In this document: positions 1-64,000 of the stretch, one piece after another
Layout of the letters: every line of letters starts with the position of its first letter
Position numbering within the stretch: position 1 is the first letter of the stretch
Source of the DNA: an uncultured Bryobacteraceae bacterium
GTDB taxonomy: Bacteria > Acidobacteriota > Terriglobia > Bryobacterales > Bryobacteraceae
NCBI GenBank assembly: GCA_937924525.1
Contig: CALDSU010000007.1
Span: 186,001 to 250,000, forward strand
DNA: 64,000 nucleotides
Direction of reading: 5' to 3'
Position numbers and translations under genes: made by a program
The notes under the pieces: generated by a model
Told to the model about the DNA's origin: nothing
Database searches by the model: none
The model's input: only the letters and a program-made list of their open reading frames with translations

Positions 1-845
1 TGGAGGCGGCGGGCCTGGGCGGGATCGGTGGAGGCCAGGGCGCGCATGAGGGCATAAAGCGCCTGGCGGTTGGCGGGGTCGCGTTCGACGGCGCGCTGAA
101 GCTGGACGATGCCATCGTCGCGGCGGCCTGCATCCAAGAGGGCCTTCCCGTACTTAAAGAGGGTGTCGGAGTCCTGGGCTCCGGCGGTGACCGCGCGGCC
201 GTAAGCCGCGGCCGCGTCCTGGGGCTTTCCGGCGAGCGATTCGAGCAGGCCGAGTTGCCGCAGCGCGACGATATCGTCGGGTTTGAGCGCGAGCGCCTTC
301 CGGTGAGCGGCGCGGGCATCGTCCAGGCGGCGCAGTTCGAGCAGCGCGCGGCCAAGCTGCCGCCAAGCCTCGAAAAGCTTGGGATCCAGTTCGGCAGCCT
401 GACGGAATTTTTCGGCGGCGGGCAGCAGCTGAGAGGCGTCGGCGAGGGCCACGCCGGTGTTCAAGCGTGCGACGGCGGAGGATGGGGACAAGCGTTCCAC
501 GCGTTCGAACAGGGGGACCGCTTCCGCGGCGCGCTTTTGCCGGACGAGCGTCATGCCCAGCGCGGTGAGCACGGGAGGGCGGTCCGGTTGGTGGACGAGG
601 ACCTGGCGCAGTTCAGTTTCGGCGTCGGAGAAGCGATTCAGGTTGATGAGGGCGAGGGCGAGTTGGTAGCGGACCGAAGGAGAATCGGGAGTTTTCGCCA
701 GGTAGGCGCGAAAGGCGTCGGCGGCGCCCTGCCAGTCGCGTTCACGCAGGCGCTGCTGCGCGAGCGTAACGAGGGAATCGGGCGCCGGCTGAACAGGTTG
801 GCTGGACGCAGAATAGCAGACGGCGAGCCCCCAGGCTGACACCAT
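1..845 (-). CDS. TPR-repeat protein, 3' end cut by window edge
   Basis: The reverse strand is open from an ATG at 845 to the window edge, so only the N-terminal ~281 residues are visible. The first ~20 residues are hydrophobic and look like a signal peptide. The rest is a run of helical 34-residue units with TPR-type spacing (A at position 8, G/A at 20, P at 32), for example around RYQLALALINLNR and FKYGKALLDAGRR. It starts 41 bp after the stop of the TonB receptor on the same strand, so the two are probably cotranscribed. The second TonB receptor (29208) is also followed by a TPR gene. An upstream CTG in the same frame could lengthen the signal sequence. The TPR call is firm; the role (scaffold, or partner of the receptor) is inferred. 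Confidence 0.8.
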   Translation of the reverse strand, partial: MVSAWGLAVCYSASSQPVQPAPDSLVTLAQQRLRERDWQGAADAFRAYLAKTPDSPSVRYQLALALINLNRFSDAETELRQVLVHQPDRPPVLTALGMTLVRQKRAAEAVPLFERVERLSPSSAVARLNTGVALADASQLLPAAEKFRQAAELDPKLFEAWRQLGRALLELRRLDDARAAHRKALALKPDDIVALRQLGLLESLAGKPQDAAAAYGRAVTAGAQDSDTLFKYGKALLDAGRRDDGIVQLQRAVERDPANRQALYALMRALASTDPAQARRL

Positions 846-886
846 CAGCCTACAGGCCAGGAAGGGTCGCCGTCTGCCAGGTGGGA

Positions 887-3800
887 TCAGAAAAGGATCT
901 TACCTCCCAATTGCAACTGCCTGGGCGGGACTTGCAAGCCGGTGACCAGTCCAAAATTGGGACTGGCGAGGTTGGCAATCGGAGCGGCGAACATGGGCGT
1001 GTTCAAGGCGTTGAAAGCCTCCAGGCGCAGTTCCATTCTCAGGTTATCGCCGCGGAGATTGAAGCGGCGGAACAGAGAGAGGTCGAAGCGGCGGACCCAA
1101 TCCGGGTAGAGGGAGTTCCGGCCCAGGTTACCGAAGGTATAGGGAGCCGGTTCCCGGAAAGCGGTGGTGTTGATCCAGCGTTCGGGCCTGGGGTTGGAAA
1201 GCCGGTGGTCGCCGACGAGGTTGGCGCGGATGTAGGTGCCGCTGTTGAAGATATTGGCGATATCGCCGGGCACGGTGACATGGTAGGGAATGCCAGTGCG
1301 AATGTTGACCAGGCCATTGACCTGCCAGCCGCCGAGGAGATGGTCAACGGGGGAATTGGTCATCATGCGCTTGCCCCGTCCGAAGGGAAGATCATAGTTC
1401 CAACTGACGACCAGGTTATGGGGGACGTTAAAGGCGGAGACGCTCCGGTCGGCGTTGAGGTTGTATTCGTTCTGGATGGAACAGGCTTCGGCGCCGAAGA
1501 AGCCGGAGCAAGCCAGGTCGATAGACTTAGCCCAGGTGTAGGCGAGGGTGCTGGCGAAACCGTTCCGGAAGCTCCGCTTGAGGGACACTTGCATACTGTG
1601 ATAGTTGCTGCGACCGATGGACTTTTCGAAGAAGGTCGGACGCATGTAGGGGAAGCGCATTCGCTGGCGGGGGTCTCCCGGGCCGGGAGTAACCGCGGTA
1701 TTGAAGCGGCCTCCGAGAGAAAGGTCGCGGCTGCCGGAGCCGACGTAGTTGACTTCGAGGACCGTGGCCACGGCGATTTCGTGTTGAATGCCGAAGTTCC
1801 ATTGCATGGAATAGGCCTGTTCGAAGTTGGGGTCGACAAACCACCATTCCTGGTTGAATGGGGTGGGCGCGGGCAGTCCGGTCGCGCCGAGGGACGGATC
1901 CTGGGCGGTAACGCCGGGGAACGGGCGGGCGGGGGTGGGATCGTTCAGGCTGCCCAGGCGCGTCACCGAAACATCGGGCCAGGTTCCTCCGATGCCGCGC
2001 ATGCTTTGATAGATGCCGGCCCAGTTGTCGTAAAACATGCCGGCGGAGACGCGCAACGCGGTTTTATCGGTCAGCCGGTACGCGAAACCGAGGCGAGGCC
2101 CAAACATGGCGCCACGACCGGGAAACAGGACGCCGCCGTCGACGGAGCGAACGAATTGGGGGAGGCGACCGTCGGGAATGCAGGGGGCCGATCGGGTAGG
2201 GCTGCACGGCGGCGGGGTCTTCAAAATGACATATTCGCCGGTGTCGGTATTTGCGTTGCCGGTAAAGATGTTTTGGTCGGCCTCGGTTCCGTACTGTGGC
2301 ACCCAGGCGTGATCGAAACGCAGCCCCATATTTATCGTGAGGCGTTGGCTGACCTTCCAGGTGTCCTGGACAAACAAACCGAGGTTCCCGCCGAAGCGCA
2401 GGGTTTCGATAATATTGCGCCGCGTGGAGAAGTTGGGGACATTGAGCAGCATGGAGGCAACCGCGTCGCCGGTGGTAGCGGAGCGGGCTAAGTCGGCGGT
2501 CTCGCGGCGGGTGAAGTCGACGCCGTGGGAAGCCTGCTGGCGGCGCATGGTCGCCTTCATAAATTCACCGCCGAACTTTAAAGTGTGGGCGCCGCGAATG
2601 TGCGCGTAATTGCCGCGCCACTGCCAATTGTCGGCAGGGCGGTTGGGAGCGACGATGGGAGTTCCGCTGAAATAGTCGGCGACGTTAAAACCGGAGATGA
2701 TGTTCCCCATTCGATACTGGATGAGCTCGGGGCCCAAACCGACGCGCTGGGCTAAGTCCTGGGGAATGTCTTGAAAGCGGGTCTCGGTCGGGATGTCGCT
2801 GATGGACTTGCCAAACTGAAGTTGAAAGGTCGACGTCGGGCTGACGATGTGGACCCAACTGGCGGCCAGGTTGTAAGAGTCCTGCTGGTTCTGCGTGATC
2901 AGGTTGTGACGAGCGCCAGGACCCGTGTCACTTTGCGATAAGTCGTTGTAACGGAACCAGGCGGTGTCGCGGGCGCTGAACTGGTGGTCGACGCGGACTT
3001 GCCACTCCTCCTGGTTGAGGCGGCGGGCGGCGGCGTTCATGACGTTAAACCGAGCCTGATCGGTGACGCCGGGTAGCGGGAGTTTGGTGCCCTTGAGGTA
3101 ATCAACCATACGGCGGTCGATCCGGCTCGCCGGGATGAGATTGCCAGCAAAAGGGTTGCGTTGGAACAGCCCGGAGGCAGCGTCGAAGCGGGTAGTCAGG
3201 GGATCGAAGATCTGCCCGCCCAGGACCTCGCGCCCGCTGAAGTCTCCATTGAGCATCGCCTCCGACGGGACGTTGTAGTAAGCACGGGCAGGGCTGCGGA
3301 ACCGGAAGCCCTGATAGGCCCCGAAAAAGAATGTCCGGTTGCGAACGACGGGGCCGCCTAACGTGCCCCCGAATTGGTGCTGTTTGAATGGTTGAACCGT
3401 GGCCTGATTAAACTGGCGGGCGTTGAAAGCGTCGTTTTTGCCGAAGTAGAATCCCGATCCGTGGAAGGAGTTGGTGCCGGATTTCGTGGCGACGTTCACG
3501 GTCCCCCCGGAGCCCATGCCGAACTCGGCGGAATCGTTGTGGGATTGAACCTTGAACTCCTGGATGGCGTCAATGATCGGGGGCACCGCCCAGGCATTGC
3601 CAAATGTCTCGAAGTTGGCCACGCCGTCCAACAGGTAGACGTTGGTGCGGTTGTTCTGTCCGTTGACCGAGGGATTGGTGCCCTCCCCGATGCCGCGGGT
3701 GTAAGTCAACGACTGACTGCCGGGGGGCAGCACGGTGACCACCCCGGGCTGAAGCATCATTAACTGCGTAAAGTTACGACCGTTGAGAGGGAGGTCGACG

Positions 3801-4234
3801 ACCTGCTTTTCTTCAATTACTTGTCCAAGTTCGGCTGATGCGCTCTGCACCTGGACACCGGCCGCCGCGACACTGATGGTCTCCACGACCGCGCCAACGT
3901 CCAGCACAAAATCCAGGGTGGCGGTTTGATTGACCGAGAGGGTGAAGCTATCCATCTGCTTCCGCGAGAATCCGTCAGCGCTGGCCGTTAGGGAGTAACT
4001 GCCAATCGGCACATTCTGGAAGCGATAGTTGCCGGCGAGGTTGGTCTCGGTGTTCGATCGGACTCCGGTTTGCAGGTTAATCAGCGTCAGCCGGGCTCCT
4101 GGGATCACGGACCCTTGCGGATCCGACACCGTGCCGACCAGCGTGGCGGTGGACACCTGTGCCACCATTGGTTGGGAGATAGCCAGCAAAGCTACTGCCA
4201 ACGCGATAGAAAGCGCCCCTAAGGTTCTCCTCAT
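887..4234 (-). CDS. Oar-like TonB-dependent receptor with carboxypeptidase-regulatory domain
   Basis: The product has 1115 residues. A signal peptide (~1-25, ending at a VAQ-type site) is followed by a carboxypeptidase-regulatory-like beta domain (~28-110, starting TLVGTVSDPQG), a plug region with the characteristic PLNGRNFTQL and GGTVNVATKSG motifs (~150-250), and a very long beta-barrel that ends in an outer-membrane-type terminal phenylalanine. The start is an ATG preceded by a strong purine-rich RBS (GGAGAAGG). This is the acidobacterial Oar/RagA-like family, usually assigned to outer-membrane uptake of oligosaccharides or peptides; the substrate here is unknown. A 13-bp perfect palindrome lies 25 bp upstream of the start. 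A TPR gene follows 41 bp after the stop. Confidence 0.93.
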   Translation of the reverse strand: MRRTLGALSIALAVALLAISQPMVAQVSTATLVGTVSDPQGSVIPGARLTLINLQTGVRSNTETNLAGNYRFQNVPIGSYSLTASADGFSRKQMDSFTLSVNQTATLDFVLDVGAVVETISVAAAGVQVQSASAELGQVIEEKQVVDLPLNGRNFTQLMMLQPGVVTVLPPGSQSLTYTRGIGEGTNPSVNGQNNRTNVYLLDGVANFETFGNAWAVPPIIDAIQEFKVQSHNDSAEFGMGSGGTVNVATKSGTNSFHGSGFYFGKNDAFNARQFNQATVQPFKQHQFGGTLGGPVVRNRTFFFGAYQGFRFRSPARAYYNVPSEAMLNGDFSGREVLGGQIFDPLTTRFDAASGLFQRNPFAGNLIPASRIDRRMVDYLKGTKLPLPGVTDQARFNVMNAAARRLNQEEWQVRVDHQFSARDTAWFRYNDLSQSDTGPGARHNLITQNQQDSYNLAASWVHIVSPTSTFQLQFGKSISDIPTETRFQDIPQDLAQRVGLGPELIQYRMGNIISGFNVADYFSGTPIVAPNRPADNWQWRGNYAHIRGAHTLKFGGEFMKATMRRQQASHGVDFTRRETADLARSATTGDAVASMLLNVPNFSTRRNIIETLRFGGNLGLFVQDTWKVSQRLTINMGLRFDHAWVPQYGTEADQNIFTGNANTDTGEYVILKTPPPCSPTRSAPCIPDGRLPQFVRSVDGGVLFPGRGAMFGPRLGFAYRLTDKTALRVSAGMFYDNWAGIYQSMRGIGGTWPDVSVTRLGSLNDPTPARPFPGVTAQDPSLGATGLPAPTPFNQEWWFVDPNFEQAYSMQWNFGIQHEIAVATVLEVNYVGSGSRDLSLGGRFNTAVTPGPGDPRQRMRFPYMRPTFFEKSIGRSNYHSMQVSLKRSFRNGFASTLAYTWAKSIDLACSGFFGAEACSIQNEYNLNADRSVSAFNVPHNLVVSWNYDLPFGRGKRMMTNSPVDHLLGGWQVNGLVNIRTGIPYHVTVPGDIANIFNSGTYIRANLVGDHRLSNPRPERWINTTAFREPAPYTFGNLGRNSLYPDWVRRFDLSLFRRFNLRGDNLRMELRLEAFNALNTPMFAAPIANLASPNFGLVTGLQVPPRQLQLGGKILF

Positions 4235-4541
4235 TTCCTTCTCCTTCTAACTCTAAGAAATTCTGAGAATTGCCGAACGATCGGAGCAGCCATTAGAGCC
4301 GGGCGTACGCTCCACCGACCCACCAACTCATCAATGGGAAGTGTTTTATCACAGGTAGGGTGCGGGATTCAAGAAGAATCTTCACCTTCTCGAAGAAAGT
4401 TGGGGATCCGGCAGCCGCCCGAGGGTGTGATGCGGGGCGGGTTCGTGGTTTCGAAGGCTCGAAATCCGTACGAATCACCCTTTGACCACAAGCAAGTGTT
4501 TGTTTTCCCCGGCGCCTGCGGTGCTATTTTGGTGCGGGGAG
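4235..4541. promoter_or_regulatory. Intergenic region upstream of TonB receptor, with 13-bp palindrome
   Basis: This is a 307-bp gap between the cytochrome/monooxygenase gene and the receptor gene, both on the minus strand. It holds the receptor RBS and, at 4259-4271, the perfect palindrome AATTCTGAGAATT centred on G. At that distance from the start codon it could be an operator or a leader-RNA element. No convincing -35/-10 pair was found and no gene is seen. Confidence 0.35.
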
Positions 4542-5843
4542 TCATGGTTCGGGAGGACGATAAAATCCGCCGCCCACCGCGCGCATGAACTTTCCCCACA
4601 GAGCCTGGGTCAGTTCGGGGATGTCGGTCTCGCGTACCGGGATGACTTGCAGGTGCAAACCGGCCATCTCGTCGGCCGAACCGGGTCCCCAGACAACTCG
4701 CCGCGGCGGTCGGTGAGGGTTGCGGATGTTCGCGGCGGAGTTGTCGTAGAAGAACTCCATGACCAGCCTGGTGTCCGCCGGCAGAACCAGGGGTGTGACG
4801 TAGCGGTATTGGTCCTGCTGATCGAAGTTCCACTCGGGGATGCGGATCAGCCAGCGACGTTTGCCGCTCGGCAGCACGGCGTAGCCGCGCATTTCGCGGC
4901 AGAGGTAATGCGCGTGCGGAATGACCCCGGCCACCTCGACCGGTACGGGCAGCGTGAAGGAGTCTGTGACGCGGTAGCGGGTCGCGCCCGGAGGGATATC
5001 AATTTCCCGGGAGCCCAGCGCGATGTCGAACAACCGCCGGCGCGGCGGCGCGGCGGCGAAATAGAGGCCCACCGTGGACTGCTCGGTCTCCGGCTTGCCA
5101 CTGGGATGGAAATGCAGTTGGACTACCAGGTCGGCATGCTGCCGGACCCGCACGGCGACGCCCGCGGGCTGCACGACGGGGTTCGATCCCGGAGTCCAAC
5201 CGCCCAGCGCGCCGCCAGGCAGAAATCCGGGCGCGCCAAAGCAGGGATAGCCCGGGCCAGGCGACTCGGCATCGCGCTGGCGCGCGGCCCGCGAATGGTC
5301 CGTGAAAAGGAGCGCGTGATGGACGACGCGGCGATTCCCGGGGCGGAACTCGAATGCGCGGACGTAACGGTCGCCCGGCAGGTCCAGCGGCAGGACAAAG
5401 CAGCGATACTCATCCGGACCTTCGGCCGCGATCGCGTACGCTTCGGGCATCCGCACCTCAAGGTCCGGTTTGCCCAGGCGCCAGTCATCGGGATCCTCGG
5501 GCGGCGCGGGCAGCTCGGCCAGGTTGCCCGGCGGCGCTCCGGCGGCGGCCCACCGCGCCAGCGTGCGGATTTCCGCGGCGGACAACCGGCGCTCCCCTTC
5601 GAAGGGCCCGCCGAATCCCTCCGCCGGCAGCCACGGCGGCATCCGTCGCAACGCGCTGATCTCAGCGATCTGGCGCGCGCGCCTGGCGGCGTCGGCGTAA
5701 GTCGCCAGCGCAAACGGCGCCACCTCGCCGGGCTGGTGGCAGGAGACGCAGTGGCGATGCAGGATGGGCGCCACATCCCGCGAGAACGTCACCTGCGCGC
5801 CCGCAGGGAGCGCCAGCAAACACAACCAGCGCCACACGCCCAC
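4542..5843 (-). CDS. Cytochrome c / copper type II monooxygenase-like fusion
   Basis: The 433-residue product starts at a GTG. The first ~16 residues form a short signal peptide. Residues 32-36 are CVSCH, a CxxCH heme c site in the context of the small Planctomycete-type cytochrome domain (SRDVAPIL...). The rest resembles the two-domain PHM/dopamine beta-hydroxylase fold: a VVHHALLF segment (paired histidines as at the CuM-type or CuH-type site), LHFHPSG (His-x-His) and HAHYLCREM further on. The gene starts 18 bp after the stop of the phosphoesterase gene and is probably the third gene of that operon. Heme delivery and copper site are inferred from motifs; the hydroxylated substrate is unknown. 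It should be periplasmic. Confidence 0.75.
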   Translation of the reverse strand: MGVWRWLCLLALPAGAQVTFSRDVAPILHRHCVSCHQPGEVAPFALATYADAARRARQIAEISALRRMPPWLPAEGFGGPFEGERRLSAAEIRTLARWAAAGAPPGNLAELPAPPEDPDDWRLGKPDLEVRMPEAYAIAAEGPDEYRCFVLPLDLPGDRYVRAFEFRPGNRRVVHHALLFTDHSRAARQRDAESPGPGYPCFGAPGFLPGGALGGWTPGSNPVVQPAGVAVRVRQHADLVVQLHFHPSGKPETEQSTVGLYFAAAPPRRRLFDIALGSREIDIPPGATRYRVTDSFTLPVPVEVAGVIPHAHYLCREMRGYAVLPSGKRRWLIRIPEWNFDQQDQYRYVTPLVLPADTRLVMEFFYDNSAANIRNPHRPPRRVVWGPGSADEMAGLHLQVIPVRETDIPELTQALWGKFMRAVGGGFYRPPEP

Positions 5844-5861
5844 GTCTTGATTATCCCAGGC

Positions 5862-8306
5862 TTACTCCTCGCCGCCGGGTCCGGTCGCGGGATTGAACCA
5901 ACTGCGCATGGGCGGAGGCGGCGGCTCCCCTTTGATCGCGCGCCAGAGAATGTCGTTCAACTCGTGGTCGTCGATCTCGTCCGCCTCGCTGAAGTCCAGC
6001 CGGGCGGAGCGCGCCGCCAGCGGACCGCCTTCCGGATTCCGCTCCGTTCGCGAGGCTTTCGGCATCACCGCCTGGTACGGCCGGAAGTCCGGCTTCGCCG
6101 TGAACGCCGAGGCCATCGGGCGGGCGCCGGCATCGAAGTGCGTCAGCGGCGGAAGCCCGAGAATCAGCTCCATAGTGCGGAGCACGGACGCCGTGTTGTA
6201 CATCGTGCTGTCCACGACGCGGCGCCTGGCGTACGGCGAGGCGACGAACGCCAGCGACCGGTGCGAATCCACATGATCCGGACCGGACTGCGCGTCGTCT
6301 TCCAGCACGAAAATGGCGGTCTGTTTCCAGAAGCGGCTGCGGCTGACGGCCTCGACAAGCTGGCCGAGCGCCAGATCGTTGTCGGCGAACAGCGCCCGCG
6401 GGCTAAGCGCGCCCGCCCGCATGCCCGCGGTATGGTCGTTGCCGAGCCGCATCAGCGTCAGGTCGGGAAATTCGCCGCTCTTTTCCGACGCCGCCAGGTC
6501 CTCCAGGAACACTTTCATGCGTTCGACATCGGGATAATTCACATCGAACCCGCGAAAACGCGGGTTGGTGGCTTTCCACAGCTCCGCGCTCTCGGCGGCG
6601 TCGGCGTGCGCTCCGTCGGCGTCCGGCTGGGGGAGCAGCCGCGTATACCACCCGTAATTGCGCACGCGCAGACCCGCTTCGAAAGCGCGAGTCCACAGGT
6701 ACCCGCCCGCGGGCCGCGCCGCGTCCTGCGTCGCATCGGCGGGCGGGCGGCCCCAATACAAGCTGAACTGTTTGCTGCGGCCTCCGTAGGAATTCGGCCA
6801 GAGCTTTTGCGTGAAGTCGGGCGCGATGGCCGCCGCCGACCAGTTGTGGCCGTCGGCGCTCACGTCGCCGTTGGCGTAAAAGTTGTCGAAGAGAACGAAC
6901 TCGCGCGCCAGCTTGCGGTGGTTGGGCGACGCTTCCTCGCCGAACAGCACTAGCGAGGGATCGCCGTTGCCTTCCGGCAGGTCGCCGAATACCTGGTCGT
7001 AGGTGCGATTCTCCTTCACGACGTAGAGGACATGCCGGAGGGGAGAGGGATCTCCCACGCGGGCCGGAACAGGATTGCCCCTGGGCGTCTCGGCGCGGTC
7101 CAGAAGCTGGTCGCGATACGGGGAATTGTCGAGCACCGTCCTCGTGTAACTCCCAAGCTGCGCGTCGTCGAAGGGATCGATCAGCGCCAGCGTGCCGGTT
7201 TGCAAGTTGGCGACATACTCGTGGGCCGACCTTTGTTTTCGGTTGTCCTGCGGCCCGCCGGGATTCGGCCAGGAGCGCAGTCCCTTGCCGTTGAGCACCG
7301 CCAGCAGGCCGCCGGGCGTCCGTTTGACTTCTGTGGGATACCAGCCCGTGGGGACAAAGCCGAGGATGCGGCTGCGGCCCGGCGCCGAGATGTCGGCGAC
7401 GGCCAGCGCGTTGGCGTCGGAGCAAACGACGTAGAGGCGTTTTTCATCCTCCGCGGCGGCGAGCGCGCTGGGTGTCATGCCCACCGGCTGCCGGGGCGTG
7501 AGCGAAACGTTCAGTTGCTCCTGGATCCGCAATTCCCCGCCGCCGCGCACCTCCAGGGAGAAAACGGAGTTCGTATGCGCTGCCGCCACAAAGATGCGCT
7601 CGCCCACCGCCAGCAAGTCAGTGGTGTGGGGCCCGACGCGGAGCCGCTGCCGCACCGTGCCGCTGGCGGGATCGTGCCGCCACACCTCGCCATCGGTCCA
7701 ACTGGTCACCAGCAGGTCCGCGCCGTGGAACAGCAGGCGGTACGGAATCCGGCCGGTGGGGAACGAGCGCTGCCAGCGTCCCTCGGGAAAGCTGAACACC
7801 TCCACCGCGTTCCCGGTCAGGTTGGCCGCCAGCACTTCCTTACCGCCGGGCGCGACCGCCACATCGCCCAAAAAGCCCCGCCCGGAGCCGAGGCGCGGCC
7901 AGGAGCGGACCAGGCGCAAATGGCGGCCCGTGAACTCCAACTCATGCACGCGGTCGGTGACGCCGCCGCCCACCAGCACGCGTTCTCCAGCCAAGGCCAG
8001 CCCCAGGAACGCGTCGTCGACCGTGACCCGCGCCAGTTCGTCGCCGGCGGGAAGCGCGTGCAAGCTCACGGTGGGCTTCCGCCACCCGGCCTGAAGAACC
8101 AGCAACCGGTCCTCGCCCACGGTTCGCGCCGCCAGCGGCAACGTCTCCAAGGGAATCTGTTTGCCCGCCGCGCGGATCTTCCAGCCGCTGCTCAGCCGGA
8201 ACCCGCCGCCGGCGAGCGGACCCACCCGCTCCGGCGCCGCGGAGCGCTGCCAGGCGATGGCGCCCAGCACCATGCCAACTCCCAGCAGTCCAACCACCCG
8301 CTTCAT
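5862..8306 (-). CDS. YncE-like beta-propeller fused to phosphoesterase (alkaline-phosphatase/PLC-like)
   Basis: The product has 814 residues from the ATG at 8306, which overlaps the preceding stop as ATGA; this is why I chose this start over much longer in-frame extensions. The N-terminus is a membrane/signal segment (VVGLLGVGMVLGAIAW). Residues ~40-400 are repeated beta-propeller blades of the YncE/surface-layer type (LYVVCSDANALAVADIS and similar). The C-terminal half (~440-790) is a phosphoesterase domain with VVKENRTYDQVFGDLPEG, DGHNWSAAA and VLEDDAQSGPDHVDSHRS, as in acid phosphatase/phospholipase C-like families. Such bifunctional YncE/alkaline-phosphatase proteins are known. It is probably secreted and acts on phosphoesters; the substrate is not known. 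Confidence 0.85.
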   Translation of the reverse strand: MKRVVGLLGVGMVLGAIAWQRSAAPERVGPLAGGGFRLSSGWKIRAAGKQIPLETLPLAARTVGEDRLLVLQAGWRKPTVSLHALPAGDELARVTVDDAFLGLALAGERVLVGGGVTDRVHELEFTGRHLRLVRSWPRLGSGRGFLGDVAVAPGGKEVLAANLTGNAVEVFSFPEGRWQRSFPTGRIPYRLLFHGADLLVTSWTDGEVWRHDPASGTVRQRLRVGPHTTDLLAVGERIFVAAAHTNSVFSLEVRGGGELRIQEQLNVSLTPRQPVGMTPSALAAAEDEKRLYVVCSDANALAVADISAPGRSRILGFVPTGWYPTEVKRTPGGLLAVLNGKGLRSWPNPGGPQDNRKQRSAHEYVANLQTGTLALIDPFDDAQLGSYTRTVLDNSPYRDQLLDRAETPRGNPVPARVGDPSPLRHVLYVVKENRTYDQVFGDLPEGNGDPSLVLFGEEASPNHRKLAREFVLFDNFYANGDVSADGHNWSAAAIAPDFTQKLWPNSYGGRSKQFSLYWGRPPADATQDAARPAGGYLWTRAFEAGLRVRNYGWYTRLLPQPDADGAHADAAESAELWKATNPRFRGFDVNYPDVERMKVFLEDLAASEKSGEFPDLTLMRLGNDHTAGMRAGALSPRALFADNDLALGQLVEAVSRSRFWKQTAIFVLEDDAQSGPDHVDSHRSLAFVASPYARRRVVDSTMYNTASVLRTMELILGLPPLTHFDAGARPMASAFTAKPDFRPYQAVMPKASRTERNPEGGPLAARSARLDFSEADEIDDHELNDILWRAIKGEPPPPPMRSWFNPATGPGGEE

Positions 8307-9475
8307 GCCTGTGCCTCCCAATCGAGATACCGCGTCAGGTCGAGATTCCATGCGTACCGCGGCCAATCCACTTTGCGGCCATACACCAGCATCGGCACCG
8401 CCGCTTCGTGCTTCGAGCCGTGCGAGCGGATCCGGACCGTTTCCCGCTCCGCCGGCAACGCGCCAAACGCCGTGTGCTTTGCGCCGAGCGCCAGCAGATC
8501 TCCGATCCGGTCCGCGCGCAGGCGGAAGCGGCGGGCGGCTTCCTGGTTGTCGTAGACTTCTTCCACGCCGGCCAGGCTTCGGAGCAGATCGCGGGCCTTG
8601 GCCGCCTCGTCCCGCCGGCGCAGGTACACATAGCAGGCGCCGCCGAGATTCTGGTGGTGAACGACGTGTTTGTCGCGGATGATCGGCGCCGCTTCGGCCG
8701 CCAGGCCCTGCGCGGCCAGCGCGCGGGCCAGGTCCACCGCTTCGGTTTTGGCGTTCATGCCGTGGTCCGCGGTGAGATACAACTCGAGGTCGGGCTGATC
8801 GTCGACGATCTCGCCCAGCAGGCGGTCGAGCGTGTGCAGGTGCTCCAGCGACGGCGCTTCCTCCGGGGCGTAGGTGTGCATCATGTAATCGGTGGTGGAC
8901 AGATAGACCAGTCCGAAGCGCGGATCCCGCAGCAGGCGCCGGGCGGCGCGCAGCGCCCAATAGTTCGCGGCGGCCGAGTACATATCGGGCCGCGGACCCA
9001 CCCGCTCGATCCACTCCCGCGGCGGGTTCTCCGCGGACACCGCCACCGCCGCTCCGCGCGACAACAGCGTGCGCACTTTGTCCTTGGCCGTCACCAGCGC
9101 GGAGGTAATGCCCACCGCGGCGGCGCGTTCGAACACCGTGGGCCGCAGCAGGAATGCGGCCGATTCCATCTGCACCGATTGCCCGGAACGGGGATCGTAA
9201 AAGAAATTGCTGGTGATGCCGTGCTCGGCGGGGAAGGACCCGGTAACCAGCGACGCGTTGTTGACGTTCGTTACCGAGGGAATCACGCCCTGGCCCGTCT
9301 TGAAGCTGCCGGCGGCGGCCATCCGCTTCAGGTTTGGCATCTCGCTCTTCGCCAAATAGTCCGGACCGAATCCGTCCACCAGCACAATCAGCCGCTTCCG
9401 CCGTGCGGTGCGGGCTGGCACGCGCGTCAGCAAAGACGCGGCGGAAAGCAGGAAGAGACGGCGAGCACCTGGCAT
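8303..9475 (-). CDS. Alkaline phosphatase superfamily hydrolase, phosphonoacetate hydrolase-like
   Basis: The 390-residue product has a short N-terminal signal-like segment, then the metal-binding VLVDGFGPDYL, the nucleophile region SVTNVNNASLVTG (Thr as in NPP and PhnA), HGITSNFFYDP, TADHGMN and GSKHE. The VNNASLVTG...HGIT.NFF signature is what I associate with phosphonoacetate hydrolase PhnA within the nucleotide pyrophosphatase group. It would cleave phosphonoacetate to acetate and phosphate, or a related phosphodiester. The RBS AGGA lies 7 bp before the ATG. It is first in an operon with the phosphoesterase (4-bp ATGA overlap) and the cytochrome/copper protein. The superfamily is firm; the phosphonoacetate specificity is a guess. 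Confidence 0.7.
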   Translation of the reverse strand: MPGARRLFLLSAASLLTRVPARTARRKRLIVLVDGFGPDYLAKSEMPNLKRMAAAGSFKTGQGVIPSVTNVNNASLVTGSFPAEHGITSNFFYDPRSGQSVQMESAAFLLRPTVFERAAAVGITSALVTAKDKVRTLLSRGAAVAVSAENPPREWIERVGPRPDMYSAAANYWALRAARRLLRDPRFGLVYLSTTDYMMHTYAPEEAPSLEHLHTLDRLLGEIVDDQPDLELYLTADHGMNAKTEAVDLARALAAQGLAAEAAPIIRDKHVVHHQNLGGACYVYLRRRDEAAKARDLLRSLAGVEEVYDNQEAARRFRLRADRIGDLLALGAKHTAFGALPAERETVRIRSHGSKHEAAVPMLVYGRKVDWPRYAWNLDLTRYLDWEAQA

Positions 9476-9535
9476 GCCAGATCCTATGGTACCGGACCCA
9501 GCTTGCCGGCAAGATCCACCGCGGGGCGCCGCGCG

Positions 9536-9949
9536 TTACGCGCGCTTCGCCAGCAGGTCGCGAATCTGCTCCAGGTACGACTCGGTCGGCGTCGGACCCG
9601 GGGGTGGCGGGGCGGGCGGCGGCGGCAGCAGGCGGTTCAACTGTTTCACCAGCAGAAATACGGCGAAGGCGACGATCAGGAAATTGACAATGGCGCTGAT
9701 GAAGTTGCCGTACGCCAGGATCGCGGCGCCCGCTTTCCTAGCCTCTTCCATGGTCTGGTAGGTCTGGCCGTCCAGCGCGAAGAACAGATTGCTGAAGTCA
9801 ATCTTCCCCGTAAACAAGCTGATCACCGGCATCAGCACGTCGTCGGTCAGCGACGCCACAATCTTGCCAAACGCGGCGCCAATGATGACCCCGATCGCGA
9901 GGTCCATGACGTTTCCCCGCTTGATGAACTCTTTGAACTCGGCAAACAT
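9536..9949 (-). CDS. mscL: Large-conductance mechanosensitive channel MscL
   Basis: The 137-residue product is full length for MscL. The N-terminal amphipathic helix (FKEFIKRGNVMDLAIGVIIG) runs into TM1 with the conserved glycine-rich pore face. A periplasmic loop follows (~45-75), then TM2 (~80-102, ILAYGNFISAIVNFLIVAF) and a cytoplasmic helix after an unusual proline-rich linker (PPPPAPPPPGP). It forms a homopentameric turgor-release channel in the inner membrane. GGAGG lies 9 bp before the ATG. It is probably monocistronic. Confidence 0.97.
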   Translation of the reverse strand: MFAEFKEFIKRGNVMDLAIGVIIGAAFGKIVASLTDDVLMPVISLFTGKIDFSNLFFALDGQTYQTMEEARKAGAAILAYGNFISAIVNFLIVAFAVFLLVKQLNRLLPPPPAPPPPGPTPTESYLEQIRDLLAKRA

Positions 9950-10088
9950 CGGTTACCGTCCTCCAATCCGCGGCGCCTGACTCGTCACCGAAGCATCCTT
10001 CCGGGTCTCAGGCTTTCCGCTCTTATACCATGAGAGAGGCGTGCGCTCAATCGAAGCCGCCCGCGCCTGAAGAAGTCTGGTCATTCCC

Positions 10089-11162
10089 ATGCAAAGTCCC
10101 GTCGTCCACGTCGTCGCCCTGTTCCTGCTCGGCGGTTTCCCTCTGTTGGCGGATCAGATCACCATGAAGAACGGCGACCGCCTCTCCGGTTCCATCATCA
10201 AGTCGGACGCCAAAACCGTCACGCTCAAGAGCGAGTACGCCGGCACGGTTACGGTGGATTGGTCGGCGGTCACCGACATCTCCGCCAGCCAGCCGCTGAA
10301 CTTCACGCTGAAAGACGGCCAGGTGGTGGTCGGCACCGCGGCGACGGAGGGTGCGGAGCTGACGATCGCCACCGAAAGCGCCGGGAAGGTGACGACCGCG
10401 AAAGAATCGATCGCCGCCATCCGCTCGCAGGAGGAGCAGGCGCGCCACGAGGCCGAACTCGACCGCCTCCGCAATCCCCGCTTGCTGGACATGTGGCGCG
10501 GCTTTGTGGATTTCGGCCTCGCCACCGCGCGCGGCAACGCGAAGACCACCGCCAACAACCTGCAAGTCAACGCCAACCGGTCCACGCCCCGCGACAAGAT
10601 CGCGTTCGCCTTCACCCAGATCTATTCGACCAACAGCACGCAGGGCCCGCGCGAAGTAGTGGCCAACGCCCGGCGCGGCGGAGTCCGCTACGACCTCAAT
10701 ATCTCCCCCCGCTGGCACAGCTTCGGTTTCACCGACCTTGAATTTGACGAATTCCAGCGCCTGGATCTCCGCTGGGTCGGCGGCGGCGGCATGGGCTACT
10801 ACCTGTTCAAATCCGAAAAGCGCGGGTCCCTGAGCGCGTTCACCGGCGGCAGCGTCAACAAGGAATTTTTCCAGAACGACCTGCGGCGCACCTCGGGTGA
10901 ACTGTTGTTCGGCGACGACCTGACGTTCCGGCTCAGCGGCGCGACGCGGCTCACGCAGCGGATGGCGTTCTATCCCAACATCTCGGAATCGGGCGCCTAC
11001 CGCATCAACTTCGACACCTCGCTGGCCACCAACCTGAACCGCTGGCTGGCGTGGCAATTTACGGTGAGCGACCGTTTCCTGAGCAACCCCGCGCCCGGCG
11101 CGCGGAAGAACGACGTGTTGTTCACCACGGGCATCCGGGTCACCTTCGACCCGACGAAATAG
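10089..11162 (+). CDS. DUF481 outer-membrane beta-barrel protein
   Basis: The 357-residue product has a signal peptide (~1-20) and an N-terminal small beta domain built of two copies of a D.ITMKNGDRLSG / FTLKDGQVVVG type unit (~22-110). A short charged helix (~115-130) leads into a C-terminal beta-barrel of the DUF481 family (~135-357), with alternating aromatic strands such as KIAFAFTQIYSTN. The function of DUF481 proteins is unknown; they are predicted outer-membrane barrels often found with such repeated KNGD modules. The gene is convergent with the acyltransferase gene, with only 7 bp between the stops. Confidence 0.82.
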   Translation: MQSPVVHVVALFLLGGFPLLADQITMKNGDRLSGSIIKSDAKTVTLKSEYAGTVTVDWSAVTDISASQPLNFTLKDGQVVVGTAATEGAELTIATESAGKVTTAKESIAAIRSQEEQARHEAELDRLRNPRLLDMWRGFVDFGLATARGNAKTTANNLQVNANRSTPRDKIAFAFTQIYSTNSTQGPREVVANARRGGVRYDLNISPRWHSFGFTDLEFDEFQRLDLRWVGGGGMGYYLFKSEKRGSLSAFTGGSVNKEFFQNDLRRTSGELLFGDDLTFRLSGATRLTQRMAFYPNISESGAYRINFDTSLATNLNRWLAWQFTVSDRFLSNPAPGARKNDVLFTTGIRVTFDPTK

Positions 11163-11169
11163 CGGCGCG

Positions 11170-12282
11170 TCAAACCTTGAAAAAGATCTTACGCTGGTAC
11201 AGCCAGAAGCACAAATACCACATCGCCGCCAGCACCGTGAGCTGCTGCGGGATCGCGCCGAGGTGCCCCAGGTACCAGAAATTGCCGGTGAATACGCCAA
11301 GGCCCCGGTTCAGCCAGCCGTGCAGCATCTGCGAGAAGCAGTAAATGAAAATCGAGTTCATCCCCAGCACCACAAACGGGAAGGCCCACTTCCTGAGCTG
11401 CCGCACCTCGATCACCCAGTAGAACGCGGCCAGCATCAGGATCACCCAACCGGCGCTGAAGAAGGTGAACGACGCGGTCCAGAGCCGCTTGACCATGGGG
11501 TTGAACGGCTCCAGCGCCAGGCCAATCGCAAACGCCGCCGCCGCGGAGCCCAGCAGCGTCTTCAGTTTCTGTCCGTGCGTGCGCGGGCTGAGAATCAGCA
11601 GCCCGGCCCAGCATCCGAACAGAATGGTCACCGCGTTGCCCAGAAAGTTGATCGTGGTGTAGTAACCCGGATAGGTGTAGCCGAGCAGCGCCCGGTCGAT
11701 CACCTGCCCGATGTTTCCGGTCATGGAGAACGGTCCGTCCGGACCGGGAAAGGCGGCGAACAGCGCCCAGTGGCCTCCCAACAGCAGCGCGCCCGCCGCG
11801 ATCTGCCAGCGAAACCGCAGTTGCAGGATCAGAGAGCACAGCAAATACCCGAACGCGATCTGGCACAGGACGTTGATCAATTGCAGCACGGGCCGGGGCT
11901 TGCCGCCGAAATTGGACATGATGTTGCTGATCAGGATCAGCGCGAACGCCCGCCAGGCCACGTGCCGGAATAGCTGAGCCTGGCTGGCGCCCTGCTGCCG
12001 GCGGCGGGTAAAGGCAAAGGGCATCGCCGCGCCAACCATAAAAGTGAAGGCTGGCTGAATCAGATCCCAGAACGTGACGCCGGTCCAGGCGGCATGTTCG
12101 ACCTGCGCTGCCAGCCATTCCCAGCCGGGGTAGTGCCGGAGAGCGGCGAACCCAAATCCATGTGAGATGAGCAGCAGCATGATGAAGCCGCGGTAGGCGT
12201 CCAGACTGACCAGGCGTCCCGGACCGGGCGGGGCCGGCGGCGGGACCGCCGGAGACGGGGCAACGGCGGACGGGGCGGACAT
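11170..12282 (-). CDS. HGSNAT/YeiB-like membrane acyltransferase (DUF5009 type)
   Basis: The product has 370 residues from an ATG at 12282; an in-frame GTG at 12342 is the alternative start. After a proline/alanine-rich N-terminus it begins with the family signature RLVSLDAYRGFIMLLLISHGFG and has about ten transmembrane segments, with an FWDLIQPAFTFMVGAAMPFA loop. This matches the heparan-alpha-glucosaminide N-acetyltransferase-like family, which moves acetyl groups across the membrane onto sugars. The acceptor here is unknown; cell-envelope glycans are likely. No Shine-Dalgarno sequence is evident, so the start is uncertain. Confidence 0.8.
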   Translation of the reverse strand: MSAPSAVAPSPAVPPPAPPGPGRLVSLDAYRGFIMLLLISHGFGFAALRHYPGWEWLAAQVEHAAWTGVTFWDLIQPAFTFMVGAAMPFAFTRRRQQGASQAQLFRHVAWRAFALILISNIMSNFGGKPRPVLQLINVLCQIAFGYLLCSLILQLRFRWQIAAGALLLGGHWALFAAFPGPDGPFSMTGNIGQVIDRALLGYTYPGYYTTINFLGNAVTILFGCWAGLLILSPRTHGQKLKTLLGSAAAAFAIGLALEPFNPMVKRLWTASFTFFSAGWVILMLAAFYWVIEVRQLRKWAFPFVVLGMNSIFIYCFSQMLHGWLNRGLGVFTGNFWYLGHLGAIPQQLTVLAAMWYLCFWLYQRKIFFKV

Positions 12283-12403
12283 AGTTGGTCTGACTGTATC
12301 AGGAAATCCCGGTTCCGGCGAAGCGACTTCCCGCTCCGCCACGGCCGCCGCCCGCGTTCCGGTAAAATGACGGATACATTAGCGTCCCGAGGGAGGTTTG
12401 CGC

Positions 12404-15400
12404 GTGCGCCGTCTGCTCTCCATGGCTCTGAGCCTGCCGCTGGCCGCGGTGCTGATCCCGCTCGCCCGCACCGCGGGTCCGAAGCCGGTCGACTTCAACC
12501 GCGAAGTGCGGCCCATCCTGTCAGACAACTGTTTCGCCTGCCACGGACCGGACGAGCAGAACCGCATGGCGGGGCTGCGCCTGGATACCCGAGAGGGCGC
12601 TATCGGCAAAGTCATCGTGCCCGGCGATCCGGGCGCCAGCAAGCTGCTGCAACGCATCCGGCACGAAAAGAAGGCGCTGCGCATGCCCCCCGCGTCGTTC
12701 AACAAGACGCTAACGCCGGCGCAGATCGCCACCCTGGAACGCTGGATTCAAGAGGGCGCCCCGTGGGACACGCACTGGTCGTTCGTGCCGCCCCAACGCC
12801 CGCCCCTGCCCGCGGTCCAGAACAGGAAATGGGTCCGCAATCCCATCGATGCCTTCATCCTGGCGCGGCTGGAACGGGAAGGCCTCACCCCGTCTCCGGA
12901 AGCCGACCGCGCCACTCTGCTCCGCCGCGTGACGTTGGATCTTACCGGACTGCCGCCCACACCCGCCGAGCTGGACAGCTTTCTCGCCGACCGATCGCCG
13001 GACGCCTATGAAAGGCGGGTGGACGAACTGCTCACCACACCGCGGCACGCCGAGCGATTGGCCCTGCACTGGCTTGACCTCGCCCGCTACGCCGACACGC
13101 ACGGTTACCACATCGACAGCCATCGCGACATGTGGCACTGGCGCGATTGGGTGATCGACGCCTTCGCTCGGAACCTCCCCTATGACCGGTTCACGGTCGA
13201 GCAGATCGCGGGCGACCTGCTGCCCCACCCCACTCGCGCTCAACGCGTGGCTACCGGCTTCCACCGGAATCACATGATCAACTTCGAGGGTGGCGCGATC
13301 GCGGAGGAATACCTGGTGGAGTACCTGGTGGACCGCGTGGAGACGACGGCGACCGTTTGGCTGGGTTTAACCATGGGTTGCGCGCGCTGCCACGACCACA
13401 AATACGATCCGATCAGCCAGCGCGATTTTTACCGCTTCTTTGCCTTTTTCAATAATGTTCCCGAAAAAGGGCTGGACGGGCGCACGGGCAACGCGGAACC
13501 GATGCTCCAACTCGCCACCCCGGAGCAGGAGGCGCGCCTCGGGTTCCTGGCCAAACGGATTCCCGAACTCGAGCAGGCGCTAAGCGACGACGCCTTGGCT
13601 GAGCCGCTCCAGGCTTGGGAAAGCGGGGCGGGACGAGCGCTGCCCGCCCCGTCTCGCGAAGGCCTGACGGCGCACTACGAATTCGATCATCATCTTTCGG
13701 ATGTGTCCGGGCGCTACGCCCACGCCCGCGCCGCGCGCGGGGAGGTGACGTACGCCGAGGGCATCGCCGGCCGGTCGGCGGTCTTGAGCGGCGAAACCCA
13801 GGTCGACTTCGGAGACGCCGGCGCCTTCGACCTCGGCCAGCCCTTCACTCTTTCCCTTTGGGTGCGCTACCAGACCACCAAAGAGTCCGCGCTGCTGCAG
13901 AAGATCGAAGACGCTGTCACGCGGCGGGGGTATGAGTTGTTTCTGACGGACTCGGAGACCATCCCCGATCTGAAGCGGGGGGCTTTTCTGGTGTTTCGGA
14001 TGACGCACCAGTGGCCGGAACGGGCGCTGGAGGTTCGCAGCCGGGAACGGGTGGTGCAGGGGCAGTGGACGCACCTGGCGCTGGTCCACGACGGGTCCGG
14101 CACAGCGGAGGGCGTGCGCCTGTATCTGGACGGCAAACCCGTCGCACTCGAGACGGTGCGCGACCGCCTGGCGGGGTCCATCGCGACGGGACGCCCGCTG
14201 CGGATCGGAGACAAGGCGGTTACTCTGCCGCACAAAGGCCAGCTGGACGAATTGCGGATCTATGCCCGCGCGCTCGGTCCGGCGGAAATTCCCCCCTTGA
14301 GCTTGCACGAACCTGTCCGTTCCCTGGTGCTCGCGGGCGGCAAACGCAGCAAGGAGCAGCAGGCGCGGGTGCGGGATTACTTCCTTCGGTACGCCGCGCC
14401 GGAGGAACTCCGGGCGCGCTATGCGGAGCTCACCTCGCTCCGGCAAGAGAAAGCCGAGCTGGACAAGAGGATTCCGAACACGATGGTCATGGCGGAAATG
14501 GAGCACCCGCGACCCACCCACGTCCTCGGCCGGGGCGATTACCGCAATAAAGGCGAACGGGTTACCGCGGCGACGCCGGCGGCGCTGCCCCCCTTGCCCG
14601 CGACGGCGCCGGCTAACCGCCTCGGCCTGGCGCGGTGGCTGACCGACCCTGCCCATCCGCTGACAGCGCGCGTAGCGGTGAATCGTTTCTGGCAGCTCTA
14701 TTTCGGCGCTGGCTTGGTCCGCACGGCGGAGGATTTCGGATCGCAGGGCGAGCTCCCCACTCATCCCGAACTGCTCGACTGGTTGGCCACCGAGTTTGTC
14801 CGCTCGGGCTGGGACGTGCGCGCCCTCGAGCGGCTGATCGTGACCTCCGCCACTTACCGGCAGAGTTCGAAAGCTACGCCGGCACTGATGGAAAAAGACC
14901 CCGGCAACCGGCTGCTGGCCCGCGGCGCGCGCTTCCGCCTGGCGGCGGAACTGGTCCGCGACAACGCGCTGTTCGTCAGCGGTCTGCTGGACCCGCGCGT
15001 CGGCGGACCGAGCGTCTACCCCTACCAGCCCCCCGGCGTTTGGGAGGAGGTCGCCTACGGCGATGTGTACTCGGCGCAGTCGTACACGCCGTCGAGCGGG
15101 GCCGATCTCTACCGGCGCAGCATGTACACGTTCTGGAAGCGCACCGTGCCGCCTCCCGCGCTCGCGGTGTTCGACGCGCCGGACCGGGAAAAATGCACGG
15201 CGCGAAGGCCGGTGACCAACACTCCGCTGCAAGCGCTGGTGCTGATGAACGATCCGACGTATGTCGAGGCCGCGCGGGCCCTCGCGCAGCGCCTGATCCG
15301 CGAGGCCGGCCGGGATCCGGGCAAACGCATCGCCCACGCTTATCGTCTGGCGCTGGCGCGCCGCCCGTCCGGCAAGGAATTGCAGATCTTCCGCGATCTG

Positions 15401-15568
15401 GCGGAGGTGCAGACCGCGGCCTACCGCCGCGATCCAGGCCAGGCGCGCGCGCTGCTGCGCGCCGGCGAATCGAAACCGGATCCGGCCATCGACCCGGCCG
15501 AGCTTGCCGCCTGGACCACCGTGTCCAGCGCCATCCTGAGCCTGGATGAAACGATCAGCCGGCAGTAG
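12404..15568 (+). CDS. Planctomycete-type cytochrome (PSCyt1-PSCyt2-LamG-PSD1; DUF1549/DUF1553)
   Basis: I chose the GTG at 12404 because GGGAGG ends 7 bp before it; the in-frame TTG at 12398 is too close to that RBS. The product has 1054 residues: a signal peptide (~1-25), a PSCyt1 domain with heme site CFACH at 43-47, a DUF1549 domain (~130-350, [41 protein letters not shown]), a concanavalin/LamG-like insert (~420-630, [22 protein letters not shown]) and a DUF1553 domain (~720-1050, [48 protein letters not shown]). These large periplasmic proteins usually sit beside a DUF1501 gene; none is present here. The role, thought to be extracytoplasmic polymer or sugar metabolism, is unproven. Confidence 0.92.
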
Positions 15569-15764
15569 CCAGCTGGCGCGGCGCTGGTAATTCCATAGAC
15601 GCCTGACAGGGCCGGGGCATCCTGTTGGATCGCCTCCGCCACGAACGGTCGAATAGACCGCGGTTCAAATGGCATCCGGTTGCTCGGTCAGCCCGCAGGC
15701 AAGATTGCGCGCATCCCTCGTCCGGCACTCCCGCGGGACGTCCGCCTCATTTCTCCAGAGGGAT
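15569..15764. other. Non-coding gap, no feature recognised
   Basis: This 196-bp gap lies between the DUF1553 gene and a small minus-strand gene. I see no ORF with coding character, no terminator and no tRNA. A GGTTCAAAT string near 15661 resembles a T-loop but lacks matching stem arms. Confidence 0.3.
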
Positions 15765-15938
15765 TCAACTGGGACCGCAGACGTGTGACAGGGCTTTGCC
15801 CAAGCTTAGATCGCCCGGCTTTTCCTTGTAGCCAGGCATCTTCGGGTCGATGCATTCCCTCCGGAACAGTTGATCCGATGCCAGGCTGACCAGCAGTTCC
15901 AGGTCTTTAACTGTCAATTTGACGCTGATGACTTTCAC
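15765..15938 (-). CDS. Small conserved-looking protein, function unknown
   Basis: The product has 57 residues from a GTG at 15938; a longer version from 16013 is possible. The core (ISVKLTVKDLELLVSLASDQ then RRECIDPKMPGYK and GDLSLGKAL) has regular helix-like periodicity and a balanced composition, unlike the arginine-rich antisense translations around it, so it is probably a real gene. I do not recognise a function. It overlaps the 3' end of the upstream membrane-protein gene by 32 bp in another frame and is probably cotranscribed with it. Confidence 0.5.
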   Translation of the reverse strand: MKVISVKLTVKDLELLVSLASDQLFRRECIDPKMPGYKEKPGDLSLGKALSHVCGPS

Positions 15939-16218
15939 ACCACCCCCGTGGTTTCGCGGCCAGCTTCTGCGCTGCCCGGTTCGCTCGCCCGGTGGAAACA
16001 GGCGCGAAGTCATGGCGCATCCAATCGGCGACTTTCGGGCTTAGGAAACGGATCCAGGTGAACCAGAGGAGCGCGACGCACCAGACGCCGCAGCCCAGCG
16101 CCGTCAAGGCGACGCCGTAACCAGCGGGTCGAAGCCACATCAGCGGCAACGAAAAGGCGGTGAGACCCACGACCAGCAAAACGAATGCGACGACGGCGTG
16201 CTTTCCGTTAGGAAACAA
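15907..16218 (-). CDS. Small two-TM membrane protein
   Basis: The 103-residue product has two strongly hydrophobic segments (~8-28, AVVAFVLLVVGLTAFSLPLMW, and ~32-55, GVALTALGCGVWCVALLWFTW), followed by a basic, probably cytoplasmic tail. The start is a TTG (MFPNGK) with GAGGAGG about 5 bp upstream. It is divergent from the XRE regulator, with two matched operator-like repeats in the intergenic region, so that regulator may control it. The function is unknown. Confidence 0.55.
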   Translation of the reverse strand: MFPNGKHAVVAFVLLVVGLTAFSLPLMWLRPAGYGVALTALGCGVWCVALLWFTWIRFLSPKVADWMRHDFAPVSTGRANRAAQKLAAKPRGWCESHQRQIDS

Positions 16219-16315
16219 GGCAACCTCCTCGGTTGTGCGGGTGAAGTCTAAGAGGAAGGGACAGGGCGCCTGCCTTAGCTTCAGGCGGCCTGTTGAGGGA
16301 CGAGAGCATCCATCT

Positions 16316-16334
16316 GTTAACTATTTTCGGTTAA
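16316..16334. promoter_or_regulatory. Operator-like site 1, GTTAACT-N5-CGGTTAA
   Basis: This 19-bp element has an imperfect inverted repeat (TTAACT / CGGTTAA, half-site roughly TTAACyG). The same 7+7 bp flanks recur at 16382-16400, with only the central 5 bases different. Both copies lie in the intergenic region between the two-TM gene and the XRE gene. The pattern fits autoregulation by the adjacent helix-turn-helix protein. Confidence 0.6.
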
Positions 16335-16381
16335 TATAGGCTCCGTGTCAACAGGTTTTGTGGCATAATCGAGGAGGGATA

Positions 16382-16400
16382 GTTAACTGGATACGGTTAA
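16382..16400. promoter_or_regulatory. Operator-like site 2, GTTAACT-N5-CGGTTAA
   Basis: This is the second copy of the 19-bp element, 66 bp downstream of the first (start to start) and about 20 bp before the XRE start codon. A CATAAT -10-like hexamer lies between the copies at 16364-16369, so binding at both sites would flank or cover the promoter. The spacing is about six helical turns, compatible with cooperative binding or looping. Confidence 0.6.
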
Positions 16401-16420
16401 CGATCTGGCCGGGGGATGTG

Positions 16421-17320
16421 GTGGACGTTCCGCTATTGATCAAGCAGCGATTGCGCGAATTAGGCCTGGACCAGAAGGATCTTGCCGCTGCCGCGCAGGT
16501 CACCGAATCCTATATCTCTCAACTCTTGGCGGGAAGGAAGCCTCCGCCCGCGCCAGGCCGCACCGATATCTACGAGAGGATCGGCCAATCGCTAGGACTT
16601 CCAAGCGGCGATCTCGCCAAGGTAGCGGATGCCCAGCGTCAACTGGAACTGAAGAAGAAAATCGCCGAAACGCCCGGGCCGCTGTTCAAGGAGTGCCGGG
16701 ACTTGATACTCCGCAAGTGCGATCCGGCCACGGAGCCGGCTATCCGGCGGATTTTTGAGAAGGAAGCCTTCGGCGAACTGGAGCGGCTGGTCACTCAGAC
16801 CATCCTGGACGTGGCGCAAGAGTTGGCGCGCGAGGAGCTACGCAGTGAGGAGTGGCTCCGTTTGATGGCCCACATGAGCGGGCGCAGCTACGAGGAGATG
16901 CGGGTCGCGGTGCTCGAGTTTCTGGACACCGACGTTTTCCAGGTGTCTCCGGAGGGCTGCGTCAGCTTTCTGGATCCCATGATCGACTCCTGGAATATCG
17001 ACTTGAAGACGTTCGCCATCGAAGTCGTGTTGAATCGCCGCCTGGCGCCGAGGACCGTGAAGCGTTTCGAGTTTCGGGCAGCGCCGGCTCATCCGGACTT
17101 CGACATCGAACCCGGCTTTGCGCAGTTTCTGAGCGACAAAACTCTCAGCGGCGACGCCAACGAAGAAGAAATCGCCTTTTTGAAAGCGCTGAAGTTCCAA
17201 GGGAGGCGGCCATCTCCCCTCTACTATTACCGGGAGCTTCAGAGTTTGCGGGATCCGCTGCACTTCCCGCCTGCCGAGCAACCGGAGAAGTTGGATGAGA
17301 CGGGAAGCATGGGTGGATAG
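16421..17320 (+). CDS. XRE-family transcriptional regulator with long unknown C-terminal domain
   Basis: The product has 299 residues from a GTG at 16421 (GGGGG just upstream; an adjacent GTG at 16418 is the alternative). Residues ~3-65 form a helix-turn-helix of the lambda-repressor/XRE type (IKQRLRELGLDQKDLAAAAQ, then ESYISQLLAGRK). The remaining ~230 residues are mostly helical and charged and end in a proline-rich tail; I recognise no known sensor domain. Two copies of a 19-bp inverted-repeat site precede it. It is divergent from the small membrane-protein gene and followed after 263 bp by the radical SAM gene. Confidence 0.82.
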   Translation: MDVPLLIKQRLRELGLDQKDLAAAAQVTESYISQLLAGRKPPPAPGRTDIYERIGQSLGLPSGDLAKVADAQRQLELKKKIAETPGPLFKECRDLILRKCDPATEPAIRRIFEKEAFGELERLVTQTILDVAQELAREELRSEEWLRLMAHMSGRSYEEMRVAVLEFLDTDVFQVSPEGCVSFLDPMIDSWNIDLKTFAIEVVLNRRLAPRTVKRFEFRAAPAHPDFDIEPGFAQFLSDKTLSGDANEEEIAFLKALKFQGRRPSPLYYYRELQSLRDPLHFPPAEQPEKLDETGSMGG

Positions 17321-17583
17321 AGATGCGGAACACCGGTGATGGGGCGCGGCCAGGCGGAGCGGCGCATCGAAGTGGCGACTGGAACTCGTCGGGGAACGAC
17401 CCGTTTTGCAGAGCCGTGCGCGATTGCGTCCTCCGCCGCTTCGCCGTGGGACGTGCAGGGTGGATTGAAGTGGCCGGCGGCGGAACGGCTGCGGAGGGAA
17501 CCACTGCGCTGGCGGTTTCCCACTGAGGGTTTGGCCAGCCGCCCACCCGCTGGGTGGCCCGCCGCAGCAAGAGGAGAAGACAT
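17321..17583. other. Leader region of the radical SAM gene with a GC hairpin
   Basis: This 263-bp gap has no convincing gene. A 6-bp perfect hairpin CCACCC-gct-GGGTGG (17543-17557) sits just upstream of the AGGAG ribosome binding site of the radical SAM gene and could affect translation or terminate upstream transcription. No T-tract follows it. Confidence 0.3.
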
Positions 17584-19122
17584 ATGCGAGTTGTTCTGGT
17601 CAACCCGAGCGACGTTGCCTTTGGCGTTGGGGTGATTACCCCCCGTTGGTTGTACGTACTTGCGGCGGCGACGCCGGCGCAGTATGGCGATCCCATCATC
17701 GTGGATGAGACGCTCGAGGCGGTTTGCTTCGACTCCATCCAGCCCGGCGACGTAGTGGGAATCGGCATCCACACCGCCAACGCGCTACGGGGTTTCCAGG
17801 TGGGCCAGCGAGCCCGCGAACGCGGCGCGTTCGTCGTGTTCGGCGGGATCCATGCCACCCTCTACCCCGACGAAGCGAGGGAATTCGGCGGCGCGCACGC
17901 GGTGGTGCTAGGGGACGGCGACCTGATTTGGGCGTCCGTGCTGGCGGACTGCCTGGCGGGCCATCCACAACCGCGGTACGACGGAGGCCAGGTGGGCGCG
18001 GCCCGTTTTCAGCCCGCTCGTTGGGATCTGCTCCCGCCGGATCGCTACATGTGGGCTTCGGTACAGACCGTGCGCGGCTGCCCCAAGCACTGCTCCTTCT
18101 GTTCGGTATGGCGAACCGACGGCCAGCAACCCCGGCAGCGCTCCAGCCGCGCGGTGATCGAGGAAATCGTCCAACTGCGCCGGCAGGGTTACCGTTTTAT
18201 CGCGCTCGCCGACGACAATTTCTATCCCGTCACGCTCGCCGATCTTGCCTTGGCCAAAAGGAAGAACGATCTGGCGCGATTGACCGAACTGCAACGCTTG
18301 CGCGACGAACGGTTCGAGTTCATGGCTCTCCTTGGGGAACTTCCCGAGGACACCATCCTGTTTACCCAGATCACGATGGAAGCGGCCGAAGATCCGGAGT
18401 TTCTTCAAGCCATGAACAAGGCCCGAATCCGGGGTGCGCTGGTCGGCGTTGAGGCGGTGACGCCGGAAGGGCTGAAGTCGGTGTTCAAGGAGTTCAACCT
18501 GTCGGGCGAGAAGCTGGTGGATCGCTTGCGGCTTTTCAAGCAGCACGGCGTGCACGTGCTGGGGTCCTTCATCTTTGGTCTGCCCACTGACCGGCGGGAT
18601 ACTTTCGAGGCGACCGCGGCGCTGGCGAAGCGAGCGGACTTGACCTTTGCACAGTTCGTGATGATGACGCCGTTTCCCGGCACGGTGGATTTCGACCGTT
18701 GGGAGAAGAGCACGCAGGGCAACCCGGAGCGCATCGACGGCGTTCCGGTCACGCGCTACTGGCTGATCCCTGGTCATCGCCGCCCCAAGCTGTATATGGC
18801 CCATCCCCATATGAGCGCCGAAGAGATGCGCCAACGCACGCAAGGCGTGTGGGACAGCTATTACCGGTTCGGCGAGGTTTGGAAGCGGTCGAAGTTTATT
18901 AAGTCGTGGAAAGCCCGGCTGGCCTTCGTGTTTGTCTCCAAGTTGTACCGGCAGATGTACGCCAACACGGGAATCGCCACCGACAGCGCCCGCCGGAAAA
19001 GCGCGAACCGTTGGGCGAGGTTGACGGGCCGCATTTGCCTGCGGCTTTTTCGGGGGCGGCCCATGCCTCACCTCGAGGCGCCACGGATGCCGACACCTTT
19101 GCCGACTCAGATTCTGCCTTAG
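17584..19122 (+). CDS. B12-binding-domain radical SAM protein
   Basis: The 512-residue product starts at an ATG with AAGAGGAG about 7 bp upstream. The N-terminal ~150 residues have the cobalamin-binding-like Rossmann fold of this family (VVLVNPSDV..., VGIGIHTANALRG, VVFGGIHATLYPDEA). The radical SAM cluster CxxxCxxC is at C166, C170 and C173 (CPKHCSFC). A TIM-barrel half follows with ADDNFYP and GVEAVTPEGLK, and a helical C-terminus (~400-512) with a basic segment. The layout is that of the BchE/HpnJ-type class B methyl- or ring-forming enzymes, but the substrate cannot be read from the sequence. No biosynthetic partner is adjacent. Confidence 0.88.
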   Translation: MRVVLVNPSDVAFGVGVITPRWLYVLAAATPAQYGDPIIVDETLEAVCFDSIQPGDVVGIGIHTANALRGFQVGQRARERGAFVVFGGIHATLYPDEAREFGGAHAVVLGDGDLIWASVLADCLAGHPQPRYDGGQVGAARFQPARWDLLPPDRYMWASVQTVRGCPKHCSFCSVWRTDGQQPRQRSSRAVIEEIVQLRRQGYRFIALADDNFYPVTLADLALAKRKNDLARLTELQRLRDERFEFMALLGELPEDTILFTQITMEAAEDPEFLQAMNKARIRGALVGVEAVTPEGLKSVFKEFNLSGEKLVDRLRLFKQHGVHVLGSFIFGLPTDRRDTFEATAALAKRADLTFAQFVMMTPFPGTVDFDRWEKSTQGNPERIDGVPVTRYWLIPGHRRPKLYMAHPHMSAEEMRQRTQGVWDSYYRFGEVWKRSKFIKSWKARLAFVFVSKLYRQMYANTGIATDSARRKSANRWARLTGRICLRLFRGRPMPHLEAPRMPTPLPTQILP

Positions 19123-19198
19123 CCCCCGCGCCTTCCGGGCTGCGACCGGAAAGCGCGCCGGGCGCGGCTGCCGGGTTCAAGTACCGCCGGCGCCTGAC

Positions 19199-21031
19199 TC
19201 AGCGCGCGGGCACGACGGGCAGTTCCACATGACTCGGCCGTTTCGGATCCAGGAAGACCGTGTTGCGCGCCTTCCGCACGGGCCCGGACGCGTTCACCGG
19301 ACCGCCCGTATTCGCGTTCGGTTCGAACTGCGGCCAGTTGCTGCTCGAGAGATCCAGCCGGATCCGCTCACCCTTAGAGAACAGGTAGCTGGTGGGGCCA
19401 AGGTCAATGATGATCTGCGCGACAGCGCCCGGGCGCACCGGTCCCTCGCGCTCGAAGCCGCGATGGTGGCGCAACCGGAGACGCCCGTCGGCGAGGATCG
19501 CGGCATAGCCGTCGGGAGCGACGCTCACCAGTTTCGCCGTGAAGTCCGTGTCGGGCGCATCGGATGATACCCACAACCTGGCGCGGACGGTCCCGGTGAC
19601 TTCCAAGGGAGCGTCCAGCGGCGGGGATTGAAACACCAGCACATCTTCCCGGGAGGCGAGCGGCTTGCTGTTGTCGCAGCCGAGAATCCCGGAGCGGCAA
19701 ACCTGGTTCTGAAAACAGTTTGGCGTCCAGGAGCCCACGCCGTAGCGGCCGCCGACGGTCGGGACAGGACCGCGCGGGTCGAACTCGAACGTGTGGGGTT
19801 CCGCCGGCGCCGGCTTGGGCTGCAACCGGCCTCCGGAGGCGGCGTAGAACCGGGTGCGCCGGGCGTTCGGAAGGGGCCACGCGGTAGCCGTCCGCCACTC
19901 TCCACCCACCGCCCGCCGGCCTTGTGGCGCATCGGAAACTCCTCCCCCCATGCGGAAGTAACGCACCCGGTCCGGCTCCGGGAGGGAAGGCGGAGCGCCT
20001 TTCAGGCATTGGTCAAACCAGCTCCGCATCATTTCCCGGACGTTCACCGCGGCGTCTTCACCGAAGTAGCCGTCTCCGCAGGACGCGCCGCCGATGGCGT
20101 GCCACCACGGGCCCATGATCAGCCGGTGCGCGCGTGTTTGCGCGCGCGAGAGGTGGGCGAAGTTATCCAGCAGACCCGGCGCGAAGTAATCGTACCAGCC
20201 GCTGATGAACAGCGTGGGCACATCTTTCATCCGGCTCCATCCACCGGGAATGTAGAACGCGAGGTCACGCCAATAGCGGTCGAACAGCGGGTGTTCGAGA
20301 AAGTCCCGGTAGATCCGTGCGTGGGTGGGAAAGGGCGTAAACACGCCGGCGCGCTCGGGCGGGGGAAGCCGCAGCCACGCTTCCGGATTGGCCAGGATAT
20401 CGCTGAGCGCTTGCTTCGCGTCAGGGTTAGCGTCCGCGGCGGCGCTGGTTTCCGCCGACCTGACAATCCAGATGCCCCAGGCGGGATTCATCGCGCCGCC
20501 CGGGTAGGCGTACTCGCGATAGAAGTCCGCGCCGCCCACGTTCGCGAACATCGCTTGCAGGTGCGGAGGGCGCTCCATCGCGGCGCGGTATTGGTCCCAC
20601 GCCAGGTAGGATGCGCCGAAAGTGCCTACCTTGCCGTTTGACCATTCCTGCGCGGCGGCCCACTCGATGGTGTCGTAGCCGTCCGGTCCCTCTTGCGTGA
20701 AAGGGTAAAACGAGCCCTGCGAGCGAAAACGGCCGCGGACATCCTGTGCGACCACGGCGTAGCCATGCGCGGCCAGCCACTCAGCGTCTCCGCGCAGGCC
20801 CGCTTTGTTGTAGGGTGTCCGCGAGACCAAGGTGGGATAGCGGCGGCCGGCGGCGCCGGCGGGCAGATAAAGATCGCAAGCCAGCCGGGCGCCGTCGCGC
20901 ATGGCGACCATCACGTCGCGGCGGACCTCCGGCGGGGGCGTCTGCCCGAACGCCGGCGCGCTCGCCACAAATAGCCACAGCACCATGGCGCTGCTGGGGA
21001 CCACGAATGGTTTGCACCGGCGCCGAGCCAC
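19199..21031 (-). CDS. CocE/NonD family hydrolase (X-Pro dipeptidyl-peptidase S15 type)
   Basis: The 610-residue product starts at a GTG and has a signal peptide (~12-30). The alpha/beta-hydrolase domain contains the nucleophile elbow GTFGASYLAWDQ, the oxyanion region RTPYNKAG, and the acid/His regions FISGWYDYFAPG and GPWWHAIGG. A C-terminal jelly-roll domain (~390-600) contains the typical SSDAPDTDFTAKLV. The family cleaves acyl esters or amides (cocaine esterase, glutaryl-7-ACA acylase, X-Pro peptidases); the substrate here is unknown. It is probably periplasmic and is divergent from the lyase operon. Confidence 0.9.
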   Translation of the reverse strand: MARRRCKPFVVPSSAMVLWLFVASAPAFGQTPPPEVRRDVMVAMRDGARLACDLYLPAGAAGRRYPTLVSRTPYNKAGLRGDAEWLAAHGYAVVAQDVRGRFRSQGSFYPFTQEGPDGYDTIEWAAAQEWSNGKVGTFGASYLAWDQYRAAMERPPHLQAMFANVGGADFYREYAYPGGAMNPAWGIWIVRSAETSAAADANPDAKQALSDILANPEAWLRLPPPERAGVFTPFPTHARIYRDFLEHPLFDRYWRDLAFYIPGGWSRMKDVPTLFISGWYDYFAPGLLDNFAHLSRAQTRAHRLIMGPWWHAIGGASCGDGYFGEDAAVNVREMMRSWFDQCLKGAPPSLPEPDRVRYFRMGGGVSDAPQGRRAVGGEWRTATAWPLPNARRTRFYAASGGRLQPKPAPAEPHTFEFDPRGPVPTVGGRYGVGSWTPNCFQNQVCRSGILGCDNSKPLASREDVLVFQSPPLDAPLEVTGTVRARLWVSSDAPDTDFTAKLVSVAPDGYAAILADGRLRLRHHRGFEREGPVRPGAVAQIIIDLGPTSYLFSKGERIRLDLSSSNWPQFEPNANTGGPVNASGPVRKARNTVFLDPKRPSHVELPVVPAR

Positions 21032-21077
21032 GAGCCCAGCGTACCAAGACCGCGCCGCCAGCGGTCGCCAGGGCTTC

Positions 21078-21104
21078 TTGACACGGAATGCCTTCTGGTA
21101 TCAT
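21078..21104 (+). promoter_or_regulatory. Probable sigma70-type promoter of the lyase operon
   Basis: TTGACA (21078-21083) is followed after 15 bp by TATCAT (21099-21104), which carries an extended -10 TGG immediately before it. The spacer is short, but the extended -10 compensates. It would give a leader of about 165 nt in front of the isocitrate-lyase-family gene. Confidence 0.5.
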
Positions 21105-21276
21105 CCGACTGGAATCAGGCGCCACCGGCTTGATTCCTCCGGCGCGCTCTGGCGGCTGGCTGCCCCTGGCGCAAGCCTCGGGCGGCGCGTTCCGCGGCTG
21201 ACCCAACGCTCTGCGTACCCATTTCGCATTCGACTTTCACCTCAGTCTGATCTTTTCCTCGCGAAGGAGTTGAACC

Positions 21277-22185
21277 ATGGAACGCGCAAGGGTTTTGCGC
21301 GATAAACTCGAGCGCCGCCAGGCGCTGGTAGTGCCCGGCTGCCACGACGCTCTCAGCGCCCGCGTCATCGAAGCCGCGGGGTTCGAGGCCGTGCAGATCA
21401 GCGGCTTCGGCCTTGCCGGCAGCCTGCTCGCCAAGCCCGACATCGGCTTGGTGGACATGAAGGACATTCTGGACCGGACCGCCCAAATCATCCGCGCCGT
21501 CGACGTCCCCGTCATGGCGGACATTGATACCGGCGGCGGCAACGCGCTCAACGCGGCCGATATCACCGAGCGCCTGATTCGCATGGACGCCGCCGGCGTG
21601 AATATCGAAGACCAGGTGTTTCCCAAGCGCTGCGGACACCTGGAAGGCAAACAGGTGATCGCCGCCGAGGAAATGGCCGGCAAAGTGCGCGCCATGGCGG
21701 ACGTGCGCCGCCGGATGGGCGCCGGCCTGGTGATCAACGCCCGCACGGACGCCTACGCCACCCACGGCCTGGACGAAGCCATCCGCCGCGCCAATCTGTA
21801 TCTCCGCGCCGGCGCGGACCTGGCGTTTCTCGACGGGATCGGCACCCGCGCCGATATCGAACGCGCGGTGCGCGAGGTGCACGGGTTGCTCTCGGTCAAC
21901 CTGATGGACGCCGTGACCGGAGTGAAGACCGAACTGATTCCGATTCCGGAACTGGCCGCGCTGGGCGTGGCGCGGGTCAGCATTCCGGTGGCTTCCATCC
22001 TGGTCGCCCATCGCGCGATGACTGAATTTTTCGGCGCGCTGCGCGCCTCGCCCACCGGCCTGCTGGCGGGCCAGACGAACCGCCTGACGGGATTCGGCGC
22101 CTATCACGAGTTCGTGCAATGGAGCCGCTACCGCGCGCTGGAAAATGAGTACCTGCCGCATCTGGTGGAGGAGGCCGTACGGTAA
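21277..22185 (+). CDS. Isocitrate lyase/PEP mutase superfamily lyase (methylisocitrate or dimethylmalate lyase-like)
   Basis: The 302-residue product has the alpha/beta barrel of this family: VVPGCHDALSARVIEAAGF at the start, VPVMADIDTGGGNALN (metal site), and the EDQ..PKRCGH loop with catalytic-type Cys119, then NARTDAY. The KRCGH loop marks the C-C bond lyases (2-methylisocitrate lyase, 2,3-dimethylmalate lyase) and argues against a PEP mutase, which has EDK...NS instead. GAAGGAG precedes the ATG. It heads a four-gene operon with aconitase-type subunits and a beta-decarboxylating dehydrogenase, so its substrate is probably a substituted malate. No citrate synthase-like gene is nearby. Confidence 0.88.
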   Translation: MERARVLRDKLERRQALVVPGCHDALSARVIEAAGFEAVQISGFGLAGSLLAKPDIGLVDMKDILDRTAQIIRAVDVPVMADIDTGGGNALNAADITERLIRMDAAGVNIEDQVFPKRCGHLEGKQVIAAEEMAGKVRAMADVRRRMGAGLVINARTDAYATHGLDEAIRRANLYLRAGADLAFLDGIGTRADIERAVREVHGLLSVNLMDAVTGVKTELIPIPELAALGVARVSIPVASILVAHRAMTEFFGALRASPTGLLAGQTNRLTGFGAYHEFVQWSRYRALENEYLPHLVEEAVR

Positions 22186-22189
22186 CCCC

Positions 22190-23479
22190 ATGGCCATGAC
22201 GATGGCGGAAAAAATTCTGGCGCGGGCGGCGGGTCGCCAGCAGGTCTCACCCGACGAGATCGTGGTCGCGCCCGTCGACCTCGCCATGTCTCACGAGAAC
22301 GCCGACCTGGTGCGGAAGACGTTCCAGCAGATCGGCCGTCCTACGGTGTGGGATCCCGGCAAGATCGTCATCATTTTCGATCACCGCGTGCCGGCGGAGT
22401 CGGAGAAGACCGCCGCCACCCACAGGAGCGTCCGCGAGTTCGTGCGGGCGCAGGGCATCACTCACTTTTACGACGTAGGCCGCGGCGGCATCTGTCACCA
22501 GGTGCTGGCCGAACAGGGCCACGTGCGCCCGGGCATGGTGGTGGTGGGCACCGACTCGCACACCACCACCCACGGCGCCTTCGGCGCGTTCGCCACTGGG
22601 ATTGGCGCCACGGAAATGGCGGGAGTCTGGTGCGAGGGGGCGCTGTGGTTCAAGGCGCCCGCGACCATCCGGATCCTGGCGCAGGGCGAGTTCCAGGCCT
22701 GGGTGTCCGCCAAGGACCTGATCCTCTTTATCATTGGCCGGCTGGGTGCGGATGGCGCCGACTACCGCGCGGTGGAGTTCGACGGACCCGCCATCCGGGG
22801 ACTGACCGTGGCGTCGCGCATGGTCCTCACGAATCTCGCGATGGAGATGGGGGCCAAGGTCGCGTTCACTCCCGTCGACGACTGGCTGCTCGAGTACCTG
22901 CGGCCGCGCACCGCCGAGCCGCTGGAACGCATCGAACCGGATGCCGGCGCGGTCTACGAGTCGACCCTCGAGATCCACCTGGAGCGCGACGTCGCCGAAC
23001 CGCAGGTGTCATGCCCGCATGCGGTCGACCAGGTGCAACCTGTATCGGCGCTGGGGAGCGTCCGCATCGACCAGGCGGTCCTCGGCAGTTGCACCAACGG
23101 ACGCTTGGAGGATCTCGAAGTGGCGGCGGCGCTGCTGGCTGGCCGGAAAGTGCATCCGGACACTCGCCTGATCGTGATTCCCGCCTCTCAGCAAATCTAT
23201 CTGGAGGCCCTGCGCTGCGGCTACCTGGAAGCGCTGGTCGCCGCGGGGGCTATGATCGACCCACCGGGGTGCGGGCCCTGCGTGGGGGTTCACCAGGGCG
23301 TCCTGGCCGCCGGCGAAGTCTGCATCTCCAGCACCAACCGGAACTTTGTCGGGCGGATGGGGAGCGCGGACTCGCAGGTCTACCTGGCCAGTCCGGCGGT
23401 GGTGGCGGCGTCGGCGATCGCCGGGCGCATCGTCGCCCCCAGCGTCCTGGAAGAGGAGGTGGCCGCATGTCTCGCTTAA
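22190..23479 (+). CDS. Aconitase-superfamily hydratase large subunit (LeuC/homoaconitase-like)
   Basis: I set the start at the ATG 22190, 4 bp after the lyase stop; it gives 429 residues (MAMTMAEKILARAAG), the usual LeuC/HacA length. The three [4Fe-4S] ligand cysteines are in GSCTNGR and GCGPC; VGTDSHTTTHGAFG and NRNFVGRMG are the conserved substrate and cluster regions. The stop overlaps the small-subunit gene by 13 bp, a typical translationally coupled pair. Together they should hydrate/dehydrate a malate-type acid; whether it is isopropylmalate, homocitrate, dimethylmaleate or something else is open. Confidence 0.92.
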   Translation: MAMTMAEKILARAAGRQQVSPDEIVVAPVDLAMSHENADLVRKTFQQIGRPTVWDPGKIVIIFDHRVPAESEKTAATHRSVREFVRAQGITHFYDVGRGGICHQVLAEQGHVRPGMVVVGTDSHTTTHGAFGAFATGIGATEMAGVWCEGALWFKAPATIRILAQGEFQAWVSAKDLILFIIGRLGADGADYRAVEFDGPAIRGLTVASRMVLTNLAMEMGAKVAFTPVDDWLLEYLRPRTAEPLERIEPDAGAVYESTLEIHLERDVAEPQVSCPHAVDQVQPVSALGSVRIDQAVLGSCTNGRLEDLEVAAALLAGRKVHPDTRLIVIPASQQIYLEALRCGYLEALVAAGAMIDPPGCGPCVGVHQGVLAAGEVCISSTNRNFVGRMGSADSQVYLASPAVVAASAIAGRIVAPSVLEEEVAACLA

Positions 23480-23970
23480 TCTTGCGCGGACACGTGGCGG
23501 CGGCGCTCGGCCACCATGTCGATACCGACCTGATCTACCCGGGGCGGTACCTCAACATCACCGACCGCGAAAAAACCTCCGAGCACCTGTTCGAGTTGGC
23601 ATATCCGGACTTGCGCCCCCGGCTGGGCCCCGGCGCGATTCTGGTGGCGGGGCGGAATTTCGGCTGTGGTTCCAGCCGCGAACAGGCCGCCGCCGCCATG
23701 CGCTATGCGGGCGTGCAGGCGGTGCTGGCGGTGTCGTTTGCCCGGATCTTCTACCGCAATGCGATCAACCTCGGCCTGCCGGCGGTGGTTTGCGCGGAAA
23801 CGGCGCGGATCGCCTCGGGCGACGAACTGGAGATCGATCTGGAAGGCGGCATGGTCACGAACCGGACGCAGGGAGTGTCGCTCGCCAGCGCGCCGTTGGA
23901 TCCCCGGGCAGTGGCCCTGCTGGAGGCGGGAGGTCTGGCGCCGTACCTTAAAAAGAAGTACGCCGCTTGA
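23467..23970 (+). CDS. Aconitase-superfamily hydratase small subunit (LeuD-like)
   Basis: The product has 167 residues, the short archaeal/bacterial LeuD form. It has VDTDLIYPGRYLNIT near the N-terminus and the swivel-domain motif GRNFGCGSSREQA. In the characterised archaeal-type enzymes the loop after the tyrosine sets specificity (YLRT for homoaconitase, YLVY/YLVM for isopropylmalate isomerase, as I remember it). Here it is YLNI, fitting neither. It overlaps the large-subunit gene by 13 bp and is followed 10 bp later by the dehydrogenase. Confidence 0.9.
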   Translation: MSRLILRGHVAAALGHHVDTDLIYPGRYLNITDREKTSEHLFELAYPDLRPRLGPGAILVAGRNFGCGSSREQAAAAMRYAGVQAVLAVSFARIFYRNAINLGLPAVVCAETARIASGDELEIDLEGGMVTNRTQGVSLASAPLDPRAVALLEAGGLAPYLKKKYAA

Positions 23971-23980
23971 AAGGAAACTC

Positions 23981-25087
23981 ATGAGCTCGTATCGCATCGC
24001 CTGGCTGCCCGGCGACGGCGTGGGTCCGGAGGTGTGCGCCGCCGCGCGCCTGGTGCTCGACGCCGTCGGATTCGACGCCGCCTACCTCCCCGGCGATATT
24101 GGCTGGGAATGCTGGCGGCGCGAAGGCGACGCGCTCCCGGAGCGGACGTTGAGTCTGCTGCGCGCGACGGACTGCGCGTTTTTCGGGGCTATCACATCCA
24201 AACCGGCAGCCGCCGCGGCCCGCGAACTGGACCCCGTTTTACAGGGGCTGGGTCTTACTTACCGCAGCCCGATTGTCCGCATGCGGCAACTCCTCGACCT
24301 GTATGTCTGCCTGCGGCCGTGCCGCGCGTTTCCCGGCAATGCGCTCAATTACCGGGACGGCATCGACCTGGTTGTGTTCCGCGAGAACACCGAGGGGATG
24401 TATTGCGGCGTGGAGTTTGACCGGCCGCCGGAGGAGTTCTACGCCGTGCCCCGCATGCACGCCGTCCCCCGCGACGCCGCCATTTCGCTGCGCAGCATCA
24501 CGCGGCGCGCGTCCGAGCGCATCGTCGAGGCGGCGTTCCGGTACGCGGCCGAGCACGGCCGGCGCAAGGTCACCGCCGTGCACAAGGCCAACGTGCTCCG
24601 GTCCACCTGCGGGTTGTTTCTGGAGGCGGCCGAAAGCGTGGCGGCGCGCTATCCCCGGATTCAGTTCGAATCCGCGAATGTCGACGCGATTTGCATGTGG
24701 CTGCTGAAGAACCCGCTCCATTACGACGTGATCGTCACGACCAACCTGTTTGGCGATATCCTGTCGGATCTCTGCGCCCAGATGGTGGGCGGGCTGGGCT
24801 TCGCCTACAGCGGGAATCTGGGGGAAGGGTATGCGGTGTTCGAGCCGACGCACGGGTCGGCGCCGAAATACGCCGGCCAGCGCCGCGTCAATCCGCTGGC
24901 CACGATTCTGGCCGCCAAAATGATGCTCGAGTGGCTGGGCGAGCGGGATAAGGCGCGGCGGATCGAATCCGCCGTGGGCCGCGTGATCGCCCAGGGCCGG
25001 GCGCGGACCTACGACATGGGAGGCCAGACGAGCACGCTGGAGATGGCCGAGGCGGTTTGCGCGGCGCTGGAGGACGGGCGGGATTAA
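23981..25087 (+). CDS. Isocitrate/homoisocitrate dehydrogenase-like beta-decarboxylating dehydrogenase
   Basis: The 368-residue product starts at an ATG preceded by AAAGGAA. It has the family signature VTTNLFGDILSDL...GGLG, the substrate region RENTEGMYCG, VHKANVLRSTCGLF and EPTHGSAPKYAG. VHKANVL and SITRRASERI fit homoisocitrate or isocitrate dehydrogenases better than LeuB. It would use NAD(P) to oxidise and decarboxylate a (2R,3S)-hydroxy-dicarboxylate made by the preceding hydratase. It is the last gene of the operon; a hairpin follows at 25112-25137. Confidence 0.9.
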   Translation: MSSYRIAWLPGDGVGPEVCAAARLVLDAVGFDAAYLPGDIGWECWRREGDALPERTLSLLRATDCAFFGAITSKPAAAAARELDPVLQGLGLTYRSPIVRMRQLLDLYVCLRPCRAFPGNALNYRDGIDLVVFRENTEGMYCGVEFDRPPEEFYAVPRMHAVPRDAAISLRSITRRASERIVEAAFRYAAEHGRRKVTAVHKANVLRSTCGLFLEAAESVAARYPRIQFESANVDAICMWLLKNPLHYDVIVTTNLFGDILSDLCAQMVGGLGFAYSGNLGEGYAVFEPTHGSAPKYAGQRRVNPLATILAAKMMLEWLGERDKARRIESAVGRVIAQGRARTYDMGGQTSTLEMAEAVCAALEDGRD

Positions 25088-25111
25088 CCGCTGTGGCGGC
25101 GCGACTCCTGA

Positions 25112-25137
25112 CTTGGATAAGCTCTCCCTGATCCAAG
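25112..25137. terminator. Hairpin between convergent genes (CTTGGAT / ATCCAAG)
   Basis: A perfect 7-bp inverted repeat with a 12-nt loop lies between the convergent 3' ends of the dehydrogenase and CHRD genes. There is no T-tract, so it is at best a rho-independent-like or processing hairpin. Confidence 0.35.
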
Positions 25138-25229
25138 CTGCATGACGCGCCGGAAGACATCCTCGAGCGCGGCATTCCCTTGCAACGACGACGGCGCAAT
25201 CATGGTCAGACGGAGCCTTCCGCCAGTGG

Positions 25230-27290
25230 CTACCGGACGGCCATCGTGGTCTCGTTCGACGAAACGCCGGCGACCGAAAGGGACAGCCGGGCGGGGCCCG
25301 GCGTGATACCGGCAGGAACGCGCACCGCGGTTTGATACAACCCGGCGAAACCGGGCGCGGCAATCGAGTACACTACGTCGGCCGCCCGTCCGCCGATGGT
25401 CACTTGCACCGTCGCGGTCTCCGCCGCCGGCGGGTACGCGGCAGGCTTGCCGGTTGCTGACGCCGGCGTGGTCTGCCCCAGTCCGGTCGAGTAGATCAGC
25501 ACAATGTCGCCCGCCGCAGCCGGGTTCTCCGGCGTAATCAGCGAAAAATCCGCATTGCGGACCACGATGCCGCCCCGCTCGTACGTGAAGATGAACGGCG
25601 CCACGGTGGCCACCTGGATGCTGGCCGCCTGGCTGGCCGTGCCGTCAAAGCGCACCACGATCTGGCGCGCGCCCGGTTCCGTCTCGAACGGAACCTGTAC
25701 GTTCAACTGCCCGGGAGACACATACAGAAGGGGCGCGGCCCGCCCGCCGATCGAGACCTCGACTCCGTTCAGCGAGGCGGGCAGCGTGGAACCGCGCCAC
25801 CCGCCGAGATCGGAGGCGACTTTCACAAAATCCAGCCCGTAAATGGACAGCAGCCCGCCCGGCGCGGCGGTCGTGAGGTGCGAGCCCACCGTGGCCGCGC
25901 CGGTGACAATGGGGTTCCGCGTGCTGGCTTCCGCGATCTGGCCGCGGATGGCGCCTCCCGGGTTCGCCCGGGTGTGCAGATTCAAGTAATGACGCTCCGG
26001 GTGGACCACCAGGGAGTTCAGCGACGCAAGCCCCAGCGCGCTGGTCACCAGGACGCGTCCGGTCAGATTTCCGAAGCCCGTCGCGCGCGCGACGGAAGCG
26101 GCGCCGGTGATGCCGGTGTCCAGCCGCACGGGGCCGTTCGCGCCCGCGAGGCCGTCGTGAATGTGCAGACCGGTGAAGTCCACCGCTCCCGGGAACCGGT
26201 AGTTGATGTCGAAGACGGCGTAACCCGCTTCGATCGCCCCGGCCTCCGACCGCAGGGCCCGGATGGTGACCAACGCCTGACCGGTGGCTTCCAGGTTGGT
26301 GATCGGCGGGACTTCGTTGGCGGGAGACATCGGCACCTGGAACGTCATCAGGCCAGTGGAGCGCAGCTGGCCCCGAACCGCGCCCCCCGGATTCACGGTG
26401 GTGTGCAGGTTCAAATAGTAGTTCTGCGGGGACGTCAGCAGCCCTTCCAGCACCGGGAGCGTGTTGGCGTTGAGAGGCACTTCCACGCGATAGAACAGGT
26501 TGCCCGATCCCGTCTCGCGCACCACCGGGTTCGCCCCGGTGATCCCGGAATCGATGCGCACCGGCCCGTTCACGCCCGCGGCCCCCGCGTGGATGTGCAA
26601 CCCTGTGAACGTGACCGCCCCAGGAAACGTGTAATTCACGTCGAAGATGGCTTCCGCGGAGGTGATCCCGCCGTTTTCGTCGCGGGTGATGTGCGCGGTA
26701 AAAGCACCCAGGGCGGAGGCCTCTAGATCCAGGGGCGGAACCTCGTTGCGGGGATTCATCACGGAGAGCAGCACCGCGGTCTGCGCCGCTTCGAGTGGTC
26801 CCCGGATCGCGCCAGCCGGATGCACGGTGCTGTGCAGGTTCACATAATACCCGGCGGGATTGGCGAACATGCCTTCCAAGGCGGCGAGGCCATGCACATT
26901 GTCGGGTAAGACCTGGGCCTGCCGGTCGATTGTTCCCCGCCCAGCCGGGGAAACGACCGTGTTCTGCCCGGTGATGCCGGTGTCGATCCGGACGGGTCCG
27001 TTCGTCCCCGCAGCGCCGGCATGGACGTGCAAACCGGTAAACGTCACTTCCCCCGGGAACTGGTGCGCGACGTAGAAGTCCACCGAGCCAGAGACAATCT
27101 TTCCTTCGGCATCCCGTAGTACATGCGCCACGAGGGTCGCAGATCCCGAAGCGGCCAGTCCCGTGATGGGCGGCACTTCATTGGCGGGCGACAGGCGCGC
27201 GCGAAACACCCGGGTTTCCGCCGCCTGCTGTCCAGATAATGCGCCGGCGGCGCACAGCGCGGCGCCCACGAAACGTAGAAATGTCTTCAC
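25230..27290 (-). CDS. Secreted protein with three CHRD domains and a TIGR03437-type C-terminus
   Basis: The product has 686 residues from the GTG at 27290, placed just after a GGAGGGGG run; an upstream in-frame GTG at 27302 overlaps that RBS. A signal peptide is followed by three tandem CHRD domains (~17-150, ~155-290, ~295-430). Each carries the set NEVPPI, FPGxVxFTGLHxHxG, NGPVRIDTGITG, YYxNLHT and GAIRGQL. The last ~240 residues (APGGLLSIYGL, VSPGQLNVQVPFE, IYSTGLGQT) match the C-terminal domain of many secreted Solibacter proteins. CHRD domains derive from chordin; their bacterial role is unknown. Confidence 0.9.
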   Translation of the reverse strand: MKTFLRFVGAALCAAGALSGQQAAETRVFRARLSPANEVPPITGLAASGSATLVAHVLRDAEGKIVSGSVDFYVAHQFPGEVTFTGLHVHAGAAGTNGPVRIDTGITGQNTVVSPAGRGTIDRQAQVLPDNVHGLAALEGMFANPAGYYVNLHSTVHPAGAIRGPLEAAQTAVLLSVMNPRNEVPPLDLEASALGAFTAHITRDENGGITSAEAIFDVNYTFPGAVTFTGLHIHAGAAGVNGPVRIDSGITGANPVVRETGSGNLFYRVEVPLNANTLPVLEGLLTSPQNYYLNLHTTVNPGGAVRGQLRSTGLMTFQVPMSPANEVPPITNLEATGQALVTIRALRSEAGAIEAGYAVFDINYRFPGAVDFTGLHIHDGLAGANGPVRLDTGITGAASVARATGFGNLTGRVLVTSALGLASLNSLVVHPERHYLNLHTRANPGGAIRGQIAEASTRNPIVTGAATVGSHLTTAAPGGLLSIYGLDFVKVASDLGGWRGSTLPASLNGVEVSIGGRAAPLLYVSPGQLNVQVPFETEPGARQIVVRFDGTASQAASIQVATVAPFIFTYERGGIVVRNADFSLITPENPAAAGDIVLIYSTGLGQTTPASATGKPAAYPPAAETATVQVTIGGRAADVVYSIAAPGFAGLYQTAVRVPAGITPGPARLSLSVAGVSSNETTMAVR

Positions 27291-27423
27291 GGCCCCCTCC
27301 ACAACCCCAAAGCCGGGGTGAGGAAAGAGTATCAGGAGACCGGATTGTTTTCAATAGATTTCTCTTCATTTAGCCGGCGGCTGTCCCAGAATCGGGTTGG
27401 ATGGTGGGCATAGCCCAACTTGA

Positions 27424-28788
27424 CTACCGCGCCAGCCGGTCCACCAGAACCAACTCGTGTTCCCGGGCGGCGTGCTCCAAAGCCGCCGCCCAAGCCGCCA
27501 GGGTGAGTTCGATGTCGCGCTCGCTGTGCGCGGCCGAAATCGACCCCTGCTTGGTGGCGAGCGGGAAGAAATACACGCCGCGTTCGATCAATTCCCGCCG
27601 CATCGTCTCGTCGGCGCCAAAGGAGTGGTGGGTCGCCATGTCGTGCCAGTCCACCGGCGCATGATCCATGAAATACAGGCAGAACGCGGAGCCCTGCCGC
27701 ACAAAGGTCGCCGGCACGCCCAGTTTCGCCAGGATTTCGTGAACGCCCGTTTCCAGCAGCGCGCCCAGCGCCTCCACGTGACGATAGACTTGGCCGCCGT
27801 TCATCAGCAGACGTTCGATGGTGGCGATGGCCGCAATGGTAGGCACCGGGTGCCCGTTGTAAGTGCCCGCCAGCAGCACCCGGCGCGCGGGATCCGGATG
27901 GACGAAGAAGTCCATGTATTCCTTCTTGCCGGCAATGACGCCTAGCGGGTAGCCGTTGGCCACCGCCTTGCCGTACACCACGAAGTCCGGCCGCACTCCG
28001 CACAGGGTCGCATACCCTCCCAACGCATGGCGGAAACCCGTCTTCACTTCGTCGAAAACCAGTAGAAAGCCGAACTCGTCGGCCAGCTGGCGCAGTCCGG
28101 CCAGGTAGCCGGGGAGAGGCTTGACTACGCCGACATTCTGCAAAATTGGTTCGGTAATCAGGCAGGCAACCGGATAGCGCTCGCACACCCAACGGACCGA
28201 CTCCAGGTCGTTGAAGTTGACCGGGTGCACCAACCGCTGATGCGCTTCCGGGATGCCGGCGCTGATCGGGTGGAAAGGATACTCGCCCGGGGACACGCGC
28301 GGACCCAGCGCCGCCAGCGGCGTCATCAGGTTACACGCGACATCGTTATGCCAGCCGTTATAGCCGCCCTGCATCACGATGATGTCGTCCCGGCCGGTGA
28401 TGGCGCGCGCCGCGCGGATCGCCTGGTAGGTCGCCTCGCTTCCCGTGTTGAGGAACTGCACGGAGTCCGCGATCTCCACGTGCGTGCAAATCAACTCCGC
28501 CAGCCGGCCTTCAAATTCCGTAGTCCCGGAGCCGAACAGGCTCCGCCCTTCGGCCAAGGCGCGGGTGACCGCCGCGGTGACGTACGGGTCGTTGTGTCCC
28601 AGGAAGTGCGGAGCAAAGGCCGCGTGATAGTCGATGAACTCGTGGCCGTCGTGGTCCCAGATGCGCGAGCCCTGGCCGCGGACGAAGGCGATCTCCGGCG
28701 CGGTGGCGCGGTTGGTGGACACCACTCCGCCCGGAATGTACTGACGATTGTGCGCAAACACGCGCGCGGAATTGGGATAGGTCTGCAC
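27424..28788 (-). CDS. Glutamate-1-semialdehyde aminomutase-like class III aminotransferase
   Basis: The 454-residue product starts at a GTG with GGGAGCGAG upstream. It has FLNTGSEATYQAIRAAR (phosphate binding), ITEPILQNVGVV, VFDEVKTGFR (PLP ring Asp) and the Schiff-base lysine in VYGKAVANGYPLG. It aligns with HemL-like enzymes (IPGGV near the start, GSGTTEFEGRLAE), but divergent features such as the FPLATKQGS C-terminus and the lack of heme neighbours suggest a specialised aminomutase or aminotransferase. It may not be the housekeeping HemL. Confidence 0.85.
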   Translation of the reverse strand: MQTYPNSARVFAHNRQYIPGGVVSTNRATAPEIAFVRGQGSRIWDHDGHEFIDYHAAFAPHFLGHNDPYVTAAVTRALAEGRSLFGSGTTEFEGRLAELICTHVEIADSVQFLNTGSEATYQAIRAARAITGRDDIIVMQGGYNGWHNDVACNLMTPLAALGPRVSPGEYPFHPISAGIPEAHQRLVHPVNFNDLESVRWVCERYPVACLITEPILQNVGVVKPLPGYLAGLRQLADEFGFLLVFDEVKTGFRHALGGYATLCGVRPDFVVYGKAVANGYPLGVIAGKKEYMDFFVHPDPARRVLLAGTYNGHPVPTIAAIATIERLLMNGGQVYRHVEALGALLETGVHEILAKLGVPATFVRQGSAFCLYFMDHAPVDWHDMATHHSFGADETMRRELIERGVYFFPLATKQGSISAAHSERDIELTLAAWAAALEHAAREHELVLVDRLAR

Positions 28789-29207
28789 GTTTCTCGCTCC
28801 CGCTTCAAAAGCCCGGCGGCAATGTTCTCTTTCCAGGATAGGGGCGGAGGCGACCCCCCGCGCGCTTCGGCCATCAGTTTCCGTCCAACATTCTGGATCG
28901 GCCCCTGCCGCCGCGCTGATTGCTCCTTCCCGGATCGGTTACAATCACAGAACCGTTGTTTCATGGTATCGAAAGTTGTGATTATCTCCCAAATCCCCGC
29001 CAAGCGCGCCGGATGGGCCGGATTTGCTCTTGTGGGACCTGAAGGCACTCATACTAAATTTTTGAAATCTTCAGGGACTCGGTGGTTCGCGGTAAGGCGC
29101 TTGGGAAACGCGCCGGCAAGCGCGGGCCGCTGGTAAGTGCAACAAGCTAAAGAACCTTTAGCATTCCGCTAAAGGATTGACAGACAAAGTTAGAGTTAGG
29201 AGTACAC
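28789..29207 (+). promoter_or_regulatory. 419-bp upstream region of the second TonB receptor
   Basis: No gene is seen in this region. It contains a 7-bp inverted repeat AATCACA / TGTGATT (28943-28949 and 28977-28983, extended A[CT]AATCACA) and an A-B-A' array of short repeats at 29146-29175. The receptor RBS AGGAG lies 6 bp before its ATG. A TTGACA at 29177 is too close to the RBS to act as its -35. Confidence 0.4.
29146..29175 (+). repeat. Alternating repeat GCTAAAG / CTTTAGC / GCTAAAG in the receptor leader
   Basis: Segment A (29146-29152, GCTAAAG), segment B (29156-29162, CTTTAGC) and segment C (29168-29174, GCTAAAG) are strung together. B is complementary to both A and C, so two mutually exclusive hairpins can form (loops aac and attcc; B-C extends to 8 bp). 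The array ends 33 bp before the receptor start codon. Confidence 0.65.
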
Positions 29208-32200
29208 ATGGTTCGAAAGTTGTCTCGCTACGTATCTCTGGGTATCGCTATGGTGGCCCTGCTGGCGTCTCTGACGCCCCTGGGCGCGCAGGTGCCCACG
29301 GCTACGCTCACGGGCGTTGTCAAGGACGCGACGGGAGCGCTGGTTCCCAACGTAACGGTCCGGGCAATCAACACCGGCACCAACCTCGGGCGCGAAGCAG
29401 TGACGGATCAATCCGGCACCTATCGCATCGCCGCTCTGAACCCAGGACAATACCGGCTGGAAGCGGAAGCCGCAGGGTTCAAGAAAGCCACGGTGACCGG
29501 GATTGTGCTGGAAGTCGCCCAGCAGGTGCGTGTCGACGTGGACTTGCAGGTCGGTGAGGTTACTCAGACCCTCGAAGTAACCGGCGCCGCGGCGCTGGTG
29601 AACACCGAGAGCAACCTGATCGGCGGCGTGATCAACGAGTCGCGCGTCGTCAGTCTGCCGCTCAACGGGCGCAACATGATGGAGCTGACCACCCTGACGG
29701 CGGGAATCGCCGAGGGCACCGGTTCAGCGGCGATCGTCAACAAACGCGCCCCCACGGCCGCCGGCATGCCCCACCAGGACAACAACTATCAGCTTGACGG
29801 CGCGGACAACAAGGAAGCGTTCTTCAATAGCTGGAACGTCAGCCCCTCGATCGACGCGGTGCAGGAGTTCAGCGTCCAGGTGGGCCAGTACTCGGCGGAG
29901 TTTGGGTCCGGCGGCGGCGCCGTGATCAACGTGGTGACCAAGTCCGGTTCGAACCAGTTCCATGGCACCGCGTGGGAGTTCCTGCGCAACGACAATCTGG
30001 ATGCGCGCAACTTCTTCCTGCGGCCCGATCAGACCATCGCCCCGCTGGCGCGTAACCAGTTTGGCGTCGCCGCCGGTGGCCGGATTATCAAAGACCGGAT
30101 GTTCATCTTCGGCAACTACGACGGCACCCGCACCCGTCAGGGGCTGTTGCGAGCTGGCAACGTCCCCACTCGCGCGCAGATCGGCGGCAACTTCGCTGGC
30201 TTCAATAAGACGATTCGCGATCCGCAAACCGGCCAGCCGTTTCCCGGCAACGTGATCCCCACCGCCCGGCTGGATCCGATTTCCCAGGCTCTGGCGCGGT
30301 TCTATCCGGAGCCCAACAACCCCAGCCCGGTCGCGAATTACAGCGTGAACCGTTCGAGCAAGGCAGATGTGAACTCTGGCATCCTGCGCTGGGACTATCG
30401 CTTGACCAACAAGCATGACCTTTCGGCCCGCTACGCCATGCAGGATATCGATAACTACACGCCCGGGACGTTCCCGGATGTCGGTGGCCTGCTGGTGCCC
30501 CAGCGTCCGCAGAACCTAACGCTGAACCTGACCAGCATCATCACCCCCCGTTTCCTGAACGAGTTCCGCGCCAGCTACAACCGGCAAACGCACCGGCAGC
30601 GCGGCCAGAATTCGGGAAACCCGATCGCGGCCAACGCGGGAATTCCTTTTGCCCCGAAGTCTGGGCCGGGAGCGGGTTTCGTGGAGGGCATCGGGCTGGG
30701 CAACACCGCGTTCTCGGGCCTGGGCGAATCGCAACCGTGGTTTTTGACGGTAAACACCTTCCAGTGGTACGACGGCATCACCTGGTCGCAGGGCAAGCAC
30801 AACATCAAGGCCGGGGCGGACATCCGCCGGCACCGGGCGGATGCATTCCTTGGCACCCGCCTCAACAACCAGTACAGCTTTTCGGGCCAGTTCACCGGGG
30901 AGGGTTTCACGGACTTCCTGCTGGGCAACATGTCCTCCTCCTCGATCGCCCTGGCGGAAAACGAGACCGGACGATTCCGGCGCACGATGCTCGCCTTCTA
31001 CGTGCTGGACGACTGGAAGGTGAGCCCCAAGCTGACCCTGAACATAGGGTTGCGGTATGAGTTTGCGCAGGTCCCACGCGAGTTGGGCGGTTTGACGCCT
31101 TCCTTCGATCCGTCTCTGGCCAACGGGCAAGGCGGCTTGCGGTTCCCGAAACAGAACACGACTGCTGCGCCGTTCTACCAGAACGTCCGGCCGGATTTAG
31201 GCTTCGGTTTTCTGGACCGCGAAACCCTGTTCAAGTCGGATAGGAACAATTTCGCTCCCCGCTTCGGTTTTGCCTATCGTCCGTTCGGGGGCAACAAGAC
31301 CGTGGTTCGTGGCGGTTACGGCATCTTCTACTCCAGCGCCCAGTTGATGAATCTCGTACAGAACGCGGTGACCGGACCTCCCGCGCAATTGTGGGCGGGA
31401 TACGTCTCGGCGGTGGACCGTCCCACGCTGACGTGGGCGGGCGACCTCGCCAACCCCCAGGGCTCCCTGGCGACGGCGGTGTTCGGCTTGCTCACCTCCC
31501 CCGAGAACCAGTGGCTGGATGGCTACACGCAGCAGTGGAGCCTGACGATTGGCCAGGAAGTGAAGGGAGTGGTTCTGGAGGCACAGTACCTGGGCTCCAA
31601 GGGTACGCACCTCGAGAACTCGATGGACTATAACTTCACGACACCTGGGCCCGGGTCGTTGGCCCAGCGGCGGCCGTTTCCCAAGTGGGATCGCATCTTC
31701 GGGTTCAACTCGAGCGGCGCGGCCAGCTACCAGGGCCTCTTGCTGACCGCCGAAAAGCGCATGGGTAAGGGCCTGTTGTTCAAAGGCGCCTATACGTTCA
31801 GCAAGACTCTCGCCAAGAACGGCGCCCGGTCCACCGGCAATGTCGGCCAGATCCAGGATCCGTTCAACCTCCGGAACAACGACGGCTATTCCGTCGACAA
31901 CGTCCCGAGCCGCTTTACGGGCAACTTCATCTATGAATTGCCCTTTGGCCGGGGCAAGAAGTTCGGCGGCAACATGAACCGCATCGCGGACCTATTCGTT
32001 GGCGGGTGGGCCGCTTCCGGCATCTACACCGCGCACAACGGTTACCACCTGACGGGACCGACTGTCGCGCTGGCCAACTGCAACTCGGCGACCAATAACG
32101 TTTGCCGGCCGGACATCGTCCGCCCCTTCTTTCTGGGCGGCAGCGGTTTGACCTCCCCGCGCTGGGACCGCAACGCCTTCGACTGGCCGCTCCGCACCGA

Positions 32201-32474
32201 TCTCGGCCAGCCGGTGCGCCCGCAGAAGTTCGGCAACGCCGCGATGAACATCCTGCGGAACAACGGGATCAACACGTGGGATATGGGGTTCTTCAAGAAC
32301 TTCAACCTCACCGAGTCCAAACGCCTGGAGTTCCGCACCGAGATGTTCAACGCGTTTAACCATACCAACTTTGGCACGCCGGTCGCCGCGCCGGAAAACC
32401 CGAACTTCGGGCGGGTATTCGGCACCTCCGTCGGGCCGCGCTCGATTCAGTTCGCGCTGAAGTTCTACTGGTAG
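29208..32474 (+). CDS. Oar-like TonB-dependent receptor, second copy
   Basis: The 1088-residue product has a signal peptide (~1-27, ending LGAQ), a carboxypeptidase-regulatory-like domain (~30-115, LTGVVKDATGALVPNV), a plug with PLNGRNMMELTTL and GGGAVINVVTKSGSNQFHG, and a long beta-barrel ending FALKFYW. It is paralogous to the receptor at 887-4234. RBS AGGAG is 6 bp from the ATG. It is followed by an inverted-repeat element and then by a TPR gene and three BNR proteins, which suggests import of glycan fragments; this link is inferred from position only. Confidence 0.94.
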   Translation: MVRKLSRYVSLGIAMVALLASLTPLGAQVPTATLTGVVKDATGALVPNVTVRAINTGTNLGREAVTDQSGTYRIAALNPGQYRLEAEAAGFKKATVTGIVLEVAQQVRVDVDLQVGEVTQTLEVTGAAALVNTESNLIGGVINESRVVSLPLNGRNMMELTTLTAGIAEGTGSAAIVNKRAPTAAGMPHQDNNYQLDGADNKEAFFNSWNVSPSIDAVQEFSVQVGQYSAEFGSGGGAVINVVTKSGSNQFHGTAWEFLRNDNLDARNFFLRPDQTIAPLARNQFGVAAGGRIIKDRMFIFGNYDGTRTRQGLLRAGNVPTRAQIGGNFAGFNKTIRDPQTGQPFPGNVIPTARLDPISQALARFYPEPNNPSPVANYSVNRSSKADVNSGILRWDYRLTNKHDLSARYAMQDIDNYTPGTFPDVGGLLVPQRPQNLTLNLTSIITPRFLNEFRASYNRQTHRQRGQNSGNPIAANAGIPFAPKSGPGAGFVEGIGLGNTAFSGLGESQPWFLTVNTFQWYDGITWSQGKHNIKAGADIRRHRADAFLGTRLNNQYSFSGQFTGEGFTDFLLGNMSSSSIALAENETGRFRRTMLAFYVLDDWKVSPKLTLNIGLRYEFAQVPRELGGLTPSFDPSLANGQGGLRFPKQNTTAAPFYQNVRPDLGFGFLDRETLFKSDRNNFAPRFGFAYRPFGGNKTVVRGGYGIFYSSAQLMNLVQNAVTGPPAQLWAGYVSAVDRPTLTWAGDLANPQGSLATAVFGLLTSPENQWLDGYTQQWSLTIGQEVKGVVLEAQYLGSKGTHLENSMDYNFTTPGPGSLAQRRPFPKWDRIFGFNSSGAASYQGLLLTAEKRMGKGLLFKGAYTFSKTLAKNGARSTGNVGQIQDPFNLRNNDGYSVDNVPSRFTGNFIYELPFGRGKKFGGNMNRIADLFVGGWAASGIYTAHNGYHLTGPTVALANCNSATNNVCRPDIVRPFFLGGSGLTSPRWDRNAFDWPLRTDLGQPVRPQKFGNAAMNILRNNGINTWDMGFFKNFNLTESKRLEFRTEMFNAFNHTNFGTPVAAPENPNFGRVFGTSVGPRSIQFALKFYW

Positions 32475-32486
32475 TTCTCCCGGGCG

Positions 32487-32580
32487 GAAAAAACCGGGGA
32501 CAGTCACCCCTTTTCGACCAGCGAGCAGCGAAGAATCAACGATGGTTGGCTCGAAAAGGGTGTCCGTCCCCGATTTTTTC
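32487..32580. repeat. REPIN-like inverted repeat / terminator-like hairpin
   Basis: Two arms of about 30 bp, roughly 32487-32517 and 32551-32580, are inverted copies with only a few mismatches. The core is CGGGGAC[A/G]G[T/A]CACCC..TTTCGA, and the outer ends are A6 and T6. The loop is ~33 nt. GGGGACAGxCACC cores are, as I recall, typical of REP sequences mobilised by RAYT transposases. The outer T6 also gives it terminator character just after the receptor stop. No RAYT gene is in the window. Confidence 0.7.
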
Positions 32581-32621
32581 TCGCGGCTCCGGCCAGGGTT
32601 CCGCCGGGTGAACCTGATTCC

Positions 32622-34121
32622 ATGAGGATTCCCAAAGCGCCCAGGTGGTTGGCGGTTGTTCTGGCTGGTGGTTTGACCGGCGGAGCAGCCGCCTTCGCTT
32701 TGCAGGCCTCCGCCGGGGAGCTCTTCAAAAAAGGATTCAGGGAATTTCAGGCCCGCAATCTCCGTTCCGCGGAAGAACTGTTCCGCCAGGCGCATGCCCT
32801 GGAACCCGAAAACGCGGATGTCAACATGCTGCTCGCGCTGACGCTGGACCAGCAGAAACGCCACCGTGACGCGACGCCGTTCCACGAGAAAGCCGCCGCG
32901 TTGCGTCCGCGCGATCCCCGCATCCTGACCAACCTGGGCCTGAACCTGTTTCAGCAGAAGCGCATCTCCGAGGCCATCGAAGCGCTCCGCCGCAGCGTCG
33001 CCATTCAGCCGGAGCAGTTTGGCGCGCAGTATTTGCTGGGGCTCGGGCGTTTGCAGACGGGCGACGCGCAGGGCGCCCTGCCGCACCTGGAGGCCGCGGA
33101 AAGGCTGCAGCCCGGCAATGCGCAGGTCGCCGCGGCGATCCAGCAGGCGCGTCGCGGCGCAGCCAGGACCGCCCCTGGCAAGGATCTGGCAACGAGTGTC
33201 CCCCCCCAGCCCGATCCGCGGCAGGCGGCGCAACTGCTTCGCCAGGGAAAATACGAGCAGGCGCTCCCGCTGCTGGAGGAGCTGCGTCGCCGCGAACCCG
33301 AAGCCGCGGTGGTCGCCTATGACCTCGCGCTGGCCTATTACCGGCTGGAGCGTTACCACGACGCCCAGCGTGTCCTCGAATCCCTGAAACAGCCGGGGCC
33401 GGAGGGACACGCTTTGCTGGCCGAGGTCTACCGCGCCGTCGGCATGTTTCCGGAAGCCGTGGATGCGCTGAAGAAAGCCTCCGCCGCCGCGCCGGATAAC
33501 GTCGATTACCTTTACGACCTCACCGTACTTTTGATGGGGCTCGACAAGGCCAAGGAAGCGGAGCGCCTGTTGGAAGACGCCGTGCGGCGTTTTCCGCGCG
33601 CGGGCAAGATCCATGCCGCCCGGGGCATCGCGCTCTTTATGGCGGGCCGCAACGAGGAGGCGATTCGCGCCTATGAGGAAGCGATTCGTCTCGAGCCGCA
33701 AGCCCCCGACTTTTATGCGGCGCTGGGCGACGTCCTGACCGGCGCCGGCGAACTCGCCCGCGCCGAAACCGCGTATGCCGCCGCCATCCGGCTGGATCCG
33801 CACTCCGCCGAGTATTACGTGAAGGCGGGCAAGAACCTGCTCAAGCTGCAAAAGAACGCGGAAGCGGAGGCCGCGTTTCGCGCCGCGCTGACCCGCGACG
33901 CCCAGTCCGGCGAAGCGCATTTTCAACTGGGCAAGCTCGCCGCCGGCAGCGGCGATCACGCCGCGGCCATCCGGCACCTGGAAGCGGCCGTCGCCCGGGA
34001 CGGAGGCGCCGCCGAAGCCTGGTATCAACTCAGCCTTTCCTACCAGCGGGCCGGACAGCGCGACAAGGCTGCCGCCGCCCGGAAACGTTTTCGCGAACTG
34101 CGAACCGAGGAGAAGAAATGA
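32622..34121 (+). CDS. TPR-repeat protein (about 13 repeats)
   Basis: The 499-residue product has a single N-terminal hydrophobic segment (~9-28, signal peptide or anchor) followed by nearly continuous TPR units (~33-495) such as LFRQAHALEPENADVNMLLAL and AIRAYEEAIRLEPQAPDFYAALGD. A low-complexity linker (~170-190) splits two TPR blocks. Its stop overlaps the start of the sialidase-like gene (ATGA), so translation is coupled. It repeats the TonB-then-TPR order seen at the left window edge. It is probably a periplasmic scaffold; no enzymatic domain is present. Confidence 0.9.
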   Translation: MRIPKAPRWLAVVLAGGLTGGAAAFALQASAGELFKKGFREFQARNLRSAEELFRQAHALEPENADVNMLLALTLDQQKRHRDATPFHEKAAALRPRDPRILTNLGLNLFQQKRISEAIEALRRSVAIQPEQFGAQYLLGLGRLQTGDAQGALPHLEAAERLQPGNAQVAAAIQQARRGAARTAPGKDLATSVPPQPDPRQAAQLLRQGKYEQALPLLEELRRREPEAAVVAYDLALAYYRLERYHDAQRVLESLKQPGPEGHALLAEVYRAVGMFPEAVDALKKASAAAPDNVDYLYDLTVLLMGLDKAKEAERLLEDAVRRFPRAGKIHAARGIALFMAGRNEEAIRAYEEAIRLEPQAPDFYAALGDVLTGAGELARAETAYAAAIRLDPHSAEYYVKAGKNLLKLQKNAEAEAAFRAALTRDAQSGEAHFQLGKLAAGSGDHAAAIRHLEAAVARDGGAAEAWYQLSLSYQRAGQRDKAAAARKRFRELRTEEKK

Positions 34122-35173
34122 AACCGATCGCACTGTTGCTGCTGACCGCGCTGGCCCTCCCGGGGCAGATCGGGCGCCCCACGGTGGTAGTGGACGGGGA
34201 CGGATATTTCCCCGTCCTGATCCGCTTGCAATCGGGCGAAGCGCTGGCCGTGCTGCGCGGCGGCGCGCCGCACGTAGGCGTCAAAGGCAGGCTGGACCTG
34301 GTCATCTCCAAAGATGGCCGGACTTGGTCCAAACCGTGGGTGGCCATCGACGAAGAGCAGGATGATCGCAATCCAGCTTTCGGGCAGTTGAAGGATGGTA
34401 CGGTATTGCTGGCGTACTGCATCGCCTCCGGCTACGACGCGACCGGGCTAAAGTTCGTGGGCGCCCGCAAGGACCGCGGGTTCGATGGCGTCTACCTGAC
34501 GCGTTCCACCGATAAAGGGAAAACCTGGTCGAAGCCCCTCCGGGACGAGACGATCTACAAGTTCTACGCCGGACAAGGGCATGTTTCGCCTTACGGCAAG
34601 ATCATCCAGATGCCGGATGGCGACGTGTTGATGGCCGTTTACTTCGAATTCTTCGACGAGCGCGGCAACCAGAGTTACCTGTTTCGCTCCCGTGATCAGG
34701 GCAAGAGTTGGGGCAATCCCGTTCTGCTGGGTAAACACTACAACGAGACGGCGATCCAGCGGTTGCCGGACGGCAGGCTGCTGGCCGCGCTGCGCTCGGA
34801 AAAAGGCGGGCACCTCGCCGTGAGCGAGTCGAAGGATCAGGGCCGCACCTGGAGCTTGCCAGTGCAGGTGACCAAGGATCAGGAGCACCCCGCCGACCTG
34901 ATTGTGCTAAAAGACGGGCGTGTCCTGATGACCTACGGGCAGCGCAACGCGCCGCGCGGCGTGCACGCGATGATTTCGAGCGATGGCCGGACCTGGGACC
35001 CGGCCAGGCGCATGGTGCTGGCGGATGACGCGCCCAATGTCGATTGCGGCTACCCCAGTTCCATCGAACTCGCCACCGGACAGATTCTCACCATCTATTA
35101 CCAAGTAGACGATCTCCAGAACGCGCCGGCGAGCGCCAAAGCCAAAGCGGTGATCTGGACCGCGCCGAAGTAG
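34118..35173 (+). CDS. BNR-repeat sialidase-like protein 1
   Basis: The 351-residue product has a signal peptide (~1-16) and a six-blade propeller with repeated Asp boxes: SKDGRTWS, STDKGKTWS, SRDQGKSWG, SKDQGRTWS and SSDGRTWD. The family is exo-sialidase GH33-like, but catalytic assignment needs the Arg triad and Tyr/Glu, which I could not verify, so another glycosidase or lectin role is possible. The C-terminal half (QEHPADLIVLKDGR, YGQRNAPRGVHAM, TIYYQV) closely parallels the protein at 36764, so the two are tandem paralogues. It is coupled to the TPR gene by ATGA. Confidence 0.85.
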   Translation: MKPIALLLLTALALPGQIGRPTVVVDGDGYFPVLIRLQSGEALAVLRGGAPHVGVKGRLDLVISKDGRTWSKPWVAIDEEQDDRNPAFGQLKDGTVLLAYCIASGYDATGLKFVGARKDRGFDGVYLTRSTDKGKTWSKPLRDETIYKFYAGQGHVSPYGKIIQMPDGDVLMAVYFEFFDERGNQSYLFRSRDQGKSWGNPVLLGKHYNETAIQRLPDGRLLAALRSEKGGHLAVSESKDQGRTWSLPVQVTKDQEHPADLIVLKDGRVLMTYGQRNAPRGVHAMISSDGRTWDPARRMVLADDAPNVDCGYPSSIELATGQILTIYYQVDDLQNAPASAKAKAVIWTAPK

Positions 35174-35178
35174 CGGCC

Positions 35179-35577
35179 ATGGAACGGCGATCGCTCTTCA
35201 AGCATGTGGGCCTGGGCGACTTCGCCTGGCAACCTGCGCGGCGTCGTCCGGGCCAGATGGTGCGGTTCTCCAACCTGTATTTGGACCTGGTGGAGGCGAG
35301 GCGTCGACTGGCTAGCGGCAACCGTCACGGCCCGCCGCCGCGTCTCGGGGGCCGCGTGAACGGCGCGTGGCCGGTGTTCGATGGCGTGGAAACCAGGGAG
35401 CGACTGTTTCCCACCGCGCCATTTACGCACCTCGCCAAGCAGCACGTCGCCTATCCCTTCACTTGTGACGCCGCAGCGATTTGCGACGGGTGGAACTCCG
35501 TCGTCGTCCTCAACAACACCAGACAACCGCCCCGCAGGGTGAAAGTCGTCAGCCTCGAACTCGGAACACGCGCATGA
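35179..35577 (+). CDS. Short ORF of 132 residues, possibly a decayed or truncated secreted enzyme
   Basis: An ATG at 35179, 5 bp after the sialidase-1 stop, opens a frame ending in an ATGA overlap with the next gene, which suggests real translation. The N-terminus (MERRSLFKHVGLG) looks like the start of a Tat or secreted protein. The C-terminus (YPFTCDAAAICDGWNSVVV... then VKVVSLELGT) looks like the last strands of a beta-sandwich accessory domain of glycoside hydrolases. The middle is arginine-rich and unlike a normal fold. An internally deleted larger gene would explain this; I do not recognise the family. Confidence 0.45.
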   Translation: MERRSLFKHVGLGDFAWQPARRRPGQMVRFSNLYLDLVEARRRLASGNRHGPPPRLGGRVNGAWPVFDGVETRERLFPTAPFTHLAKQHVAYPFTCDAAAICDGWNSVVVLNNTRQPPRRVKVVSLELGTRA

Positions 35578-36761
35578 TCACTCGCCGATGGTTTACCGCT
35601 TCCCTGGCCGCCGCGCCCGCGTTGCGCGCGGTGGATGCCTTGTCCGCCGATCCCTTCCTGGTCGAACTCGGGCCGGAGCAGGTGGTTGCGGAGAATCTTC
35701 CCTGGCCGTACCTGTTCCAGGGGCGCAACGGCGGGACCGCCGTTTTCGGCCACGAGCGCTGGCCAAAAGGCGGCAAGTATCCCATCCACCGGATCGCGCG
35801 CTCCTTCGACGGGCGCAGGACCTGGCAGGAATTCGCCCAACTCTCCGAGCGTGGCCGCGGTCCCCTGACCGAGGGCACGGCCGTTCAGTTGCACGACGGG
35901 ACCTGCCTGCTGTTCGACGTCCACGGCGAGAGCGCCGGGAACCACCGTTACGAAGCATACGTCTGGCCGTCGCGCGATGAGTTCCGCACGTTGGAAAAGC
36001 CGGAGCTTTTCTCGCTGGTCCTGCCCGAGGCCGACGCCGGCGGCTTCGACGACCGGGGTGAACCGGTGTCGCGGTTGTACTTCCGCCGCTCCGTGGCGGA
36101 GTTGCCCAAGGGCGATCTGCTGGCTTGCGGGTATGGCTGGTTCCAGGGTGACCAGACGCCGGTCGAGTACCAGGCCAAAATGCGCAAGATGCGCTCGTTC
36201 CTGCTCCGCTCCGCCGACCGGGGGCGCACCTGGCAATACGTCTCGACCATCGCCGCGGGGCCCGTCGAGCAGGAAGGCTTCACCGAACCCGTGCTGCTCC
36301 GCCTGACCAAGGGCAAGCGCGCCGGCCGCCTGCTCTGCCAGATGCGCACCGGACGCGAGAATCCCATCTACCAGTGTGAGTCCGACGATGACGGGGCCAC
36401 CTGGAGCGCGGCCTATCCGCTGTGGTGGACGTACTCGCGCTGGGGCCGCCGCCGCGAGATCGTGGGTACGGATCCGGATCTGTGCGAAATGAGCGACGGC
36501 ACACTGGTGATGTCATTCGGGCACAAGCCGGACTACCGGGACCACGGCAACTACGTGGCGTTCAGTGTCGACCAGGGCCAAAGCTGGCGTCAGGTGACGC
36601 AAATCTCGGCGGGGCTTACCCAGGCCTACACGGGCATCCGCGAGGTGGCGCCCGGCGAACTGTTCGTCGTGTACTCGAAAACCGAAGAGACGCAGATCAC
36701 GCGCTATCGCCAGGCCCGCTACGCCACCATGGGCCGGTCCCTCCGCGTGCGGAGGGCCTAG
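35574..36761 (+). CDS. BNR-repeat sialidase-like protein 2 (Tat-type leader)
   Basis: The product has 395 residues from the ATG at 35574, which overlaps the previous stop by 4 bp. The leader MITRRWFTASLAAAPALRA has a twin arginine. The propeller has boxes such as SFDGRRTWQ, SADRGRTWQ, SDDDGATWS and SVDQGQSWR. It is more distant from proteins 1 and 3, with a long insert around residues 100-190. Its role is probably glycan hydrolysis or binding in the periplasm or at the cell surface. Confidence 0.83.
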   Translation: MITRRWFTASLAAAPALRAVDALSADPFLVELGPEQVVAENLPWPYLFQGRNGGTAVFGHERWPKGGKYPIHRIARSFDGRRTWQEFAQLSERGRGPLTEGTAVQLHDGTCLLFDVHGESAGNHRYEAYVWPSRDEFRTLEKPELFSLVLPEADAGGFDDRGEPVSRLYFRRSVAELPKGDLLACGYGWFQGDQTPVEYQAKMRKMRSFLLRSADRGRTWQYVSTIAAGPVEQEGFTEPVLLRLTKGKRAGRLLCQMRTGRENPIYQCESDDDGATWSAAYPLWWTYSRWGRRREIVGTDPDLCEMSDGTLVMSFGHKPDYRDHGNYVAFSVDQGQSWRQVTQISAGLTQAYTGIREVAPGELFVVYSKTEETQITRYRQARYATMGRSLRVRRA

Positions 36762-36763
36762 CC

Positions 36764-37849
36764 ATGCACCGGACGGTCTGGCTGGGCTTGCTGGGGTGCG
36801 CGCTGCTCGGCCAGGAAGCCTATCAGCTTCGGGAGTTGCAGGCCGAGCGCTATACGGTGCACCAGGGCGGATACTTTCCGCGGCTGGTCGCGCTGCCCAA
36901 CGGCGATCTGCTGGCTTTCTTCAAGACCGGCGCCGCGCACGTGGGCAAAACCGGCCGCGCTTCTCTGAGCCGGTCGCGCGATGGCGGCAAGACGTGGAGC
37001 CCGCCCCAGACCATCTTTGATCTTCCCGACGCTGACGACGGTGTCGACGCCACCGCGGTGACCCGCGACGGCCGGGTGCTGGCGGCATGCGTGTCCTACA
37101 CGTGGACGAGCGAGCGCTACTCGTTTGAGGGCTGGAAAGCGGATACCTATTTTCTCGATTCCGCCGACGGCGGCGCGACGTGGTCCCCGCCGGTGCGGGT
37201 GGACGTGCGGCCGTTCCAGTGGGCGTACCCGTTCGGCAATATCCTGGAAGAGCCCGGCGGAACCCTGCTGATGACGGCTTACGGCGGGTCGCTGCCGATG
37301 GAGCGCGGCGCGGAGAACACGACGTTCCTGGTGCGCTCGCGCGATGGCGGCAGGACGTGGAGCGACCCGACGGTGATCGCCAAGGGGTACAACGAACTGT
37401 CGGCGATCCGGCGGAAGGACGGGTCGCTGCTGGCGGTGATGCGCTCGGTGGAGGGCGGTTTCCTCGCTTCCACCGTCAGCCGCGACGGAGGCCGCACCTG
37501 GTCCGCGCCGGCACGATTTACTGAAGACCGCGAACATCCCCCGGACCTGCTGCGCTTGCCTTCGGGAGATCTGTTGCTCACCTTCGGGCAGCGCAACAAG
37601 CCTTACGGAGTGCAGGCGATGTTCAGCCACGACGACGGCGTCACCTGGGATCGCGCCCGCCGCGTGCTGCTCGCCTGGGACGGCGACCACGGGGACCTTG
37701 GCTACCCGGTCACGGTAAATCTCCCCGGCGGGCGCCTTGCGACCATCTACTACATCGTGTACGGTGAGCGCGACCCGGAAGGGCGGAAAGCCATCGCGCC
37801 GAAGAACGCGTTCACGAAGCTGGTGGTGTGGACGCCACCCGCCAGATAG
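36764..37849 (+). CDS. BNR-repeat sialidase-like protein 3
   Basis: The product has 361 residues from the ATG at 36764, with GGAGGG about 8 bp upstream and only 2 bp after the previous stop. The signal peptide is short (~1-16). Asp boxes are SRDGGKTWS, SADGGATWS, SRDGGRTWS (twice) and SHDDGVTWD. It is the closest relative of protein 1 in this window (shared REHPPDLLRLPSGD, FGQRNKPYGVQAM, GYPVTVNLPGGR). It is the last gene of the plus-strand run that starts at the TPR gene. Confidence 0.85.
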   Translation: MHRTVWLGLLGCALLGQEAYQLRELQAERYTVHQGGYFPRLVALPNGDLLAFFKTGAAHVGKTGRASLSRSRDGGKTWSPPQTIFDLPDADDGVDATAVTRDGRVLAACVSYTWTSERYSFEGWKADTYFLDSADGGATWSPPVRVDVRPFQWAYPFGNILEEPGGTLLMTAYGGSLPMERGAENTTFLVRSRDGGRTWSDPTVIAKGYNELSAIRRKDGSLLAVMRSVEGGFLASTVSRDGGRTWSAPARFTEDREHPPDLLRLPSGDLLLTFGQRNKPYGVQAMFSHDDGVTWDRARRVLLAWDGDHGDLGYPVTVNLPGGRLATIYYIVYGERDPEGRKAIAPKNAFTKLVVWTPPAR

Positions 37850-37885
37850 CTCGCTGCGCCACACCGCCGCTAGCTTTGCGCCGTG

Positions 37886-38554
37886 CTATGGCCGGGGCGG
37901 AGGCAGCTCGCGGTACTCGATTTTCCGGATTCCCCCGGTGGTGGCGTAGGAGGCGAATCCGAACGGAGCGGACCTCTCGATTTCGCCGGGGCGCAAGCTG
38001 ATGGAGCGCCCGGCGACCTGCACATCGATCACGGGACGCTCGTCGATCCAGGCCCGAATGCGCTGCCCGGTTACCTGGATCCGGAAGGTATACCAGCGTC
38101 CGGGTTCGAATTCGAAGTACGTGCGGGTCTCGTTGTCGGAGGCGTCCCACCCGTCGAGACTGGACAACCCGACGATGTCGCCGCCCCACCCGCCGGTGAC
38201 CCAGGTGCAATGGGCGCCTCCCGCCGGAAAGGTGAGACTGGCGAAGAAATCGTTGCCCTCCAGGCGGGCGGCCTCGAACCGCACTTCGTAATTGCCTTGC
38301 GGGACCGCCCCGGTGCGCGTGATGCCGGTCAAGGGTGCGCCCCGCTCCAGCACGATCATGGCGTCGCGCACGCGCACGGCGCCGCGTCCGTGGAATGGGG
38401 TTTCGCGCCAGCCGTCGAGCGACTTTCCGTCGAACAGGGAACGCCAGCCCTCGTCCCGGGCGCCCGCCCCCGGGGTTTGTCCGGCGGCGGACAGGAACAG
38501 AGAACCCAGCAGCGCTCCGAGCAACCTTGTTCTCGTCATCCCTGTACGCTTCAT
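37886..38554 (-). CDS. DUF1080 (3-keto-disaccharide hydrolase type) secreted protein
   Basis: The product has 222 residues from an ATG at 38554; 38539 is an equally possible start. A signal peptide leads into the DUF1080 jelly-roll with the family opening GWRSLFDGKSLDGW, then GNYEVRFEAARLEGNDFF and YTFRIQVTGQRIRAWIDERPVID. DUF1080 proteins are concanavalin-like and abundant in Acidobacteria and Planctomycetes; some hydrolyse 3-keto-glycosides. It is convergent with the sialidase run, and the symporter gene lies upstream on the same strand. Confidence 0.88.
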   Translation of the reverse strand: MKRTGMTRTRLLGALLGSLFLSAAGQTPGAGARDEGWRSLFDGKSLDGWRETPFHGRGAVRVRDAMIVLERGAPLTGITRTGAVPQGNYEVRFEAARLEGNDFFASLTFPAGGAHCTWVTGGWGGDIVGLSSLDGWDASDNETRTYFEFEPGRWYTFRIQVTGQRIRAWIDERPVIDVQVAGRSISLRPGEIERSAPFGFASYATTGGIRKIEYRELPPPRP

Positions 38555-38633
38555 CCTAACCCGGTGAAGCCGGCGCTCAACATGCGCCACGGAGAACCGG
38601 AAGGCTGCGCGGGGCGGGGGAAGAGGGGAATGT

Positions 38634-40241
38634 TCAAGCGAAATGCCGCCACAAGCCGACAATTACCGCTCCCACCAGCAGCGTGACGAGGGCAAGGCTC
38701 CGCGAGCTGGCGGGAGAGGTCTCCAGCGACGCATGAACGTCCTCCCACCGCAGGGTCACCTCCCGCAGGCGCGCGGCGGGCGCCGGGGGAGTGAACCGGC
38801 TGACCACCACCATCAGCAACATGCACACCACGAAAACCACGACGGCGAAGTTCAGGAAGCTGAACTCGACCGCCGCGTTCCACGCGCCCAGGTCCAGCTG
38901 CAGGGCGTTGTGCAGGATGTCCAGCAGGAATCTGGCGGCGCCCATCGCGCCGCCCGCCACCAAAGTCACCAAGGCGGCGCGGGGCGTGGCCCCCCGCCAG
39001 AGAATGCCCGAGAGAAAGGTGGCCGTGATCGGCGCGCCGATATAGGCGGAGACGGCCTGCAAGTACTGGTAGATCTCATGGTTGAGATTGCGAATGAAGG
39101 GAATCCAGGCGACGCTCAGGGCCACCATGCCCACGGTGGCCCAGCGCCCCACCCGCACCAGCGTCCGCTCGCTGGCCCCGGGCCGCATCTTCTTGTAGAT
39201 ATCCATCGTAATCAGGGTCGAGCAGGAGTTGAACACGGAACTCAACGACGACATCAGCGCCGCCAGCAGCGCGGCCACCATCAGCCCGCTCAGGCCGGGC
39301 GGCATCAGGCGCAGCACCATCAGCGGATAGGCGTTATCGCCGGTGACGTCGTTCGGCCACAGCGCCTTGGCGATCAGGCCGGGCAGCACCAGGATGAACA
39401 TCGGCAGGATCTTCAGCGCGGCACAGAAGATAGCGCCCTTGCGCGCTTCCGTGACGTTGCGGGCGCTGAGGGTCTTCTGCACGATCACCTGGTCGGTGCA
39501 CCAGTACCAGGTGCCGAGGATGATGGTGGCCACCGTGGTGCCGAGCCAGGGATACGACGGGTGGTCGATCGGCTTGATCATGTGGAAGAAATCCGGCGGC
39601 AGCGCCTCGCGCAATCCCGGGAATCCCCCGGCCTGGTGGAGCCCCAGCCCGGTCAGCACCACGGCGCCGCCGATCAGGATGAACGCCTGGAACAGATCGG
39701 TGTAGATGACCGCCGCGAGTCCTCCCGCGACGGTGTAGACTCCCGTGGCGATCACCAGCAGAATCGCGGAGGTCATGTAGTCCCAGCCCACGACTTCGCG
39801 GATCAGGATGCCGCCGGCGAACAACGCCACCGAGATCTTGGTGAAGATGTAGGCAATCAGCGACACCCAGGTGAGATAGGTACGGCAGGCCGGCGAATAC
39901 CGGCGCTCGAGAAATTCCGGCATGGTGAACACGTGGCTGCGCAGATAGAACGGCACAAACAACCAGCCCAGCAGGAAGAGGCAGAAGCTGGCAGACCACT
40001 CGTAGCAGCCTACCGCCATGCCCGTCGAAGCGCCCGAACCGGCCAGTCCGATGAAGTGCTCGCTGCCGATGTTGGTGGCGAACAGCGATGCGCCGATGGC
40101 GAACCAGCCGACGTACCGTCCCGCCAGGAAGTAGTCGGTGGAGGTGCGCTCCCGCCGTGAGTGGTAGAAGCCGATGGCGAAGACGGCGGCGAAGTAGAGA
40201 ATAATGACGGCGGTGTCGAGCATGAGGGAAAGCGCCAGCAT
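38634..40241 (-). CDS. Sodium/solute symporter (SSS family, SGLT-like)
   Basis: The product has 535 residues from an ATG at 40241. It has about 14 transmembrane segments, starting with DTAVIILYFAAVFAIGFYHSRR. The SSS hallmarks are DYFLAGRYVGWFAIGASLFATNIGSEHFIG (Na+ site) and TGGLAAVIYTDLFQAFIL-type TM5/6; GTWYWCTDQVIVQKTLSARN is typical of the sugar/inositol/sialic-acid SGLT branch. Next to DUF1080 and BNR genes it probably imports a sugar or sialic acid. The MIOX gene at 62390 would be consistent with an inositol transporter, but it is far away. Confidence 0.92.
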   Translation of the reverse strand: MLALSLMLDTAVIILYFAAVFAIGFYHSRRERTSTDYFLAGRYVGWFAIGASLFATNIGSEHFIGLAGSGASTGMAVGCYEWSASFCLFLLGWLFVPFYLRSHVFTMPEFLERRYSPACRTYLTWVSLIAYIFTKISVALFAGGILIREVVGWDYMTSAILLVIATGVYTVAGGLAAVIYTDLFQAFILIGGAVVLTGLGLHQAGGFPGLREALPPDFFHMIKPIDHPSYPWLGTTVATIILGTWYWCTDQVIVQKTLSARNVTEARKGAIFCAALKILPMFILVLPGLIAKALWPNDVTGDNAYPLMVLRLMPPGLSGLMVAALLAALMSSLSSVFNSCSTLITMDIYKKMRPGASERTLVRVGRWATVGMVALSVAWIPFIRNLNHEIYQYLQAVSAYIGAPITATFLSGILWRGATPRAALVTLVAGGAMGAARFLLDILHNALQLDLGAWNAAVEFSFLNFAVVVFVVCMLLMVVVSRFTPPAPAARLREVTLRWEDVHASLETSPASSRSLALVTLLVGAVIVGLWRHFA

Positions 40242-40374
40242 AGCGGAGGGCACAACCGGAGGCAAACCGCCGCGCGGAATCGGCGCCACGCCTGCGGCCG
40301 GAAGGGGTTGTCCTCCTTCCCGGCGTGCCTTAGGCTAAAAGACGGCTCGCCTCGTAGCGCATAGGACGCTTTGC

Positions 40375-41460
40375 TTGCGGACTTCTCACGCGGCTGTCTT
40401 TCACGGCCCCAACCAGCCCCTGTCATGGGAGCGGTTTTCCGTGCCCGAATTGCGGGGCAGCGAGGTGCTGGTGCGCATCCGCTGCGCCACGATCTGCGGG
40501 AGCGATCTGCACACCTGCTTCGGGCGCCGCGCGGCGCCCACCCCCAGCGTGCTGGGACACGAAATGGTCGGCGATATCGAGGCCATCGGACCGGCGGGCG
40601 CCGCCGAATTCCAGGGAGGAGCGCTGCAGCCCGGCGACCGCGTGACGTGGTCGATGGTCTGGAGTTGCGGCGGCTGTTTCTTCTGCGAACTCGGGTTGCC
40701 CGCCAAGTGTGAGCGGCTGCGGAAGTTCGGCCACGAGCCGCTCCAGCCAGGACGAGAACTGTTTGGCGGCTTCGCGGAGCGCTGCTTGTTGCCGGAGGGA
40801 ACCGCGATCCTGCGGGTGCCATCCAACCTTGCCGACGTGGTGGCGAGTCCCGCCAACTGCGCGACGGCGACCGTGGCGGCGGTGCTCGGGGAGGCGGGCG
40901 GCGTCGCTGGCAAGACCTTGGTGATTGCCGGGGCGGGCATGCTGGGGCTGACCGCTTGCGCGATGGCGGCGGAGGGCGGCGCGCGGCAGGTGATCGCGGT
41001 GGAACGTGATCCGGCGCGCGCGCGGCGGGCGGTGGAATTCGGAGCTTGCGTGGTGCTGGACGGGAGCGCGTCCGCCGCCGAGCTACGCCGCGAGGTTGGC
41101 GAACGGACGGACGGCCGCGGCGCGGATGCCGTGATGGACTTCACCGGCAGCCCCGACGCCATGGAGGCCGGCTGGCAGTTGCTGCGCCCGGGAGGAACGC
41201 TGCTGCTGGCCGGCGCGGTGTTTCCCGCGCGGCCGGTCGCCTGGCCGGCCGAGGAGGTAGTGCGGCGCTGGCTTCGGATCCGCGGCGTCTATAACTATGC
41301 GCCCCGGGATCTGCGCGCGGCGCTCGAGTTTCTGGCCGGAGCCGGGCACCGTTACCCGTTCGCTTCGCTGGTCGGGCGGGAGTTCCCGCTCCGGCGCATC
41401 CAGGAGGCGCTGGCGTTCGCGGAAGTGGAGCGTCCGCCGCGGGTGGCCCTGCGGCCGTGA
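40375..41460 (+). CDS. Zinc-dependent alcohol dehydrogenase, phosphonate-catabolism-associated (HpnZ-like)
   Basis: The 361-residue product starts at a TTG, since MRTSHAAVFHGPNQPL matches how this family begins. The catalytic zinc region is ICGSDLHTC plus LGHEM. The structural zinc site is CGGCFFCELGLPAKC. The NAD-binding Rossmann motif is VIAGAGMLGL with an acidic ERD at the end of the second strand. Dehydrogenases of this clade (TIGR03366, as I recall) are repeatedly found beside phosphonatase genes. Here phosphonoacetaldehyde hydrolase starts 8 bp downstream, so the enzyme may oxidise a hydroxy-phosphonate to phosphonoacetaldehyde or handle the aldehyde product. Confidence 0.85.
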   Translation: MRTSHAAVFHGPNQPLSWERFSVPELRGSEVLVRIRCATICGSDLHTCFGRRAAPTPSVLGHEMVGDIEAIGPAGAAEFQGGALQPGDRVTWSMVWSCGGCFFCELGLPAKCERLRKFGHEPLQPGRELFGGFAERCLLPEGTAILRVPSNLADVVASPANCATATVAAVLGEAGGVAGKTLVIAGAGMLGLTACAMAAEGGARQVIAVERDPARARRAVEFGACVVLDGSASAAELRREVGERTDGRGADAVMDFTGSPDAMEAGWQLLRPGGTLLLAGAVFPARPVAWPAEEVVRRWLRIRGVYNYAPRDLRAALEFLAGAGHRYPFASLVGREFPLRRIQEALAFAEVERPPRVALRP

Positions 41461-41467
41461 GGACTAG

Positions 41468-42295
41468 ATGAGCAACGACACCAGGACGCAAACCCACCCG
41501 GTCCGCGCGGTCATCTTCGACCTGTCGGGCACGGTCATCGATCACGGCAGCCGCGGGCCGGCGGTCGCGTTTGTCGAGTTGTTCGCGCGGCACGGCGTCG
41601 CGATCTCCGAGGCGGAAGCCCGTCAGCCGATGGGTCTGCACAAACGCGACCACATCGCGGCCTTACTGCAGGAACCAGAGATCGCCGGGCGCTGGACGCG
41701 GGTCCACGGCCGCGCGCCTGGCCAACCGGAGCTGGACCACCTGTACGCCGCGTTCACGCCTCTCCAGATCGAGGTGCTGGCGCATCACTCGGAAGTCCTG
41801 CCGGGTGTGCCGGAGCTGGCCGCGGAACTGCGGCGGAGGGGGATTCCCTACGCCGCCACCACCGGATTCGACTCCCCCATGATTATGGAGATCATCCCGG
41901 CGGTTCGCGCCCAGGGGTTTTCTCCCGATGTGTTCGTGTGTCCTGACCTGGTGGGCGGCGGGCGGCCCGCGCCGTGGATGGTCTTCCATGCGGCCCGGGT
42001 CATGAATGCGTATCCGCTGAGCCGTTTCGTCAAGGCCGGCGACACGGCGGCTGACATCGGCGAAGCGCAGAACGCCGGCATGTGGGCGGTCGCGGTGGTG
42101 GCCACCGGGAACGAGATCGGCCTGTCCGCGGAGCAGTTGGCGGCGTTGCCCGCCGCGGAGAGGGAGAGCCGGTTCGCCGCGGCTCGCCGCAAGTTCATGG
42201 CGCTCGGGGCGCACTACGTCATTGACTCGACCGCGGACCTGCTGCCGGTGATGGAAGAGATCGGCGCGCGCATCGCGCGGGGAGAACGTCCGTAG
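41468..42295 (+). CDS. phnX: Phosphonoacetaldehyde hydrolase (phosphonatase)
   Basis: The 275-residue product is a HAD-superfamily enzyme. The nucleophile loop is VIFDLSGTVID with Asp18. The cap has the PhnX-specific PMGLHKRDHIAALL, where Lys59 fits the Schiff-base lysine that forms an imine with phosphonoacetaldehyde. VKAGDTAADIGEAQNAGMW is the metal-binding HAD motif. The reaction is phosphonoacetaldehyde to acetaldehyde and phosphate. The usual aminotransferase PhnW is not in the window; the adjacent dehydrogenase suggests another route to the aldehyde. Confidence 0.92.
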   Translation: MSNDTRTQTHPVRAVIFDLSGTVIDHGSRGPAVAFVELFARHGVAISEAEARQPMGLHKRDHIAALLQEPEIAGRWTRVHGRAPGQPELDHLYAAFTPLQIEVLAHHSEVLPGVPELAAELRRRGIPYAATTGFDSPMIMEIIPAVRAQGFSPDVFVCPDLVGGGRPAPWMVFHAARVMNAYPLSRFVKAGDTAADIGEAQNAGMWAVAVVATGNEIGLSAEQLAALPAAERESRFAAARRKFMALGAHYVIDSTADLLPVMEEIGARIARGERP

Positions 42296-42327
42296 GCGTA
42301 GTTTGCGCCCGCGCCGGGCGTTGAACC

Positions 42328-42348
42328 GGGCAAGTTGGAGACTTGCCC
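42328..42348. terminator. Hairpin GGGCAAGT-tggag-ACTTGCCC between convergent genes
   Basis: A perfect 8-bp stem with a 5-nt loop lies between the 3' ends of phnX and the MFS gene. There is no T-tract on either side. A similar hairpin (GGGCAAG...CTTGCCC) lies at 51182-51207 between katG and the chaperone gene, so it may be a repeated intergenic element and not a simple terminator. Confidence 0.45.
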
Positions 42349-42372
42349 AGTCGCTTGCCGGAGCGGAACGCT

Positions 42373-43632
42373 TCATTTCCGAATCGGCAGCATGGCTAGC
42401 GCGCCCAACAGGCACGCGGCGGCGATCACCACAAATACCGGGAACGTGGAGCCGGAGCGGTCGATGGTGAACCCGATCACCAACTGCCCCAAAGCCGCGA
42501 ACGCATAGGCGGCCGCGTCCATCAGCCCGGTGGCGGTGCCTGAGCGCGCGCGCCCCACCAGCACTGGTCCCAAAGCCCAGTAGGAGGCTTGCGGCGCATA
42601 GACGAGAAAACCCGAGGCGGCCAAGAGAGCGAAGGCGAAAGGCGAGTCCTTGGGCGTGAGCGAGAGCAGGAAGGTGGCAGCGGCGGCGACCGCCATCAGC
42701 GCCGCGGCGACTGCCGCGCGGCGCCGCGGAAACCAGCGGTCGGCCAGAAGTCCCGCGCTCAACGCGCCCGCGCCCATGCCCACCGGGAGGCCCAGCGTAA
42801 CCCACAGGTCGGCGGCCGATCCTCTCGCCGCGCCCAGGAAATGCAGCGGGACCCAACTGAGCAGCCCATAGCGCGCCAGGCTCTCGAATCCGATAGAGGC
42901 GCTGGCCAGCAGGAAATGGCGGTTGCGCAGGACCGCCGCATAACGGCGCCGCGACGACTCCCACCCCTTAGGGGACGGCGCTTCGGAGGGCTCCGGCGGC
43001 AGCGGGGGGAAGCCCAGGTCCGGCGGGTGGTTCCGCGCCAGCAGCAGAAACACACCCGTTCCCAGCAGGACGGTCGATACCGGCAGCCGGAAGACCCAGC
43101 GCCAGTCCAGGAAGGAGACCACCCAAATGCAGAGCGCGTAGGTGAGCGTGCTCGAGAACCCCGCGCTCAGCAGGTGGAAGCCGTTCGCCTTGCCGCGTTC
43201 GGCCTGCGGAAACCAGTCGACGATCAGCCGGCGGATCGCGGGCGAGGCGGCGGACTGCGCCAGCCCGTTGCCAAACCAGCAGGCCATCGCCCAGCCCGCC
43301 GAATTCGTCAGGCTCAGCGCCCAATTCAGAAGAAACGATAACGCCGCGCCCATGCCCACCATGCGGCGGGCGCCGTAAATGTCTGACAGATTCCCGTTGA
43401 TTGCCTGTCCCAGTCCGTACCCCAGCAGCATCGCCGAATTCAACCCCGCGATTACCGTCGCGGGCAGGCCTAGTTCCGTCTGCATTCCCGCAATCGCAAA
43501 GCCCAGATTCTGCCGTCCCGTGTAGAAGAAGAGGTAGCAGATCATGACCGCGGACAGCATTCGCCACTGGGCGCGCGCGAATGCGGCCTGGTCCGGACCG
43601 GTTGCCGCTGGCGAGACCGAGGCCGTACTCAC
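42373..43632 (-). CDS. MFS transporter, organophosphate:phosphate antiporter-like
   Basis: The product has 419 residues from a GTG at 43632; a longer start at 43677 is possible. It has twelve transmembrane segments with a charged central loop (~200-225). The opening YLFFYTGRQNLGFAIAGM is the GlpT/UhpT-type signature, in which an arginine near TM1 contacts phosphate, followed by the GYGLGQAINGNLSDIYGARR motif. It is convergent with phnX and the HpnZ-like gene, which suggests uptake of a phosphonate or organophosphate; this substrate is inferred. Confidence 0.82.
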   Translation of the reverse strand: MSTASVSPAATGPDQAAFARAQWRMLSAVMICYLFFYTGRQNLGFAIAGMQTELGLPATVIAGLNSAMLLGYGLGQAINGNLSDIYGARRMVGMGAALSFLLNWALSLTNSAGWAMACWFGNGLAQSAASPAIRRLIVDWFPQAERGKANGFHLLSAGFSSTLTYALCIWVVSFLDWRWVFRLPVSTVLLGTGVFLLLARNHPPDLGFPPLPPEPSEAPSPKGWESSRRRYAAVLRNRHFLLASASIGFESLARYGLLSWVPLHFLGAARGSAADLWVTLGLPVGMGAGALSAGLLADRWFPRRRAAVAAALMAVAAAATFLLSLTPKDSPFAFALLAASGFLVYAPQASYWALGPVLVGRARSGTATGLMDAAAYAFAALGQLVIGFTIDRSGSTFPVFVVIAAACLLGALAMLPIRK

Positions 43633-43859
43633 GAGCAGGGCACTCCGCCAGGAAAGCGGAAGAAACCCGGCCAGCACGTGGAGCGCCGATTCCGCATCTC
43701 TCTGCTTCTAACAGACAAGAATGAATTCTCGATGACGCTGCGGAGTCCTCCGCCGGCGCGCGCCATCCCGATTCGGGACGTTCCGCTGCCCGCCTAAGGG
43801 ATCTCCCCGTCGTGACAGGACCCAGGGGCGGTTATTATGATGGCCAAGACTGGCGGCAT

Positions 43860-46800
43860 ATGGCCACCTCTCCCGCTCATCCCGCCTTGGAAGATCACGC
43901 CGGCGATCTGCTGGAGGATTTGCGGGCGTTTGTGTGCGAGATCCACGCCGCTTCGGGCAGCGTGCTTTCCGTCGGACGACTGGCCGAGTCCCTGTTAGGG
44001 TATCCGGCCGAAGCCTGGACCGCCCAGCCGGACTTCCTGGCAAACCACATTCATCCGGAAGACCGGGTACACGCGTTCGAGGGTTTCCGCAAGTCCGCCG
44101 CGAAACAGACGAAGCTGGCGATGGACTTCCGGATGCTCCACGCGCAGGGGCACTCGGTGTGGTTCCGGGTGGCCGCGCGCCCGCCCGCGGATCCCGCCTC
44201 GCCCCTGACCCTGGTGTTCTCCGATATCAGTCCCCACAAGCGGACCGAGGAGGCGCTGCGCGAGAGCCGGCGGCGCTACCGCCACCTGGTCGACCACGCC
44301 CGGGACATCATCTTCCGGACCGATCGGCGCGGACGGATCACGTTTTTCAACAGCGCGGCCACCCGGCTTTTGCGCTACCCGGCCGAAGACCTGCTAGGGA
44401 GGCACTTCGCGCGCTTGGTCCGCCCGGATTTCCGCCGCAAGGTCCGCCGGTTCTACGAACGCCAGTTTCACGACCGCACGCAGACCAGTTACTTCGAAGC
44501 GCCCGTGCGGACGGCGGAGGGTTCCACGCTGTGGCTCGGCCAGAACGTCCAACTCGTGGTCGAGGAAGGCGCGGTGGTCGGCTTCCAGGGAATCGCGCGC
44601 GATCTTACCGATCAGAAGCGCGTCGAAGAGCGCCTGCGGGAGAGCGAGGAGCGTTACCGCATTGTCGCCGAGTCCGCCACCGACGCGATCCTGACCTTCG
44701 ACGAGCGCGGTTCGATCATTTTTGTGAACCACGCCTGCGAGAAGATCTTCGGCTACGCCGTCGAGGAGATGATCGGGAGGCCTCTTTCCAAGCTGCTGCC
44801 GGACTGCCCGCGGCGCTTTCCTCAAAGTTTCGCCTGGGTGGATCTGACCACCGGCCAGAGCTACCTGGGCACCGAGACCGTCCAGATTCCCGGCCTGCAC
44901 CGCAACGGCTCCGACCTGGTGCTGGAAGCGACCATCGGCGAGTTCCTCGAACGCGGCCGGCATCAGTTCACCGCGGTGCTGAGGGATATCACGGAACGGC
45001 ACCGCGCCGCTGAAGCCCTCCGGCGCAGCGACGAACGGTTCCGCTCCCTGATCGAGAACGCGTCGGACCTGATCGGGATTCTGGACCACGAAGGCCGCGT
45101 CCTCTACGCCAGCCCGTCCGTCCGCCGCATCCTCGACGTGGCCACCGGGGAGGTGGAGGGCACGCAGGCGCTCGAGTGGGTGCATCCCGGCGACCGCGCT
45201 GCGGTGCGGCGCATTTTTCGGGAGCAACTGGCCTGCGCACAGACGGCCGCCCGCCAGTTCGAATGCCGCCTGCTGCGCCGCGATGGCTCGTGGCGGGTGG
45301 TTGAGGCCATCGGGCGCAACCTGATGGGCGAACCGGCGGTGCAGGGGTACGTCTGTAACCTGCGCGACATCACCGACCGGACGCAGGCGCAGGAGGACTT
45401 GCGCGCCGCCAACGAAACGCTCCGCGCGATTATTCAGACTTCACCCCTGGCTATTCTGACCCTCGACGCGGAACGGCGGCTCAGCAAATGGAACTCGGCC
45501 GCCGAGCGGATGTTTGGCTGGGCGGAAGAGGAAGTGCTTGGGAAGGAGCCGCCCTTCATCTCCAAGGAGCAACGCGCGGAAGCCGCGAGCCTGTTTGAGC
45601 GCCTCCGGCAGGGACAGTCCTTTGCCGTGGATACCTATCGCCAGCGGCGGAGCGGCGAGATGATTCCCGTGGCCATTTCCGCGGCGCCCATGGTGGCCCC
45701 GGACGGGCGTTTCTGCGGCGCCGTGGCCATTCTGACCGATCTCACCGACCGTTTGCGGCTGGAAGAGCAACTGCGCCAGGCGCAGAAGATGGAGGCCGTC
45801 GGCCAACTGGCCGGCGGCATCGCCCATGACTTCAACAACCTGCTCACCGTGATTCACGGCTACGGCCAAATGCTGCTGAATTCGCTGGACAGCGCGAGCC
45901 GCCCCGGGGCGCACGCCCGCGAGATTATGAACGCGGCCGACCGCGCGAGCGCCCTGATCCGGCAGTTGCTGACCTTCAGCCGGCGGCAGGTTGCGCAGCC
46001 GCGCGAGCTGGATCTCCATGCGCTGGTGGCCGGTCTGCTGCCCATGCTGTCCGGTCTGGCCGGTCCGGCGGTGCACATCGCGCAGCGCTTCGCCGACGCC
46101 GAGTGTACGGTGTGCGCCGACCCGGTGCAGCTCGAGCAGATCCTGTTCAACCTGGTGGCGAACGCCCGGGACGCCATGCCTGCGGGCGGGCAATTAACGA
46201 TCGAAACCGCGATCGTGCGCTGTACGGCCGGCGACCTCCGCGCGCAGGCCGGAGCCGAACCGGGAGAGTACGTACAACTTTCTATCGCCGACACCGGTAC
46301 GGGCATGAGCGAGGAGGTCCGCCGCCGGTTGTTCGAACCGTTTTTCACCACGAAGGAGCCCGGCAAGGGCACGGGTTTGGGATTGGCTACGGTGTATGGC
46401 ATCGTGCAGCAGAACCGCGGCCACATCGAGGTTGCCAGCGAGCCCGGCGCGGGCACGGTGTTCCGCATTGGCCTTCCCCGCGCCGCGCCCTCGCCCTCCC
46501 GCCTCCGCGCGGCATCCGGGGAGCCGGAGCTGCGCGGAACCGAGACAATTCTGCTCGTCGAGCAGGACGAGGCGTTGCGCGGCTCGGTCTCCGAGTCGCT
46601 CCGGGAGCTGGGGTATCGCGTGTTTGCGGTGGGCGCGCGCGCGGAAGCCGAGACGATCTGCCGCCAATGGCCCTCGCCGATCGATCTGCTCGTCATTGAT
46701 CCGGCTGCGCCAGGAGACGGCGGCCGGGAGCTTTTCCTCGCCCTGCGCGAACTGAGGCCTGAAATGCGCGTCCTGTTTGTGTCCGATCAGCCGGACGCCA

Positions 46801-46928
46801 CGCTCATCCGGAATGGCCTGCTCCAGCACGACGATCCCGTGCTGCGGAAACCCCTTTCGCACCGTACCCTCGGCGTGGGCGTCCGCCAAGTTCTCGACGC
46901 GCCCTCGCCCGGCGCGCCGGCGCCCTGA
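43860..46928 (+). CDS. Hybrid sensor histidine kinase with five PAS domains and a receiver domain
   Basis: The product has 1022 residues from an ATG at 43860; a GTG at 43812 is possible. Five PAS/PAC units (~30-135, 135-255, 260-385, 390-510, 515-640) end in typical DIT/DLT E/DR linkers. The dimerisation domain has phospho-acceptor His656 in GQLAGGIAHDFNNLL. The HATPase has NLVANARDAMP, DTGTGM and GTGLGLATVYGIV. The receiver domain (~905-1015) keeps Asp (LLVIDPAAPGDGG) and Lys (RKPLS). There is no transmembrane segment, so it is cytoplasmic. No cognate regulator gene is adjacent. The signal is unknown. Confidence 0.93.
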   Translation: MATSPAHPALEDHAGDLLEDLRAFVCEIHAASGSVLSVGRLAESLLGYPAEAWTAQPDFLANHIHPEDRVHAFEGFRKSAAKQTKLAMDFRMLHAQGHSVWFRVAARPPADPASPLTLVFSDISPHKRTEEALRESRRRYRHLVDHARDIIFRTDRRGRITFFNSAATRLLRYPAEDLLGRHFARLVRPDFRRKVRRFYERQFHDRTQTSYFEAPVRTAEGSTLWLGQNVQLVVEEGAVVGFQGIARDLTDQKRVEERLRESEERYRIVAESATDAILTFDERGSIIFVNHACEKIFGYAVEEMIGRPLSKLLPDCPRRFPQSFAWVDLTTGQSYLGTETVQIPGLHRNGSDLVLEATIGEFLERGRHQFTAVLRDITERHRAAEALRRSDERFRSLIENASDLIGILDHEGRVLYASPSVRRILDVATGEVEGTQALEWVHPGDRAAVRRIFREQLACAQTAARQFECRLLRRDGSWRVVEAIGRNLMGEPAVQGYVCNLRDITDRTQAQEDLRAANETLRAIIQTSPLAILTLDAERRLSKWNSAAERMFGWAEEEVLGKEPPFISKEQRAEAASLFERLRQGQSFAVDTYRQRRSGEMIPVAISAAPMVAPDGRFCGAVAILTDLTDRLRLEEQLRQAQKMEAVGQLAGGIAHDFNNLLTVIHGYGQMLLNSLDSASRPGAHAREIMNAADRASALIRQLLTFSRRQVAQPRELDLHALVAGLLPMLSGLAGPAVHIAQRFADAECTVCADPVQLEQILFNLVANARDAMPAGGQLTIETAIVRCTAGDLRAQAGAEPGEYVQLSIADTGTGMSEEVRRRLFEPFFTTKEPGKGTGLGLATVYGIVQQNRGHIEVASEPGAGTVFRIGLPRAAPSPSRLRAASGEPELRGTETILLVEQDEALRGSVSESLRELGYRVFAVGARAEAETICRQWPSPIDLLVIDPAAPGDGGRELFLALRELRPEMRVLFVSDQPDATLIRNGLLQHDDPVLRKPLSHRTLGVGVRQVLDAPSPGAPAP

Positions 46929-46959
46929 CCGCGCGTCGCGGCGGGCTCCAGGGCCCGGC

Positions 46960-47907
46960 TTAGTAGGGGCCGATCCTCAGCGCGGCGGTGGCGTAGCGAA
47001 TTCCCGCCAGGCCGAACAGCGATAGCGCCAGTCCCGCGCCTGGCATCCAGAATGCGCCCGGGAAGATACCCGGCTCCAACACCGCCAAGTCGGGATCGGC
47101 TAAGGAGTATCGCACGTCCAGCGTGCCCGTGCCCGCGCCGACGCCGGACCGGAGCCTCTCGCCGCCGGCGTCAGGCCCGGCGCCGAAACGAATCCGATTG
47201 CCGAAGTGCGTTTGACCATCGACCACGTAGCGATACACGGAACGCTGGCCGGGCACGGAGCCGGGTTCGCCGCCGTGCGCCATCGGCGCAAATTCTCCCT
47301 TCGCCACCGGCCAGGACTGGCTGTCGTAAGCGCGATACAAGGTCCACCCTCCGGCGGCCAGCATCGCGCAGCCGATGCACAGGAAGATCCCGGAAAACAG
47401 CGCCACCCCGATCGAGATCCCGATGCCGGCGGCCGCGGCGCGGAACGCCGCCGCAAACATTGCCGCCGCCAGCAGCAGGCCCAAGCCCAGTCCGGGAAGC
47501 CAGAAGGCTTCTGGGCCCGCCCCCGGCCGGACGACCGCCAGTTCCGGCGTGTCCGACGCATAGAACACGGTCACCGCCCTTCCCGGAGGGTAGCGCCAGC
47601 GCCACAACTCGAACTCGTCCCGGCCGGCAAGAGCCGGCTGCGCGCCGAATCGCATCTGGCTCGTGATGTACACGCGCCCCCTGACGGCGTAGCGCACCGC
47701 GATCGTCCCCGCCGCCGGGGCTTCCGGCTCGGTCTCCCTTGGCGACGGGATCACCATCCCCGGCGCCTGCGGCCACTTCCGGCTCTGGAGCCCAAGCCAG
47801 ACGTCCCGGCCGCCCAACGTCGCCAGGTAGCAGCCAAGCGCCGCAAACAGTCCCAGGCAGCAATACACCAGCACGGACAGGGCGCGGATCGAAACAGGGG
47901 TGCGCAA
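46960..47907 (-). CDS. DUF3592-like membrane protein with duplicated unit
   Basis: The 315-residue product starts at a TTG with GAGG just upstream. It contains two similar halves, each a transmembrane segment, an extracytoplasmic beta domain (WPQAPGMVIPS...VRYAVRG and WPVAKGEFAPM...YRYVVDG) and a second transmembrane segment (LGLGLLLAAAMFAAAF, GAGLALSLFGLAGI). This is the DUF3592 arrangement. It begins 6 bp after the oxyR stop and is probably cotranscribed with it, so it may belong to the peroxide response. The function is unknown. Confidence 0.75.
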   Translation of the reverse strand: MRTPVSIRALSVLVYCCLGLFAALGCYLATLGGRDVWLGLQSRKWPQAPGMVIPSPRETEPEAPAAGTIAVRYAVRGRVYITSQMRFGAQPALAGRDEFELWRWRYPPGRAVTVFYASDTPELAVVRPGAGPEAFWLPGLGLGLLLAAAMFAAAFRAAAAGIGISIGVALFSGIFLCIGCAMLAAGGWTLYRAYDSQSWPVAKGEFAPMAHGGEPGSVPGQRSVYRYVVDGQTHFGNRIRFGAGPDAGGERLRSGVGAGTGTLDVRYSLADPDLAVLEPGIFPGAFWMPGAGLALSLFGLAGIRYATAALRIGPY

Positions 47908-47913
47908 GCGTCC

Positions 47914-48855
47914 TCACGCCATCGCGGCCGGGCTGCGCCCGCCGGCCTGCGTTCGTTTCTCCACCGATTCTCGCAGATACGCGGTAAAGGCCTCGAGAGC
48001 TTTCGACAGATAACGCCGTTCCCGCCGGATGTAGCCGACCCGGCGGCTGGCTTTCGGCTCGATCTCGATGAGCTTGCAACCTTCGCTCAAACCGCGCGCC
48101 ATTTCCGGGACAATGCTGACCCCGAAACCGGCCCGGATCAATTCGAAGATGGTCAGAAACTGGTCGGCCTCGAAATGCCCCTCAAAGCGGGCCCTGGCGC
48201 GTTCGCAGAAGGCCAGCGTCTCATCGCGCAGACAGTGACCATCGTTCAGGATAAGCAGCCGCTGTTTGGAAACCTGCCGCAACTGAACCCGCTCCGCCGC
48301 AGCCAGCGGGTGGCCTTCCGGCACGGCCAGATAGAGGGGCTCGCGAAACAGTTCCTTCCTAACCAGCCCGGCGCCCTCGACCGGCAGACTCAGGACCGCC
48401 ACGTCGAGCATCCCGTCGAGCACCTGCTCGACAAGCTCCGCCGTCGTCCCCTCGCGAAGGTGCAGGTCAACTTCCCGGTAGCGCTCCGCAAATTCTTTGA
48501 GTAGCGGCGTCAGGAGATAGGGCAGGATGGTAGGGATCGACCCGACGCGCAACGGCCCGCGCACGCCTTCGCGCGCCCGCTCGAAGTGATCCGGCAGCGC
48601 TGCGGCGTCTTCCAGCAACGCCTGCGCCTTGCCGAGAATCGCCTCGCCGAGCGGGGTCAGTTCGATCCGCCGGGTCAGCCTTTCGAAGAGCGCCGCGCCC
48701 AGATTTTGCTCCAGCCGGGCGATCTGCTCAGAGAGCGATGGCTGCGAGATGCCGAGCTCCTCGGCGGCCCTGGTGAAACTGCCCGTCCGCGCCACGGCGC
48801 AGAAGTACTCCAGTTGCCGCAGCTCGAAGGTCCGCGCCCGTCGTCGCTGCTTCAT
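47914..48855 (-). CDS. oxyR: OxyR-type LysR peroxide sensor
   Basis: I set the start at the ATG 48855 (MKQRRRARTFELRQLEYF), giving 313 residues; a GTG at 48864 is possible. The N-terminal winged helix-turn-helix is FELRQLEYFCAVARTGSFTRAAEELGISQPSLSEQI. The redox pair is Cys208 and Cys217 in GHCLRDETLAFC, with the eight-residue spacing of E. coli Cys199/Cys208, so it should form a disulfide on H2O2 exposure. It is divergent from the catalase-peroxidase gene, with an OxyR-like operator overlapping its start. Confidence 0.93.
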   Translation of the reverse strand: MKQRRRARTFELRQLEYFCAVARTGSFTRAAEELGISQPSLSEQIARLEQNLGAALFERLTRRIELTPLGEAILGKAQALLEDAAALPDHFERAREGVRGPLRVGSIPTILPYLLTPLLKEFAERYREVDLHLREGTTAELVEQVLDGMLDVAVLSLPVEGAGLVRKELFREPLYLAVPEGHPLAAAERVQLRQVSKQRLLILNDGHCLRDETLAFCERARARFEGHFEADQFLTIFELIRAGFGVSIVPEMARGLSEGCKLIEIEPKASRRVGYIRRERRYLSKALEAFTAYLRESVEKRTQAGGRSPAAMA

Positions 48856-48890
48856 AGGTAACACCGATCACATGCATAGTCGCAATCGTA
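48854..48890. promoter_or_regulatory. OxyR-like operator between oxyR and katG
   Basis: ATAG at 48854 and ATAG at 48876 are exactly 22 bp apart, as in the OxyR consensus ATAG-N7-CTAT-N7-ATAG-N7-CTAT. The second tetramer is CGAT (3 of 4 bases), and the inner T and A of the first heptamer also match. The fourth tetramer is poor (CGTA). A CATAG...CTATG inverted repeat spans 48875-48900. The site overlaps the oxyR start codon and lies just upstream of katG, fitting autorepression plus katG activation. Confidence 0.55.
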
Positions 48891-48894
48891 TTGA

Positions 48895-51150
<2,256 letters not shown>

Positions 51151-51181
51151 GTCGAGCGACACGCTTGACGTGAGCCGAGCG

Positions 51182-51207
51182 GTGGGCAAGTCTCCTCCTT
51201 GCCCCAC
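51182..51207. terminator. Hairpin GTGGGCAAG / CTTGCCCCAC between convergent genes
   Basis: The arms pair over 9-10 bp with one bulged base and a 7-nt loop, between the katG stop and the chaperone stop. No T-tract follows. The core GGGCAAGt...CTTGCCC is shared with the hairpin at 42328-42348. Confidence 0.45.
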
Positions 51208-51232
51208 TGCGGCGCATCCCGCGCCGCAGCTC

Positions 51233-51781
51233 TCAAGGCGCGGTCTCTTCCAGGCGCTGGGCGGTGAGGCGTCCGGCCAAGCTGGCCAAATGAGCCAGAA
51301 ACGGATGACGCGCCTCTGCCGCGACCCGCTCGCAAAAGGCGGGGACCCAAGTCAGGTGGTCCTGGTGAAAGGCGGCGAGCTCCTCGGCGCTCGCCTCTTG
51401 TTCAAGCAGGAAACCGGCGAAGTTGAGCAACAAGCCCAGGTGGTCGGCGGGTTCTCCGGGGGTGCGGGGCGCCACGCCCCACCGGGCGAACCAGCGCGTG
51501 GCCGACTCGTGGGCGGGACCCATCAACCGCGGCGGATCCTCTCGCGCGGATTGCCACGGCGGCAGCACCGCGCCCGTCGGACTCAGAAAGAGCCGCACAA
51601 ACTCGCGCTGAAGATCCAGCGGGTCCCCGCTTTCCAGCCATTGCAGGAGGCGGCTGGCTTCTTCGCCCCATTCGGTTTCCCGCAGCGAATCCAGGGGGGC
51701 TTTCAGCACGTTCGCATCCGGCGAGAGAAAGCCCGCGCCCGCCATTTGGAACCAGCGGGCGCGGTCGAGGCGGGTCATCAT
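51233..51781 (-). CDS. TorD/DmsD-like molybdoenzyme chaperone
   Basis: The product has 182 residues from the ATG at 51781, in an ATGATGA junction with the molybdoenzyme stop. It is all-helical with the family pattern: REFVRLFLSPTGAVLPPWQSA (the R-x-F...LF.P.G...P.ES segment), PADHLGLLLNFAGFLL (the PDH/HLG motif) and FHQDHLTWVPAFCERV. Such chaperones bind the Tat leader and help insert the Mo cofactor before export. The operon position directly after the catalytic subunit supports this. Confidence 0.85.
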   Translation of the reverse strand: MMTRLDRARWFQMAGAGFLSPDANVLKAPLDSLRETEWGEEASRLLQWLESGDPLDLQREFVRLFLSPTGAVLPPWQSAREDPPRLMGPAHESATRWFARWGVAPRTPGEPADHLGLLLNFAGFLLEQEASAEELAAFHQDHLTWVPAFCERVAAEARHPFLAHLASLAGRLTAQRLEETAP

Positions 51782-54015
51782 CCCGCAGCTTCCACGGCGA
51801 CGGCCGCGTCCATGATGCAACCCGAACCACCGAAATTCCCCGCCGCCAGGATCTCCTCAATCGTCTGGTCCGGAATCAGGTCCGCGTCCCGCGCGCCTTT
51901 GCCGCCCGCCAGGGTGAGTGCGCGGGAAACATGGCCGAAACCGTGGGCGACCAGGACGCAATCCGGACGGAGCGTCTGGCTGAGGTGCACCGGCAGCGTG
52001 ATCTGGCCCGCCCGCGAGCGGACCACCGCGGGCGTGCCTTCTCCCAATCCTAGCCTGGCCGCGGCCGAGGGATGCATGATCACGGAGTTCTCCGGCATCA
52101 TCTCGTGCAACACCTTGTTGTTCTGCGTCGAGTTTCGCCGGTGGACGCCCGGGATGTAGGTGAGCAGGAAGAAGGGGTACTCGGCCGAAGGCAGATCCCG
52201 CTTCGGTTTCCACTCCGGAAGCGGGGCATACCCGCGTTGGGCAAATTCCGGGACGTAAATCTGACACTTGCCGGAAGCGGTCGCGAAGGTGGTGCGCGGC
52301 ACGAACGGCTGTTCCTTGGTGACCATCCCGATGCTGCGGAATTCCGCGAAAGAGTTGGCCAGACCGGCTCGCTTGGTCTTCTCGTCCAGCAGCACGGACG
52401 GACTGATCCACGCGCCGCTGTCGGTGCGGAAGTAATCCGGGGCCAGACGCTTGCCCAACTCCACAGCCAGCCAGCCGATGGAGCGGGTTTCGAACGGCGC
52501 CGAAATCACCGGCTGGCGCACCACCACCTGGGGACTCTTGGCGTTGTTCGTACGGGAGATCAAGTCCGAACCTTCGAGGAACATGGTCGAAGGCAAGACA
52601 ATGTCCGCCAGCAGCGCCGCGTCGACGGGCAGGATGTCCATGACGACCATGAACTCCACGCTCTTCAACGCCTCCGCGATGTGGCGCGGGCTTGGGAAAC
52701 CGCCCAAGCTGTAGTTTTGCCAGAATACGCCACGGATCATGCCCGGGAACTTGTTGAGCATGCCGTCAGCCAGGGTCGAGAACATGCCGTTGTTGGCTTC
52801 GTGCGCCAGGGGCAACAGGTTCCTTCCGTCCACGCGGCGTCCCGTCTTGGACGGATACGATGGAGGCGGATAAATCGCGTCCACCCCGGGGATCGAGATG
52901 GTGCGGGGAAAATAGCGCCCGCCGGGCCGGTCGATGGTCCCCGCCAGGATGTTCAGGACGGCGATCGCATGCGCGATCTGCGTGGCGTTGGCGTGGTTGG
53001 CCCCGATGGTCTTCTTGTGCAGAGGCGCGACGGCGGGCCGGCGCTCGCCGAACTCGCGGGCGATCCGGCGGATGTCCGCCGCGGGGACGTCACTCTCCTT
53101 CTCGGCCCATTCCGGGGTGTACTTCTGGAAGTTTTCGCGGATTTGGCCTTCGTACTCGGCGAAGTTGGTGTAGTTGCCCACGAAGTCGCGGTCGAAGAGA
53201 TTTTCGTTGAGCAGCACCTGAATGATCGCCAGAATGACCGCCAGATCCCCGCCTGGCCGGATGGGGTACCATTCATCGGCTACGCGCGCGGTCGCCGAGT
53301 ACATAGGATTAAAAGACACTACTTTAGCCCCGCCTTCTTTGGCGGCCATCATCTGGTGGCAGAAGACAACCTTGTTTCTCGCCAGCAGGTCCCAACCGAA
53401 CAGGAGGATGTATTTCGAGTTGGCGAAATCGTAGGCGAAGGTGTGGGGCCCCATGGTGTAACGCTGAACAATCCGGTCCACCATGTAGCACACGTCGTTG
53501 TGGTCCACGCGGTTCACCACGCCAATCGCATTCATGAAACGCGACCAGAGCTCTGGGCTGTTGCGCGACACAAACAGCAGGGACTCTTTGCCGAACTGGG
53601 AGAGGTAACCCCCAAAACGTTGGGAGATGGTTGTGAGCGCTTCGTCCCAGGTGATCCTCACCCACCCCGGATCCGCAGTGAGATCCTTGTGGGGGTTAGT
53701 GCGCTTCATGGGGTATTTCAATCGGTCGGGATCATACGCCGTGGAGATGGCCGACGCACCCTTGGCGCAAATCCCCCCATTCCCATGTTGGTCTCCCGGG
53801 AGGCCCTGGAGAAACTTCAGGACGTTATCCGTGACAGTCGCCTGCATCCCGCACGCCGAATCGCAGAGTCCGCAGGCGGTGACCAAAGTGCGGGTTTGCG
53901 CCGAGGGACCGGCCGCGGCGGGTTGGAAGAACTGGCCGAACAGGGATTGGCCGCCGAACAGACCAGCGCCAGTCACGCTGCTGAGGCGAATCCAGTCTCT
54001 TCTTGATAAGGGCAT
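51778..54015 (-). CDS. Tat-exported molybdopterin oxidoreductase, PsrA/PhsA-like catalytic subunit
   Basis: The product has 745 residues from the ATG at 54015 (AAGGAG 9 bp upstream). The Tat leader is PLSRRDWIRLSSVTGAGLFG. The [4Fe-4S] ligands are in CGLCDSAC (CxxCxxxC) and GGICAKG. HNDVCYMV offers a likely Mo-ligating cysteine. The bis-MGD regions include LLFGWDLLARNK, FNPMYSATARVADEWYPIRPGGD and the C-terminal domain (NKVLHEMMPENSVIMHPSAAARLGL). The family includes polysulfide, thiosulfate, tetrathionate and arsenate reductases; the substrate is not readable. An FeS subunit precedes it and a chaperone follows. No NrfD-type membrane anchor is present. Confidence 0.9.
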   Translation of the reverse strand: MPLSRRDWIRLSSVTGAGLFGGQSLFGQFFQPAAAGPSAQTRTLVTACGLCDSACGMQATVTDNVLKFLQGLPGDQHGNGGICAKGASAISTAYDPDRLKYPMKRTNPHKDLTADPGWVRITWDEALTTISQRFGGYLSQFGKESLLFVSRNSPELWSRFMNAIGVVNRVDHNDVCYMVDRIVQRYTMGPHTFAYDFANSKYILLFGWDLLARNKVVFCHQMMAAKEGGAKVVSFNPMYSATARVADEWYPIRPGGDLAVILAIIQVLLNENLFDRDFVGNYTNFAEYEGQIRENFQKYTPEWAEKESDVPAADIRRIAREFGERRPAVAPLHKKTIGANHANATQIAHAIAVLNILAGTIDRPGGRYFPRTISIPGVDAIYPPPSYPSKTGRRVDGRNLLPLAHEANNGMFSTLADGMLNKFPGMIRGVFWQNYSLGGFPSPRHIAEALKSVEFMVVMDILPVDAALLADIVLPSTMFLEGSDLISRTNNAKSPQVVVRQPVISAPFETRSIGWLAVELGKRLAPDYFRTDSGAWISPSVLLDEKTKRAGLANSFAEFRSIGMVTKEQPFVPRTTFATASGKCQIYVPEFAQRGYAPLPEWKPKRDLPSAEYPFFLLTYIPGVHRRNSTQNNKVLHEMMPENSVIMHPSAAARLGLGEGTPAVVRSRAGQITLPVHLSQTLRPDCVLVAHGFGHVSRALTLAGGKGARDADLIPDQTIEEILAAGNFGGSGCIMDAAVAVEAAG

Positions 54016-54038
54016 CGTGAAATCTCCTTGAGCTAAGC

Positions 54039-54584
54039 TCAGCCTTTCCATTCGGTCGTGACGAAACGAATTGCTGGTTTTGTCAACATGGGTGGCGAAA
54101 AATTCTCCACTTGATCGACCCCTTGGTCCTTAATTTGATCCCACTCACCCCACATCAGGGCGCGAGTGGGGCAAACGGTCGTACAGGCAGGAGGCAATCC
54201 GGCGTCAATTCGTGGGGAACACATCGTACACTTCTCCATTTTTCGCCGCTGCCAATTCAGTTGCATGGCTTGGTACGGGCAGAACTTGGCGCACAGGCCA
54301 CACCCCACGCAGGTCTCTTCCTGAATCAAGACGATGCCATCCTGCCGCCGAAAGATGGCCTTGGTCGGGCACACTCGCAAGCAGGTGGCTGCCTCGCAGT
54401 GATTACAGGACAGGGACAGATACTGCACGCTTACTTGCGGAAACTCCCCGCGTTCCACGGCCCGAACGCGGCGGTAGCGAACGTCGATCCCCGTCTCGAC
54501 GCCGTTCCACTGCTTACACGCTGCTTCGCAGGCCTTGCAATCGATACATCTTTTTGGGTCGAAAAGCCAACCATAGGTCGCCAT
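54039..54584 (-). CDS. Four-cluster ferredoxin-like electron transfer subunit (PsrB/NrfC/DmsB-like)
   Basis: The product has 181 residues from the ATG at 54584 (GGGGAAA about 7 bp upstream). The cysteine groups are CIDCKACEAAC, CNHCEAATCLRVC, CVGCGLCAKFC and CTMC...CTTVC, enough for four [4Fe-4S] clusters. It lacks its own Tat leader, so it would be exported with the catalytic subunit or the complex is held differently. It is the first gene of the Mo-enzyme operon, 23 bp before the catalytic subunit, and is divergent from the siroheme reductase. Confidence 0.92.
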   Translation of the reverse strand: MATYGWLFDPKRCIDCKACEAACKQWNGVETGIDVRYRRVRAVERGEFPQVSVQYLSLSCNHCEAATCLRVCPTKAIFRRQDGIVLIQEETCVGCGLCAKFCPYQAMQLNWQRRKMEKCTMCSPRIDAGLPPACTTVCPTRALMWGEWDQIKDQGVDQVENFSPPMLTKPAIRFVTTEWKG

Positions 54585-54925
54585 AAGGCTTTCCCCTTTC
54601 ACAGACAATCGGAAAACGGCGAGCACGCAGAATGCCATCAACGCATCCCTTTATTTTCGGGAGCATGAGGAGATCCCCACAAAGGAGGTGGGCGACAACG
54701 CCCACTCCGGCGTTTCTCGCGGCCCTTCCTGGAGAAAGCGGGGCTATGGTCGGCGCGGGCTTCCATCAGGCTCAGCGCACCAACCAGCGAGGAAGCTATC
54801 ATTTCTCCAGATGAAGCCAGATAGGTGAACCGAACGCCGGGGCGTGCTCTTGAGCCATTGCCCACGAGGGATCTTCGGTTCGCCATTGAACAATCTCCGC
54901 AAATTCGATATAGTTTAGGGTATAT
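54585..54925. promoter_or_regulatory. Divergent promoter region between Mo-enzyme operon and siroheme reductase
   Basis: No gene is seen in these 341 bp. Next to the plus-strand gene lies TTGAAC (54886-54891), 17 bp, then TATAGT (54909-54914). This is a good sigma70-like promoter whose start site would be ~5 nt before the ATG at 54926. An AGGG at 54917-54920 is the only RBS-like sequence, so the reductase transcript may be leaderless. The minus-strand promoter was not identified. Confidence 0.5.
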
Positions 54926-57196
54926 ATGAAGGCCAGCAACTCCCTCTGGAAGGAACGCCTCGCGGGCGCGCTGCCCCCGGAACTAGCCCGGGAGATCGAC
55001 CGCTTCGAGAACGAGATCCTGTTGAAAAAACAGGGGAAAATCGAGGACAAGGTATTTGCGGAGACGCGGCTCCGGCGGGGTTGTTACGGCCAGCGCTACG
55101 ACAACGGGCAGCGCCACGACGGGCAGACCGCGCGCACCCTGGAGTTTCCTACCAAGGGAACCAAAGGCCCGCACACGCTTTGGGATGCGCCCGGGATGCA
55201 GCGGATCAAGATCCCGTTCGGCGGGCTGAACGCGGCCCAACTGGAGACGCTCGCGGACCTGGCGGAGGAATACTCCGACGGGATCGCGCACGTCACCACC
55301 CGGCAGGACTTCCAGCTTCACTTTGTCCACATTGAAGATACGCCGTCGCTGATGCGCCGCCTCGCCGCGGTCGGCATCACCACGCGCGAAGCATGCGGCA
55401 ACACGGTGCGCAACGTAACCGGCTGCCCCCTGGCGGGAGTTTGCCGGACCGAGACGTTCGACGTCACGCCGTACGCCAAGGCGCTCGCGTATTTCCTGCT
55501 CGGGCATCCGGACTGCCAGGATTTCGGGCGGAAGTTCAAAATTGCCTTCTCCGGGTGCCGGACGGAGGCTTGCGCGCTCGTCAACATCCACGACATCGGG
55601 CTGATCGGGGTAACGCGCGAGGCGGACGGAAAGGTTCAGCGCGGATTTGAAATGTATGTGGGCGGCGGACTGGGTACGGTGCCGCAGCAGGCCAAGCTGT
55701 TCTCGGAATTCGTCCCGGAAGAAGAACTGCTGCCGCTGGCGCAAGCGATCGCCCGGGTATTCGCGCGGCTCGGCGAGAAGAAGAACCGGAACACGGCGCG
55801 CATGAAGTTCCTCGTCAATAAGCTTGGGCTCGAGGAGTTCAAGCGCTTGGTGCTGGCCGAGAGAGCCCTCCTGCCGGAGGATCCTCGCTGGACGTCGTTC
55901 CTGGCGGATCTCCCGGTGGCTAGCGAGACGCCCAAGCAGCCCCCTTCGCTCCTCCAGATCAACGGCAACCAGCCGGAGGGATTCGCCCGCTGGTTCCAGA
56001 GCAACGTTTACCGGCAGCGGCAGACGGGGTACTTCACCGTAACGATCGCGCTGCCGCTCGGGGACATCACTTCCGATCAACTGCGGGCGCTGGCGGATAT
56101 GGCCCGCAAGTATACGAACGAGACCATCCGCACCACGGTGGAACAGAATATGGTGCTGCGGTGGGTCAGCGAGCAAGATCTCTTGCCGTTGTATCAAGAG
56201 TTGAAAGTGGCGCGGCTGGACGAGCCTGGAGCCGGCACCATTGTGGATATCACCGCCTGCCCGGGCACGGACACCTGCAAGTTGGGGATTGCGTCGTCGC
56301 GCGGGCTGGCCGGCGAGCTGCGCCTGCGTCTCGCGGCGAAGGCGGTGGAAATGGACGAAGCGGTCCGGGGACTGCACATCAAGGTGAGCGGGTGTTTCAA
56401 CTCCTGCGGACAGCACCACGTGGCGGATCTGGGGTTTTACGGAGTCAGCCGCAACAAGGGCGGCTACCAGGTGCCGCATTTTCAGGTGCTGGTCGGCGGC
56501 CAGTGGACCGAGAACGCGGGTTCGTACGGTTTGGCGATCGGCGCGGTGCCGTCCAAGCGCATCCCGCAGGTGGTGGATCGCGTCACCAGCCGCTATCTTA
56601 CGGAACGGCAGCCTGGTGAATCGTTTCAGGCCTTCACCCGCCGCATCGGGAAGGCCGAGTGCAAGAAGATGCTGGAGGACCTGATGGAAGTGCCCGCGCA
56701 CGACGTGGAGCCGGGGCTGTACACCGACTGGGCCGATGCCCGCGAGTACACCACCGGCGACCTCGGCGTGGGCGAGTGCGCGGGCGAAGTGGTGTCGCCC
56801 ATCGACTTCCAACTGGCCGCGTGCGAGCGCGAGGCTTTCGAGGCGCAGTTGCAGCTGGAGCGGGGCAACCTGGCAAAGGCTGCCGCGACGGCTTTCGAGT
56901 CGATGCATCACGCCGCGCTGGCTCTGCTCCGCTTCCGCGACCCCGGCGCGCCGGACGAACCGGACCAGACCCTGGCCGCGTTCCGCGAGAAGTTCTACGA
57001 TACGGAACTGTTTTTCGATCCCTTCGCCGGCGGGAAGTTCGCGCAGTATTACTTCCAGGCCCACCGGCGGCGGGGGCAGGCCTACGACGTGGAAGGAACG
57101 CGCCAGTTGATCGAAGAGGCGCAGCTCTTCATCGAGGCGGCGCACAGTTGCCGCGCGCGGCTCGCGCAGCCGGTAGCGATGGGAACCAAAGGATAG
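54926..57196 (+). CDS. Siroheme nitrite/sulfite reductase with C-terminal helical extension
   Basis: The 756-residue product has two ferredoxin-like half repeats, as in ferredoxin-type NiR/SiR. The first half includes VTTRQDFQLHFVHIED and NVTGCPLAG. The siroheme/[4Fe-4S] ligands are C445-x5-C451 (CPGTDTC) and C490-x3-C494 (CFNSC). Residues ~605-756 are an extra, mostly helical domain (ESMHHAALALLRF, LIEEAQLFIEAAHSC) resembling the HEPN-like tails seen on some related reductases. It is cytoplasmic and reduces nitrite to ammonia or sulfite to sulfide. Divergent from a sulfur-type Mo enzyme, sulfite is attractive but unproven. Confidence 0.9.
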   Translation: MKASNSLWKERLAGALPPELAREIDRFENEILLKKQGKIEDKVFAETRLRRGCYGQRYDNGQRHDGQTARTLEFPTKGTKGPHTLWDAPGMQRIKIPFGGLNAAQLETLADLAEEYSDGIAHVTTRQDFQLHFVHIEDTPSLMRRLAAVGITTREACGNTVRNVTGCPLAGVCRTETFDVTPYAKALAYFLLGHPDCQDFGRKFKIAFSGCRTEACALVNIHDIGLIGVTREADGKVQRGFEMYVGGGLGTVPQQAKLFSEFVPEEELLPLAQAIARVFARLGEKKNRNTARMKFLVNKLGLEEFKRLVLAERALLPEDPRWTSFLADLPVASETPKQPPSLLQINGNQPEGFARWFQSNVYRQRQTGYFTVTIALPLGDITSDQLRALADMARKYTNETIRTTVEQNMVLRWVSEQDLLPLYQELKVARLDEPGAGTIVDITACPGTDTCKLGIASSRGLAGELRLRLAAKAVEMDEAVRGLHIKVSGCFNSCGQHHVADLGFYGVSRNKGGYQVPHFQVLVGGQWTENAGSYGLAIGAVPSKRIPQVVDRVTSRYLTERQPGESFQAFTRRIGKAECKKMLEDLMEVPAHDVEPGLYTDWADAREYTTGDLGVGECAGEVVSPIDFQLAACEREAFEAQLQLERGNLAKAAATAFESMHHAALALLRFRDPGAPDEPDQTLAAFREKFYDTELFFDPFAGGKFAQYYFQAHRRRGQAYDVEGTRQLIEEAQLFIEAAHSCRARLAQPVAMGTKG

Positions 57197-57200
57197 CCCG

Positions 57201-57755
57201 GTGCAGCATTTTGTTGTGAGACTATTCGGCGACGGGCCGGAAAACCTGGACCTCGGCGGCGCGATTCCGGTGTTTCACCGCTGGATTCAGCGCTCCGCGA
57301 TTCCGGATCATCTGTTGATCGACGTGGCGGATTACCGGCATGTGCCGGACGGTCCGGGCGTGCTACTGGTGGCGCATGAAGGCCTGTTCAGCCTGCATTT
57401 CGCGCACGGCCGCTACGGCTTAAGCTACACTCGGCGGACCGTGCTGGACGGTTCTGACGCGCACCGTTTGCGGCAGGCCCTGACGGCCGCGCAAGGGGCC
57501 GCGACCCAGCTGGTGGCCGAACCGGAGTTCGCGGGCGCGCTCCGATTCCCCGGACAGGAACTGGAAATCTCGGTGAACGACCGGCTCCTGGCGCCGAACA
57601 CGCCGGAATCCTATGCGCGGCTGGAGCCCGTTGTGCGCAGCGTGCTGGACGGCAACTGGCCAAGCGGCGCCTACCATCTGGCCCCGGCGGGCGAGCGTCG
57701 CCAACTGCTTCGGATACGCGCCGCCCGGCAACCAGACGGGTCAGGCTCGGTCTGA
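57201..57755 (+). CDS. Unknown protein coupled to the siroheme reductase
   Basis: The 184-residue product starts at a GTG 4 bp after the reductase stop. It has no signal peptide and no membrane segment. The visible pattern is an N-terminal alpha/beta part (VVRLFGDGPENL, HLLIDVADYRHVPDGPGVLLVAHEG), a beta segment and a helical middle (RLRQALTAAQGAATQLVAE), and LEISVNDRLLAPN. I do not recognise the family. The tight coupling suggests an accessory or electron-donor-binding role. Confidence 0.7.
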   Translation: MQHFVVRLFGDGPENLDLGGAIPVFHRWIQRSAIPDHLLIDVADYRHVPDGPGVLLVAHEGLFSLHFAHGRYGLSYTRRTVLDGSDAHRLRQALTAAQGAATQLVAEPEFAGALRFPGQELEISVNDRLLAPNTPESYARLEPVVRSVLDGNWPSGAYHLAPAGERRQLLRIRAARQPDGSGSV

Positions 57756-57770
57756 TGTGAAGATGTGAAC

Positions 57771-57800
57771 TTGGCGTCCGGCGGGGCGCTGTCTTACAAT
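57771..57800 (+). promoter_or_regulatory. Probable promoter of the beta-hydroxyacid dehydrogenase gene
   Basis: TTGGCG (57771-57776) is followed after 18 bp by TACAAT (57795-57800), which matches the -10 consensus in five of six bases. It lies ~50 bp before the ATG at 57851, which has GGAGG upstream. Confidence 0.45.
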
Positions 57801-57850
57801 CCTGGGTTTGCGCTTTCCTGCGAACAACGGGAAGGAGGGATTCAGCAGTT

Positions 57851-58744
57851 ATGGCCAAGCTAGGGTTTCTGGGACTGGGCATCATGGGCTATCCGATGGC
57901 CCGCAACCTGCTTCGGGGCGGACACGAGGTTGCTCTCTGGTCCTTCACCGCAGGCAAAGCCAGGGATCTGGCTGCCGCCGAAGGCGGCGTTTTCTGTGAA
58001 ACTCCACGCCAGGTGGCCGAGTTCGCGGAATGTTCTTTTCTCTGCGTCGGCGACACGGAGATGTCCCGTACGGTGATTCTGGGGCGGGACGGTTTGGCGG
58101 ACGGGGCGCGACCGGGTTCCGTGATCGTGGATGCCAGCACGGTGTCGCCTTCCGCCAGCCGGGAGATAAGCGCGGAGTTGACCCGCCGGGGGGTGCACTT
58201 CCTGGACGCTCCCTGTACGGGCTCCAAGCCGGGTGCGGAAAGCGGGAACCTGACCTTCATGGTGGGGGGCGACCAGGGTGTTTTCGATCGAGTCCGGCCC
58301 TTTTTTGAACCCATGGGCAAGCGCCTGTACTACTGCGGCGGGCCGGGAATGGGTCTGAACGCCAAATTGACCCAGAACCTGATTCTTTCTAACATCTTGC
58401 TGGCGTTCAACGAGGGCCTGGTGCTCTCGACCAAGGCTGGGTTGGATCCGGGCTTGATGGTCGACATCTTGGCGAACAGCGCCGCCAAGTGCGGACTGAT
58501 TGATTTCAAAGCACCTTATGTCTTCCGGCGCGACTTTTCGCCGAATTTCTCGGTCAAGTGGATGCACAAGGACATCGGACTGATACTGGAATCGGGAAAA
58601 GAGCTCGGCGTGCCGCTGCCGCTCACCGGTTTGACCCAGCAGATGTTTCAGGCGGCCGTGGCGCGGGGCCACGGCGAAGAAGATATGTGTTCTACAATCA
58701 AGATTTTAGAAGAGTGGGCCGGGGTTGAAGTGAAGAAGCTATAG
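57851..58744 (+). CDS. Beta-hydroxyacid dehydrogenase (3-hydroxyisobutyrate dehydrogenase/GLYR type)
   Basis: The 297-residue product has the N-terminal Rossmann motif LGFLGLGIMGYPMARNLL. The substrate-binding segment is FLDAPCTGSKPGAESGNLTFMVGG, and the catalytic lysine falls in the GLNAKLTQNLILSNILLAFNEG helix. The family reduces or oxidises short 3-hydroxyacids or glyoxylate/tartronate semialdehyde. The cysteine in DAPCTGSKPGA differs from the usual DAPVSGG, so specificity may differ. It stands alone, before the structured region upstream of dxr. Confidence 0.9.
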   Translation: MAKLGFLGLGIMGYPMARNLLRGGHEVALWSFTAGKARDLAAAEGGVFCETPRQVAEFAECSFLCVGDTEMSRTVILGRDGLADGARPGSVIVDASTVSPSASREISAELTRRGVHFLDAPCTGSKPGAESGNLTFMVGGDQGVFDRVRPFFEPMGKRLYYCGGPGMGLNAKLTQNLILSNILLAFNEGLVLSTKAGLDPGLMVDILANSAAKCGLIDFKAPYVFRRDFSPNFSVKWMHKDIGLILESGKELGVPLPLTGLTQQMFQAAVARGHGEEDMCSTIKILEEWAGVEVKKL

Positions 58745-58787
58745 GCGGAATACAATTTTTTGTTGCATTCCGGGGCAGAGTCTACTA

Positions 58788-58921
58788 GAATTGGAAGTAA
58801 GCCGGGGAGGCAACTCCCACCAAAGCGAGACTAACCTCTAAACAAAGACCCCTGAAGCAACCCTCCCCGGCGCCCGAAAGGGTTAGAGGTCTTCCCCAAA
58901 GCTAAAAGCGATTCCAAATTC
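58788..58921 (+). ncRNA. Candidate structured RNA with pseudoknot topology
   Basis: Several complementary segments nest and cross. The outer stem is GAATTGGAA (58788-58796) with TTCCAAATTC (58912-58921, one bulge). P2 is GCCGGGGAGG (58801-58810) with CCTCCCCGGC (58862-58871), a perfect 10 bp. The crossing helix is ACCTCTAA (58834-58841, inside the P2 loop) with TTAGAGGT (58883-58890, outside it), a perfect 8 bp. Local GNRA-like hairpins GGGAG-gcaa-CTCCC and CCC-gaaa-GGG compete with P2. A -10-like TAGAAT (58786-58791) lies 17 bp after TTGCAT; if it is used, the outer stem is not transcribed. I match it to no known RNA family. It lies 110 bp before dxr. Confidence 0.45.
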
Positions 58922-59032
58922 CACAGAAACCTGTCATGCTGGAGAAGGGCGCGGATTCTTTCCTGGGAGAGAGGTCTGCACCATGGTGCCCCGGAACATC
59001 ATCTCCTTGTAGTAATTTGGTTTCCTAAGGCC

Positions 59033-60220
59033 ATGCGCACCATTACCCTGCTCGGCTCCACGGGCTCGATCGGACGCAACACCCTGGATGTGGTCCGTCA
59101 GAACCGGGACCGCTTCCAGATCTTCGCGTTAGCGGCAGGGAACAACATCTCTCTGCTGCTTGAGCAAGTGGTGGAGTTTGCTCCTCGAGTGGTTGCCACG
59201 GGAAGCGAGTCCGGCCGTTCGCAGCTGCTGGAGAGCCTCCCGGCGACCGGGCTGGAGCGGCGTCGCTGGCCCGAGGTCACCACCGGGCCGCGGTCCCTGG
59301 TGGAAATCGCCACTGCCGGCGAAGTGGATACGGTGATGTCCTCGATCGTCGGCGTAACAGGCCTTGAAGCAACCTATGAAGCAGTGCGGCGAGGGAAGCG
59401 GATCGGCTTGGCGAACAAGGAAGTCCTGGTTTCGGCGGGCAGCCTGGTCATGAAAGCGGTCGAGGAAAGCGGGGCGGAGTTGATCCCGGTCGACAGTGAG
59501 CACAACGGAGCGCACCAGTGCTTGCGGGCCGGCCGCCGCAGTGACGTCACCCGTCTGATCCTGACCGCTTCCGGCGGTCCTTTCCGGGACCTGCCCCGGG
59601 AGCGCATGGAGGCGGTGACTCCCGCCCAAGCGCTCAACCATCCCACCTGGAAGATGGGAAACCGGATCACCATCGATTCCGCGACGCTGATGAATAAGGG
59701 CTTCGAGGTGATCGAGGCGTGCTGGCTGTTCGGCTTTCAGCCGGCCGAGGTCGATGTGGTGGTGCATCCCCAGTCGACGGTGCACGCGCTGGTGGAGTTC
59801 AACGACGGCAGCGTGATCGCGCAGGTCTGCGCGACCGATATGCGCATGCCCATCCAGTATGCGCTGACCTATCCTGAACGCTGGCCGGCGCCGGTTCCAA
59901 AGCTGGATTGGGCCCAGGCGCGCGAGTGGGAGTTTCTGCCACCCGACCACGCCAGGTTCCCTTTGCTGAAACTGGCGTACCAGGCTTGGGAAGCGGGCGG
60001 AGCGGCAACCTGCGTTCTGAATGCGGCGGACGAGGTTGCCGTCGACGCCTTCCTGGCTGGCCGCATTTCGTTTCCCGCCATCTCGGAATTGGTGGAGGAA
60101 ACCTTGGCGCGCGCGCCCGTGCGGCGTCCGCAATCGATTGAGCAAGTCCTGGAGGCCGATCGCGAGGCCCGTCACCTGTGTCATCGTCTGGTGAGCGCCC
60201 GCGCGCTGGCCCGAGTGTGA
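59033..60220 (+). CDS. dxr: 1-deoxy-D-xylulose 5-phosphate reductoisomerase
   Basis: The 395-residue product has the NADPH motif LLGSTGSIGRNTLDVV. The catalytic and metal region includes GLANKEVLVSAG, PVDSEHNGAHQCL and LTASGGPFRD, and the flexible loop HPTWKMGNRITIDSATLMNKGFE is conserved. Length and motifs are typical. It makes 2-C-methyl-D-erythritol 4-phosphate in the MEP isoprenoid pathway. It is followed 7 bp later by rseP, an order common in bacteria. A candidate structured RNA lies in the 288-bp gap before it. Confidence 0.97.
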   Translation: MRTITLLGSTGSIGRNTLDVVRQNRDRFQIFALAAGNNISLLLEQVVEFAPRVVATGSESGRSQLLESLPATGLERRRWPEVTTGPRSLVEIATAGEVDTVMSSIVGVTGLEATYEAVRRGKRIGLANKEVLVSAGSLVMKAVEESGAELIPVDSEHNGAHQCLRAGRRSDVTRLILTASGGPFRDLPRERMEAVTPAQALNHPTWKMGNRITIDSATLMNKGFEVIEACWLFGFQPAEVDVVVHPQSTVHALVEFNDGSVIAQVCATDMRMPIQYALTYPERWPAPVPKLDWAQAREWEFLPPDHARFPLLKLAYQAWEAGGAATCVLNAADEVAVDAFLAGRISFPAISELVEETLARAPVRRPQSIEQVLEADREARHLCHRLVSARALARV

Positions 60221-60227
60221 GAGCCCC

Positions 60228-61574
60228 ATGGTTTTTTTCGAAAACTTCTTCGCGCTCCTGATCCTGATCGGAGTGATGATCATCGTCCATGAACTGGGCC
60301 ACTTCTGGGCGGCGCGCCTTTGCGATGTCCGGGTGGAGGTCTTCAGCTTTGGCTTCGGACCCCGGCTGTTCGGCTTCCGGCGGGGCGACACCGACTACCG
60401 GTTCTCCGCCATCCTGTTTGGCGGTTACGTGAAGATGTACGGCGAACAGGCCGGCGACGAAGCGTCTGCCGACCCCGGCAGTTTCATGAGCAAACCCCGC
60501 TACCAGCGTCTGTTCATTGTCTTCGCGGGACCGCTGATGAACATTCTGCTGGCGATCGGGCTGCTGACAGGCCTGTTCATGTTCGAGTTCCGCAAGCCCG
60601 AGGAACCGCCGGTGCGGGGGCTGATTGGCCATGTCATGCCGGGCTCGCCCGCGGATCAGGCGGGACTGCGCGAAGGAGACCGCATCGCCGAACTCGATGG
60701 CCTGGTGAACCCTTCCTGGGAAGACATCTTTCTGAAGGAGATTCAGAGCGCTTACAAGACGCTGACGGTGGTGTACGAGCGCGGCGGGCAGCGGCATCGG
60801 GTGACGGTGACTCCGACCATGGACGAGCGCATGGGCGTTGGCTCCGCCGGGTGGTACGAAAAGAACGAGGTCGAGGTGGGCGCGGTGCAGCCCGGCATGC
60901 CCGCGGAGAAAGCGGGTCTTCGCCGCGGGGACCTGCTGGTGAGCGTGAACGGGTTGCCGATTCATTCGCGGGTGAGTCTGCGGGAGATCATTAAGAGCTC
61001 CGGGGGCAAGCCCGTCGTGGTCGAGTATGAGCGGGAGGGCGTGCGGAAGAAGGTCACCATTGCTCCGGTTTATGAGTCGGCCGACGGGCAATCCTACTGG
61101 ATGATCGGCGTACAGCCAGAGAACCGCATTCGCTACGTGGTGACCCAACTGCCGTTCCAGGAAGCGCTGGCCGAATCCTTGCGGCAGAACCGGAAGGGCG
61201 CCACCATGATCTTCGGGTTTCTGCACGGCATCATCGAGCGGCGCATGTCCGCCAAGCAGCTACAGGGACCCATTGGCATTGCGTCGCTGTCCGGGGACGC
61301 GGCGCGCGAGGGCGCTTCCGCGTACCTCCACCTGATGGCGATGGTCAGTCTGAACCTGGCCATCTTCAACCTCTTGCCGATTCCGATTCTGGATGGCGGC
61401 GTCATTCTGCTGTTGCTGGTGGAAATGGTTCTGCGCCGCGATCTCAGCCTGGCGGTGAAGGAAACGGTGATCAAGGTAGGGTTTGTCTTCCTGATGGTGG
61501 TGACGGTGTTCGTCCTCTACAACGACATCAGCAAACTGCTGCCCGCGGGACTTTGGCTCCGGTCATGGGGTTGA
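60228..61574 (+). CDS. rseP: Site-2 protease RseP (RIP metalloprotease)
   Basis: The 448-residue product has the zinc motif HELGH at residue 21 in the first transmembrane segment, FGFGPRLFG and FGGYVKMYGE next to it, two PDZ domains (~125-195 and ~205-290, VMPGSPADQAGLREGD and VQPGMPAEKAGLRRGD), and the third metal ligand in PIPILDGG near residue 388. It cleaves membrane-embedded anti-sigma factors or remnant signal peptides in the inner membrane. It probably forms an operon with dxr and possibly the glycosyltransferase 8 bp downstream. Confidence 0.96.
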   Translation: MVFFENFFALLILIGVMIIVHELGHFWAARLCDVRVEVFSFGFGPRLFGFRRGDTDYRFSAILFGGYVKMYGEQAGDEASADPGSFMSKPRYQRLFIVFAGPLMNILLAIGLLTGLFMFEFRKPEEPPVRGLIGHVMPGSPADQAGLREGDRIAELDGLVNPSWEDIFLKEIQSAYKTLTVVYERGGQRHRVTVTPTMDERMGVGSAGWYEKNEVEVGAVQPGMPAEKAGLRRGDLLVSVNGLPIHSRVSLREIIKSSGGKPVVVEYEREGVRKKVTIAPVYESADGQSYWMIGVQPENRIRYVVTQLPFQEALAESLRQNRKGATMIFGFLHGIIERRMSAKQLQGPIGIASLSGDAAREGASAYLHLMAMVSLNLAIFNLLPIPILDGGVILLLLVEMVLRRDLSLAVKETVIKVGFVFLMVVTVFVLYNDISKLLPAGLWLRSWG

Positions 61575-61581
61575 CGCGCGC

Positions 61582-62400
61582 GTGCGCACGCTGCTGATTC
61601 GGCCGGGCGCCATCGGCGATTTCCTGTTGTCCCTGCCCGCCCTCGAGTGCCTGCGCGACGGGTACACCGAAGTCTGGTGCGCGGGTCAGAACGTGCCGCT
61701 GGTGCGGTTTGCGGACCGCGCGGCGCCAGTGGCGGGCTCGGGTCTGGACTGGCTGGGGCTCCCGGAGACGGAGCCTCCCCCCACCCTGCTCAATCGTCTG
61801 CGCTCGTTCGACCGCATTATCTCCTGGTACGGCTCGGCGCACGCGCTGTTCCGCCAGCGCGTCGCGGCGCTGGGTCTGCCGTTCACATTCTTTTCCGCAC
61901 TCCCTCCGGAGGGGGGCGGGCACGCCGCCGATTACTACCTGGGGCAGGCGCGCACCATCCAGCCTTGTCCGCGCCCGCCCGCGCCGCGCCTGCCCGTGCC
62001 GCCCGCGCCGCGCGAGCGGTTCGCGGTGATTCACCCTTTCGCCAGCCAGCCGCGCAAACGCTGGCCGCTCGACCGGTTCCAGGAATTAGGCCGCTTGCTG
62101 GAACAGAACGGCCTGCCCGTGCGCTACTGCGCCGGTCCCGAAGAGCCGCTCGCCGGGGCGGCCCGCTTCGAGAATCTTTGGGACCTGGCGTGCTGGCTCG
62201 CGCGCGCCGCGGTGTTCGTGGGGAACGATTCCGGCATCACGCACCTGGCGGCGGCCGCGGGGACTCCGGTGGTGGCGCTGTTCGGCCCCACCGACCCGCG
62301 CGTGTGGGCGCCGCGCGGCGTCCGGGTTTGTGTGCTGGACCGCATGGAGGCGCGCGCCGCCGCGGACGTGGCCGCGCACGCGCTCGCTCTCACCAACTAA
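61582..62400 (+). CDS. Glycosyltransferase family 9 (heptosyltransferase-like)
   Basis: The product has 272 residues from a GTG, shorter than the usual ~340. The N-terminal domain opens with [18 protein letters not shown] (the conserved GDxLL start of GT9). The C-terminal ADP-sugar-binding half has [20 protein letters not shown] and [29 protein letters not shown]. It probably transfers a heptose or related sugar to lipopolysaccharide or another glycan. The 3' end overlaps the MIOX gene end by 11 bp in opposite orientation. Confidence 0.88.
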
Positions 62401-63235
62401 TTTGCGGGGGAAAAAACTCGGCGATCAGCTCCTGGTAATACGGGCGCAGCGCCCGCGCATCGGGCCGCGCCGCGCTCTTCGAGTACAGGTCGAACGGATT
62501 GAACGCCCGCACCCAGGCGAACATCTCGCGGTCGTGCGCGCTCATCAGGTGCGCGTAGGCGCCCTCCCGGTGGCACGGGTAGAACGAATGATACCGGATC
62601 ATGTACTGGGCCGCTTCGGGCAGGTAAGGCTTGGTGACATGGTAGAGGTACTCGTCGTGCCCCCAGGACATGTGCACCTGGCCGAGCCCGCAGCCCTCGG
62701 CGTAAATGCCGCACGGCGTTTGATAGGCGGGCACGCCGGCGTCCGGATTCCCTGCGAACATCTCGTGGTAGACGATCTTGCTCGACCAGGCGCACCCTAC
62801 CGGAAACGTGTCGCCGACCACCGCCCACTGCGGTTCGCCGTACAAGCACAGCACCTTGCCGAGATCGTGGATCAGTCCGGTGAGGACAAACCAGCGCGGA
62901 TGCCCCGCCGCCCGGATGGCCTCGGCGGTCTGCATAGCGTGCTCCATCTGCGACAGGTCCGTGTCGGGGTCGCTGTCGTCGACGATGGCGTTCAGCTCCT
63001 CCAGCGCCTCCCACACGCCCATCCGCCGCTTGCGTAATGGCAGATACTCCCGTTTCTTGGCCAGCACGAACTCCAGCGTCTGGCCGGTATGGTTCTGTCG
63101 GTAAAACTCCCGGACGCCTTCCGGCGCTTCGGCGGTGAACTGCCGGAACTCCTCCGTCCTCCGGTTGGGGTCGTAACGCGCTTTGACGAAATCGTCCCAT
63201 TGCTCGAGGTTGTCGAGCGGACCCTCCTGCCGCAT
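62390..63235 (-). CDS. myo-Inositol oxygenase (MIOX), animal-like
   Basis: The 281-residue product starts at an ATG with GGAGGAGG upstream. It matches the animal enzyme along its whole length: QTLEFV near residue 52, the HD-type diiron ligands in [31 protein letters not shown] and FNPFDLY (all six metal ligands present), [16 protein letters not shown], and the C-terminal tryptophan. It should oxidise myo-inositol to D-glucuronate with O2 via a mixed-valent diiron centre. No inositol transporter or uronate isomerase is adjacent. PhnZ-like HD oxygenases are shorter and lack GDTFPVGC. Confidence 0.93.
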
Positions 63236-63348
63236 GGATGCTCCTCCTCCCCTCCCGGTTAGATGTGAAGACCAAAACCCGGGCGGAAACTTCCGGACCG
63301 CCGTGTGTGGCGCTCAATCCAGTCTGCCACAGCCGGCGGGAGGCGCGC

Positions 63349-63654
63349 TCACTCGATCATGTACAACCCCCCCAGCGCGAAGCTCGGATCGTCGAGCGAC
63401 CTGAGCCGGTCGCCGTCCACGACTTGGTCGCGAGGCTCCACCAGGAGCTTCGTCGCCGTCAACGGGGAGCCGGCGAGTCTATCGCCATTCTCGGCCGCCC
63501 AGTTGCTTTGCATCGGGCGGGGATCGTCGGGGCGGAAGTGCCCGCACAGGTCGAGCTCTATCCACCGCCAGCGGTCGAAATTGACGAAACTGCGGCCATA
63601 GATGTCCTCCCCGCCGCAGGTCCAGCGCTCGCCAAGCGCGCCGGTGAGTTCTGT
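63349..63654 (-). pseudogene. Orphan C-terminal gene fragment in frame behind the PfpI stop
   Basis: After the TAG of the PfpI gene the same frame stays open for 101 codons to a TGA at 63349-63351. The sequence (WTCGGEDIYGRSFVNFDRWRW, LCGHFRPDDPRP, LVEPRDQVVDGDRL) has normal protein composition and looks like the end of a beta-sandwich domain of a larger secreted protein. It has no ATG, GTG or TTG before codon ~45. It may be the remnant of a deleted gene, or less likely an extension reached by stop-codon readthrough. I do not recognise the family with certainty. Confidence 0.5.
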
Positions 63655-64000
63655 CTACTGCTTGACGGCGTTCGCCAGCACTTCGAGGCAGGCGCGGCAG
63701 AACGCGGGCAGATCGTCCGGTTTGCGCGACGTCACCAGGTTGCGATCCACCACCACTTCGGCATCCACCCACTCGGCCCCGGCGTTGACGACATCGTCCT
63801 TGATCGCGAAGAAGCTGGTCACTTTGCGGCCCTTCAACATGCCGTGCGCCGAGCAGAGAACCCAGAGGCCATGGCAGATGGAGGCGACCAGCTTGCCTTG
63901 CGCGTTCAGGTCCGCCACGAACTGGTTCGCCCTGGGGTGGCGGCGGATGTAGTCGGGCGCGTACCCGCCGGGCACGACCACTCCATCGTAGTCGGCAGCC
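63655..64000 (-). CDS. DJ-1/PfpI family protein, 5' end cut by window edge
   Basis: The last ~114 codons are visible, ending at a TAG (63655-63657). DYDGVVVPGGYAPDYIR leads to the nucleophile elbow with the conserved cysteine in ASICHGLW. Then comes the YhbO/PfpI-type C-terminus: GRKVTSFFAIKDDVVNAGAEWVD, VVVDRNLVTSRKPDDLPAF. The family includes intracellular stress proteins with deglycase, amidase or chaperone activities under debate. The missing N-terminus would be ~65-75 residues. The frame continues into an orphan fragment after the stop. Confidence 0.88.
   Translation of the reverse strand, partial: AADYDGVVVPGGYAPDYIRRHPRANQFVADLNAQGKLVASICHGLWVLCSAHGMLKGRKVTSFFAIKDDVVNAGAEWVDAEVVVDRNLVTSRKPDDLPAFCRACLEVLANAVKQ

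Follow-up and report, generated by a model that had tools for sequence, protein, structure and literature searches.

The window analysed here is a 64,000-nucleotide stretch of DNA from a soil Acidobacterium of the order Bryobacterales, and the segment of interest sits in a gap of 288 bp that separates a beta-hydroxyacid-dehydrogenase gene (57851-58744, plus strand) from dxr (59033-60220, plus strand). A preliminary description had judged the helices of this gap unlikely to arise by chance, and shuffling bears this out: a perfect helix of at least 10 bp appeared in 5 of 1000 dinucleotide shuffles, and such a helix together with a crossing helix of at least 8 bp in 0 of 1000. The nested folding energy of the segment alone is unexceptional (z -1.56). 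The statement that it can be assigned to no known family is true for Rfam 15, since a search of the window returned nothing at or above the gathering threshold and only chance-level matches. The features of the locus are as follows.

58763-58768, plus strand: predicted -35 hexamer TTGCAT, its fixed register kept in 69 loci
58786-58791, plus strand: predicted -10 hexamer TAGAAT, kept as TAnnAT in 69 loci, with a 17-nt spacer
58801-58810, plus strand: 5' strand of stem P1, GCCGGGGAGG, with covariation
58805-58818, plus strand: alternative hairpin H1, GGGAG-GCAA-CUCCC, which excludes P1
58811-58821, plus strand: module M1, CAACUCCCACC, near-invariant
58822-58838, plus strand: module M2, AAAGCGAGACUAACCUC, near-invariant in family f1 and variant in part of f3
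58844-58859, plus strand: module M3, AAAGACCCCUGAAGCA, near-invariant, with GACCCCU in every aligned sequence
58862-58871, plus strand: 3' strand of P1, CCTCCCCGGC, with covariation
58872-58883, plus strand: tetraloop hairpin P2, GCCC-GAAA-GGGU, near the likely 3' end
58884-58897, plus strand: pyrimidine-rich tail, the approximate predicted 3' end

Of 101 genomes searched at the DNA level, among them the window's own genome, 74 contain the segment, all from the same order. A covariance model based on 69 loci recognized the RNA in 214 of the 237 own-family genomes, covering 71 of 76 genera, and in 139 of the 148 of these that are of good quality; one copy per genome is the rule in this family. 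All 111 positives among the 399 genomes of a class-wide sample came from the window's order, and those in a phylum-wide sample were only its 3 own-family genomes. In the other orders of both samples Infernal, run with its stricter filters, did not find the family, although these settings can overlook very diverged relatives. Named records recovered by a pattern scan were mostly Bryobacterales, Bryobacteraceae, and Solibacter (we take Solibacter usitatus to share the order Bryobacterales), while the pattern matched no viral contig exactly and blastn matched no plasmid. Two matches elsewhere were rejected: a weak one outside the order, in another family (G088), which lies inside an apparent protein-coding frame, and one that the pattern scan gave in a Planctomycetota MAG (L108), which has neither P1 nor a model match and is put down to chance. 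The RNA is also carried by a record titled "Acidimicrobiia" (Actinomycetota; L151, VFZE01000003.1), a title that looks wrong; G030:C3, to which this record was likened, was placed in the window's own family. Contigs often end at or within the RNA (L230, L231, L232-L235, L039, and L241), often two of them per genome, which suggests either that tandem copies went unresolved or that extreme between-species conservation broke the assembly in metagenomes.

Conserved RNA secondary structure is evident through covariation in P1, the 10-bp helix of the window. Across homologues 98.8% of its cells are paired, compared with 52-67% in slid controls, none of 500 shuffles scored as high, and 4 pairs carry changes on both sides. 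At one pair the replacement of G-C by A-U requires at least 4 changes on the dxr protein tree, although only one of them is forced by branches with strong support. In a tandem copy (L240), GCCGGAGAGG with CCTCTCCGGC is another compensatory swap, and in family f3 an A-to-G change in P1 accompanies a U-to-C change in M1, which may be a single event. The suggestion that GNRA-like hairpins compete with the 10-bp helix was borne out by H1, which is conserved, with 97.6% of cells paired and one covarying pair. Since P1 is predicted to be the more stable of the two (mean about -24 versus about -12 kcal/mol), H1 would be transient. Within P1 lie about 50 nt in which the C-rich, near-invariant modules M1, M2, and M3, predicted to be mostly unpaired, are separated by variable spacers.

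The remaining helices fared differently. Both perfect helices are present in the window in crossing arrangement, the 8-bp one at 58834-58841/58883-58890, but of the three helices in the preliminary description only P1 is conserved and covaries across homologues. Complementarity at the 8-bp helix is the same with a locus's own tail as with the tails of other species (mean 4.94 versus 4.95), and 7 bp or more are reached with 19% of own tails and 18% of the others. Formation of the crossing helix is possible in the window and in a few loci that resemble it in sequence; five loci (L002, L003, L008, L010, and L011) have 7-9 bp of it. The outer stem, described as about 9 bp, is perfect only over a 6-bp core (TTGGAA, 58791-58796, with TTCCAA, 58912-58917) and does no better than swapped controls (6.4 versus 6.6). 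The 5' arm shares nucleotides with the -10 hexamer and lies upstream of where transcription is predicted to start; we rejected the outer stem as lying in the promoter and not being conserved. Because neither helix exceeds its between-species controls, the description of the segment as pseudoknot-forming is unsupported, and the pseudoknot was rejected.

Upstream of P1, 69 loci keep a TTGCAT-like hexamer, a spacer of 17 nt, and TAnnAT in fixed register, which points to a conserved sigma-70 promoter (TTGCAT-17 nt-TAGAAT, 58763-58791) just upstream of the RNA. The case for this putative promoter rests on conservation, since a plain consensus scan of the window's single sequence does not call the hexamers. 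From the promoter spacing, transcription is expected to start at approximately 58798-58800. In family f1, TAnnAT is followed by TTGGAA, and the stretch that surrounds and follows the -10 box (58781-58796 in the window and its homologues; TATnCTAnnATTGGAA) is conserved unusually strongly. This exceeds normal promoter needs and may mark the site of a regulator.

At the other end, P2 is found in 42 of 68 loci, compared with 14% of shuffled tails, and its loop alternates across loci among GNRA, UUCG, and UCU types. The GAAA-loop hairpin at 58872-58883 is a common feature of the family. A U-tract follows P2 in two loci (L013 and L023), and three f3 loci (L066, L069, and L070) have a strong terminator-like hairpin. 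Most loci examined have no canonical U-tract terminator, which makes the 3' end uncertain and may allow read-through into dxr; the predicted length of the RNA is about 95 nucleotides.

These elements can be assembled into a possible course of events. The sigma-70 promoter would start the RNA at about 58799, and during transcription the 5' strand may first form H1, after which P1 (10 bp) would capture the strand and free M1. P1 would then present the C-rich, near-invariant loop of about 50 nt, with M1-M3 mostly unpaired and P2 near the 3' end. The RNA would most likely act in trans, with short seeds in M1-M3 pairing to G-rich stretches of several mRNAs, perhaps assisted by Hfq, which the genome encodes. 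Because no target was found, this mode of action is one that we only infer. A simple ORF rule applied to 864 kb of the genome gave 529 predicted translation starts, and sequences complementary to M2 and M3 were not enriched there, which leaves generic blocking of ribosome-binding sites unsupported for these two modules; complements of M1 showed a weak excess (14 versus 7.2 +/- 4.3). Exact 12-nt complements of M2 and M3 outside the gene were no commoner than a reversed control in 61 genomes, and runs of 10 nt complementary to Escherichia coli 16S and 23S rRNA occurred at chance level. Short-seed pairing is possible, and by analogy with other C-rich small RNAs we propose trans pairing through the modules tentatively, at somewhat less than even odds.

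The main rival to trans pairing is a protein platform, in which the RNA would belong to a housekeeping-type ribonucleoprotein, the loop would serve to bind the ribosome, RNA polymerase, or some protein, and pairing with mRNA would be secondary. It would account for the constraint on nearly all loop bases in an order whose dxr protein end branches have a median of 0.38 changes per site, for the usual single copy per genome, and for target tests that gave no signal. However, no candidate protein has been identified, C-rich modules with variable spacers look like pairing modules, and tandem duplication, which the RNA also undergoes, is common in regulatory small RNAs; we regard the platform as unlikely, if still a serious competitor. 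A more specific form, an order-specific two-state housekeeping RNA whose G-rich 5' strand exchanges between H1 and P1 while the exposed 50-nt loop binds a dedicated protein or core machine, seems improbable. The RNA is not 6S or SRP RNA, since the models for these (RF00013 and RF00169) each have one match in the genome, both on other contigs, and the segment matches neither.

The relationship to dxr bears on a further alternative, raised in the preliminary description, that the segment is a cis-acting leader or riboswitch controlling dxr. This gene is the usual downstream neighbor, on the same strand and 140-480 nt away in 50 of 70 loci, and the scarcity of canonical terminators would also suit a leader. 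In 18 of the 70 loci, however, the fetched flank holds no dxr, with purA, accD, convergent, or unrelated genes there instead, and in two genomes of one clade (G008 and G049; loci L022 and L039) the RNA gene is oriented opposite to dxr. It seems that nothing but the RNA gene was flipped in place in this clade, between the dehydrogenase gene and dxr; L022 shows the full gene order, while in L039 the contig breaks off at the RNA. Several genomes carry tandem arrays of 2-3 copies, 280-600 bp apart and each with promoter and P2 (L227, 4684-5723; L228, 5590-6201; L106, 2911-3587; L240, 4720-5080, the same as L174). Inversion, other neighbors, and tandem copies with promoters of their own are the behavior of a free-standing RNA gene. 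Given the inversion in one clade and the 18 loci whose fetched flank lacks dxr, the RNA is not a leader of that gene; control of dxr as a general function is largely refuted and very improbable. The idea that the RNA-like features reflect chance or a DNA-level element such as a protein-binding site, with no functional RNA, could draw on the unconserved 8-bp helix and outer stem and the unexceptional folding energy, but it is scarcely credible beside the compensatory changes in P1, P2 loops that vary between stable tetraloop types, and the fixed register of the promoter.

The segment therefore appears to be a real noncoding RNA gene, and the structural model first proposed for it was right only in part. 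With its own promoter and its independence from neighboring genes, it is very probably an independent small RNA gene, as the preliminary description had offered as one option. Our best explanation as a whole, an independent, order-wide small RNA with modules presented by P1 and most likely acting in trans, has a probability of roughly 0.6.

Among known systems, RsaE/RoxS, IsrR, and LhrC of Firmicutes and the actinobacterial 6C RNA appear comparable in that they likewise have short, exposed, conserved C-rich segments, and some small RNAs with C-rich motifs are also multicopy or tandem (LhrC is multicopy). They differ in carrying these motifs in separate hairpin loops, whereas a single long-range stem encloses the three modules here, and in that pairing with ribosome-binding sites is unsupported here for M2 and M3 and no Rfam model matches. 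6S RNA and the bacterial small SRP RNA share the size range and the single conserved copy per genome, but their genes lie elsewhere in the genome and the segment fits neither model. One earlier candidate, the Solibacter-1 motif, is listed in the main text of Weinberg et al. 2010 (PMC2864571) for one organism, Solibacter usitatus, where it is rated doubtful, has no Rfam accession, and is given no further detail. Compared at the level of this listing, the unregistered Solibacter-1 may or may not be the RNA described here. Apart from that candidate, our literature search found no paper describing the RNA. We class the RNA, which is absent from Rfam 15, as a putative new family among the bacterial small RNAs, a kind already known.

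Acidobacteriota are among the most abundant bacteria in soil, and we found almost nothing in the literature on their small RNAs. The family brings with it a covariance model, predicted ends, and natural variants in the form of compensatory swaps and tandem copies. If the two-state housekeeping RNA were true, it would be a ribonucleoprotein of a previously undescribed kind. An RNA that is nearly universal and nearly invariant in one acidobacterial order probably has an important role there.
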